Positions 1 to 42,880 of a stretch of DNA of 42,880 nucleotides are shown here, in pieces; position 1 is the first letter of the stretch, and each line of letters begins with the position of its first letter. Below the pieces are notes generated by a model that had not been told where the DNA came from, ran no database searches, and worked only from the letters and a program-made list of their open reading frames with translations. This stretch comes from Bacteroidales bacterium. Its GTDB lineage: Bacteria; Bacteroidota; Bacteroidia; Bacteroidales; P3. The stretch lies in contig JAFROL010000030.1 of NCBI GenBank assembly GCA_017429685.1, positions 1-42,880 on the forward strand, read 5' to 3'. A program made the position numbers and the translations under genes.

Positions 1-262
1 ATTATTTTAGTTTAACAGCAATTACCAGCAATTGAACAGCAATTATCAGCAATATTTTTTATAAACTGCAACATAATAATTATCAGCAATTCGCTCGCGA
101 TGCGAGCGGAAAATCTACAAGATTTACAAGATTTCGCTCGCTTGCGAGCAGGAGAACAAAACGAACGGAGAGCGGAGAACTATGCTACCGCGTCAGCCGC
201 TTACCGTTGCGGCGGATCTGCGATCCGCCGCAACTTAATATAAGGATTTGCAATCCGCAAAA
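1..262. repeat. Intergenic repeat mosaic at left edge
   Basis: No gene is visible. Bases 12-58 and 82-95 hold a degenerate array of CAGCAATTA units. Bases 96-155 hold a CTCGC/GCGAG palindrome, the array ATCTACAAGATTTACAAG and a second palindrome. Bases 162-181 are two or three GAACGGAGAGCGGAG units, followed by the core GCTACCGCGTCAGCC (184-198). Two hairpins follow: a perfect 12-bp stem at 206-217/223-234, and GGATT-TGC-AATCC at 244-256. The 12-155 block is repeated in diverged form at about 5400-5615. Confidence 0.8.
184..198. repeat. Core motif copy 1 (GCTACCGCGTCAGCC)
   Basis: Exact copy of the 15-base core found also at 37410-37424 and, as the reverse complement, at 36216-36230. Here it follows a short GGAGAGCGGAGAAC array and precedes the hairpins at 206-256. 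Confidence 0.75.
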
Positions 263-1057
263 CTATTTTTCGCCTGGCGGAGCAGCGCGGGACGGGGCGG
301 CGACGGTGGCCAAGGCGTCGGGTGAAGCGGCATCGCGAAACGAGGGCTCGGCGGCGGTCGGAGCTGCGGTATCATCAGTCTGAAAATCAATACCGTTATC
401 ATCCGTTTCGGTCGGGAAATCGCCTAAGATGCCGTTGCCGATGTAGAGGCTCTGCGAGGCGCGGCCGGCGCGGTCGACCACAAAGCCCCACAGGTGCACC
501 TCCTTGCCCACCCACGCCTCGTTGAGCTGCAACACAACCTGCTGGCGGCGCCGCGCCGTGGCATTCGAGAAGTCAAAATCCTTGTATTCAAGACAGTAGG
601 CCACCAGGTAGACCTCGTCGTCCTGGCTGCAGTTGCGATGTAGCGGATTCTTTTCGAAGGCGACGCTAATGGTCGTGTCGTCAAGCAGTTGCGGCGCCTC
701 GAAGGCCACGGGCGCCACGGGGCCGTCGCTGAGGCGCAGCTCGGGCAGGTCTACCGCCAGCTCGCCGTCCTGCAGGGCGAAGCACTGCTTGTTGAGGCGA
801 ATGAAATAGTTGCCCGGCGTGACGCCCGCGTTGCGCGACGCCACCTCGAGGCCTAATCCCAAAATGCGTTTGGCGCGGCCGGCGAAGCGCACCATCGCGC
901 TAAAGAGCTGACGCTGATGTAGCTGCGCATCGGTACGCGCGTCCTTGAAGTCGGCCGGCAGCGAGCGCACGCACCAGCGTCCGCGCCAGTTGTAACCCAC
1001 CACGTTGCCCAGCCGTCCGCTGAAGCCGCCATTGATTCCTTCCTGTTGTTTTCCCAT
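263..1057 (-). CDS. DUF6266 family protein
   Basis: A 264-residue protein whose N-terminus (MGKQQEGINGGFSG, then GNVVGYNWRGRW) matches the conserved start of the DUF6266 family, found in Bacteroidota. The family has no established function. There is no signal peptide or membrane segment. The middle is rich in short beta-type stretches, and the last 35 residues are low-complexity Ala/Pro/Asp and probably disordered. It stands alone, with repeat-filled gaps on both sides. The Met at 1057 fits the conserved family start. Family assignment is fairly sure; function is unknown. Confidence 0.8.
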   Translation of the reverse strand: MGKQQEGINGGFSGRLGNVVGYNWRGRWCVRSLPADFKDARTDAQLHQRQLFSAMVRFAGRAKRILGLGLEVASRNAGVTPGNYFIRLNKQCFALQDGELAVDLPELRLSDGPVAPVAFEAPQLLDDTTISVAFEKNPLHRNCSQDDEVYLVAYCLEYKDFDFSNATARRRQQVVLQLNEAWVGKEVHLWGFVVDRAGRASQSLYIGNGILGDFPTETDDNGIDFQTDDTAAPTAAEPSFRDAASPDALATVAAPSRAAPPGEK

Positions 1058-1687
1058 AATCGTCTTGTTTTTATTGTTTTACGCCATAGTGCCCACATAG
1101 CGCGCCATCTTCTTCATACAATAACGTAACCTTATTCTTATTATTGTCTACCGAAGTAAATTTTAATAAAAAGTTGGTAAGAATTTCAGTAAAAGATGAT
1201 AAGAAGATGGTGTATGAAAATCAGGATGTTGTGTGAAGCCAAAAAAGGCACATTTCTGGGGGTCCTGCTCGCGGCGCGAGCGAGATCTTGTAGATCTTGT
1301 AGATTTTTTTCGCTTGGGTTCGTTTCGTATATTCGCCTGCTCGCGTGGCGAGCGAAATCTTGTGGATCTTGTAAATTTTTTTCGCTTGGGTTCGTTTCGT
1401 ATATTCGCCTGCTCGCGTGGCGAGCGAAATCTTGTAAATCTTGTAAATTCATTCCGCCTGGTTTTTCGCCTGCTCGCGGCGCGAGCGAAATCTTGTAAAT
1501 CTTGTAAATCCATTCCGCCTGCGGCGGGAATTGCTTCAACTTAAATTTACAAGATTTTCAAGATTTCTGCCTGAAGGGGTAGGAGTTTTTTTAGCAGGAA
1601 AAAAAATTTTTAAGTGAAAATAAATAAAATCTGTTTTCGTTATACTAAACATATAAATTTAGTTTTTTCACATTTATACCAGATTTT
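1058..1687. other. Long intergenic gap, mostly repeats
   Basis: No credible gene. Bases 1160-1212 hold a loose GGTAAGAAT / AAAGATGATAAG array, similar in style to 18535-18615. Bases 1262-1565 hold the CTCGC/CTTGTAAAT composite repeat. The last 80 bases are AT-rich and probably carry the promoter of the receptor gene, but no clean TAnnTTTG was found. Confidence 0.7.
1262..1565. repeat. Tandem CTCGC-CTTGTAAAT composite repeats
   Basis: Four successive modules, each with a GCTCGC..GCGAGC palindrome followed by CTTGTAGATCTTGTAGAT-type repeats. Two modules include a spacer beginning TTCGCTTGGGTTCG at an exact 72-base spacing (1311 and 1383) and are almost identical. The last module ends in a CCGCCTGCGGCGG hairpin and GAATTGC. 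Because 72 is divisible by 3, spurious frames stay open on both strands. Confidence 0.85.
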
Positions 1688-4378
1688 ATGCAGAGTAGAC
1701 AGGCCAAAACGTTAGCTTTAACCCTGATTTTCACATTTTTGTCAACCATAGTCATTGCCCAGCCGGGCGGCCCCGGCGGTCCCCCTCCGGGCGGCGGTTT
1801 CCCGGGCGGCCCTGGCGGACGCGGTCCACGCAGCGACCGCCAGATGCAGCAGACGCAGCAGAAAAGCAACACCGTGCGGCAGAAAAAGAACGTCAAAGCC
1901 GGCTCGACCTTCAAGGTGGTGGGCTCGCTGATTGACAGCACCAAGAACGAACCGCTGATGTACTGCAACGTGGCTGTGCTGGATGCCAAGGACAGCAGCT
2001 TCGTCAAGGGCGCCTCGACCGACGCGAACGGCTATTTCGAAATCAAGGAGGTGCCGGCGGGCGACTACCTGCTGCGCATCAGCTATGTGGGCTATCCCAC
2101 GCGGTTCATCCCCGTCACGGTGAGCAACAACACCGCCCTGGGCACAATCAATATGAAAGAGGGTGCCGCACAGCTTAAGACGGTGAAAATCACCGCGGCG
2201 CGGCCGCTCTATGCAATGGACGGCGAGAAGATGATATACAACGTGGCCGACGACCCGACCATTCAGGCCGGCACGACCGAGGACGCCCTGCAGAACGCCC
2301 CCGGCGTGGAGGTCGACGTGGAGGGCAACATCACGCTGCGCGGCGTCAGTAGCGTGGAAATTTGGATCAACGACAAGCCGTCGAAACTGACCGCCGAGAA
2401 CCTGAAGACCTACCTGCAGACCCTGCCGGCCAACGCGCTGGACCGCATCGAGACCATCACCAACCCGTCGGCCAAGTATGCCACCGACGCCGAGGCGGTG
2501 ATCAACATCATCACCTCGGCCCACATCAAGAAGAACCACTTCATCAGCTTCGGCGCCAACGCCGCCACGCAGCCCAACATAAGTCCCTGGCTGAGCTACA
2601 CCTGGGCCAACGAACGGCTTAACATCAATATTTTCACCAACTTGCGCTACAGCACCTCGGAGAACGACTCGTGGAGCTGGAGCCGCACGCGGCAGGACAA
2701 TCCCCTCTATCCAGGCAACCTCGACTCGCTGCAGGATGTGATGTACGAGGTCGACAGCTCGTGGAGCGAGGGGCGCAACCTGAGCGGAAGCATCGGCCTC
2801 AACCTGAGCTACGACATCGACAGTATGAGCGACGTGAGTTTCTGGAGCAACTTCAACCTGAACAACTCGACCAACGAAAGTGACCGCTGGCACAGCCGCG
2901 AGGTGTATCTGCCGTCGGCAAGCAGCTACCAGTATGATATGATGAACGACGTGTCGACGCTCAACTTTTTCGGTATGTTCGGCGGCAACTACACCAAGAA
3001 GTTCGACCGCGAGGGGCACAATATGCGCGTTTTCCTGTTTGGAAGCACCAACAACAGCAGCGGCGTCACCTCGTACAGCCGCATCTACAACCAGACCGAC
3101 ACATCGGCCTTCAACCAGAATACCTTCAAATACTACGACAACACGGCCCACGGCACCGACATCAACATTCGCGGCCGCTATAACCGCCCCTACAGCAAGG
3201 ACGGCGAGATGAGCTACGGACTGGCGTTCGGCACCGATAACAGCAAACGCGACTACAGGCCTTATATTCTGGACACCACCTACAGCGACGGTGTCACCAT
3301 CTTCGACGCGTCGCTCTACGACGCCCTGCGCCGCTATGTCTTTGAGGACCACGAGAATGAGGTGGACGCCGACATCGAATGGACCCACCGCTGGGGCGGC
3401 TTCACGCTGCAGCTGGGACTGGGCGCGCGCCTGACCAACGACCACTTCTCGTTTTCCGAGACGGGGCTGCAGGCCGGCGACGACTACTCGAAGACGTTCC
3501 TCACCTACAACCCCTCCATCCACCTGAGCTACCGCACCGAGCAGATGCACAACTACAAGCTGAACTACTCGCTGCGTATGCGCAACCCCTCGGGCAACAA
3601 CCTTACGACCTACCGCACCTATACCGAGGACAGCTACAGCACCGGCAACCGCGACCTGACGCAGAGCTACACCCACAACGCCGAAGCGGGATGGACCAAA
3701 TTCTTTATGTGGGGCAGCCTCGGAGTGGAAGGCTACGGCCGCCTGTCGACAGGCGAGATAGACAACCTGACCGACGTCACCGACGCCATCGACCCCTACA
3801 TAGGCCGCATCATCCAATACTCGACGCCCTACAACATCGGCTCGTCGTGGCGCTACGGCACCTCGCTCAACGCCACCTACCGACCCAGCGGATTCTTCAA
3901 CCTGAGGCTCTATGCCAACATCTACGACTACGGCTACTCGATGCAGTACGACAAGCTGGGCCAGGACCCCTATACCGACAGCAAGTGGAGCTACAGCATA
4001 CGCCTGAATATGTGGACCAAGGTGTGGAACCGCTACCAGATCCACGCCTCGGCCAACTACACCTCGCCGACGCTGGGCCTGATGTCGACCCGCAGCGCCC
4101 GCTACTGGGTCAATATGGGTGTGCGCGCCGACTTCTTCAACCGCAAGCTGAGCGCCTTCATCAACATCCAGGACATCTTCAACTGGGGCAAAAACATAGG
4201 CCAGGCCTCCAGCAACACCAACCCCTACTACCTGAGCGAAAGCAAGTTGCGCACCCTCAACAGCCGCTACATCAGCGCCGGCATCACGCTGCGTTTCGGC
4301 AAAATGGAGCTGGAAAAGAACAGCCAGAGCGGCAGCGAGGCAGAAGGCACCTCGACGACAACAACGGTCAGCGAATAA
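1688..4378 (+). CDS. TonB-dependent outer-membrane beta-barrel receptor
   Basis: An 896-residue outer-membrane protein. Residues 1-25 are a signal peptide ending in VIAQ. A Gly/Pro-rich stretch follows (26-48), then a Gln/Lys linker. A CarboxypepD_reg-like beta-sandwich spans about 77-160 (motifs DANGYFEIKEVPAGDYLL, YVGY). A plug-like domain spans about 175-265 (TTEDALQNAPGVEVD, ITLRGVS, RIETITNPSAKYATDAEAVINI). The rest is a barrel with aromatic-rich strands. This architecture matches the Bacteroidota 'outer membrane beta-barrel family protein / TonB-dependent receptor' group. No SusD partner is adjacent, so the substrate cannot be inferred; stand-alone members are not clearly glycan importers. 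A terminator follows at 4408. Confidence 0.88.
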   Translation: MQSRQAKTLALTLIFTFLSTIVIAQPGGPGGPPPGGGFPGGPGGRGPRSDRQMQQTQQKSNTVRQKKNVKAGSTFKVVGSLIDSTKNEPLMYCNVAVLDAKDSSFVKGASTDANGYFEIKEVPAGDYLLRISYVGYPTRFIPVTVSNNTALGTINMKEGAAQLKTVKITAARPLYAMDGEKMIYNVADDPTIQAGTTEDALQNAPGVEVDVEGNITLRGVSSVEIWINDKPSKLTAENLKTYLQTLPANALDRIETITNPSAKYATDAEAVINIITSAHIKKNHFISFGANAATQPNISPWLSYTWANERLNINIFTNLRYSTSENDSWSWSRTRQDNPLYPGNLDSLQDVMYEVDSSWSEGRNLSGSIGLNLSYDIDSMSDVSFWSNFNLNNSTNESDRWHSREVYLPSASSYQYDMMNDVSTLNFFGMFGGNYTKKFDREGHNMRVFLFGSTNNSSGVTSYSRIYNQTDTSAFNQNTFKYYDNTAHGTDINIRGRYNRPYSKDGEMSYGLAFGTDNSKRDYRPYILDTTYSDGVTIFDASLYDALRRYVFEDHENEVDADIEWTHRWGGFTLQLGLGARLTNDHFSFSETGLQAGDDYSKTFLTYNPSIHLSYRTEQMHNYKLNYSLRMRNPSGNNLTTYRTYTEDSYSTGNRDLTQSYTHNAEAGWTKFFMWGSLGVEGYGRLSTGEIDNLTDVTDAIDPYIGRIIQYSTPYNIGSSWRYGTSLNATYRPSGFFNLRLYANIYDYGYSMQYDKLGQDPYTDSKWSYSIRLNMWTKVWNRYQIHASANYTSPTLGLMSTRSARYWVNMGVRADFFNRKLSAFINIQDIFNWGKNIGQASSNTNPYYLSESKLRTLNSRYISAGITLRFGKMELEKNSQSGSEAEGTSTTTTVSE

Positions 4379-4407
4379 CGGCCGCAACAGCCTGCAAGAC
4401 AACAAGA

Positions 4408-4439
4408 AAAGCACCATCGGCACCGATGGCGCTTTTTTT
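4408..4439 (+). terminator. Rho-independent terminator of the receptor gene
   Basis: AGCACCATCGG pairs with CCGATGGCGCT (one A-C mismatch) and is followed by seven T residues. It lies 30 bases after the receptor stop codon. Confidence 0.85.
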
Positions 4440-4558
4440 GTGCCTCATTTAGTGCATTTCGGTGCACGAAGAGGCTGACGCAACAGGCGGCAGCGAAGGA
4501 AAAATACTTTTACAAAGAACGCAAATACAACATTTTATAAAAAAGTTTAAAGAAAATT

Positions 4559-4588
4559 TTGTCAGTATTGAAAAAATTTGTACTTTTG
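4559..4588 (+). promoter_or_regulatory. Promoter of tRNA-Gln
   Basis: TTG at 4559-4561, exactly 19 bases, then TACTTTTG at 4581-4588. This matches the Bacteroidota sigma-A consensus (TTG-N19-TAnnTTTG). It lies 28 bases before the tRNA. Confidence 0.85.
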
Positions 4589-4615
4589 CAGCCGATTTAA
4601 GACAAACAAAGAGAC

Positions 4616-4686
4616 TGTCCTATGGTGTAACGGTAGCACATCTGACTCTGGATCAGCTTGTCTAGGTTCGAATCCTGGTAGGACAA
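4616..4686 (+). tRNA. tRNA-Gln (CTG anticodon)
   Basis: The acceptor stem TGTCCTA pairs with TAGGACA. The anticodon loop CTCTGGA gives anticodon CTG, which reads the Gln codon CAG. The T loop is TTCGAAT. CCA is not encoded (ACA follows). The outermost anticodon-stem pair (T27-C43) looks mismatched. Confidence 0.93.
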
Positions 4687-4690
4687 CAAA

Positions 4691-4723
4691 GAAGCACTGA
4701 AAAATTCAGTGCTTTGTTTTTTT
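4691..4723 (+). terminator. Terminator of tRNA-Gln
   Basis: AAGCACTGAA pairs with TTCAGTGCTT around a three-base loop, followed by TG and seven T residues. Confidence 0.9.
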
Positions 4724-4772
4724 GTCAACACCGACAAATCATTCTTTCGAATCAATAAACAATACAAAAACA

Positions 4773-5300
4773 ATGAATACCGTAAGAAAAAGCATTCTGC
4801 TGACGCTTGTTGCCCTGCTGCCTTTTGCCGCAGGCGCCCAAAAGTCGAACATCCCCCAGCGCAACGAAATTGTCCAAGCTAACGGCTACGAAGTGTTCAA
4901 CAGCCCCAAAGACGGCCAGAACCGCTACTACCTGTCAGTGGGCCATCTGGGCATCGGCGACGCGGTGGTGCAGGTCAACTTCGACCCCGCCTTCGAACTT
5001 TTCATCCCGCTGGGCAACAGCCTTTCGGAAGCCATAGCGACGTTGGAAGGGCTGAAAGCTCAATGCAAACAGCCGCGCCGCACACAGACGCAGACCCTCG
5101 GCTGCCTGGCCTTCGGATTTCCGAAAGAGGAGCTGGAAACCGTAGACGTCATCACGCGCCGCACGCTGCTGCAGCGCCAGCTGGAATTCAGCATCAGCCG
5201 CGAGGGGTATCGCCGCGCAGCATACGTTACGAAGAGCGACATTGGCTCGCTGCTGTCGGGCGTGAAGCTGTACCACCGCATCCACCCGAAGGAGAACTGA
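4773..5300 (+). CDS. Exported protein of unknown function
   Basis: A 175-residue protein starting MNTVRKSILLTLVALLPFAAGAQ, a clear signal peptide cleaved near GAQ. The reading frame is open further upstream to 4722, but that would begin inside the tRNA-Gln terminator with a TTG codon, so the ATG at 4773 is chosen. The mature part has alternating beta and alpha segments (YEVFNSPKDGQNRYYLSVGHLG, then a helix rich in Glu/Ala) and one Cys pair separated by about 20 residues. I do not recognise the family. It probably works in the periplasm. No downstream terminator is obvious; a repeat mosaic follows. Confidence 0.75.
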   Translation: MNTVRKSILLTLVALLPFAAGAQKSNIPQRNEIVQANGYEVFNSPKDGQNRYYLSVGHLGIGDAVVQVNFDPAFELFIPLGNSLSEAIATLEGLKAQCKQPRRTQTQTLGCLAFGFPKEELETVDVITRRTLLQRQLEFSISREGYRRAAYVTKSDIGSLLSGVKLYHRIHPKEN

Positions 5301-5706
5301 TTGCGATTCAGGCTACCTGCATTTTCACCAACGAATTAAGTAAACTGTATTTTAAGCAAATAACCATTCTTTTTAACAGAAATTATCAGGAATTGGCCAG
5401 GATTTTTTTAAACAGCAATTACCAGCAATGGACCAGCAATTATCAGCAATTATTTAACAATAAAACTAGCAACATAATAATTATCAGCAATTCGCTCGCT
5501 TGCGAGCGTTATAATCTATAAGATCTATAGATTTCGCGAGGCGGAACACCAAGCAGGAGAAAAAAGAAAAAAACACAAGATCTACGAGATCTCGCTCGCT
5601 TGCGAGCAGGAGACTTTAACAGGAATTGCCATAAATTGGCCAGGAATTAACCAGAAATTAATTTTTCCTTTTAACAGCAATTACCAGCAATTCCTTTTTA
5701 GAACGT
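5301..5706. repeat. Intergenic repeat mosaic, second copy of the left-edge block
   Basis: No gene is visible. Bases 5375-5470 hold a degenerate CAGCAATTA / GGACCAGCAATTATCAG array. Bases 5470-5535 hold GCAACATAATAATTATCAG, the palindrome CGCTCGCTTGCGAGCG and the ATCTATAAGATCTATAG array, in the same order as at 12-140. A second short module lies at 5575-5615, and another CAGCAATTA array at 5617-5695. Confidence 0.8.
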
Positions 5707-5758
5707 AAAAAAGTAAGGGACAACACAATCAGCAAATGCTGGATTGTATAGTCCCTTA
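5707..5758 (-). terminator. Terminator of the lipoprotein gene
   Basis: On the minus strand, TAAGGGACTATACAATCCAGC pairs with a near-perfect complement around a short loop, and six T residues follow at 5707-5712. It lies just downstream of the 5777-6208 stop codon. Confidence 0.85.
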
Positions 5759-5776
5759 TCTTCTTCTACATCCTTC

Positions 5777-6208
5777 TTAGAAGTTGCGGATGACGCTGAC
5801 TTTGAACTTCATTGTGCCGATGTTGGCCATCGACTGTGCCGTGTTGAAGTCGGTATCCTTGATTTTGAAGGTGATGCGGCCGGGCTCGATGTCGTACTCG
5901 ATACGCTCCTGATAGGGCACACCGTTGTCGCTGAAATAGAGCGTGTAGGGAAGGATGTTGTCGCGGCCATTGCCGTCGATATAGTAAGCCATTACAACAC
6001 CGTTCATTATCACCTCGTCGTCGATGTCGATGTTCTCCCAGGTGGAGTAGGCATAATCCATCGTGTAGGTACCATCGGGATAAGTGGTAATGGAACTTTC
6101 CCACTGGTTGGGGCTAACCTCGTAATAGGAGGTGATCACGCGGGCTTTTTCGCTGCATCCTGTAAGCATAACAAACGCCGCAAGGATAGGTAAGATTAAC
6201 TTTTTCAT
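5777..6208 (-). CDS. Small lipoprotein of unknown function
   Basis: A 143-residue protein with a type II signal peptide: MKKLILPILAAFVML followed by the lipobox LTGC (Cys18). The mature part is rich in Tyr, Asp and Thr and looks all-beta (TTYPDGTYTMDYAYS, YYIDGNGRDNILPYTLYFS, GRITFKIKDTDF), like a lipocalin-like or immunoglobulin-like domain; this is only an impression. It is a single gene, with a possible -7 element CAAAAATA (complement of TATTTTTG) at 6256-6263 and a terminator at 5707-5758. Family unknown. Confidence 0.78.
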   Translation of the reverse strand: MKKLILPILAAFVMLTGCSEKARVITSYYEVSPNQWESSITTYPDGTYTMDYAYSTWENIDIDDEVIMNGVVMAYYIDGNGRDNILPYTLYFSDNGVPYQERIEYDIEPGRITFKIKDTDFNTAQSMANIGTMKFKVSVIRNF

Positions 6209-6552
6209 TGTTTTATGATTTTATTGTTACTTTTTGTTATTTATGTTTGACAATGCAAAAATAGTATATTTTTTTCAATTGGCGGCAGTAAAAACCCCGA
6301 AAGCGTGACTTTTTTACCTTGTTTTTGTCGGAAAAACCCGAAAAAGGGGGATTGTGCTGGATCGAAAGTGATGTAGTTAAGGGACGGGGGAGTTAGGGGA
6401 AGTTAAAAGAAGTTAAGGGAAGTTAAAGGAAGGGGAGTTAAGGGAAGTTAAGGGAAGTTAAGGGGAGTTAAAGGACAAATGAACCTGCTGGGTACTATTG
6501 TCCCTTAACTTCCCTTATCTTCCTTTAACTCCCTTAACTCCACAAGAAAAAG
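6209..6552. other. Intergenic gap with promoter remnant and array hairpin
   Basis: No gene. Bases 6210-6290 are AT-rich and carry the probable -7 element of the lipoprotein gene. The rest is the GTTAAGGGA array hairpin, listed separately. Confidence 0.7.
6369..6541. repeat. GTTAAGGGA array folded as an inverted repeat
   Basis: The left arm (6369-6474) has about ten AGTTAAGGGA-type units. The right arm (6503-6541) has the complementary TCCCTTAACT units. A 28-base centre separates them. The units are degenerate (AGTTAAAGGA, GGAGTTAAGG). A one-armed array with the same unit lies at 26358-26428. Confidence 0.85.
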
Positions 6553-9009
6553 CTACCTCAGATGCACCACCGTGATGCCGTCGCCGCCAAGATCGACCGG
6601 CGCGGAATGGCACGACTGCACCTCCGACATCGACTGCAACTGCTGGCGGATGAGGGTCTTGAGGATGCCGTAGCCTTTGCCGTGCAGGATGCGCAGCTCC
6701 TTTTCGCTGAGCAGCTGGGCATCGTCGAGGAAATGCTGCAACTCGGCGAGCGCCTCTTCGGCACGGTGGCCGCGCAGGTCGAGCGTGGGATTGAAGGCTT
6801 TGCGCTTCTCGTTGATGTCGTCGTAGATGGACTGGAAGCGGTTGTTGCGCTGCTGCGTCTTGTCGACGGGGATGACCTTCTTGCGCGTCTTCTGCAGGCG
6901 GTCGGTGGCGATGGTCATACGCAGGCTGTTGCTTTCGACGACGGCCTTCTTGCCCTTGAGTTCGACGAGCTGTCCGAAGGTGTCGCCGCCGTCGATGCGG
7001 ACGATGTCGCCCACCTGCAGCGGGCCGTCGGCGGGCCGGAGGTCGTCGTCGGGCTTGTCCTTCGGTGCGGACTCGCTCTGTTGCGCTGCGGCGCTGTTTT
7101 TGGCGCGCTGCTGGCGACGCTGGCGGTCGTGTTCCTGTTGCTGCTGCTCTATCTTTTCGGCATCCTGGCGCATCTGCTCGCGGGCCTGCTGTGTGCGCTC
7201 GCGCTCGGCGTTGGCCTCCTTGATGTCGGCGATGGTGCGCTCGACGGTGCGGTTGGCGTCGGCCAGTATCTGGCGGGCCTGCTGGCGTGCGTCGCTGAGG
7301 ATATCGTAGCGTTTGCTTTCGAGCTTTTCGTTGAGGCGCTGGTATTTGGTTATCACCTCGTTGAGAAAGTCGTCCGAAGCCTTGAGTTCGGCGCGCTGGC
7401 GGGCAATCTCCTGCTTGTCGAGCTCTATCTGCTGCAGCTGGTGCTCGAAGTTGAGCATCTCGGTGCCCACCTTGCTTTCGGCGGCTTCGAGAATGGGGAG
7501 CGGGAAGCCTATCTTGGTGGCGATCTCGAAGGCGAACGAGCTGCCGGGATGGCCCACCGAGAGGCGGTAGAGCGGCATCATCCGCTCGGTGTCGAAGAGC
7601 ATTGCGCCGTTGACGATGCCGTCGTACTTGTCGGCCAGCAGCTTGAGGTCGGCGAAATGGGTCGTCACCACGCCGAAGCTGCGTCGGCGGTAGAGCTCTT
7701 CGAGCAGGGCTTCGGCGATAGCGCAGCCCGAGCGGGGCTCGGTGCCGCCGCCAAGCTCGTCGAGGAGGAAGAGGGTGCGGTCGCCGGCCACGGCCAGTAA
7801 CTGCTTCATATTCTGCAGGTGCGACGAATAGGTGCTGAGGTCGTTTTCGAGCGACTGCTGGTCGCCGATGTCGATGAAGACGCTGTCGAAGATGCCGAAC
7901 TCGGACGTTTCGCGCACAGGGACGAGGAGTCCGCATTGCAGCATATACTGTATCAGTCCCACGGCCTTGAGGCACACCGACTTGCCGCCAGCGTTTGGCC
8001 CCGAAATGACAAGGATGCGCTTGTCGCCGTCGAGCGTGAGGCTGAAGGGCACCACCTCCTTGCCTTGGGCGCGGTGGTTGAGGTAGAGCAGCGGATGGCG
8101 CGCGTCGATCCAGCCCATCATCGGGCGGTCGTTAACTACAGGCATCACCGCATTGATGCTCAGCGCAAAACGGGCTTTGGCGCGGATAAAGTCGATGCGC
8201 GCCAAGAGCCAGTAGGCGTTGGTGAGTTGCGGCAGCTGGGGACGTATGTAGTCGGTGAAGGCGGCGAGAATTTTCTGTATTTCGTGGCGTTCGGCGAACT
8301 CGAGTTCGCGCAGGTCGTTGTTGAGTTCCACCACCTCGGCGGGTTCGAGAAAGGCGGTCTGGCGCGTGGCCGATTCGTCGTGGATAAGGCCTTTCATCTT
8401 GCGGCGGTGCGTGTCGAGCATCGGTATGACGAGGCGTCCGTTGCGGATGGTCACCTCGGCGTTTTCGGGTGCCCACCCTTCGCGCTTGGCACGGCTCAAC
8501 GAGCGGCCTATCTGTGCGTCGACCTCGCTGCGCTTGCGCGTCATCTGGCGGCGTATTTCGAGCAGTGCCGGCGAGGCGTCGTCGTAGATTTCACCCTTGT
8601 CGTCGACGATTTTGTCAAGACGTTTCAATATATTGGCATCGAGCTCGATGCGCTGGGCCAGAGCCGTCAGTTCGGGATACTTTTCGCCGTTGTCGGCGGA
8701 GAAAAAGCGCAGGCAGGAAGTGATGGTGTGCAGCGACGCCTTGAGGTCGACGAGGGCCTCGGGGTCGATGACGGTGCCGCCCACCTTGAGGCGCGCCAGC
8801 TCGTCGCTGAGGTCGAAGAAGTCCTGCGACGGGAAGCTGTTCTCCATCAGCAGTATCTGGCGGAATTCGTCGGTCTGGCGCAGCTCGCGGCAGATGCGCT
8901 CGCAGTTGCTGCCAAAAGCCATCTCGCCCACCATCCGCTCGGCAAGCCGGTTGGTGGTTTCGGCCGCCACAAGGTCACGTATTTTGTCGAAAGAAAGTCG
9001 TTGTTCCAT
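6553..9009 (-). CDS. mutS2: Endonuclease MutS2 family protein
   Basis: An 818-residue MutS2, the usual length. The N-terminal MutS core and clamp helices are followed by the ATPase: Walker A GPNAGGKS at about 337-344, the DIGDQQSLENDLSTYSSH signature, and Walker B FLLDELGGGTEP. A long coiled coil rich in Gln/Arg/Glu covers about 510-640. A KOW-like segment (VGDIVRI..GQLVELKGKKAVVE) is followed by a C-terminal Smr domain (LDLRGHRAEEAL, ILHGKGYGILK). MutS2 proteins act on recombination intermediates or collided ribosomes rather than in mismatch repair. The ATG at 9009 is chosen because a -7-like CAAAAATA (complement of TATTTTTG) lies at 9031-9038, over the alternative upstream TTG start. Confidence 0.95.
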   Translation of the reverse strand: MEQRLSFDKIRDLVAAETTNRLAERMVGEMAFGSNCERICRELRQTDEFRQILLMENSFPSQDFFDLSDELARLKVGGTVIDPEALVDLKASLHTITSCLRFFSADNGEKYPELTALAQRIELDANILKRLDKIVDDKGEIYDDASPALLEIRRQMTRKRSEVDAQIGRSLSRAKREGWAPENAEVTIRNGRLVIPMLDTHRRKMKGLIHDESATRQTAFLEPAEVVELNNDLRELEFAERHEIQKILAAFTDYIRPQLPQLTNAYWLLARIDFIRAKARFALSINAVMPVVNDRPMMGWIDARHPLLYLNHRAQGKEVVPFSLTLDGDKRILVISGPNAGGKSVCLKAVGLIQYMLQCGLLVPVRETSEFGIFDSVFIDIGDQQSLENDLSTYSSHLQNMKQLLAVAGDRTLFLLDELGGGTEPRSGCAIAEALLEELYRRRSFGVVTTHFADLKLLADKYDGIVNGAMLFDTERMMPLYRLSVGHPGSSFAFEIATKIGFPLPILEAAESKVGTEMLNFEHQLQQIELDKQEIARQRAELKASDDFLNEVITKYQRLNEKLESKRYDILSDARQQARQILADANRTVERTIADIKEANAERERTQQAREQMRQDAEKIEQQQQEHDRQRRQQRAKNSAAAQQSESAPKDKPDDDLRPADGPLQVGDIVRIDGGDTFGQLVELKGKKAVVESNSLRMTIATDRLQKTRKKVIPVDKTQQRNNRFQSIYDDINEKRKAFNPTLDLRGHRAEEALAELQHFLDDAQLLSEKELRILHGKGYGILKTLIRQQLQSMSEVQSCHSAPVDLGGDGITVVHLR

Positions 9010-9089
9010 TGTTGTTTTTGTTTTCAAATGCAAAAATACACAAACTTTAAGATTTGGCCAAGATTTACTTTAAGATTTAGCCAAAAAAG

Positions 9090-10439
9090 TCACACTATGC
9101 CACTCAAGTCGACGGAATAAACCAGCTGGCCAATCGATTCTTTACAAAGGAATGTCACCATATATATTGGAAGGTAGCATATATTCCCTTCAACACGCAC
9201 ATTACTGTGACAGAAAACAAAAGCCTGAGGAATGTTGTAGTCGGCGTTCGTCATAACGTTTGACAAAGCATTGTGGCGTTGGTAGTCTTTACCTGATTTC
9301 ACCTCGATGGGGACCACGTGTCCGTTCTGCTCGACAACAAAGTCGAGTTCGCCTTGTTTCTTGCTATTGAAATAATAGAGTTCAAAGCCGTGAGCACACA
9401 GCTCTTGAGCTACCGCATTCTCGAATACGGCGCCAAAATTGATGCTTTTTTCATCGGACAAAATGCGCAACTGGATACCCTCGGCATACTGACTTGCCAG
9501 CAGTCCCACATCGTTCTGGAACAACTTGAACAGGCTGCGGCTACGCGAGAGTTTTAAGGGCACCACAGGTTCCTCCACATTATAAGTGGGCAACGCCACA
9601 CCTGCATCTTTCAGCCAAAGGAAACTGTTTTCGTAACGGGAAAACTTATTGTTTTCATTCAGATTCTTCAGTATAAAACGTTTGTTTTTTGCATTCAATT
9701 CCGACGGTATCAAGTCGAAAATCTCCTGAATATAAAGCTTGTTGCTGCGGTCATATTTTGCAATGTCTCGTTTGTATAACCGCACAATGGCCTGCTGTTC
9801 CGCCATCACATCCTGCAAGTTGTGCGTGTCAACATACTTCTGCACTGCCGCAGGCATTCCCCCAACAATGAGGTAGAGTCGGAACAGATCCATCATCTTG
9901 TTGTGCACAAATTCATCCACCGCTTCCCGTTTATCATACGCCTCCCTCAATCCATCGACGACCTGTTTAGACACACCTAATGCCATAAAGAATTCCTCAA
10001 GGTCGAGCGGGAACATTTCCTTTACGTCCATATAGCCAACAGGTTCCGAACGCAGGTCGTTCAGCTCTACGCCAAGTAGCGAGCCACTCAAAACATACCT
10101 GAAACTGCCCTCGTCGACCAGAAACTTGATGGCTGTCACTATTTCAGGACATTCTTGCACTTCGTCGAAAAAAACAAGCGTTTGGCCTTTTTCCAAAGGC
10201 ACATCGGTCAACAAAGAAAGTCGTACCAGTATATCCTGACTGCTTTTGGCATTTCGAAATGCACTCACCGCGTCAGGCTGTTCGATAAAATTAATCTCCA
10301 CAAAGCGGCGAAAATTTCTCTTGCCGAACTGACGGATAGAGAAAGATTTTCCCGTTTGCCTTGCTCCAGTGACAAGCAAAGCCTTGTTTGTAGATTTATA
10401 AAAATCACATAAATAACTATCAATCTTTCGTATAAGCAT
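9090..10439 (-). CDS. AAA ATPase with DUF4143 domain (first of three ATPases)
   Basis: A 449-residue protein. The N-terminal ATPase (AAA_14 type) has Walker A GARQTGKS at about 25-32 and Walker B TLVFFDEVQE, with the arginine-rich sensor part near YVLSGSLLG. The C-terminal DUF4143-type domain carries a nuclease-like motif (GELDFVVEQNGHVVPIEVKSGKDY), resembling PD-(D/E)XK folds. Such proteins are very common in Bacteroidota and their role is not established. The Met at 10439 (MLIRKIDSYL) is chosen: a perfect promoter lies at 10463-10492, inside the longer upstream frame. Repeats upstream may be operators. Confidence 0.88.
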   Translation of the reverse strand: MLIRKIDSYLCDFYKSTNKALLVTGARQTGKSFSIRQFGKRNFRRFVEINFIEQPDAVSAFRNAKSSQDILVRLSLLTDVPLEKGQTLVFFDEVQECPEIVTAIKFLVDEGSFRYVLSGSLLGVELNDLRSEPVGYMDVKEMFPLDLEEFFMALGVSKQVVDGLREAYDKREAVDEFVHNKMMDLFRLYLIVGGMPAAVQKYVDTHNLQDVMAEQQAIVRLYKRDIAKYDRSNKLYIQEIFDLIPSELNAKNKRFILKNLNENNKFSRYENSFLWLKDAGVALPTYNVEEPVVPLKLSRSRSLFKLFQNDVGLLASQYAEGIQLRILSDEKSINFGAVFENAVAQELCAHGFELYYFNSKKQGELDFVVEQNGHVVPIEVKSGKDYQRHNALSNVMTNADYNIPQAFVFCHSNVRVEGNICYLPIYMVTFLCKESIGQLVYSVDLSGIV

Positions 10440-10600
10440 ATTTTCATCCGTTTTTCCAACTGCAAAATTACACAAAATTTCCATTTTTCCAACATAAATT
10501 TCTATATTTTTTCCATTTTTCCAACACGATTTTATATTGTTTTGTCCATTTTTCCAATATATTTTTACCTCATTTTGTCCATTTTTCCAACATCAATTTA
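10440..10600. repeat. Five TCCATTTTTCCAAC direct repeats upstream of the ATPase
   Basis: The motif (T)CCATTTTTCCAAC or close variants occurs five times, near 10450, 10481, 10512, 10549 and 10579, at spacings of about 30-37 bases. Read on the minus strand it is GTTGGAAAAATGGA. The -35-like TTG of the promoter at 10463-10492 is part of one copy. Confidence 0.8.
10463..10492 (-). promoter_or_regulatory. Promoter of the 9090-10439 ATPase
   Basis: On the minus strand TTG (10492-10490), 19 bases, then TAATTTTG (10470-10463), a perfect Bacteroidota promoter. It lies 24 bases before the chosen start and inside the direct repeats. Confidence 0.82.
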
Positions 10601-10728
10601 ATTATGCACCTGCTTAAAATGGACACAAATACGCAGCATCGACCTATTCGATTAATACACAATGTAGCCCAAAACCAAAGCTGATTGTCGGGATACGGAC
10701 TTATACGTTTTATTCGTGAAATACGTGT

Positions 10729-11562
10729 TTAAAAACTGCCAAACTCGTCGAAATCGAGGTTGAAGGGCCAATGCTGGCGGAAGGTGGCGAGGGATGGGGC
10801 CGAAAGGGTGGCGGCGATGATGCGTTCGTCGGGGCGGGTGGCGTCGAGCGAAGGAGGTATTTCGCTCATCGGCAGGCCTTTGTAGTCGACAATGGCCGAG
10901 CATCCGGCATAGTCGATGCCTGTGCTGTCGCGACCGACGCGGTTGCAGCCGACGCAGTAGGCAAGGTTTTCGATGGCGCGGGCGCGGAGCAGTGTGCGCC
11001 AGGCCTCGTAGCGCGAGCCGGGCCAGTTGGCACAGACCAGCAGCAGGTCATAGTCCCAGTCGGCCGTGTTGCGCAGCCAGATGGGGAAGCGCAGGTCGTA
11101 GCACACCACCGGGCGGATGCGCCAGCCGCGCCACTGGGCAGTGACGCGGCGCGCGCCGCGCCCCAGTTGCGATGCCTCGCTGCTCATACGGAAGGTGTGG
11201 GCCTTGTCGTAATAGTCGCAGGTGCCGTCGGGACGGACCAGGTGCAGACGGTTGTAGACCGTGCCGCCGTCGCGCACCGTCCAGCTGCCGGCAAAAAGTG
11301 CATCGTAGCGGCGGGCCACAGCGAGCGCGAAGTCGTAGGTCGGGCCTTGGGGCTCTTCGGCCTGGCGCGCCATATGGTCGCCAAAGCCGGTGCTGAAGGT
11401 CTCGGGGACGACAAGGATGTCAGGATTTTGGCTACCATCGGAAGGCAAAGCCGACACGTAGTCGTCAAAAGCTTTTGCCACCTTGTCGAAGTTGGCTCCG
11501 GGGTTCTCCCAGACGATATTCTGCTGGAAAATGGCTATATTCAGATTATCTTTTTTTGTCAC
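10729..11562 (-). CDS. Nitrilase-superfamily omega-amidase
   Basis: A 277-residue carbon-nitrogen hydrolase. The catalytic triad is visible: Glu54 in VVPETFSTGF, Lys120 in YYDKAHTF and Cys154 in VVCYDLRFP. The length and motifs match the YafV/NIT2 group of omega-amidases, which hydrolyse alpha-ketoglutaramate and alpha-ketosuccinamate, a repair or salvage reaction linked to glutamine transaminases. The protein is cytoplasmic. It appears to be transcribed alone; no partner transaminase is adjacent. The start MTKKDNLNIAIFQQN fits the usual first strand of the fold. Confidence 0.9.
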   Translation of the reverse strand: MTKKDNLNIAIFQQNIVWENPGANFDKVAKAFDDYVSALPSDGSQNPDILVVPETFSTGFGDHMARQAEEPQGPTYDFALAVARRYDALFAGSWTVRDGGTVYNRLHLVRPDGTCDYYDKAHTFRMSSEASQLGRGARRVTAQWRGWRIRPVVCYDLRFPIWLRNTADWDYDLLLVCANWPGSRYEAWRTLLRARAIENLAYCVGCNRVGRDSTGIDYAGCSAIVDYKGLPMSEIPPSLDATRPDERIIAATLSAPSLATFRQHWPFNLDFDEFGSF

Positions 11563-11732
11563 AACGCTGATAATATTTGGCCTAATCTAATTTTTTGTCG
11601 TCGAATTAAACGGATTGAGCGAATTAATATTTATTTGTTTTGCAAGCAAAACACGAATTTAAACGAAATTTAGACGTTGGCCGAAATTAATACATTATTA
11701 TATCTACTAACGGCTTTGTTGAACTATCTTTT

Positions 11733-11751
11733 CGCAAGCGAGGCGCTTGCG
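11733..11751. repeat. CGCAAGCG-AGG-CGCTTGCG palindrome
   Basis: A perfect 8-bp stem with a three-base loop, downstream of the LRR gene. It resembles the CTCGC/GCGAG palindromes elsewhere in the window. No T run follows on either strand, so it is not a typical terminator. Confidence 0.6.
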
Positions 11752-11763
11752 TAGCATATTCTG

Positions 11764-12333
11764 TCATTGGCAATTACAGACATAGTCCCACCGCTTGCGC
11801 GGCGAGGGCAGCAGTTCCTCGATGGCTTGCTGGTCGTCGTAGGTGAGCGGGCAGACGCGGAGGTCGATGAGTTTGAGGCTGTCGTTGAGGGCCACAAATG
11901 TTGGCGGGAAGGCTATTATGCCCGTCATCCAAAGCACAAGTTCCTCAAGATTAACGAGGTTGCCCATCGCGTCGGGCAGGTCGAGGATGGGGTTGCGGCT
12001 CAGGTTGAGGCGACGCAACTTCGTCAGGTTGCCCAGCTCGGGTGGGACGACGCGGATGCGGTTGCGTTGCAGGTTCAGCTCCTCGAGGTTGGTGAGCGTG
12101 CCAATTTCGGGCGGGATGCTGTCGATGAAATTGCGGCCGAGGTCGAGCACACGCAGGTTGCGCATCTCGAAGACCTTGGGCGGTATTTGCTTCAGGCGTT
12201 TGAAGTTCAGCTTCAGGACGTAGACCGAATCGGGACGGCGCACCTCCTTGAGCGACTTGTAGACGCGGCCGCGCTGGGCGGCGGCACCAAGGGCCAAAGC
12301 CAAAAGCAGGATTAACGTCAGTGACTTTTTCAT
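11764..12333 (-). CDS. Exported leucine-rich-repeat protein
   Basis: A 189-residue protein with a signal peptide (MKKSLTLILLLALALGAAAQ). Four or five LRR units of 23 residues follow, of the type LRVLDLGRNFIDSIPPEIGTL and LEELNLQRNRIRVVPPELGN; this is the bacterial/Shoc2-like class. A short C-terminal cap ends in two Cys (YVCNCQ). It probably binds proteins in the periplasm or at the surface. The gene begins 4 bases after the ribF stop codon, so it is probably the second gene of a ribF operon, although no functional link is known. Confidence 0.85.
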   Translation of the reverse strand: MKKSLTLILLLALALGAAAQRGRVYKSLKEVRRPDSVYVLKLNFKRLKQIPPKVFEMRNLRVLDLGRNFIDSIPPEIGTLTNLEELNLQRNRIRVVPPELGNLTKLRRLNLSRNPILDLPDAMGNLVNLEELVLWMTGIIAFPPTFVALNDSLKLIDLRVCPLTYDDQQAIEELLPSPRKRWDYVCNCQ

Positions 12334-12337
12334 AATA

Positions 12338-13264
12338 TTATTTATTTACAATAGAAATAGCCGTTTCGCGATCGACGTGCAGCTGCGCCACCAGCTCGTC
12401 GGGCGACGCGAAAGTGCGGATGTCGCGGATGCGGTCGACGAACTCCACCTGCAGCCGGAAGCCGTAGATATCCTCGTTAAAATCAAGTAGATGGACTTCC
12501 AGCTCGTTATGGTTTTGATGAAAAGTAGGCTGCGTGCCCAGATTGGCCATTGCCACATAGGCCTTGCCGCCTATGGTGGCGCGAAGGGCGTAGACGCCGG
12601 CAGCGGGCAGAAGCTTGGAGGGGTCGTCGGGCTGCAGGTTGGCAGTGGGAAATCCCAGCGAGGTGCCAATGTGGCGACCGTGAGCCACCGTGCCGCAGAC
12701 GCTGTAGGGGGCGCCGAGCATAGCGTTGGCGCGACGGATATCGCCCTGCTGCAACAGACGCCGTATCTTGGTAGAGCTGATGTCGATGCCGTCCATCAGC
12801 ACAGCTTCGTCGTTCCGGATGTCGAAATTTTCGCTCGCCGCCAGCTGCGGGAGCTGCGCAAAATCGTTGTTGCGCCGGCTGCCGAAACTGTTGTCGTAGC
12901 CAAGCAGCAACATTCTCATATTGAGCCGTCCGCACAGGAAGCGGGCCGCAAAATCGCACGCCGAGAGCGAGGCGGTATCCTTGTCGAAATGCACCATAGC
13001 CACATTGGGGACGCCGCAGCTTTCGAGCAAGGCCAGACGCTCGTCGCGCGTGGAAAGCAGCGAGAGCGGCGACGACGGGTCGAGCACCTGACGCGGATGA
13101 CGGTCGAAAGTGACAACAAAAGGTGTCAGCCCCGTCGTTGCGGAGAGTGCCAGCAGGTGCGATATCAGCTGCCGATGTCCCAAATGGACACCGTCGAACA
13201 TACCGACAGTGACTACGGTTTTTGCGTCTAAGACACTGATATTATCTATATTGAATACATTCAT
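12338..13264 (-). CDS. ribF: Bifunctional riboflavin kinase / FAD synthetase
   Basis: A 308-residue RibF, normal length. The N-terminal FMN adenylyltransferase domain has the nucleotidyltransferase motif GMFDGVHLGH and the DISSTKIRRLL motif. The C-terminal flavokinase domain has the GTSLGFPTANL motif and a Glu in ELEVHLLDF. It makes FMN from riboflavin and then FAD. The Met at 13264 (MNVFNIDN) is chosen because the upstream part of the frame lies in an AT-rich promoter region shared with the divergent rpsP. Confidence 0.95.
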   Translation of the reverse strand: MNVFNIDNISVLDAKTVVTVGMFDGVHLGHRQLISHLLALSATTGLTPFVVTFDRHPRQVLDPSSPLSLLSTRDERLALLESCGVPNVAMVHFDKDTASLSACDFAARFLCGRLNMRMLLLGYDNSFGSRRNNDFAQLPQLAASENFDIRNDEAVLMDGIDISSTKIRRLLQQGDIRRANAMLGAPYSVCGTVAHGRHIGTSLGFPTANLQPDDPSKLLPAAGVYALRATIGGKAYVAMANLGTQPTFHQNHNELEVHLLDFNEDIYGFRLQVEFVDRIRDIRTFASPDELVAQLHVDRETAISIVNK

Positions 13265-13300
13265 CAGAATTGCAAAGAAAATACAAAAATACAAAAAATT

Positions 13301-13330
13301 TTGTCAGTATAAAAAAAAGATGTAATTTTG
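13301..13330 (+). promoter_or_regulatory. Promoter of rpsP
   Basis: TTG at 13301-13303, 19 bases, TAATTTTG at 13323-13330: a perfect Bacteroidota promoter. It lies 54 bases before the rpsP start. Confidence 0.88.
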
Positions 13331-13383
13331 CATTTTCAAACCAAAAACAAAAATCAATTTAAACTTTTAAAAAACAGTTAATT

Positions 13384-13941
13384 ATGCCTGCAAGAATCAG
13401 ATTACAACGTCACGGTAAAAAGGGTCAGCCTTTTTATCACATCGTCGTAGCGGATGGTCGTGCACCTCGGGATGGTAGATTTATTGAGAAGATAGGCACC
13501 TACAACCCAATGACGAACCCCGCTCAAATCGTGCTCAACGAAGACAAAGCCTGCGAATGGCTCAAGAACGGTGCTCAGCCCAGCACTACCTGCCGTCGCA
13601 TCCTTTCGTACAAGGGTGTTCTTCTGAAACGCCACCTGCAGATCGGCGTTGAAAAGGGAGCCATCAGCCAGGAACAGGCCGATGTGAAGTTCAACGAATG
13701 GAAACAAGCCAAAGACACCAAGATTGCCAACAAGGTGAGCGAAATCGCCAACAACAGCCGCAACGAGGCCAAGAGCCGTCTTGAGGCCGAGAAGAAGGTC
13801 AACGAGACCAAGGCTGCCGCTATCGACGCCAAACGTCGCGCTGCCGCCGAGGCCGAGGCCGCTGCCAAGGCTGAAGCCGAAGCTACCGCCGAAGGCGAAG
13901 CTCCTGCCGCCGAAGAAGCTGCAGAAAACGCTGAAGCTTAA
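13384..13941 (+). CDS. rpsP: 30S ribosomal protein S16
   Basis: A 185-residue S16. The first 80 residues are the conserved fold ([38 protein letters not shown]). The rest is a lineage-typical extension: a Lys/Asn helix, then an Ala/Glu-rich tail that is probably disordered. Bacteroidota S16 proteins commonly carry such tails. It is a component of the small ribosomal subunit. rimM follows 89 bases downstream past a terminator, keeping the usual rpsP-rimM order. Confidence 0.97.
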
Positions 13942-13963
13942 TTGGTTTGTCTGTGACACAAGC

Positions 13964-14000
13964 AAAAAAAGGATGCGTCTCGATGGCGTATCCTTTTTTT
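13964..14000 (+). terminator. Terminator between rpsP and rimM
   Basis: AAAAAGGATGCG pairs with CGTATCCTTTTT (one G-T) around a nine-base loop and ends in seven T residues. It may attenuate read-through into rimM, for which no separate strong promoter was seen. Confidence 0.85.
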
Positions 14001-14030
14001 CGTTAACAAACCCGAAACTCCACAAAAGCA

Positions 14031-14549
14031 ATGACCAAAGAAGAATGTTTTCAACTGGGCAAAATCACAAAACCCTTCGGATACAAAGGACAAGTGGTAT
14101 TCTTTCTTGATGTCGACGAGCCGGACGACTACGCCGGCCTCGATGCCGTATTTGTCGAAGTGAAAGGAAGCCTCGTCCCCTACTTCATCAAGGAGATAAA
14201 AATAGGCGGCAACAAGGCCACTGTGACCTTCGAGGAAATCAGTCCCGACGAGGCCCTGTCGCTGGTCGGCAGCAACCTCTACCTGCCATTGAAAATGCTG
14301 CCCAAACTGACAGGCAACAAATTCTACTACCACGAAGTAATAGGCTGGCAAGTGATTGACAAAGAGAAAGGTAACATAGGCGCCATCGTCTCCGTCATCG
14401 ACTATCCGGCCCAGGCCCTGTTCCAAATAATGAAAAACGACAAAGAAATCCTCATTCCAATAATAGACCAAGTGATAAAACGGGTGGACCGCGAAGAAAA
14501 AACGATGTATATCGAAGCTCCTAACGGTTTAATAGACTTATATTTATAA
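14031..14549 (+). CDS. rimM: Ribosome maturation factor RimM
   Basis: A 172-residue RimM, the usual length. The N-terminal domain (QLGKITKPFGYKGQVVF, with the EALSLVGSNLYLP strand) is followed by a PRC-barrel domain (FYYHEVIGWQVIDKEKGNIG, EILIPIIDQVIKRVD). It assists maturation of the 30S head and binds S19. Its position after rpsP agrees. The start ATG at 14031 is the only reasonable one. Confidence 0.95.
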   Translation: MTKEECFQLGKITKPFGYKGQVVFFLDVDEPDDYAGLDAVFVEVKGSLVPYFIKEIKIGGNKATVTFEEISPDEALSLVGSNLYLPLKMLPKLTGNKFYYHEVIGWQVIDKEKGNIGAIVSVIDYPAQALFQIMKNDKEILIPIIDQVIKRVDREEKTMYIEAPNGLIDLYL

Positions 14550-14575
14550 ATAACCAATAAAAAATTGTTGCATTT

Positions 14576-14610
14576 TTTGTTTCATCTGAACAAAATAATG
14601 TGTATCTTTG
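14576..14610 (+). promoter_or_regulatory. Probable promoter of the DksA-like gene
   Basis: TATCTTTG at 14603-14610 is a good -7 element. The nearest upstream TTTG is at 14576-14579, giving a 23-base gap that is longer than the preferred 19, so the -33 part is doubtful. Confidence 0.6.
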
Positions 14611-14637
14611 CACGTCGAAACATAAAAATTCAACACT

Positions 14638-15039
14638 ATGGCTACAAACAATCAGACAACCGAAAAGAAATATTATACTAACGAGGAGCTCCAAGAATTT
14701 AAAGAAATCATACTCAAAAAGATAGAGGAAGCAAAAAAGAATCTGGAACTGCTTAATGCCGCCGTGGCCAACGAAGGCAACGACGTGACCGACACATCGC
14801 CGACATTCAAGACCCTGGAGGAGGGCAACTCGGTACTGTCGAAAGAGGAAAACTCGAAACTGGCGGCACGCCAGCAGAAGTTCATCAAAGACCTCGAGGC
14901 TGCACTGATACGCATCGAGAACAAAACCTACGGCATCTGCAAGGTGACCGGCAAGCTGATTCCCAAAGAGCGCCTGCGCGCCGTGCCGCACACCACGATG
15001 ACCATCGAGGCCAAGGAGATGCAAAGCAAACGCAGATAA
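14638..15039 (+). CDS. TraR/DksA family transcriptional regulator
   Basis: A 133-residue protein with an N-terminal coiled coil (about 17-60), a middle helix and the DksA-like C-terminal finger (YGICKVTGKLIPKERLRAVP). DksA proteins bind RNA polymerase through the secondary channel. Only one Cys remains of the usual four of the zinc finger (ICKVTGK), which is typical of the Bacteroidota branch, so zinc binding is probably lost. In this branch the gene is often near lspA or ileS; neither is here. A terminator follows at 15063. Confidence 0.88.
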   Translation: MATNNQTTEKKYYTNEELQEFKEIILKKIEEAKKNLELLNAAVANEGNDVTDTSPTFKTLEEGNSVLSKEENSKLAARQQKFIKDLEAALIRIENKTYGICKVTGKLIPKERLRAVPHTTMTIEAKEMQSKRR

Positions 15040-15062
15040 TCAACTATACATAAGACAGATAT

Positions 15063-15094
15063 GCCATCCCAGAGTTGCATCCGGGATGGCTTTT
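15063..15094. terminator. Terminator between the DksA-like gene and the ABC ATPase
   Basis: GCCATCCC pairs with GGGATGGC around a 12-base loop and is followed by TTTTATT on the plus strand. It lies between two convergent genes and can serve both; the minus-strand T run is weaker. Confidence 0.75.
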
Positions 15095-16832
15095 ATTCTA
15101 TACGCGGTATGGCGTCGATAAGGGTCTGCGTGTAGGCCTCGGCAGGATGGCTGAAAAGGGCATCGGCATCGCCCAGCTCGACCATACGGCCCGACTGCAT
15201 CACCATTATGCGGTCGGAAATGAAGTGAACCACCGAGAGGTCGTGGGATATAAATATATATGTATAGCCGAACTGCTCCTTCAGTTCGTTGAGCAGATTG
15301 AGCACCTGCGCCTGGACGGAGACATCGAGAGCCGACACCGACTCGTCGCAGATAACAAGGTCAGGATTGAGAATCAACGCTCTGGCGATGCAGATACGCT
15401 GACGCTGGCCACCGCTGAACTCGTGCGGATAGCGGTCGAACCAGTCGGCATCGAGCCCCACGCGCCCCATCAGGTCGATAACCTTTTCTCGTATTTCGCT
15501 TTGCGACAGGCGGCCGTCGCGCTGATGAACCCTTAACGGTTCCGCAATGGTCTGACCTACAGTCATTCGCGGATTGAGCGACGAATAGGGATCCTGGAAA
15601 ATGATTTGGATTCGGGGGCGAAGGCTGCGCATCTCGCGCTGCGAGAGAGTGTCGAGGCGGCGGCCGTCGAAGGTTATGCTGCCCGACGACGAATCGACCA
15701 GACGCATAATGGCGCGGCCGAGTGTCGTCTTGCCACATCCCGACTCGCCGACAAGCCCCAGTGTTTCACCGCGATAGACATCGAAACTGATGCCGTCGAC
15801 AGCCTTAAGCTTTTTAAGCGGTTTGCCGAAGATATTTTTCTCGAGGGTGTATGTAACGTCCAGATTGCGAACCGACAACAAAGTTTCTCCGCTTTCCGTT
15901 TCCCGCTTTCCACTTTCCGTTTTCCGTTCCTCGCTTTCCGCTTTCCGCTTTCCGCTCTCCGCTCTCATAAACTCTTCAACCGTAGGCAGATGGCGAGGAC
16001 GGCTGTCCATCGGCGGGCGGCAAGCCAATAGGCCTTGGGTATAAGGATGTTGCGGATGGTGAAGGATATCGTTTGCGTCGCCATGTTCGACGATTTGGCC
16101 GTGGTACATCACAGCAATGTCGTCGGCAATCTGGGCGATGACACCAAGGTCGTGGGTAATGAAAATGACTGCAATATTGCGGCTTCGCTGCAAGTCGCGC
16201 AGCAGTTCCAGAATGGTCTTCTGCACCGTAACGTCCAGTGCCGTGGTCGGTTCGTCGGCAATGATGACGTCAGGCTTGCAAATCAGCGCCATAGCTATCA
16301 TCACACGCTGTTTCTGGCCGCCGCTGATTTCGAAGGGATAGCTGTCGAAAATCTTTTCGGGACGCGGCAGCAGCACCTCTTTGAAAAGTTCTATCGTACG
16401 GCGTCGCGCCTCGTCGTAACTCACATCCTCGTGCAGCCGCAACATCTCCACTACCTGCACGGCACACTTTTGCACCGGATTGAGCGACGTCATCGGCTCC
16501 TGGAAAATCATAGCGACACGCCGACCACGTACACCCTGCATCTGCCTTTCGTCAAGCGACAGCAAATCAACGCTTTCAGTTTCCTGCTCTCCGTTTTCCG
16601 TTCTCAGTTCTCCGTTCTCAGTTCTCAGTTCAATCCTGCCGCTAACCGTTGCGTTCTTTGGCAGCAGTCCCATAATGGCCAGGCTGCTGACGCTCTTGCC
16701 CGAGCCCGATTCGCCCACGATGCCCAGCGTCCGCCCACGCCGCAGCGCATAGCTTACGTTGTCCACAACCGTCCGCCCATCGAACGAGACGGACAGATTC
16801 TTAACTTCAAGTATATTGTCTTCTTTATCCAC
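15093..16832 (-). CDS. Fused oligopeptide-type ABC transporter ATPase (two ATP-binding domains)
   Basis: A 579-residue fusion of two ATPase domains like DppD and DppF. Domain 1: Walker A GESGSGKS at 41-48, Q-loop FQEPMTSLNP, signature ISGGQKQR, Walker B VIIADEPT, H-loop FITHD. Domain 2 has Walker A GESGCGKT at 362-369, FQDPYSSLNP, FSGGQRQR, VICDESVSALD, FISHD. Tandem fusions of this kind drive peptide or nickel/opine importers. The permease and binding-protein genes are not adjacent. Two low-complexity insertions encoded by AAAGCGG-type repeats lie at residues 69-87, inside domain 1, and at 290-315, between the domains. Confidence 0.93.
   Translation of the reverse strand: MDKEDNILEVKNLSVSFDGRTVVDNVSYALRRGRTLGIVGESGSGKSVSSLAIMGLLPKNATVSGRIELRTENGELRTENGEQETESVDLLSLDERQMQGVRGRRVAMIFQEPMTSLNPVQKCAVQVVEMLRLHEDVSYDEARRRTIELFKEVLLPRPEKIFDSYPFEISGGQKQRVMIAMALICKPDVIIADEPTTALDVTVQKTILELLRDLQRSRNIAVIFITHDLGVIAQIADDIAVMYHGQIVEHGDANDILHHPQHPYTQGLLACRPPMDSRPRHLPTVEEFMRAESGKRKAESEERKTESGKRETESGETLLSVRNLDVTYTLEKNIFGKPLKKLKAVDGISFDVYRGETLGLVGESGCGKTTLGRAIMRLVDSSSGSITFDGRRLDTLSQREMRSLRPRIQIIFQDPYSSLNPRMTVGQTIAEPLRVHQRDGRLSQSEIREKVIDLMGRVGLDADWFDRYPHEFSGGQRQRICIARALILNPDLVICDESVSALDVSVQAQVLNLLNELKEQFGYTYIFISHDLSVVHFISDRIMVMQSGRMVELGDADALFSHPAEAYTQTLIDAIPRIE
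15888..15965. repeat. In-frame GGAAAGC array between the two ABC domains
   Basis: About eleven degenerate (C)CGCTTTC-type heptamers with CGTTTTC and CTCTCCG variants. Read as protein they give [17 protein letters not shown] and ETESG, residues 290-315 of the ABC ATPase. The reading frame is intact. No core motif is present. Confidence 0.85.
16572..16628. repeat. In-frame GTTCTC/CCG array inside ABC domain 1
   Basis: The array contains TTCTCAGTTCTCCG-type units and codes for RTENGELRTENGEQETES at residues 70-87. It falls in the surface loop between Walker A and the Q-loop, where related proteins have a few residues and a DLL motif. The frame is kept. Confidence 0.8.
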
Positions 16833-16862
16833 CTTAATATAGTCAGTTTGTTGTTAGTCATT

Positions 16863-18122
16863 CTACTCTGTCAAGCTTTGGGGATTTGTCAGAAAATCAT
16901 ATAGACTGACAAACAATATTCCGTCATCATTTTGGTATCGCGGCAAGGAATCCCACGTGATGACCACCTTACGGAAACTGTCGTTGATTTTGCGCAGCGA
17001 GCGTAATTCCTGTTCGCGTTTTTCTTCATCATATATCCGGTAGGTCGATTGTATATAATATCTCCGAAATCCTTGGTTGCATACAAAATCAACCTCCAGG
17101 TGCCGACGTTCATATTTACCATCTGGCTTGGCGACAGTCTCGGTTATCTCGCCCACATCCACGTCCATTCCTCTGCGTCGGAGTTCATTGTAAATCAGAT
17201 TCTCCATAAGGTGCGTTTGCTCCATTTGACGGAAGTTGAGACGTGCGTTTCTCAAGCCAAGATCCTCAAAGTAGTATTTTGACGGGGTGTCTATATACTG
17301 CTTTCCTTTGATATCGTACCTTAAAGATTTTTCGACGAGGAATGCATCTTGAAGGTAATCCAGGTATTTTTTTATTGTATCTTGGGTTATGTCGCTTCCT
17401 TTGACGCTTTTGAAAGTATTTGCCAGCTTATGTGGATTTGTCAAGCCACCAATTGATGATGCCAGTATGTTGACCAACTCCTCTAAATCTCCGTCTAACT
17501 TGATGTTGTGGCGTTCCTTGATGTCTTTAAGGTAAGTATGTGTAAACAAAGACCGTAAGTAAGCTCTTTTCTCTTGCTCTGTTCCCATCAGTACAACTTG
17601 CGGCAGCCCTCCGTATGTAATGTATTCGAGCAGCAGCTCTTCTCTCGACATATTATTATGAGGTTGCGCGTCAAGGAATTCGGCGAAAGACAAAGAGTGG
17701 ATATGTATCTCGTCGCCGCGCCCACGGAACTCAGTTATGATATCCTTTGACAGAAACTGTGCATTGGAGCCTGTTACAAACACATCGGCATTGGAAACGT
17801 GCAGATAACTGTTAAGCACGTCTTCGAATTCTTTCACATATTGCACTTCGTCAAGTAGTATATAATACATATCATTGTCAACCAACTTACTGTCGATAAA
17901 TTGCAACAAGGTGTCCGGGTCTCGCAAATTCTTTCTGCGACGGTCTTCTAAGTTTATTTTGATAATGTGGTCTTCTTTTACGCCTTCGGCAAGCAAAGCA
18001 TCGGCAAATAGATTGAAAAGCAGATATGATTTTCCGCATCGACGCATTCCAGTAACGACTTTTATCATATTGTTATGGCGTCGTATCATCAAGTTATTCA
18101 GTAAATAATCTCTTTTTATCAT
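16863..18122 (-). CDS. AAA ATPase with DUF4143 domain (second of three ATPases)
   Basis: A 419-residue protein. Residues 1-200 form an AAA_14-type ATPase with Walker A GMRRCGKS at about 25-32, Walker B YYILLDEVQYV and a sensor VFVTGSNAQFLS. A helical winged domain follows (SIGGLTNPHKLANTFKS). The C-terminal DUF4143 domain has a nuclease-like EVDFVCNQG motif. Its codon use is more AT-rich than its neighbours, as often seen in these mobile-type ATPases. The promoter at 18171-18200 supports the start at 18122. Function unknown. Confidence 0.88.
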   Translation of the reverse strand: MIKRDYLLNNLMIRRHNNMIKVVTGMRRCGKSYLLFNLFADALLAEGVKEDHIIKINLEDRRRKNLRDPDTLLQFIDSKLVDNDMYYILLDEVQYVKEFEDVLNSYLHVSNADVFVTGSNAQFLSKDIITEFRGRGDEIHIHSLSFAEFLDAQPHNNMSREELLLEYITYGGLPQVVLMGTEQEKRAYLRSLFTHTYLKDIKERHNIKLDGDLEELVNILASSIGGLTNPHKLANTFKSVKGSDITQDTIKKYLDYLQDAFLVEKSLRYDIKGKQYIDTPSKYYFEDLGLRNARLNFRQMEQTHLMENLIYNELRRRGMDVDVGEITETVAKPDGKYERRHLEVDFVCNQGFRRYYIQSTYRIYDEEKREQELRSLRKINDSFRKVVITWDSLPRYQNDDGILFVSLYDFLTNPQSLTE

Positions 18123-18170
18123 ACCGTAAGCATTCGATTTTTCTGTAAAACCTTACATATTTTTCGACTG

Positions 18171-18200
18171 CAAAAATACAACTTTTCTTGAATATAGCAA
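18171..18200 (-). promoter_or_regulatory. Promoter of the 16863-18122 ATPase
   Basis: On the minus strand TTG (18200-18198), 19 bases, TATTTTTG (18178-18171), a perfect match. It lies 49 bases before the start codon. Confidence 0.83.
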
Positions 18201-18790
18201 AATTATTTTGACTAATCACTCCATTATGGCGTATATCCACAATGCATTCTTCCGCATCAAAAAACAATCAGTTGTACACCAATTACCGAAACAAACAAAA
18301 CAATAATAATCAGCAACGCGGGTTAAAATCAACATCCTGCGTGTAATTTCAAAAACCTGTGCTGGATTCGCAGAATCCGGTTATTTTGTGCCCGCACCAT
18401 TCGCCGAAGGGGCGAGCGTGGCCGGGGCAGGAACAGCTGGGGCGGAATGGGCTGGGGCAGGAACTGACTTGGGCGGAAACGGTCTGGCGTGCGGTCGGTC
18501 TGCGGCGGATAGAAAACTTACGAAGGTGTTAAAAACTTTTTACCATCTTCTACTGAGGTAAAAGATGGGTAAAATTTGATAAGAATTTGGGTAGAATTTG
18601 GTAAGAAGATGATACCTGGAAAACAGGCAGTTGGCGGAGGGCGTTTTTGAGGTGTTTTTGGGGGTGTTTTGGGTGAAAACTCGGGGCTGTTTTTGGAAAG
18701 TTTTCAACAGATGATTTCCGTTTCAAAAAAATTTACGTATATTTGCAGCGTTTTTCCAAACATCTACAAACATCAAAAATCGATATAATT
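18201..18790. other. Intergenic gap of about 590 bases with degenerate repeats
   Basis: No gene. Bases 18364-18380 hold the hairpin CTGGATT-CGCAG-AATCCGG. Bases 18410-18500 are GC-rich with repeated GGGCAGGAAC / GGGGCGGAA units. Bases 18535-18615 hold a GGTAAAAGATGGGTAAAATTTG-type degenerate array. A -7 element TATATTTG at 18738-18745 serves the aminotransferase gene; its -33 partner is weak. Confidence 0.7.
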
Positions 18791-20011
18791 ATGACAAAAT
18801 CAGAACAATTTATGGAAATGGAAGCCAAGTACGGCGCCCATAACTATCATCCGCTACCCGTAGTGCTGGCCAAAGGCGAAGGCGCTTTTGTGTGGGACTG
18901 CGAAGGCAAGAAATACTTTGACTTCCTTTCGGCCTATTCTGCTGTAAACCAAGGCCACTGCCACCCGAAAATCATCAAGGCCCTCTGCGACCAGGCCCAC
19001 GAGCTGACCCTCTCGAGCCGCGCTTTCTACAACAACTGCCTTGGCGAGTGGGAAAAATACGTGACCGAATATTTCGGCTATGAGAAGGTGCTGCCTATGA
19101 ACAGCGGTGCCGAGGCCGACGAGACGGCCCTGAAGCTGGCCCGCCGCTGGGGTGTCGTCAAGAAAGGCATCAAGAACGACGAGGTTATGATTGTCTGCTG
19201 CGAAGGCAACTTCCACGGCCGCACCATCACCATCATCACTATGAGCAACGACCCCGAGAGCTATGCCAACTATGGCCCGATGACTCCCGGTTTCATCCGC
19301 ATACCTTACAACGACCCCGACGCGCTGGAGAAGGTGCTGCAGGAGCACGGCGACAAGATTGCCGGTTTCCTCGTCGAGCCTATCCAGGGCGAGGCCGGTG
19401 TGTACGTTCCCGACGAGGGCTACCTGAAGAAATGCTATGACATCTGCCACAAGCACAACGTGCTGTTTATGGCCGACGAGGTGCAGTGCGGCATCGCCCG
19501 TACCGGCAAGATGCTGGCTTGCGACCACGAGGGCGTGCGCCCCGACATCCTCATCCTCGGCAAGGCCCTGGGTGGCGGCGTGGTGCCCGTCAGCTGCGTG
19601 CTGGCCGACGACGACATTATGCTGAATATCAAGCCTGGTGAACACGGTTCGACCTTCGGCGGCAACCCCATCGCTGCCAAGGTTAGCATCGCTGCCCTGC
19701 AGGTGATCAAGGACGAGCACCTGATGGAGAACGCCGAGCGTCTGGGTAAGATTTTCCGCGACGAGATGTCGGCCTTCAAGAGCCCGATGATCGAGAAGGT
19801 CCGCGGCAAGGGCCTCCTCAACGCCATCATCATCAAGCCGCGCAACGGCAAAGAGGCTTGGGACGTGTGCCTGAAGATGCGCGATATGGGCGTGCTGGCC
19901 AAACCGACCCACCAGCACATCATCCGCTTCGCTCCTCCGCTGGTCATCACCGAAGAGCAGCTGCGCGAAGCCATCGACATCATCAAGAAAGCTATCGCCT
20001 CGTTCGAATAA
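18791..20011 (+). CDS. rocD: Ornithine aminotransferase
   Basis: A 406-residue class III PLP-dependent aminotransferase. Visible motifs are [54 protein letters not shown] (Asp229 of the PLP pocket) and [11 protein letters not shown] with the PLP lysine at 258. The start and spacing match ornithine-oxo-acid transaminase, which turns ornithine and 2-oxoglutarate into glutamate semialdehyde. The ATG at 18791 is chosen over the open frame further upstream because the -7 element at 18738 would overlap it. A terminator follows at 20036; it is a single-gene unit. Confidence 0.93.
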
Positions 20012-20035
20012 TCCTGACTCACATCAACAAAATCA

Positions 20036-20068
20036 AAAAGGTCGCCGCCAGCGCGGCGACCTTTTTTT
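20036..20068 (+). terminator. Terminator of rocD
   Basis: AAAAGGTCGCCG pairs with CGGCGACCTTTT around CCAGCG, followed by T residues. Confidence 0.9.
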
Positions 20069-20090
20069 CTTGCTAAATCTTTTTTCTCCT

Positions 20091-20152
20091 GCTCGCAAGC
20101 GAGCAAAATCGTGTAAATCTTATAGTTTTTTTCCGCCTTTGGCGGTGATGCT
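20091..20152. repeat. Composite CTCGC / CTTGTAAAT / CCGCC repeat
   Basis: GCTCGCAAGCGAGC palindrome, then AATCGTGTAAATCTTATAG, then the hairpin CCGCC-TTT-GGCGG and TGATGC. The same order of parts occurs at 1480-1530 and 24621-24692, with different hairpin bases. Confidence 0.8.
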
Positions 20153-20197
20153 AACGCAGTTACTATAATTTCTTAATTATATTACCACTAAAACAAA

Positions 20198-21550
20198 ATG
20201 AAAAAAACAGTCATCCTTGCAGCTTTTGTTTCCTTGTTCATCACAAACCTGTCGACAGCCAATGCCCAGGAAGTCCGAACCGCCACGCGCGACTATGCCG
20301 ACGAGCAGCGCGACGAGACCGATCCCGTCATCCTGAAACGTCTCGAGGACTGGAAAGACCTCAAGTTCGGTTTTATGGCACACTGGGGCATCTATAGCCA
20401 GTGGGCCACCGTCGAGTCGTGGGGCCTCTGTAGCGAGCCCTGGATCGACCGCAAGGATGCGCCCTACGACGAATACAAGCGCCAGTACACGGCCCTCAAC
20501 ACCACCTTCAACCCCAAGCGGTTCAACCCCGAACGGTGGGCCAAGGCTGCCGCACAGGCCGGTATGAAGTATATGGTTTTCACCACCAAACACCACGACG
20601 GCTTCTGTATGTACGGTACCGAGGAGACCACCTACAGCACCGTCAACAGCAGCTGTCCCTTCTTCAAGAGCAAGAACAGCGACATCACCAAGGCCCTCAC
20701 CGACGCCTTCCGCCAGTACAATATGTGGATAGGCTACTATTTCTCGAAGCCCGACTGGCACTGTCCCGACTACTGGGCTCCGGAATGGGCCACGCCCGAC
20801 CGCAACGTGAACTACACCATCGCCGACAAGCCCGACCGCTGGCGCCGCTATTGCGACTTCACCTACAACCAGATACGTGAGCTGACGCACAACTACGGCG
20901 ACATCGACATCCTGTGGCTCGACGGCGGCTGGATACGTCCCGAATGGAGCGTCAACGACGAGACGCGCCCCTGGCTGGGTTGCAGCGGACAGATACAGGA
21001 CATCAATATGCCACGCATCGCCAAGATGGCTCGCGAGAACAACCCCGACCTGCTTATCGTGGACCGCAGCGTGGGCGGCAAGTACGAGAACTACCGCACC
21101 CCCGAAAAGCAGGTGCCCGACACCCTCCTGCCCTACCCCTGGGAAACCTGTATGACGATGGGCGACAGCTGGTCGTATGTGCACAACGACAACTACAAGT
21201 CGACTAACGAGCTGATACATATGCTTTGCGACATCGTCGCCAAGGGCGGCAACCTGCTGCTCAACGTGGGTCCCGACGCCGACGGCAACATCCCCGAGCC
21301 CTGCCTGAAACGGATGGAAGAGATGGGCGAATGGCTGCGCCAGAACGGCCAAGCCATCTATGGCACCCGTCCGCTGAAGCCCTACGCCAAGGACCGCGTC
21401 CGCTACACGCAGAGCAAGGACGGTCTGCACCGCTATGCCATCTACCTGCTCGACGACGGCGAGGTGCCGCCTTCGCGCATCGAAGTCGACGGTATGGTTT
21501 ATCGCATCAAGAAGAAAACCAAGCACGCCGTGGTGGTGGAATTGATGTAG
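20198..21550 (+). CDS. Secreted alpha-L-fucosidase, GH29 family
   Basis: A 450-residue glycoside hydrolase. The signal peptide is cleaved near ANA-Q (residues 23-24). Conserved GH29 motifs are HWGIYS (62-67), KHHDGFCMY (131-139) and DILWLDGGW with the catalytic nucleophile Asp242. Related enzymes remove terminal L-fucose from mucin or plant glycans in the periplasm or outside. The length fits a catalytic domain plus a short C-terminal beta-sandwich. There is no SusC/D pair beside it, so it is not in a visible polysaccharide-utilisation locus. A hexamer array begins at the stop codon. Confidence 0.92.
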   Translation: MKKTVILAAFVSLFITNLSTANAQEVRTATRDYADEQRDETDPVILKRLEDWKDLKFGFMAHWGIYSQWATVESWGLCSEPWIDRKDAPYDEYKRQYTALNTTFNPKRFNPERWAKAAAQAGMKYMVFTTKHHDGFCMYGTEETTYSTVNSSCPFFKSKNSDITKALTDAFRQYNMWIGYYFSKPDWHCPDYWAPEWATPDRNVNYTIADKPDRWRRYCDFTYNQIRELTHNYGDIDILWLDGGWIRPEWSVNDETRPWLGCSGQIQDINMPRIAKMARENNPDLLIVDRSVGGKYENYRTPEKQVPDTLLPYPWETCMTMGDSWSYVHNDNYKSTNELIHMLCDIVAKGGNLLLNVGPDADGNIPEPCLKRMEEMGEWLRQNGQAIYGTRPLKPYAKDRVRYTQSKDGLHRYAIYLLDDGEVPPSRIEVDGMVYRIKKKTKHAVVVELM

Positions 21551-21592
21551 ACGAAAACGAAGACGATAACGAAGACGAATACGAAAAATCCC
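21551..21592. repeat. GACGAA hexamer array after the fucosidase stop
   Basis: Six to seven units in strict period 6 (GACGAA, AACGAA, GACGAT, AACGAA, GACGAA, TACGAA), starting directly after the TAG stop at 21548-21550. Confidence 0.8.
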
Positions 21593-21614
21593 AACCCTAT
21601 ATTTAAGGAAGGAT

Positions 21615-21649
21615 AAAAGAAAAAAGGACTTGTCTGTTGACAAGTCCTT
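21615..21649 (-). terminator. Terminator of the initiator tRNA
   Basis: On the minus strand AAGGACTTGTC pairs perfectly with GACAAGTCCTT around a four-base loop, followed by TTTTTTCTTTT. It lies two bases after the tRNA CCA end. Confidence 0.88.
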
Positions 21650-21651
21650 CT

Positions 21652-21726
<75 letters not shown>

Positions 21727-21786
21727 CTATTTAAACCAACTTCAACGCCGGCCTTGTTCTGTGACTTTTCCGTTGATTTCAGTTTG

Positions 21787-21817
21787 CAAAATTACACACT
21801 TTTCGCAAACTGACCAA
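21787..21817 (-). promoter_or_regulatory. Probable promoter of the initiator tRNA
   Basis: On the minus strand TTG (21817-21815), 20 bases, TAATTTTG (21794-21787). It lies about 60 bases before the tRNA. Confidence 0.7.
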
Positions 21818-21884
21818 ATTTTTTTTGACATATTTTTTGCCCGCATACTATAAACCGCTAAATGCCAACGTCGCCACAGGGATG

Positions 21885-21920
21885 AAAAAAGCAAGCCGCA
21901 GACTTCATTCTGCGGCTTGC
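21885..21920 (-). terminator. Terminator of dsbD
   Basis: GCAAGCCGCAGA and TCTGCGGCTTGC form a perfect 12-bp stem around six bases, followed on the minus strand by six T residues. Confidence 0.92.
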
Positions 21921-21946
21921 CTTGTGTTTTGTGACGGGGAAAATCG

Positions 21947-24025
<2,079 letters not shown>

Positions 24026-24125
24026 TTTTATAACAGTTTACATTTTATTGTTGTAAAAATAGCAAAATGCAAAAATACATTTTTTTTCTCATTCTGCAGC
24101 TGGATGAAAAAAATTTTTAAAAAAA

Positions 24126-24155
24126 TTGCTTTTAAATTTTTTTTTGCTATTTTTG
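24126..24155 (+). promoter_or_regulatory. Promoter of the small lipoprotein gene
   Basis: TTG at 24126-24128, 19 bases, TATTTTTG at 24148-24155; perfect spacing. The leader to the start codon is about 60 bases. Confidence 0.82.
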
Positions 24156-24223
24156 CATCGTAAAATGGAGTAGCCGAAAACCATATAGAGTAGGCGTAAA
24201 CAAAACAATAAAAATAAGTTACA

Positions 24224-24451
24224 ATGAAAAAAGTTCTTTTAACCTTAGCCGTCATTGCTACCGTTGCCTGCTTCAGCAGCTGCAACAAAACCTGCACTTG
24301 CAAAACTCCTGCCGGTACAGTTGAGTACAAACTCGATGACCTTAACAGCGCATTGAAACAAGCTGGTTTTAAAGAAATTAATAAATGCAGCGATCCTATC
24401 ACTTGGGAAGCCGCAGGTATTTCTCTCGAAACCGGATGGGCTTGCGAATAA
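24224..24451 (+). CDS. Small Cys-rich lipoprotein
   Basis: A 75-residue protein with a type II signal peptide (MKKVLLTLAVIATVAC, lipobox FSSC, Cys20). The mature part has four further Cys (TCTCK, NKCSD, WACE), which could form disulfides in the periplasm, and a short amphipathic helix LDDLNSALKQAGF. I do not recognise the family; similar tiny lipoproteins occur in Bacteroidota. It has its own promoter (24126) and terminator (24469), so it is a real gene despite its size. Confidence 0.82.
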   Translation: MKKVLLTLAVIATVACFSSCNKTCTCKTPAGTVEYKLDDLNSALKQAGFKEINKCSDPITWEAAGISLETGWACE

Positions 24452-24468
24452 TGTTTAATATTCAATAA

Positions 24469-24498
24469 AACAGCATCTTTCACAGATGCTGTTTTTTT
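24469..24498 (+). terminator. Terminator of the small lipoprotein gene
   Basis: AAACAGCATCT pairs with AGATGCTGTTT around five bases, followed by T residues. Confidence 0.9.
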
Positions 24499-24532
24499 AG
24501 TTATTCTCTAAGCCAGAGATTTTGTTGTCACA

Positions 24533-24560
24533 AAGCCGCCTTTTCGGGCGGCTTTTTTTG
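24533..24560 (+). terminator. Second terminator-like hairpin, 35 bases downstream
   Basis: AAAGCCGCC pairs with GGCGGCTTT, followed by further T residues. No gene lies between it and the previous terminator, so it is either a back-up terminator or the end of a very short RNA. Confidence 0.7.
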
Positions 24561-24620
24561 TCGCTTTCCCTTCTCCGCGTAGCTTTTTTTCGTTTTGGTT
24601 TTCGTACGAAGTTTCTGTTC

Positions 24621-24726
24621 TCCTGCTCGCTACGCTCGCGAATTCTTGTAAACCTTGTAGATTTTTCCGACTTCGTCGGGAATGCGAAGCATAAATCAAC
24701 CAGATCTACAAGATCTCTGCCAGAAA
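24621..24726. repeat. Composite CTCGC / CTTGTAAAC / CCGAC repeat
   Basis: GCTCGCTACGCTCGCGA, then ATTCTTGTAAACCTTGTAG, then the hairpin CCGAC-TTC-GTCGG and GAATGC, then a further AGATCTACAAGATCT unit. The hairpin differs from the 20091 copy by a compensatory change (CCGCC/GGCGG to CCGAC/GTCGG). Confidence 0.8.
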
Positions 24727-24758
24727 GGCAAGGTGCATTTGGGGTTTATTGAGGTGCC

Positions 24759-26213
24759 CTATTTCAGATTGAACTGCAGCCGCTTCTCGCCTTTGGCGGT
24801 GCGGATATAGAGGGTGTAGTTCGATTTGGGCATACGGCTGATGGTGATTTTGGCTTCGTTCTTGTACTGCGGTATGGTGCGGATACTCTCGCCCTTGGCG
24901 TTGACAAACTCCACCTCGGCCACGGGGCTTTCCATCGTGATGGTGATGTAGCCCTGCTCCAGGTAGGGGTTGACGACGACGCGCTCGGCCGACGTGCCTT
25001 CGGCCACCATCGCCGACGAGACGATGAAATCTTGTCGGAAACGGGCGCCACTGATGGCCGTCAGCTGGCGGCTGGCAGGCTCGAAGGTGCGCCCCTCCTG
25101 CTCGGGGGTCAGCGCGGCGGTGGCGTTGGTGGCCACCTCGATGTAGTATTCGCCGTTGGCGTTGGTCGTTGCCTCGTCGCTGCCGCATACTACCTTGATG
25201 CCGGCCGCAGGCTGCCCTTTTTCGTCGACGATGCGGCCCATAACGGGCTGTGCACTCAGGCGCGTCAGGCCCTGCAGATTGCTGCCAAACCACTTGGCGC
25301 CCTGCCCGTCGACCATCACGCGGCGATGGATGTCGGCAGGCAGAACAGTGTTTTTCGAATTGTAGACGTGCCACTGGTCCTTGCCGTCGAAGAGCACGAT
25401 GCCCTTGTCCGTAGCCATCCAGATGGCCCCCGACGGGTCGAAGGCCAGGTCGTTGATCTGGTCGCAGGGCAGCGGGCTGTTGGCGCTGTTCCACACCGTC
25501 CATCCGTCGCTGTCCATCCGCACCAGGCCACCCAGCGTGGCAATCCACTTGACGCTGTTTTTATCGATAATCACCGCCGGCACAATGTTGTGCGGCAGCT
25601 TGGAATTCTTGGTGGTATACGAAATCCACTTGTAGTCGTCGAAGACCGACAGGCCGTCGTTGGTGCCGATCCATTTGCGGTTGGCGCGGTCGACGGCGAC
25701 GCACAGGATGAAGTCGCTCAGCAGTTCGGAATCGCTCGACGTGTACTTGGTCCACTCGCGCCCGTCGTAGCGCACCAGGCCGCCCAGCGTGACGCCTATC
25801 CATTTCACGTCGTTCTTGTCGATAGCTATCTTGGATATGAACTTCATTTGCAGGCGTTTCATCTCCTCCTTGTGTTCTGTCCAGCGGACGCCGTCGAACT
25901 CGATGACACCATAGTCGTCGGTGCCGATCCACAGCATATTGCTTCCGTCGACAGTCAGACAGTTGACATACTGGCCCTTAAGCTTCTCGTTGAACATCGC
26001 AAAGTCGGTCCACGTCTTGCCCGTCAGGCGTGCCAGGCCCAGCTCGGTGCCAAACCATTTGTTGTTCTTTTTGTCCGATGCCATTGCCAGCACCGAGTTG
26101 CCCAACTCCGAATTCTGCATCGTGAACCGCGTCCAGTTTTGGGAACGGAGATGCGAGAACGGAGATGTGAGAAATAAAAACAGCGATATAGTAAAAAGTA
26201 CTTTTTTCATCAA
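24759..26213 (-). CDS. Exported beta-propeller protein with C-terminal sorting-like tail
   Basis: A 484-residue protein. After a signal peptide come about six two-component-regulator-propeller-like repeats (for example NNKWFGTELGLARLTGKTW, MLWIGTDDYGVIEFDG, RKWIGTNDGLSVFDDYKW, GAIWMATDKGIVLFDG). Next is a CarboxypepD_reg-like segment (GRIVDEKGQPAAGIKVV, TTNANGEYYIEV). The last 80 residues resemble a type IX secretion C-terminal domain (ITISRMPKSNYTLYIRTAKGEKRL), which would make it a surface protein; this part is inference. Residues around the signal cleavage site (TSPFSHLRSQ) are encoded by a GAACGGAGATG repeat. No kinase part is present. Confidence 0.82.
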   Translation of the reverse strand: MMKKVLFTISLFLFLTSPFSHLRSQNWTRFTMQNSELGNSVLAMASDKKNNKWFGTELGLARLTGKTWTDFAMFNEKLKGQYVNCLTVDGSNMLWIGTDDYGVIEFDGVRWTEHKEEMKRLQMKFISKIAIDKNDVKWIGVTLGGLVRYDGREWTKYTSSDSELLSDFILCVAVDRANRKWIGTNDGLSVFDDYKWISYTTKNSKLPHNIVPAVIIDKNSVKWIATLGGLVRMDSDGWTVWNSANSPLPCDQINDLAFDPSGAIWMATDKGIVLFDGKDQWHVYNSKNTVLPADIHRRVMVDGQGAKWFGSNLQGLTRLSAQPVMGRIVDEKGQPAAGIKVVCGSDEATTNANGEYYIEVATNATAALTPEQEGRTFEPASRQLTAISGARFRQDFIVSSAMVAEGTSAERVVVNPYLEQGYITITMESPVAEVEFVNAKGESIRTIPQYKNEAKITISRMPKSNYTLYIRTAKGEKRLQFNLK

Positions 26214-26231
26214 AAAAATTTAATCTTTATT

Positions 26232-26428
26232 TGAACACGAATTGCACGAATCATTTTGTCTCGCAGAAAGCGCAGAAAGCGCAGAAATGATAGAGCATAA
26301 ATTACACATATATAGAGCCACCCATAAATCTTTAATCTTTAAATTCAGATAAAATCCATTGTCCCTTAACTCCCTTAACTTCCCTTAACTCCTTTAACTC
26401 CCCTTAACTCCCCTTAACTTCCCTCTTA
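26232..26428. repeat. Three short arrays between two exported-protein genes
   Basis: ACACGAATTGCACGAAT (two units, about 26235-26251), GCAGAAAGC (three units of 9 bases, about 26265-26287) and an array of CCCTTAACTC units (26358-26428, about seven units). The last has the same unit as the right arm at 6503-6541, and both are preceded by ATTGT. Confidence 0.8.
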
Positions 26429-26434
26429 ACCACC

Positions 26435-27706
26435 TCACGTCTTGTGCTTTTCCTTCTTTGCGGCTGGGAAAAGGATATTGTTCAGTATCAGGCGGTAGCC
26501 GGGCGAATTGGGGTGCAGCGACAGGTCGGTCGGGGGGTCGCCCACATAGTGGCGGTAGTCCTCGGGGTCGTGGCCGCCCAGGAAGGTCCAGGTGCCCTTG
26601 CCGTACTCGCCGTGCAGATAGCGCACCTCGCCAAGTTCCTTGTTTTCAGCCATTATCAGGGCGCTGCTCTTCACCGTCTCGCGGCGGAAAGCCGTTGTCT
26701 GGCCCATAAAGCCGTGGATGATGCGCGTGTGGTTCTGCGTCAGCATCGTCGGCACCCAGTCCCACTTGGCCGAAAACTCGAACAGCGTGAAGAAATCGTT
26801 CTTCTCATTGACGTTGCGCATTCGCGCGCGATCGTCGATGTCGATGGTCGACACCTCGTATTCGGCCGGGTTGGTACTGATACGGAAATCCTTGAAGGCA
26901 AAGCACTTCGAGAAGTCGAGCAGCTGCTGCGCATTGGGCTGCATAGGGTCGCCGTCGAACATCACGTCGCAGATGTCCACATTCTCGGCCGCCAGCGCTA
27001 TGTCGTAGCTGTCGGGTGCCGAGCACATTGCGAAGAGAAAACCGCCGCCCATCACAAAGTCGCGTATCTTGTGGCACACGGCCAGCTTCAGCTGGCTAAC
27101 CTTCTGGAAACCCAGCTTGTGCGCACGCGCCTCCTGGTCCTTGACATCCTCGATGTACCACTGCGCGTTGCGGTAGTTGCCCCAGAACTTGCCGTACTGG
27201 CCCGTAAAGTCCTCGTGGTGAAGGTGCAGCCAGTCGTACTGCGGCAGGGCGCCGGCCATCACCTCCTCGTCGTAGACCACGTCGTAGGGTATCTCGGCGT
27301 AGGTCATCACCAGCGTAACAGCGTCATCCCACGGCAGTTTGGTCTTGGGCGAATAGACGGCAATCTTGGGGGCCTTCTGCAGGCGCACGGCGTCCATATT
27401 GACCGACGCGTCAGCTATTTCGCTCAGTATGGCCGTCGACTGGCCGTCGGCGATGACCTCGACGCTGACGCCACGCAGGCGTGCCTCGCGCTCAAGGGCA
27501 TCGGCATACTTCATCATAAACGAGCCGCCGCGGTAGTTGAGCAGCCAGGTCACCTCCACCTCGCGCTCCAACGCAAAGTAGGCTATGCCGTAGGCTTTCA
27601 AGTGGTTGCGCTGCGTCTCGTCCATCGGCACCAGCAGGTAGCTGGCGCGCAAGGGTGCCGCAGCAGCCAACATAATCAAAAACGTATATATTACTTTTTT
27701 CAGCAT
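26435..27706 (-). CDS. Secreted protein of the family often labelled asparagine synthetase B
   Basis: A 423-residue protein with a signal peptide (MLKKVIYTFLIMLAAAAPLRA). The mature start SYLLVPMDETQRNHLKAYGIAY matches a Bacteroidota family commonly annotated asparagine synthetase B. I see no N-terminal Cys2 amidotransferase and no PP-loop, so that name is probably misleading. The middle (DFVMGGGFLFAMCSAPDS) looks like the nucleophile elbow of a class I GATase/ThuA-like fold, and HDPEDYRHYVGDPPTD near the end is conserved in the family as I recall it. It probably acts in the periplasm; the substrate is unknown. Confidence 0.68.
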   Translation of the reverse strand: MLKKVIYTFLIMLAAAAPLRASYLLVPMDETQRNHLKAYGIAYFALEREVEVTWLLNYRGGSFMMKYADALEREARLRGVSVEVIADGQSTAILSEIADASVNMDAVRLQKAPKIAVYSPKTKLPWDDAVTLVMTYAEIPYDVVYDEEVMAGALPQYDWLHLHHEDFTGQYGKFWGNYRNAQWYIEDVKDQEARAHKLGFQKVSQLKLAVCHKIRDFVMGGGFLFAMCSAPDSYDIALAAENVDICDVMFDGDPMQPNAQQLLDFSKCFAFKDFRISTNPAEYEVSTIDIDDRARMRNVNEKNDFFTLFEFSAKWDWVPTMLTQNHTRIIHGFMGQTTAFRRETVKSSALIMAENKELGEVRYLHGEYGKGTWTFLGGHDPEDYRHYVGDPPTDLSLHPNSPGYRLILNNILFPAAKKEKHKT

Positions 27707-27890
27707 ATCAGGTCAATTTCAAAAACCGACAACAATTCGGCATCTGCACCTCGGATAACAGAAAAATATGTTTTTTATTGTGTCGCGCAAAAACAAATTC
27801 ATCACTTGATAATCCGTTCCTAAACCCATTCTGCCTCTACTGCACGACCACCGATTTTGAGATTTTGAAAGACTAAAATGAAGATAAATT

Positions 27891-27920
27891 TTGCCAGTTC
27901 CTAAAAAACACGTACCTTTG
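27891..27920 (+). promoter_or_regulatory. Promoter of tRNA-Leu
   Basis: TTG at 27891-27893, 19 bases, TACCTTTG at 27913-27920. Confidence 0.85.
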
Positions 27921-27983
27921 CATTCGCTTTCGAATTTTATCACCATTTGCAAGATACTGGTTTTTAAGCCAAAAAGCACATTA

Positions 27984-28065
27984 GCGGATGTGGCGTAATT
28001 GGTAGCCGCGTTAGACTTAGGATCTAATTCCTCCCGGAGTGGGGGTTCGAGTCCCCCCATCCGCA
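27984..28065 (+). tRNA. tRNA-Leu (TAG anticodon)
   Basis: The acceptor stem GCGGATG pairs with CATCCGC. The anticodon loop CTTAGGA gives TAG, which reads CUA. The long variable arm (TTCCTCCCGGAGT) is the class II feature of tRNA-Leu. The T loop is TTCGAGT. CCA is not encoded. Confidence 0.93.
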
Positions 28066-28076
28066 CAAATCGACCG

Positions 28077-28102
28077 ACGAGGGCAGAACGCCCTCGTTTT
28101 TT
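28077..28102 (+). terminator. Terminator of tRNA-Leu
   Basis: ACGAGGGC pairs with GCCCTCGT around AGAAC and is followed by T residues. Confidence 0.88.
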
Positions 28103-28234
28103 ACAGGTCAGAATTCCCAGATTAAACCCCTGATTAGCAGCACAAACCGCATCAATCTCTGTTTTCATACAATATCAGACACTATTTTGCGTTATATATA
28201 TCGTTCAAAAATCAATAATCACGTTCATATTGAA

Positions 28235-28447
28235 ATGGAAACGACAGTATTTACCCCCGCACAGCAACATTTGCTAAGAATGTTTCGCTACAAAAAAAGC
28301 GAGTCGGACCTTTTGGAGATGAAAGAGGTTCTAAGTCGATACTATGCCCAGAAGTTGGATTCGATGCTCGAGGAAATGTGGGAAAGTGGCGAGTTGGACC
28401 AACAACGCCTGGACGAGATCGACAGTATGGATCTTCACAAAATATAG
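28235..28447 (+). CDS. Putative antitoxin of a type II toxin-antitoxin pair
   Basis: A 70-residue, mostly helical acidic protein (METTVFTPAQQHLLRMFRYKK, EEMWESGELDQQRL). It lies 9 bases before a PIN-domain toxin gene in the same direction, the usual order for vapBC-like pairs. Many Bacteroidota PIN toxins of this type have a small dissimilar partner like this one. The ATG at 28235 is chosen; the longer frame from 28187 has an unlikely start. Antitoxin function is inferred from position. Confidence 0.7.
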   Translation: METTVFTPAQQHLLRMFRYKKSESDLLEMKEVLSRYYAQKLDSMLEEMWESGELDQQRLDEIDSMDLHKI

Positions 28448-28456
28448 TTTGTTCCT

Positions 28457-28864
28457 ATGAAGATTGTTCTTGACACAAACTGTCTGATCCAATGCATAGG
28501 CTACCACAGTCCCTACAGACCGGTGTGGGATTCTTTGACAAAAAACGAGAACACTCTTTGTGTATCCAACGAGATACTGGAGGAGTATGCTGAAGTATTG
28601 GGGCGTTTGTTCAGTGCCAAGTTTGCATCTGCCGTAATCGATGCCATCACCGAGAGCCTTTTTGTTGAATTTGTAACGCCATACTATCATTTCAACCTGA
28701 TAAAATCCGATCCTGACGACAATAAATTTGTAGATTGCGCAATCACGTCCGGGGCACGATACGTGGTGACCAACGACCGTCATTATGATGTATTGAAGAC
28801 TATCGACTTCCCGACAGTTGACGTAATATCTATCAAAGAATTCTTCAAGTTGTATTTTGGCTGA
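28457..28864 (+). CDS. PIN-domain toxin of a type II toxin-antitoxin pair
   Basis: A 135-residue PIN-domain protein of the 'putative toxin-antitoxin system toxin component, PIN family' group (COG1569-like). The acidic residues of the nuclease site are visible: Asp6 (VLDTNCL), Glu42/43 (ILEEYAEVL), Asp93 (DDNKFVDCAI) and Asp107 (VVTNDRHY). Such proteins cleave RNA, often tRNA or rRNA, when the partner antitoxin is lost. The length is normal and all catalytic residues are present. The probable antitoxin gene lies directly upstream. Confidence 0.88.
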   Translation: MKIVLDTNCLIQCIGYHSPYRPVWDSLTKNENTLCVSNEILEEYAEVLGRLFSAKFASAVIDAITESLFVEFVTPYYHFNLIKSDPDDNKFVDCAITSGARYVVTNDRHYDVLKTIDFPTVDVISIKEFFKLYFG

Positions 28865-29022
28865 AAATTGAAATCGAGTTACACCAAATTTCCCTGCCTT
28901 AAAACCGCATTGCCTGTTGAAAGGATAATGTTTTTGCCCGCTTTGCGCCGGCGGGGGCGGTTTTCAACAACCGATGTGGGGAAAAAATTTCACACGCTAA
29001 ACCTCAAAAACGGGGATTTTCG

Positions 29023-29030
29023 TAATTTTG
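29023..29030 (+). promoter_or_regulatory. -7 element before parE
   Basis: TAATTTTG, 71 bases before the chosen start. The position of the -33 element is occupied by ACC, so the upstream part is weak. Confidence 0.55.
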
Positions 29031-29100
29031 CATTCGGAAAACAACGCCCCGAAAGGCGTTGTATATTGATTTACACATCTTTGAATACAAAAGTAACACT

Positions 29101-30996
29101 ATGGAAGACTATAATACAACGCCTGTGGCGAGCGAATACGACGAGAGTAGCATCATCCACCTTGAGGATATGGAGCACATCCGGCTACGTCCGGGTATGT
29201 ACATCGGCAAGCTGGGCGACGGCTCATCGCACGACGACGGTATCTATGTGCTCATCAAGGAGGTGATCGACAATGCCATCGACGAGTTCACATCGGGTTA
29301 CGGCAAGCGCATCAATGTCAAGATCGACTTCGGCGAACGGCGCGTCAGCATCCGCGACTTCGGCCGCGGCATACCTCTGGGCAGCATCGTCGATGCCGTC
29401 AGCAAGCTGAACACCGGCGCCAAGTACGACAGCAAAGTCTTCCAGAAGTCGGTGGGCCTCAACGGTGTGGGCACCAAGGCCGTGAATGCGCTGAGCTCCT
29501 ATTTCAAGGTTATGGCCGTGCGCGACGGGCAAAGCCGCACTGCCGAATTCAGCGAAGGCACCCTGACAGCCGACAGCGGCATTGTGCCCTGCAGCGAAGA
29601 GAACGGCACCCTGGTAGAGTTCGTCCCCGACAACAAACTGTTTGGCAACTACCACTTTGTCAACGAATACGTCGAGCGGCGCATCTGGAACTACGCCTAC
29701 CTCAACAAAGGCCTGACGCTCTACTACAACGACCGTCGCTACTATTCGAAAAACGGCCTGCTCGACCTGCTAGAGCACAATATGGACGGCGAGGGCCTCT
29801 ACCCCATCGTCCACATCAAGGAGGGCGACTTCGAGTGCGCCTTCACGCACGTCAACGGACAAAACAACGACTACTACTATAGCTTCGTCAACGGACAGCA
29901 CACCACCGAAGGCGGCACGCACCAAAGCGCTTTCCGCGAGGCCTTTGCTCGCGTGGCACGCGATTTCTTCAAGAAGGACTACGAGCCCGCCGTCTTCCGC
30001 CAGGGACTGGTCTGCGCCCTCTGCGTGCGCATACAGGAACCCGTATTCGAGGCCCAGACCAAAACCAAGCTGGGCTCGACCCATATGGCACCCAACAATG
30101 CCGACGGCACCAACGACAGCCCGTTCCTCAAGACCTACGTGCTCGACATCCTGAAGCGGCACCTCGACAACTACCTCCACATCAACGCCGACACCGCCGA
30201 GGCACTTCTCAACAAAATCAACGCCAACGAAAAAGAGCGCAAGGAAATTGCCGGCATCAAAAAGGTGGCCCGCGAGGCCAGCAAGAAAGCCAACCTCAAC
30301 AACCGCAAGCTGCGCGACTGCCACGTACACTACAACACCAACCACGCACGACGCCTCGAAACAACCATCTTCATCACCGAGGGCGACTCGGCATCGGGCA
30401 GCATCACCAAAAGCCGCGATGTGGCCACACAGGCCGTCTTCAGCCTGCGCGGAAAGCCCAAGAACATTATGAAAATCAACAAGGTGGATGTGTACAAAAA
30501 CGTCGAGCTCAATTTGCTGCGCAACGCACTCGACATCGACGAAAGCATCGAAAACCTTCGCTACAACAACGTCGTCATTGCCACCGATGCCGATGTCGAC
30601 GGTATGCACATCCGACTGCTGCTGCTCACCTTCTTCCTGCGCTTCTACCCCGAACTCGTATCGTCGGGACACGTCTACATCCTGCAGACACCGCTGTTCC
30701 GCGTACGCAACAAACAGAAAACGCACTACTGCTACACCGACGACGAGCGCATCGCCGCCATCAACAGCACCCCCAACGCCGAAATCACACGATTCAAAGG
30801 TCTTGGCGAAATCAGCCCCGACGAGTTCAAGAACTTCATCGGCAAGGATATGCGCCTCGACCCCGTCATCCTGCACAAAAACTTCGACATAAAGGGCGTG
30901 CTCGGATTCTATATGGGCGACAACACCATCGAACGACGCGAGTTCATAATGGACAACCTGCGCGTCGAAGACGACGAAAGCATCGTAGTGGCCTGA
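29101..30996 (+). CDS. parE: DNA topoisomerase IV subunit B (ParE-like)
   Basis: A 632-residue type IIA topoisomerase ATPase subunit. GHKL motifs are [19 protein letters not shown] and [14 protein letters not shown]. The Toprim part has TEGDSASGS and [12 protein letters not shown]. It carries out ATP-driven decatenation with ParC. The length is typical of ParE and shorter than a GyrB with insertions, so ParE is preferred, though a GyrB paralogue cannot be excluded from sequence alone. The ATG at 29101 fits the family start. parC is not in the window. A hybrid repeat element fills the gap after it. Confidence 0.92.
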
Positions 30997-31268
30997 CAAG
31001 CGGAAAGCGGAAAGCGGAAAGCGGAAAGCGGAAAACAGAAAGCGGAAAACAGAAAACGGAAAGCGGAAAGCAGAAAGCGGAAAGCGAAAAGCGGAAAGCG
31101 GAAAGCGGAAAACGGAAAGCGGGCTAACGCGGCAGCCACTAACACATTAACACATTAACGCATTAACACATTAACGCATTAACACATTAACACATTAACG
31201 CATTAACACATTAACGCATTAACACATTAACGCATTAACACATTAACACATTAACGCATTAACACATT
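30997..31268. repeat. Hybrid array element: AAAGCGG array, core, CATTAACR array
   Basis: Bases 30999-31121 hold about seventeen AAAGCGG-type heptamers (variants AAACAGA, AAACGGA). The core GGCTAACGCGGCAGCC is at 31122-31137. Bases 31138-31268 hold about sixteen ACATTAACGC/ACATTAAC octamers. The two arrays are unrelated, unlike the matched arms at 36179. The element starts right after the parE stop and ends shortly before a promoter (31296). Confidence 0.9.
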
Positions 31269-31295
31269 ATTATTCCTCCTGTTTAAAAAAAAATT

Positions 31296-31325
31296 TTGTC
31301 CATTTCTGGAAACTTCATATACTTG
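31296..31325 (+). promoter_or_regulatory. Promoter of the 31343 gene
   Basis: TTG at 31296-31298, 19 bases, TATACTTG at 31318-31325 (one change from TAnnTTTG). Confidence 0.75.
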
Positions 31326-31342
31326 CACAAAATTAATCGGCA

Positions 31343-32194
31343 ATGATAGACCATAGAAATCGCAAGAAAAAACTGATAATCAGCTACAAAAACTTATCCG
31401 AAGAAATTCGGGAACTATTCAAAGAAGCTTATCCCGAGGGCTATAAGGACTATTTGCAGAAAACCATCAAACCCAACGGAGAACCTATTTTCGTTGTTCC
31501 TCTCGAAACCGAGGACACCTCCTATATGGTCAAGTTCGACGTAGTCTTCGACACCGGTCTGGTCGAGGAAGATCTGGACAAGGACATCTATGGCGACGAC
31601 GACGGCCCCGAGAGCGATTTCGCTCCCCTCTCCGAAGCCATCGAAAAAGAAGAAGGCGGCACCGACCACACCGTGGGCAAAATGCGACACGGCGCCCTCG
31701 AGGAAATCCTTGACGGCATTTCGGAAGACAACAAGAAAGAATTTGAGATTGCCAGCGCCGACATCGCCGCCGAATTCGGCGACCAGTCGGACGACGAACC
31801 CGACTCATACCTTGACAACGACGAACCGGAACCCGACGACGAAGACCTCGAACCCAACGACGACGAGCTCCTCGACATCGAGGCCCTGCTCGAAGAGGCC
31901 GACTCGGGCGAAGGAATACTGCGCGAAGAAAATCCTCCCGAAGAAAACCACGGACGCCACAAGAAAAAAGAAAGTGCTGAAATTGAGGCCGTAAAAGCCG
32001 TTCGCGAAGAGGTCAAAGAAGCACGCAAGACATCGAAAAAAGAGACAAAAACCAAAGCCGAACCCAAAGCCAAGGCCACAAAAGCCAAAGCCGAACCTTC
32101 GACCAAGGCAACTCCGAAAACGGCACCGGCCAAAAGCACAGCAAAAGCCGCAAAAACAACGACCGCGAAGAAAACAACAACCAAAAAGAAATAA
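31343..32194 (+). CDS. Conserved protein with acidic middle and histone-like Lys/Ala tail
   Basis: A 283-residue protein in three parts. Residues 1-85 are a folded domain (IISYKNLSEEIRELFKEAYPEG, VVPLETEDTSYMVKFDVVFD) that resembles a hypothetical domain conserved in Bacteroidales. Residues 86-215 are very acidic (runs of Asp/Glu/Pro). Residues 216-283 are Lys/Ala/Thr-rich with KAEPKAKATKAKAEP and TTTAKKTTTKKK, like the tail of histone H1 or of bacterial histone-like proteins. This suggests nucleic-acid binding, but no function is known to me. It has its own promoter and terminator. Confidence 0.82.
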   Translation: MIDHRNRKKKLIISYKNLSEEIRELFKEAYPEGYKDYLQKTIKPNGEPIFVVPLETEDTSYMVKFDVVFDTGLVEEDLDKDIYGDDDGPESDFAPLSEAIEKEEGGTDHTVGKMRHGALEEILDGISEDNKKEFEIASADIAAEFGDQSDDEPDSYLDNDEPEPDDEDLEPNDDELLDIEALLEEADSGEGILREENPPEENHGRHKKKESAEIEAVKAVREEVKEARKTSKKETKTKAEPKAKATKAKAEPSTKATPKTAPAKSTAKAAKTTTAKKTTTKKK

Positions 32195-32216
32195 ACCTCT
32201 GACAAGACAGAGCCAA

Positions 32217-32252
32217 ACAGAAAGGCATCTCCGAGGTGGGGATGCCTTTCTG
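32217..32252. terminator. Terminator between convergent genes
   Basis: AGAAAGGCATC pairs with GATGCCTTTCT around an 11-base loop. A T run of moderate quality follows on each side. It separates the 31343 gene from nadD. Confidence 0.7.
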
Positions 32253-32280
32253 TTTAGTATTACCGCTTACAGGTATGCCC

Positions 32281-32856
32281 TCATTCGTAGAAATGCATCT
32301 CGGTAAGATATTGGAAAACAGGCTCGGTAAGTAAATAGCGAGGCGGATGGCCCTCGGCGATCTGGCGGCGGATGTAGCTCGACGAAATGTCCATCATCGG
32401 CACATCGACCAGATGCACATTGGGATGCTGCGCCAGCGAGTCGGGCTCGCTGCCCGGACGCGGATAGACGTAAAGCGAGTAATTTTCAAGTATATACTCG
32501 TAGTTGCGCCAGCGGCGGAAATTGGCCAGGTTGTCGCCGCCCATAATGATAGAGAAGTGCCGGTCGGGGTATTTCTCGCGCAAAGCCGCCAGCGTGACGA
32601 CGGTGTAGGACGGTATGGGCAGGTGCATCTCGATGTCGCAGGCGCGCATACGGTAGTTGTCGTCGATGGCCACACGCACCATCTGCAGCCTGTGGTGGTC
32701 GGCAAGCAGCGTGCTGCGCTCCTTCAGCGGGTTCTGCGGCGAGACGACGAACCACACCTCGGCCATATCGGTCAGCTCCAGCATCGAGTTGGCCACAATC
32801 AGATGCCCCACGTGAATGGGATTGAACGAACCGAAAAACAAGCCGATATGTTTCAT
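32281..32856 (-). CDS. nadD: Nicotinate-nucleotide adenylyltransferase
   Basis: A 191-residue NadD: GSFNPIHVGHL near the start (residues 9-19), VVSPQNPLKE, and ISSSYIRRQI near the end. It makes nicotinate adenine dinucleotide in NAD synthesis. The Met at 32856 (MKHIGLFFGSF) is the conserved start; the frame stays open further upstream only because it runs through the repeat hairpin at 32857-32950. The RBS region is therefore made entirely of repeat DNA. The gene probably shares a transcript with the exported-protein gene upstream. Confidence 0.95.
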   Translation of the reverse strand: MKHIGLFFGSFNPIHVGHLIVANSMLELTDMAEVWFVVSPQNPLKERSTLLADHHRLQMVRVAIDDNYRMRACDIEMHLPIPSYTVVTLAALREKYPDRHFSIIMGGDNLANFRRWRNYEYILENYSLYVYPRPGSEPDSLAQHPNVHLVDVPMMDISSSYIRRQIAEGHPPRYLLTEPVFQYLTEMHFYE

Positions 32857-32950
32857 AAGCGGAAAACGGAAAACGGAAAGCGGAAAGCGGAAAACAGAGA
32901 ACGGAAAACAGAAAAGCGCTTTCCGCTTTCCGTTTTCCGCTTTCCGCTTA
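32857..32950. repeat. AAAGCGG hairpin filling the gap before nadD
   Basis: The left arm has about nine GGAAAAC/GGAAAGC units and the right arm has complementary TTTCCGC units, meeting at AGCGCT. It occupies the entire gap between the two minus-strand genes and overlaps the stop codon of the upstream one. Confidence 0.9.
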
Positions 32951-33544
32951 ATAGTATTTGTACTTTGAAATGATTCCGATATGGCGCAGCTTCTTGCCGC
33001 GGAAGGTGTAGATCTGTCCCACTTCGCCAGCTCCGCTGATGACCTTAAGTACAGCGACATCGGCCACATACGACTTGGGGAAACGTTTGAAAATCACCTT
33101 AAAGACATCGTCTTTCGACATTCCGGCGTGCAAACCGTTTTCGAGCACAACCTCAGGGTCGGTGATGCGGCCGCCAACCATCTCGACGCGGCCCGTAGTG
33201 ATGCTGCGATACATATCCAGATAGCTGCCGTCGAGGCGACGCAACGTATTGACCGACACCGACATAGAGTCGAAGAAATTCTTGTATCCCGACTCGCGGT
33301 ACCACTGCAGCTGGGTGTTGGTGATATACTGTTCGATGTTCTCCCACTTGCCGATGGGGTAGATGACGTAGTCGGCCAGCGAATAGACTATCATCGTGTC
33401 GGCCAAAACCTTGATATCCTTGATCATATACTCCGGTTTGGCATAAGTCATCATACGCATCGCCTTGGCGCGCGAGCTGACCTCCTGTGCCTGCATTGCC
33501 AGCACCGAGAGCGTCAGAGCCACTAAAAGTAAAACTTTCTTCAT
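32948..33544 (-). CDS. Exported protein of unknown function
   Basis: A 198-residue protein with a signal peptide (MKKVLLLVALTLSVLAMQAQ). The ATG at 33544 is chosen; the open frame upstream adds an unlikely hydrophobic start. The mature part is mixed alpha/beta (YVIYPIGKWENIEQYI, GLHAGMSKDDVFKVIFKRFPKSY), and the MSKDDVF segment resembles SmpA/OmlA-like folds; this is a weak impression. No family is recognised. It is cotranscribed with nadD through the hairpin at 32857-32950. Confidence 0.78.
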   Translation of the reverse strand: MKKVLLLVALTLSVLAMQAQEVSSRAKAMRMMTYAKPEYMIKDIKVLADTMIVYSLADYVIYPIGKWENIEQYITNTQLQWYRESGYKNFFDSMSVSVNTLRRLDGSYLDMYRSITTGRVEMVGGRITDPEVVLENGLHAGMSKDDVFKVIFKRFPKSYVADVAVLKVISGAGEVGQIYTFRGKKLRHIGIISKYKYY

Positions 33545-33713
33545 TTTTGCAAAAATTGTTACCGCTAAAACGCAAAAAGCAAACAATTATTTTGCAAACC
33601 AAAGAAAAAAAGTGCCCACCAGCGGACGAAGCGTTGCTATCGATTACAAATCATCATTTTACGCACACCGATTTCCACCCCTACCCCATCGTCCATTGCG
33701 TACCGTACCCTAC

Positions 33714-33830
33714 ACCTTCTCTGCCCGTTGTACGCTATATGTACGCTATATGTACGGTATTTGTACGCTTTCGAAGCGTACAAATACCGTACATATAGCG
33801 TACATATAGCGTACAACGGGCAGAGAGGGT
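33714..33830. repeat. 52-bp perfect hairpin built of 11-base direct repeats
   Basis: A left arm at 33718-33769 and right arm at 33775-33826 pair without mismatch around a five-base loop (TTCGA); with one G-T pair the stem extends to 33714-33830. The stem contains GTACGCTATAT twice, then GTACGGTATTT and GTACGCTT. No T run follows. Confidence 0.95.
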
Positions 33831-33967
33831 ATGGTTATGGCGCTGATTTTCAGTATTATCAGCATAACCAATTGCGTGGCAGTGTGTCACAGCGCGCCAT
33901 TGCGTGTCATAATGTGCCAAATAGCGCTTTGTCTGCGCTTTTTCGGCAGACGTTGCAAAAAAATTGC

Positions 33968-33975
33968 TATCTTTG
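33968..33975 (+). promoter_or_regulatory. -7 element before tex
   Basis: TATCTTTG, 77 bases before the tex start. No clear TTG at the -33 distance. Confidence 0.55.
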
Positions 33976-34051
33976 CAACGTGAAGCATCGGACAAGAATG
34001 CGCACAAAAAGCGAAAAATCATATTTTTAGGACAAATTTCGACAAAAAATA

Positions 34052-36178
34052 ATGGACTACGCAAACATAATAGCAACCCAGCTGAACCTCGGCGCGCGAC
34101 AGGTCGAGAAAACCATCGAACTGCTCGAAGCCGGCGCCACGGTGCCCTTCGTTGCGCGCTACCGCAAGGAGGCGACTGGCAACCTCAACGAGGTGCAGAT
34201 TGCCGCCATACGCGACCTGCTGCTGAAACTGAAGGAGGTGGACAAACGCCGCGAAGCGATACTGCAAAGCATTGAAGAACAAGGTAAAATGACGCCCGAA
34301 CTACGCGCCGCCATCGAGCAGGCCCAGGGCCTCACCGAGCTCGAGGACCTCTATCTGCCCTACAAGCCCAAGCGCAAGACGCGCGCCTCGATGGCCGCCG
34401 AGCGTGGCCTGCAGCCCCTGGCCGAAGCGTTGATAAAGCAATACCAATGCAATGTGGAACAGCTGGCGGAGCCTTTTGTCGACGAATCCAAAGGCGTGGC
34501 CAGCACCGACGAGGCCCTGGCCGGAGCCCGCGACATCATTGCCGAGCGCGTCAGCGAGGACATCGCCGCCCGCAACAAGGTGCGCAACCTGTTCCGCCGC
34601 AGCGCGATGATCAGCTCCAAAGTGGTGAAAGCCAAGGAGGAAGAAGCCGGCAAGTTTCAGTCGTGGTTCGACTGGAAGGAGAACGCGATGCGCGCCCCGT
34701 CGCATCGCATTTTGGCGATGTTCCGCGGCGAAAGCGAGGGTCTGCTGCGCGTCAAAATAGCCCCCGAAGAGGACGAGCCAGCCATCGAAGCCCTTGAACG
34801 CCAGTTTGTCCGCGGCAACTATGAGTCGTCGCAGCAGGTGGCCGAGGCGGTGCGCGACGGCTACAAGCGCCTGCTGGCCCCCTCGATCGAGACCGAATAC
34901 TACAACCTGCTGAAAGAGCGCGCCGACCGCGAGGCCATAAAGGTCTTTGCCGAGAACCTGCGTCAGCTGCTGCTAGCATCGCCGCTGGGACAGAAACGCA
35001 CCCTGGCCATCGACCCTGGCTTCCGCACGGGATGCAAGGTCGTATGCCTCGACGCACAAGGCCAACTGCTTCACAACGAGACAATTTACCCCTTCACATC
35101 GGTGCGCGAGGAGCGCGCCGCCGTGGCTAAACTCGAAGCCCTTGTCGAGGCCTTCAAAATCGAAGCCATAGCCATCGGCAACGGCACGGCAGGTCGCGAA
35201 ACCGAGGAGGTCGTCAAACGCTGTCGCTTCAAAACCAAGGTTATCGCCGTGATGGTGAGCGAAAGCGGTGCCTCGGTCTACAGCGCCAGCGACGTGGCCC
35301 GCGCCGAGTTTCCGGAGTACGACGTCACCGTGCGCGGCGCCGTCAGCATCGGTCGCCGCCTGATGGACCCGCTGAGCGAGCTGGTGAAGATCGACCCCAA
35401 GAGTATCGGCGTGGGTCAGTACCAGCACGATGTAGACCAGAAGATGCTGCACGACAGCCTTGAGGATGTGGTGGTTAGCTGCGTCAACAGCGTCGGCGTG
35501 GAGCTCAACACCGCCAGCCGCGAGCTGCTGTCGTATGTCAGTGGCATCGGTCCGGCGCTGGCAAACAAAATCGTCGACTACCGCAACCGCAACGGCGCTT
35601 TCCGCAACCGCCACGAGCTGCTGCAAGTTGAACGTCTGGGCGACAAGGCATTCGAGCAGTGCGCCGGTTTCCTTCGCGTCCGCGAGAGCGACAATCCGCT
35701 GGACCGCAGTGCTGTACACCCCGAACGCTACGCCCTTGTCGAGCGGATGGCCAAAGGCGTCGGCGCCACGGTGGACCAGCTGATGAAGGACCGCGAGCTT
35801 CGCGCCAAAATCGACATCAACCAGTTTGTCAGCGACGACTGCGGACTGCCTACGCTTCAGGACATTATGAAAGAGCTGGACAAGCCCGGCCTCGACCCGC
35901 GCGCCAAGTTCGAGGTCTTCGAGTTCGACAAGAACGTGACCCGCATCGAGGACCTTCGCGAAGGAATGGTGCTGCCGGGCATCGTCACCAACATCACGGC
36001 CTTCGGCGCCTTTGTCGATGTCGGCGTGCATCAGGACGGCCTGGTCCACATTTCGCAGCTGGCCAACCGCCGCGTCAACGACCCCAACGAGGTGGTGCAC
36101 CTGCACCAGCACGTACAGGTCAAAGTGCTCGAAGTTGACCTGCGCCGCCACCGTATTTCGCTGACAATGAAGATATAA
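34052..36178 (+). CDS. tex: Tex family S1 RNA-binding protein
   Basis: A 708-residue Tex, close to the usual length. The N-terminal helical domain (TVPFVARYRKEATGNLNEVQI, LEDLYLPYKPKRKTRA) is followed by a YqgF-like RNase H fold (TLAIDPGFRTGCKVV, AIAIGNGTAGRETEE), a helix-hairpin-helix part (YVSGIGPALANKIVDYRN) and a C-terminal S1 domain (GMVLPGIVTNITAFGAFVDVGVHQDGLVHISQ is the classic signature, starting near residue 632). Tex proteins bind RNA and affect transcription; the exact role is unsettled. A repeat hairpin begins at the stop codon. Confidence 0.95.
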   Translation: MDYANIIATQLNLGARQVEKTIELLEAGATVPFVARYRKEATGNLNEVQIAAIRDLLLKLKEVDKRREAILQSIEEQGKMTPELRAAIEQAQGLTELEDLYLPYKPKRKTRASMAAERGLQPLAEALIKQYQCNVEQLAEPFVDESKGVASTDEALAGARDIIAERVSEDIAARNKVRNLFRRSAMISSKVVKAKEEEAGKFQSWFDWKENAMRAPSHRILAMFRGESEGLLRVKIAPEEDEPAIEALERQFVRGNYESSQQVAEAVRDGYKRLLAPSIETEYYNLLKERADREAIKVFAENLRQLLLASPLGQKRTLAIDPGFRTGCKVVCLDAQGQLLHNETIYPFTSVREERAAVAKLEALVEAFKIEAIAIGNGTAGRETEEVVKRCRFKTKVIAVMVSESGASVYSASDVARAEFPEYDVTVRGAVSIGRRLMDPLSELVKIDPKSIGVGQYQHDVDQKMLHDSLEDVVVSCVNSVGVELNTASRELLSYVSGIGPALANKIVDYRNRNGAFRNRHELLQVERLGDKAFEQCAGFLRVRESDNPLDRSAVHPERYALVERMAKGVGATVDQLMKDRELRAKIDINQFVSDDCGLPTLQDIMKELDKPGLDPRAKFEVFEFDKNVTRIEDLREGMVLPGIVTNITAFGAFVDVGVHQDGLVHISQLANRRVNDPNEVVHLHQHVQVKVLEVDLRRHRISLTMKI

Positions 36179-36266
36179 TTAATGCGTTAATGCGTTAGTG
36201 CGTTAATGCGTTAGTGGCTGACGCGGTAGCACTAACGCATTAACGCACTAACACATTAACGCATTC
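36179..36266. repeat. Core-centred CATTAACR hairpin after tex
   Basis: The left arm (36182-36215) is ATGCGTTA / GTGCGTTA octamers. The core GGCTGACGCGGTAGC is at 36216-36230. The right arm (36231-36265) is the complement of the left with one mismatch. The hairpin fills most of the gap to the next gene. Confidence 0.93.
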
Positions 36267-36297
36267 TTCAAGTGATTTCAACTTTCAACTTTCAACT

Positions 36298-37392
36298 ATG
36301 TTTATTAGGTTTATTCCAATAATATTGTTCCTTGTCGGGCTGCTTGTCTATGTGGGCTGGCACGTCTGGGCCGTGGTGCCGCTGCCGCTCTGGGCCAAAT
36401 GGACTTTGGTCGGCGTCGGTCTGTTCTGCTTCGCGCTCGAATTTGTGGGCTTCACGCCGCTGATGAACCGCCTGCCGCTCGGACTCGCTTCGGCGGTCTA
36501 CAACGTTGGCAACAAGACGCTTATAATCCTCTGCTATATGGTTATGGCCTTCCTGCTGCTCGACCTCGGTCGGCTGGTGCACCTGGTGCCGCGCACTATG
36601 CTGCACGACAGCCTGCCGACCAGCGTCGGGATGACGGTGCTGATGGCGATAATCTTTGTCTATGCCGGCATCCACTACAACAACAAAAAACGTGTGGCCA
36701 TCGACCTCGACAGCGGCGGCCGCACGGAACGCCCCCTGACGCTGGTGATGGCCTCGGACCTGCACATCGGCTACCACAACCGGCGTGCCGACCTGTCTCG
36801 GTGGGTCGACATTATCAATGCCGAGAATCCCGACCTGGTGCTGATTGCCGGCGACATCATCGACTATAGTTTCCGCCCTGTGATTGAGGAAGATATGGCT
36901 GCCGAATTTCGTCGCATCAAGGCTCCCGTCTATGCCTGCCTGGGCAACCACGAGTATATAGCTGGCGAGCCAGATGCCGAACGTTTTTACCGCGAAGCGG
37001 GCATCAACCTGCTGATCGACAGCGCGGTCAGCGTCGACGGCATAACCATCATCGGCCGCGACGACCGCAGCAACAAGCGGCGCAAAACGCTGAAAGACTT
37101 CAATATCAACGATTCGGCATACACCATCCTGCTCGACCACCAGCCCTACCACCTCGAAGAGGCCGAGCAATGCGGCATCGACTTCCAGCTGAGCGGCCAC
37201 ACCCACCGCGGCCAGATTTGGCCCGTGTCGTGGATTACCGATGCCCTTTACGAATGCTCGTGGGGCAGCCACCAGCGCGGCAACACGCGCTATTATGTCA
37301 GCTCCGGCCTCGGCATCTGGGGCGCCAAATTCCGCATCGGCACCCAGTCGGAATATGTGGTAGCAAGATTGAATAGTGCGTTAATGCGTTAG
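36298..37392 (+). CDS. Membrane metallophosphoesterase
   Basis: A 364-residue protein. The N-terminal 130 residues have four membrane helices (about 4-27, 36-54, 73-93, 108-126). The calcineurin-like phosphoesterase domain follows with DLHIG (Asp154, His156), GDIID (Asp186), GNHEY (Asn217, His218), LLDHQP and GHTHRGQ. Its organisation matches the YaeI-like membrane phosphoesterases; substrates are probably phospholipid or nucleotide phosphoesters. The last five residues (SALMR) and the TAG stop lie inside the CATTAACR repeat element, so the C-terminus was reshaped by the repeat. Confidence 0.9.
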   Translation: MFIRFIPIILFLVGLLVYVGWHVWAVVPLPLWAKWTLVGVGLFCFALEFVGFTPLMNRLPLGLASAVYNVGNKTLIILCYMVMAFLLLDLGRLVHLVPRTMLHDSLPTSVGMTVLMAIIFVYAGIHYNNKKRVAIDLDSGGRTERPLTLVMASDLHIGYHNRRADLSRWVDIINAENPDLVLIAGDIIDYSFRPVIEEDMAAEFRRIKAPVYACLGNHEYIAGEPDAERFYREAGINLLIDSAVSVDGITIIGRDDRSNKRRKTLKDFNINDSAYTILLDHQPYHLEEAEQCGIDFQLSGHTHRGQIWPVSWITDALYECSWGSHQRGNTRYYVSSGLGIWGAKFRIGTQSEYVVARLNSALMR

Positions 37393-37504
37393 TGCGTTAA
37401 TGCGTTAGTGCTACCGCGTCAGCCACTAACGCATTAACGCACTAACACATTAACGCATTCACACATTAACGCATTAACGCAATAACACAATAACGCAATA
37501 AAAA
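37372..37504. repeat. Core-centred CATTAACR element overlapping a stop codon
   Basis: The left arm (37375-37409) has ATGCGTTA/GTGCGTTA units; the core GCTACCGCGTCAGCC is at 37410-37424, in the opposite orientation to the 36216 copy. The right part (37425-37504) has about ten ACTAACGC/CATTAACG units and drifts to AATAACGC near the next start codon. Confidence 0.93.
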
Positions 37505-37507
37505 GAA

Positions 37508-38164
37508 ATGATTCACAACTGCCCAGAATTAATGGAAACCGTAGAGCGGATGGGCTTTCTGCCACTGCTCGACAGCTGCGTCGACGGCTTTTCGGCCGAC
37601 GCGATGATATCATCCGAATGCCGCTACCGCGTGCTCGACGACGGCGGCTGGGAGTGGCCGCTGTGGGAATGGAAAGGGCCCGCCGTCAACGAGGGGCATT
37701 TCTTCTACGGCAAGTTTTTCGACAGCAAGGCGGGTTTCGTCAGCCAGCAATGGTGGCCTGACTTCTGCAACTGGCGCCGCAGCCGCCATCCGCAGCCCGA
37801 AGAGGACTCTATCGAGGGCACCATCCTTGCCGTACTTCAGACCAACGGCAGTATGATTACGCGCGAGTTGCGCGCCGCCTGCGGCTTCACAGGCCACAAG
37901 ATGCGCGGCCGCTTTGATGCATACGTCACGCGCCTGCAGATGGCTTGCCGCATTGTGACTGAGGATTTTGTCTATCCCAAGGACCGCCACGGCAACCGCT
38001 ACGGCTGGGGCTGGTCGCTGCTGACCACCCCCGAAAGCCTCTACGGCCACGCCTCCTGCCAGTGCGACCGCAGCCCCGAAGAGAGCCGTCAGCTTTTGGA
38101 GCAGCACTTCCGTTCGCTGCTGCCCAACGCCTCAGCGAAACAGCTGGAGAAACTGATAGGTTGA
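37508..38164 (+). CDS. AlkZ-related protein
   Basis: A 218-residue protein that matches my memory of the Bacteroidota family named AlkZ-related (a relative of the YcaQ/AlkZ DNA glycosylases). Visible parts: FLPLLDSCVDGFSAD, the Trp-rich WEWPLWEWKGP, QWWPDFCNWRR and a winged-helix-like ITRELRAACGFTGHKMRGRFD, then RLQMACRIVTEDFVYPKD and YGWGWSLLTTPE. Catalytic activity is not shown for this group. It starts a two-gene unit with a DUF1905 gene, 11 bases apart. The start is only three bases after the repeat element. Confidence 0.72.
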   Translation: MIHNCPELMETVERMGFLPLLDSCVDGFSADAMISSECRYRVLDDGGWEWPLWEWKGPAVNEGHFFYGKFFDSKAGFVSQQWWPDFCNWRRSRHPQPEEDSIEGTILAVLQTNGSMITRELRAACGFTGHKMRGRFDAYVTRLQMACRIVTEDFVYPKDRHGNRYGWGWSLLTTPESLYGHASCQCDRSPEESRQLLEQHFRSLLPNASAKQLEKLIG

Positions 38165-38175
38165 TTTTGAATATT

Positions 38176-38463
38176 ATGGATCATCGTTTTACAGCCACCA
38201 TCGAACGCAGCGGCGACATTGATGCCGCCTATGTTGTTGTGCCCGTCGACATCCGCGCCGTCTACGGTGTGGGACGCCTGAAGGTGGAGGCTACCTTCGA
38301 CGGCGAACCCTACCGCGGCAGCGTGGTGAATATGGGCGTCAAGGACGCCGAGGGCAACATCTGCTACATCATCGGCATCACCAAAGCCATCCGCCAACGC
38401 ATTGGCAAAAGCTTCGGCGACCCAGTGGAAGTGACACTACGAGCGGTGCTTAACGAAAAGTAA
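38176..38463 (+). CDS. DUF1905 domain protein
   Basis: A 95-residue small beta-barrel-like protein: FTATIERSGDIDAAYVVVP, VKVEATFDG-type strands and the end FGDPVEVTLRAVLNEK are typical of DUF1905 (related to YdeI/OmpD-like proteins of unknown role). The Met at 38176 is chosen; longer frames enter the preceding gene. It lies 11 bases after the AlkZ-related gene, so it is cotranscribed. Function unknown. Confidence 0.83.
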   Translation: MDHRFTATIERSGDIDAAYVVVPVDIRAVYGVGRLKVEATFDGEPYRGSVVNMGVKDAEGNICYIIGITKAIRQRIGKSFGDPVEVTLRAVLNEK

Positions 38464-38748
38464 GCAAGCTTGTTTGGTCGCTTCGCTCAAAATCTTTGGA
38501 AAATCTTTTCAAAAAACTTTCTACTGCCTTTGGCTATTTTGGATTAAGAAAGCATTGTTTTTCAAGGGACTGTTTTCTCACCAAGCCAATGTAAGTGAAC
38601 TTCCATTGGTCATTCGGCTTAACGGAAATATTCGGATAGTACTACAATAACCCACATTTTACACCCACTTATTGTAGTGCTATCGGCACTTTTTTTCTCT
38701 ATTTGAAAATAAATGTGTATTTTTGCAGCACGAAAAAATAGTTAAACT
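38464..38748. other. Intergenic gap before the third ATPase
   Basis: No gene. It holds CCAATG-CATTGG (about 38584-38607), the inverted repeat at 38634-38698 and a -7 element TATTTTTG at 38718-38725 for the ATPase gene. Confidence 0.65.
38634..38698 (+). terminator. Inverted repeat with T run; terminator or operator
   Basis: CGGATAGTACTACAATAA pairs with TTATTGTAGTGCTATCGG (two imperfect positions) around 18 bases; a CAC and seven T residues follow. It may end the DUF1905 transcript or regulate the ATPase gene. Confidence 0.65.
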
Positions 38749-40176
38749 ATGGAATACAACCCTGAAATCATTGGCAGAGAACACGAACAAGACATACTAC
38801 AGCACTGCATTGAATCGCCTCGTGCAGAGTTTATTGCCGTGTATGGACGTCGCCGGATAGGAAAAACGTATCTCGTCAAGCAATATTTTAAAGATGCGTT
38901 CGATTTCTATACATCGGGAATCTATAAGGTGTCCCGCACAGAGCAACTGAAACAATGGCAGGCACAACTCAACCGGCATAGCGGCGAGAAACGTTCTCGA
39001 CCCAAAGACTGGTTTGAAGCCTTCGACCAACTTCGTGATTACCTTGAAACACGGTCTGACGATGAAAAGTTGATACTGTTTATTGACGAAATACCGTGGC
39101 TCGACACCCCGAAATCTGGTTTTCTGAGGGCTTTGGAGGTGTTTTGGAACAGCTGGGCTGCCGACCGGCCTGGTTTGAAACTCATTGTCTGTGGCAGTGC
39201 GACAACGTGGATGACCAACAAGCTGCTTGGCGACAAAGGAGGCCTGCATAACCGTGTCACGAGGCCGATTCATCTTGCACCATTCTCATTGAACGAAGCG
39301 GAACGGTACCTGAGAAGCATTGGTCTGGACTGGTCAAGGAGTGAGGTGATGGACGCCTATATGATTCTGGGAGGAACCCCTTATTACCTTTCTATGCTGC
39401 GTCCAGAACTCAGCTTGCGGCAAAATATAGATGAGCTTTTCTTTGGCCAAGATGCTGTGCTGAAGTCGGAATATGAATTTATGTTCAGTTCACTGTTCAA
39501 GACATCGCATATCTATCGGCGTGTCGTGGAATGCCTCTCTTTGAAGTTGAAAGGATTGACACGATCCGAAATAATGACAGAGATTAAAGCAGAGGATAGC
39601 GGAATGATTACGGAGGTTATGGATAACCTTGAAAAGTGTGATTTCATACGTCGTTATAGGGCCTTCGGAAAAAAACGGAGAGATATCCTGTATCAGCTCA
39701 CAGATATGTACACACTGTTTTATTTGCGGTTCGTCAAGGACTACAAGGGTATGAATGAAAACGCCTGGAGCACTATGCCAGACGGAAAGCGCAATGTGTG
39801 GTCCGGCTATGCCTTTGAACAGGTGTGTCTATTGCACGTTAATCAAATCAAAAAAGCACTGGGTATCGCTGGTATAGCAAGCGACGTCTGCGCGTGGAGC
39901 GGCGTGGTTGATGACAAGGGCGCTCAGATTGACCTCGTGATTGATCGTGGCGACAAGGTTATGAACCTGTGTGAGATGAAGTTTAGCACAAGCCGATATG
40001 AGGTGACAAAAGATTATGCCGAGTGGATGAAGGAGCGCAGGGAGATATTCAGAAAGGACACCGGCACAAACAAGACACTGCACCTGACATTGGTTTCGCC
40101 TTATGGCGTGGTCTCTGGCAAGAACTCCTCCGTGTTGCAAAATGTGATTACGATGGATGACTTGTTTGAAAAATGA
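38749..40176 (+). CDS. AAA ATPase with nuclease-like C-terminus (third of three ATPases)
   Basis: A 475-residue protein. The N-terminal ATPase has GREHEQDIL, Walker A GRRRIGKT at about 33-40, Walker B LILFIDEIPWLD and a sensor VCGSATTWM. A winged-helix part follows (LTRSEIMTEI). The C-terminal DUF234-like domain has a PD-(D/E)XK-type motif (QIDLVIDRGDKVMNLCEMKFS: Asp and Glu-x-Lys). It is a different subfamily from the two DUF4143 ATPases. Function unknown; such proteins are abundant in Bacteroidota and archaea. Confidence 0.88.
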   Translation: MEYNPEIIGREHEQDILQHCIESPRAEFIAVYGRRRIGKTYLVKQYFKDAFDFYTSGIYKVSRTEQLKQWQAQLNRHSGEKRSRPKDWFEAFDQLRDYLETRSDDEKLILFIDEIPWLDTPKSGFLRALEVFWNSWAADRPGLKLIVCGSATTWMTNKLLGDKGGLHNRVTRPIHLAPFSLNEAERYLRSIGLDWSRSEVMDAYMILGGTPYYLSMLRPELSLRQNIDELFFGQDAVLKSEYEFMFSSLFKTSHIYRRVVECLSLKLKGLTRSEIMTEIKAEDSGMITEVMDNLEKCDFIRRYRAFGKKRRDILYQLTDMYTLFYLRFVKDYKGMNENAWSTMPDGKRNVWSGYAFEQVCLLHVNQIKKALGIAGIASDVCAWSGVVDDKGAQIDLVIDRGDKVMNLCEMKFSTSRYEVTKDYAEWMKERREIFRKDTGTNKTLHLTLVSPYGVVSGKNSSVLQNVITMDDLFEK

Positions 40177-40216
40177 TGAAAGGATAAGACTTTTCCACGC
40201 GTAGCGTGTATTGCAG

Positions 40217-41083
40217 CTAACGGAACGTGAGGTCGAATTCGGTACCCGCATCATCGATGCGAGCCAGTTCGAGGGTGCCGTTGTGGGCTTGCAGGATTTG
40301 GCGCGAGAGGCTGAGGCCGATGCCGTTGCCCTGAGGTTTTGTGGTGTAGAACGGGATGAATATCTGCTGCTGGCTGCCGGCTGGGATCGGAGCACCGTTG
40401 TTGCGCACGCGGATGATGGTCTGGCTGTCGGCGGTGAGCTCCGCGGTGATGGTTATTTGCGAGGCACCGGCCTCGATGGCGTTGCTGACGAGGTTGATGA
40501 GAACACGGCTGAGCTGGGCCTGGTCGGCGTAGATGAGAGTGTCGCTGCTGAGTTCGCTGAAGGTGCATTGTACGTTGGCGTTGCGGCACTGCTCGCGCGT
40601 CAGGTCGATGACGTCCGCGATGAGGTCGCGCACCATCAGCGGTTTCTTTATGGGGCGTGCCACGCCGGCCAGTTCGCGGTAGTTCTGCACGAATTCGATA
40701 AGTCCGCGGCTGCTGCTGCCAATTGTCTCCAATCCAGCGGCTATGTCGTCCTGGTGTTTCGGCATCTCGTCGCTGGTGTAGCGGCTGAGGGTGTCGCTGA
40801 GCGAGGCGATGGGTCCGACAGTGTTCATAATTTCGTGTGTCAGCACGCGAATGAGCTTGGTCCACGACTCGGTTTCATTCTGGCTTCGCCGCCGGTCGAC
40901 AATCCATTTGATGCGGTTAAGGGTGCGGTTGAAGCGGCTTTTGTCGTCGAAGCGGAAGTTGTATTCGCCGTCCTCGAAGGCATCGAGCATATACTCCACC
41001 TTGCGGCGGTCGCGCTCGCGGACAATGATGGCGGTGGCTGCTATTGCAACGACAACAATAACGAAAACGAAAAATATGAACAT
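40217..41083 (-). CDS. Sensor histidine kinase (NtrY-like, short)
   Basis: A 288-residue kinase with one membrane helix (residues 1-21) and almost no outside part. The phosphoacceptor is His83 in LTHEIMNTVGPI. N box: LINLVSNAIEAG; G box: GNGIGLSLS. It probably phosphorylates the response regulator encoded upstream in the same direction, with 140 bases between them. Lack of a sensor domain suggests a cytoplasmic or partner-derived signal. The N-terminal helix is coded by ACGAAA-like units on the other strand, which may be chance. Confidence 0.9.
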   Translation of the reverse strand: MFIFFVFVIVVVAIAATAIIVRERDRRKVEYMLDAFEDGEYNFRFDDKSRFNRTLNRIKWIVDRRRSQNETESWTKLIRVLTHEIMNTVGPIASLSDTLSRYTSDEMPKHQDDIAAGLETIGSSSRGLIEFVQNYRELAGVARPIKKPLMVRDLIADVIDLTREQCRNANVQCTFSELSSDTLIYADQAQLSRVLINLVSNAIEAGASQITITAELTADSQTIIRVRNNGAPIPAGSQQQIFIPFYTTKPQGNGIGLSLSRQILQAHNGTLELARIDDAGTEFDLTFR

Positions 41084-41097
41084 TGGCTTTTATTATT

Positions 41098-41219
41098 TAA
41101 TTGATGTTGATGTTGACGTTAACTTTAACGTTAACCTTAACTTTAACTTCAGAATGATTCCAGCAGTCCGTGATGCGTCAGCCGGTTAAGGTTAACGTTA
41201 AGGTTAGGGTTAAGGTTTA
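41098..41219. repeat. GTTAAC hexamer array with partial core
   Basis: The left part (41102-41148) is in strict period 6 (GATGTT, GACGTT, AACTTT, AACGTT, AACCTT). The core remnant GCGTCAGCC is at 41175-41183. The right part (41184-41219) has GGTTAA units in period 6. The left and right parts can pair. It fills the gap between the response regulator and the kinase. Confidence 0.87.
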
Positions 41220-41223
41220 GAAC

Positions 41224-42606
41224 TCAAATATTATACCTTTTCAGTTTGGCGTAGAGCGTGGGGCGGCTGATGCCCAGTTCTTTTGCCACCAGCGAGAGGT
41301 TGCCGCCGAGCCGCTGCAGCGCGGCACGGATGGTCTGCTCTTCGGCATCTTCCAAGGGTGTGGTGGCGACAGTTGTATTTGTGGTGTTGATTTCCAAGTC
41401 GCTGGGTTCGAGCTGGTCGCCGTCGCACAAGATGACGGCCCGTTCTATGACGTTCTGCAGTTCCCTGACGTTGCCGCTCCACCGATGCTGCCGCAACTTT
41501 TCGACGGCGGCGGACGAAAGTCCCTTGACCTGACGGTGGTAGCGCTCTGCAAAACTGGCGACAAACATCTCGGCCAGCGGCAGAAGGTCCTCCTTCCGTT
41601 CGCGCAAGGCCGGAATATGCAGGTGGAAGACATTGATGCGAAAGTAGAGGTCCTGGCGGAAGGTGCCCTCGCGGACCATTGCCTCGAGGTCGCGGTTGGT
41701 GGCACAGATGAGGCGGATGTCGACTGACACGGCTTTTTCGCTGCCCACCGGCACCACCTTTCGCTCCTGCAATGCGCGCAGCAGCTTGGCCTGCAGGTGC
41801 AGCGGCAGGTTGCCTATCTCGTCGAGGAAGAGGGTGCCGCCGTCGGCCATCTCGAACTTCCCCTTGTGGTCACTGTGGGCATCGGTGAAGGCCCCCTTGA
41901 CGTGGCCGAAGAGCTCGCTTTCGAACAAGCTCTCCACAATGGCACCGGCATCGACGCAGACGAGGGGTTTGTCGCGACGGCTGCTCAGGGCGTGGATCTC
42001 GTGCGCCAGCACATCCTTGCCGGTGCCGTTCTCGCCGGTGATGAGCACTGTGGCATCGGTTGGGGCCACCTTCTCCACTACGCGTCGCATCTGCGACATC
42101 TGCAGGCTGTCGCCCCAGTATAAAAGCGGAGAGCGGAGAGCGGAAAACGGAAAGCTGGCTGACGCGTTAGCAGTTCTCAGTTTTCCGCTCTCCGCTTTGC
42201 GTTTTCCGTTTTCCGTTATCCGCTTTGCAGCAGCGGCTTCGAGAATGGCTACCAGCTTGTCGTTGTCCCAGGGTTTCACGACGAAGTCGAAAGCGCCACG
42301 TTTCATACCCTCAACAGCCAGATTGATGTCGGCGTAGGCGGTGAAGAGCACCACCTGCGTCCCTGGCCAGCGGCGAAGAATCTCGTCGGTCCAGAAAAGG
42401 CCCTCGTTGCCGCTGTTGATGTCAGTTTTAAAATTCATATCCAGCAGTACCACGTCGGGGCGCAGTCTATCCATCGTGGCCGGCAATGTGGCTGGCGACG
42501 GAAGCAGTTCCACCTCGGCAAAGCGTGGTGTAAGCAGCAGCTGCAATGCCTTGCGGACAGCGGCATTGTCGTCTACGGCCAATATCTTGGATGGGTTTCG
42601 TTTCAT
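41224..42606 (-). CDS. Sigma-54-dependent response regulator
   Basis: A 461-residue NtrC-type activator. The receiver domain spans about 7-125 with Asp56 (VVLLDMNF), the upstream acidic pair (AVDDN) and KPWD. The AAA+ domain has Walker A GENGTGKD, GAFTDA (the sigma-54 contact loop, a common variant of GAFTGA), GGTLFLDEI and RQDLYFRI. A Fis-type helix-turn-helix ends the protein (LSLVAKELGISRPTLYAKLKR). The linker, residues 130-161, is encoded by an AAAGCGG array plus the core motif. The Met at 42606 fits the receiver start. Partner kinase is the next gene. Confidence 0.93.
   Translation of the reverse strand: MKRNPSKILAVDDNAAVRKALQLLLTPRFAEVELLPSPATLPATMDRLRPDVVLLDMNFKTDINSGNEGLFWTDEILRRWPGTQVVLFTAYADINLAVEGMKRGAFDFVVKPWDNDKLVAILEAAAAKRITENGKRKAESGKLRTANASASFPFSALRSPLLYWGDSLQMSQMRRVVEKVAPTDATVLITGENGTGKDVLAHEIHALSSRRDKPLVCVDAGAIVESLFESELFGHVKGAFTDAHSDHKGKFEMADGGTLFLDEIGNLPLHLQAKLLRALQERKVVPVGSEKAVSVDIRLICATNRDLEAMVREGTFRQDLYFRINVFHLHIPALRERKEDLLPLAEMFVASFAERYHRQVKGLSSAAVEKLRQHRWSGNVRELQNVIERAVILCDGDQLEPSDLEINTTNTTVATTPLEDAEEQTIRAALQRLGGNLSLVAKELGISRPTLYAKLKRYNI
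42122..42232. repeat. Core-bearing AAAGCGG element inside the response-regulator gene
   Basis: The left part has AGCGGAGAGCGGAGAGCGG units, the core GGCTGACGCGTTAGC is at 42157-42171, and the right part has TTCTCAGTTTTCCGCTCTCC and TTTCCGTTTTCCG units. The arms can pair partly. It is read through in frame, giving [12 protein letters not shown] and TANASASFPFSALRSP. Confidence 0.92.
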
Positions 42607-42769
42607 ATTGTCATTGTACTTTTGCAAGTGCAGTAGATAAAAAAACATTATTTGGTGCATAAAAATGTATTCGCGCCACATTTTTCTGCACGAAATTCTG
42701 TTAGGATAACTCAATAGATGTGCATTTTATTATTCGGATATCATTAGTGTCCACTAAAAAAATATCAAT

Positions 42770-42880
42770 TTAAAAGTTTAACAATAACTGTCCATTAAAA
42801 TCGTTGAGTTCTTTGAAATCGTTGAGTTGATTATTGTTGAAGAGATCGTAAAGCGGAGTTTTGTCTGTAAGCGAAACTCC
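42770..42880 (-). CDS. C-terminal end of a transposase, IS4-type (cut by window edge)
   Basis: 36 codons before a TAA stop, running off the right edge: SLTDKTPLYDLFNNN, then KELNDFNGQLLLNF. This resembles the C-terminus of IS4-family transposases of Bacteroidota as I remember them (TDKTPL..LF..KELN). The DNA beyond it, with TTAGTGTCCACTAAAAAA at 42744-42761, may be the element end. The rest lies outside the window, so completeness is unknown. Confidence 0.6.
   Translation of the reverse strand, partial: GVSLTDKTPLYDLFNNNQLNDFKELNDFNGQLLLNF

Follow-up and report, generated by a model that had tools for sequence, protein, structure and literature searches.

Polar short-unit arrays joined head to head at half-cores in intergenic gaps of a Bacteroidales genome and its close relatives

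Results

Array junctions in the window

We analyzed a 42,880-nucleotide stretch from the genome of an uncultured gut Bacteroidales bacterium (GCA_017429685.1, contig JAFROL010000030.1), hereafter called the window, in which short-unit tandem arrays meet at a recurrent core. A left 8-mer arm of the GTTAATGC type (36179-36215, + strand) directly adjoins the stop codon that ends the Tex gene (34052-36178); it is followed by the core GCTACCGCGTCAGCC (36216-36230, − strand), which consists of two half-cores fused at CGCG, and by a right 8-mer arm (36231-36266, − strand). The right arm complements the left one over 35 bases with a single mismatch, bearing out a preliminary description of this DNA, which had called the two arms complementary save for one base. 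The second element begins within the end of the phosphoesterase gene (36298-37392), which its left 8-mer arm (37374-37409, +) overlaps; its core (37410-37424, +) shares its inner arms with the copy at 36216 and is inverted relative to that copy, and its right 8-mer arm (37425-37501, −) extends to just short of the next ORF, which starts at 37508.

Other sites combine other arms. The stop codon that closes a type II topoisomerase (DNA gyrase B-like) gene (29059-30996) is directly followed by a 7-mer AAAGCGG arm (30998-31121, +), which the core variant GGCTAACGCGGCAGCC (31122-31137, +) links to an 8-mer arm of about 130 bases (31138-31269, −). Inside a sigma-54 activator gene (41224-42714), two 7-mer arms flanking a core variant (42157-42171) lie in frame between the receiver and AAA+ domains (42123-42228, −). 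At 184-198 (+), the core connects an unrelated hairpin with a short 7-mer arm of the GAGAACG type, and a half-core remnant, GCGTCAGCC (41175-41183, +), adjoins a 6-mer GGTTAA array. At 32860-32949 (no strand assigned), two head-to-head 7-mer arms meet at AGCGCT without GGCTGA half-cores; the orthologous gap of the relative G060 holds different 7-mer arrays and a GGCTGACGC half-core. Rfam gave no hit for any array of the window. In-frame 7-mer arrays were also observed in an ABC transporter ATPase (15093-16832, −) and a DsbD-like protein (21947-24025, −), where the inserts seemingly lie in loops or linkers.

Abundance of the core in the window and the genome

Scanning the window sequence, we found the exact 15-base core at 184 (+), 36216 (−) and 37410 (+), and variants with one mismatch at 42157 and two mismatches at 31122. 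With up to three mismatches allowed, the window contained nine core matches against a mean of 1.44 in shuffled sequences, and nine was reached in 0 of 100 shuffles. The five core sites named in the preliminary description were thus confirmed at a frequency above shuffled counts, and GCGTCAGCC at 41175 and the arrays of 6-, 7- and 8-base units were present as it had stated. It had also proposed a search of the full genome with two mismatches allowed. Across the genome (2.65 Mb, 96% complete), the exact core occurred 10 times and its reversed control 0 times; a looser form of the core with up to two mismatches gave 185 matches, so close to the 140 of the reversed control that these loose matches are mostly chance. 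The exact core is therefore real, whereas the loose matches stay near the control level. The pattern GCTGACGCGKYAGC had 36 matches in the genome (20 forward and 16 reverse, a palindromic copy scoring on both strands), with 0 for the controls.

Arrays are polar and carry family-specific half-cores

We surveyed 443 kb of the genome, comprising the window and 20 stretches of 20 kb, and identified 187 arrays with units of 5-12 bases and at least three copies. The commonest periods were 7, 8, 11 and 10, and 45 of the 187 arrays lay mostly within crude ORFs (at least 100 aa), which served as gene calls. Array families included OCT (GTTAATGC and variants), HEPG (CGGAAAG), HEPE (GAGAACG), HEPS (AGTGACC/AGTGAAT), DEC (GTTAAGGGAA) and others. 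In the 400 kb that had not been selected for cores, the only sample of which this holds, 93 arrays were counted by strand: the half-core GGCTNNCGCG capped 28 of them on the 3′ side and 1 on the 5′ side. With half-cores placed at 3′ ends, the core may act as a structural nucleus for array growth, as the preliminary description had suggested. Half-cores of the GGCTNNCGCG type totaled 46 in this sample, compared with a block-shuffle mean of 7.7.

The kind of half-core follows the array family. In the same 400 kb, the 3′ half-core GGCTNNCGCG was found on 21 of 44 OCT, 7 of 34 HEPG/E and 0 of 15 HEPS arrays; CACGARC ended 8 of the 15 HEPS arrays and, among all other array ends, marked a single one, on the 5′ side of a HEPG/E array. 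GGCTNN thus belongs to 8-mer and AAAGCGG-type 7-mer arrays, and CACGAR to AGTGACC-type 7-mer arrays. Among 187 arms at 119 junctions, OCT and HEPG/E arms carried GGCTNN 142 times and CACGAR once, and HEPS arms 0 and 20 times; the Fisher test of this tie excluded the 24 arms with other ends, and its P is only indicative, the copies being related. The basic module is a polar short-unit array capped at the 3′ end by a half-core and directed away from a gene edge.

These modules are joined head to head at CGCG, the sequence common to both kinds of half-core. The 119 junctions came from three genomes (64, 33 and 22); one of the two half-core kinds was required on at least one side, many loci had been chosen for holding a core, and duplicate contexts and junctions with neither arm recognized were excluded. 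Both arms were recognized at 68 junctions, of which 24 joined arms of the same family, compared with 27.7 expected under free pairing (per genome, 10 of 38 with 14.2 expected, 8 of 18 with 8.2, and 6 of 12 with 5.3). Matching arms such as those at 36179 are therefore not the rule. Since arms of different families met at the other 44 junctions, long hairpins are the minority among two-armed junctions, and the term hairpin used in the preliminary description suits the 36179 copy and not most of the others. Its formula of a constant centre with exchangeable arms likewise held in part: the arms pair as if freely, whereas the centre consists of two half-cores, each bound to its own arm family, and is only partly constant. 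Tandem copies of array plus half-core were also present (L021, L134 and L139).

Within junctions, mean arm likeness was slightly above that between junctions, and the difference was not significant (P = 0.17, 0.13 and 0.10; n = 10, 10 and 4). This mirror test does not support copying of arms from each other. The enzyme that the preliminary description had imagined copying neighboring sequence into arms finds no backing here or in the gene content of the genome, which had 0 matches to the reverse transcriptase profile RVT_1.

For 41 capped arrays, the 5′ end lay near an ORF edge (median 9 bp), with a stop codon on the 5′ side in 24 cases and a start codon in 17, a distribution that does not support a directional terminator. 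Arrays were present in 5 of 45 divergent, 34 of 145 tandem and 13 of 51 convergent gaps, in a census that omitted gaps below 40 bp and tallied 13 arrays inside ORFs separately.

One further hairpin family, near-fixed, was observed at 33700-33840 of the window and at six more sites of the 443 kb sample. It consists of CCCGTTG, two to three 11-base units TACGCTATATG, then TACGCTTTCGAAGCGTA and mirrored arms, and these arms are nearly constant, in contrast to the exchangeable arms at core junctions.

Orthologous gaps differ between close relatives

We compared these gaps with those of close relatives, as the preliminary description had proposed, and found an arm kept, lost or exchanged at the same gap in close species, with the flanking genes still in place. 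Aligned pieces of our genome and G082 were mostly 82-96% identical. The gap after the Tex gene, which holds the full element in our genome, contains only the left arm and GGCTGACGCGG in G082, the right arm being missing. After the phosphoesterase gene (37374-37501), the left arm of G082 is shorter by 16 bases (two units) and the right arm differs too. The gap at 31122 joins a 7-mer to an 8-mer arm in both genomes, with lengths of about 125/130 bp in ours and 50/40 bp in G082; the element is also present in G042, and the corresponding gaps of G060, G053 and G122 are array-free and 1, 40 and 59 bases long. At another gap, HEPE joined to OCT in our genome corresponds to DEC in G082. In all, 65 aligned gaps differed, 37 of them array-bearing, and these were read as examples.

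The linker of the sigma-54 activator holds two joined 7-mer arms in our genome and in G042. In G082, the left 7-mer arm is kept, the right arm is of the HEPS (AGTGACC) type, and the joint lacks CGCG. The remaining seven orthologous activator loci that were read have an ordinary, array-free linker; the element has therefore taken the place of linker sequence while keeping the frame.

As the gap comparisons see only gaps whose two flanks align, we also applied a flank test free of that condition, in which 55 junctions of our genome with 750 bp on each side were compared with the available sequence of G082 and G042. In the 30 junction-by-genome cases with at least one flank found, both flanks lay together in 25 and at different places in 0, and a single flank was found in 5, two of which reach the end of the sequence and three of which have room beyond. 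This result speaks against reciprocal site-specific crossover, which we rejected.

Copy number changes between relatives by whole units, as in short-unit VNTRs. Unlike in VNTR slippage, the unit sequence is not local to each site, the same families recurring across the genome and the genus.

Distribution across the genus, family and order

Matches to GCTGACGCGKYAGC occurred in 31 of 99 genomes of the genus, and besides our own genome only G082 (16), G042 (13) and G045 (7) stood clearly above the controls (at most 3 per genome). The core together with an 8-mer arm, TTAGTGGCTGACGCGKYAGC, with at most one mismatch, was found in 15 of 190 genomes of the family, all from 1 of 12 genera, with 0 for the controls. 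In a collection of named genomes, 22 of 25 core-matching stretches were Bacteroidales or Bacteroidetes metagenome genomes, and the animal, where one was named, was sheep, yak or red deer. Core matches in Bifidobacterium, Sideroxydans and Rahnella contigs were array-free and look like chance, as does the single match in a viral contig, which has no adjoining array and does not support spread by phages. Because the same patterns occur in independently assembled genomes, the data argue against an assembly artefact.

The 8-mer pattern was present in 73 and the 7-mer pattern in 56 of the 120 genus genomes, and except in G034 for the 8-mer the controls were close to zero. The two are distributed independently: G045 has 377 7-mer and no 8-mer matches, and G104 has 44 8-mer and no 7-mer matches. 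In G034, the reversed 8-mer control gave 30 matches, suggesting that this species has a further array family. Across the order, 8-mer arrays were found in 26 of 393 genomes and 24 of 206 genera, our own genus included, some genomes having a single match and controls reaching 8 in a few; the 8-mer loci read in other families of the order were without such caps.

In G104 and its relatives, 8-mer arms are linked by a second core, GTCYTTGRTGCRYCAARGAC, which with up to two mismatches occurs in 24 of 120 genomes (61 in G112, 51 in G079, 43 in G094 and 15 in G104; 0 in our own genome, G082 and G042). Arrays adjoined this core at 11 of 20 loci read from the search and were lacking at 9, so single matches can be chance. 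Its two halves are tied to 8-mer subtypes, b1 with a G-type last unit in 10 of 10 cases and b2 with a T-type in 13 of 13, many of these being the two halves of one junction. Core and arms therefore travel together there, whereas in the clade of the window they are exchanged.

Discussion

The junctions described here combine polar arrays, a half-core tied to the arm family, pairing as if free, changes in unit number and, between close species, the difference or loss of one arm while the place stays fixed. We favor, at about even confidence, the explanation that they are mosaic modules of the intergenic gaps, which spread through non-reciprocal recombination or through template switching, together with slippage in array length. 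Classical mismatch repair misses units of 7-8 bases, and slippage would lengthen and shorten the arrays. A broken or stalled 3′ end within an array may then invade another copy, copy that array as far as the half-core and re-anneal to the opposite side by pairing at the palindromic CGCG or over a few bases in common. Such an exchange of arms would be non-reciprocal and would need no dedicated enzyme. Insert-tolerant gene products, such as those with linkers, would retain the element, and other genes and promoter gaps would be purged of it. Within a single species, no exchange of arms was observed. The recurrence of the 8-mer across the genus and the order is more than slippage and local conversion can explain by themselves, the first seeding into array-free gaps, such as the short ones of G060, G053 and G122 at 31122, falls outside this explanation, and the activator joint of G082 that lacks CGCG counts against it.

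It is unlikely that the core is a REP- or MITE-type palindrome moved by a transposase (a RAYT-like Y1 or another), which entered gaps where arrays then grew from its flanks. Dispersed copies, their presence or absence at orthologous gaps and the coherent element of the other clade of the genus, with its constant core and constant arms, fit such mobility. The Y1_Tnp profile, however, does not track the core: none was found in G042 (89% complete), only a weak match (1.3e-4) in G082 (81%), one strong and one weak in our genome and three in G045, and the profile has a match in 73 of 120 genomes. Within the 9 kb surrounding our strong Y1 gene there was no half-core except one look-alike inside that gene, and one short 7-mer array lay about 3.9 kb off. 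Inspected for the exact-ended terminal inverted repeats and target site duplications of MITE or Correia elements, the elements have ragged ends, and no target duplication was recognized by eye against the highly diverged flanks of empty relatives. This Y1 gene (L342, G000:C50:126000-135000) is itself flanked by repeated GC-rich hairpins, CACCGCACTGCGCCTTCGGCTTGTACGGTGTTA, which are likely a separate REP-like family.

Selection on functional RNA or DNA hairpins (terminators, mRNA ends or chromosome organization) with freely drifting arms is a poorer candidate. The start of arrays often only a few bases from an ORF edge and their relative rarity in divergent gaps agree with it, but the strand preference of capped arrays is small, the different-family arms at most two-armed junctions would not pair, and the element is missing from the gaps of some relatives. 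We regard as improbable a dedicated, genus-wide end-joining or extension machinery that adds polar arrays to 3′ ends, each with a family-specific half-core bearing a self-complementary tetramer, so that any finished ends anneal; if it existed, the CGCG-centred core here and the TGCR-centred core of G079, G112, G094 and G104 would be versions of one machine. More doubtful still is a telomerase-like templated polymerase that extends broken 3′ ends, copies the half-core last and lets two extended ends anneal via CGCG: it would account for the polarity, the free pairing, the shared palindromic centre, the start of capped arrays near gene edges and the replacement instead of insertion in the activator linker, but no template RNA was found, Rfam being blank at the arrays of the window, and our genome, G082, G042 and G045 are all outside the 46 of 120 genomes with an RVT_1 match. 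The array-rich genomes G070 and G069 do have one.

Rickettsia palindromic elements lie in frame inside genes, and we know of no head-to-head modules in them or in Borg repeats. Heptamer-type intergenic arrays also go by the name STRR. As far as the accessible parts of the literature go, the nearest system in its working is the neisserial intergenic mosaic, which differs in sequence and kind of unit. NIME combines dRS3 (20 bp, ATTCCC(N8)GGGAAT) with RS units of 30-160 bp, longer units joined at a short conserved inverted repeat, and rearrangement at its arrays has been proposed (PMC3898611). Our elements likewise form a mosaic whose exchangeable units meet at short, conserved palindromic joints, but our units are polar 7-8 base arrays and each joint consists of two half-cores tied to their arms; the dRS3 motif had 0 matches in the 443 kb sample. 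Like REP/BIME sequences with their RAYTs, the elements are short intergenic palindromes with many copies per genome (PMC3116915, PMC2817692, PMC3733652), but they lack a constant stem, their arms assort as if freely, and no Y1 (RAYT) gene flanked by their own repeat was found in genomes of which those of G042 and G082 are incomplete. Heptamer intergenic arrays described in cyanobacteria, Beggiatoaceae and Bacteroidetes share the short units, whole-unit indels and occasional location inside genes; half-cores, head-to-head joining and arm exchange are absent from the accessible part of that account (PMC4679880). Borg tandem repeats also evolve fast and lie partly in proteins (PMC9879509), but they and the Rickettsia elements have other hosts and other units. 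A search of titles and abstract openings, with most subscription papers outside its coverage, found no account of capped head-to-head arrays.

Bacterial intergenic gaps are usually thought to be short and conserved, or random. Here, close relatives differ in what their gaps hold, and a limited set of polar modules supplies this content under clear rules, even within a gene. Intergenic turnover thereby becomes measurable event by event, providing a natural test bed for bacterial template switching and palindrome repair. The arrays may also explain the fragmentation of assemblies of such genomes.

Some further features of the window were observed. Arrays of the 9-base AAATCTTGT type adjoin GCTCGCNNNGCGAGC-type hairpins at 1240-1600 and 5440-5720, a recurrent intergenic combination. 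An Rfam match to the DUF805b cis-regulatory RNA lies at 24164-24196 (+). MutS2 bears on recombination, and the window encodes a mutS2 gene (TIGR01069) at 6553-9033 (−).
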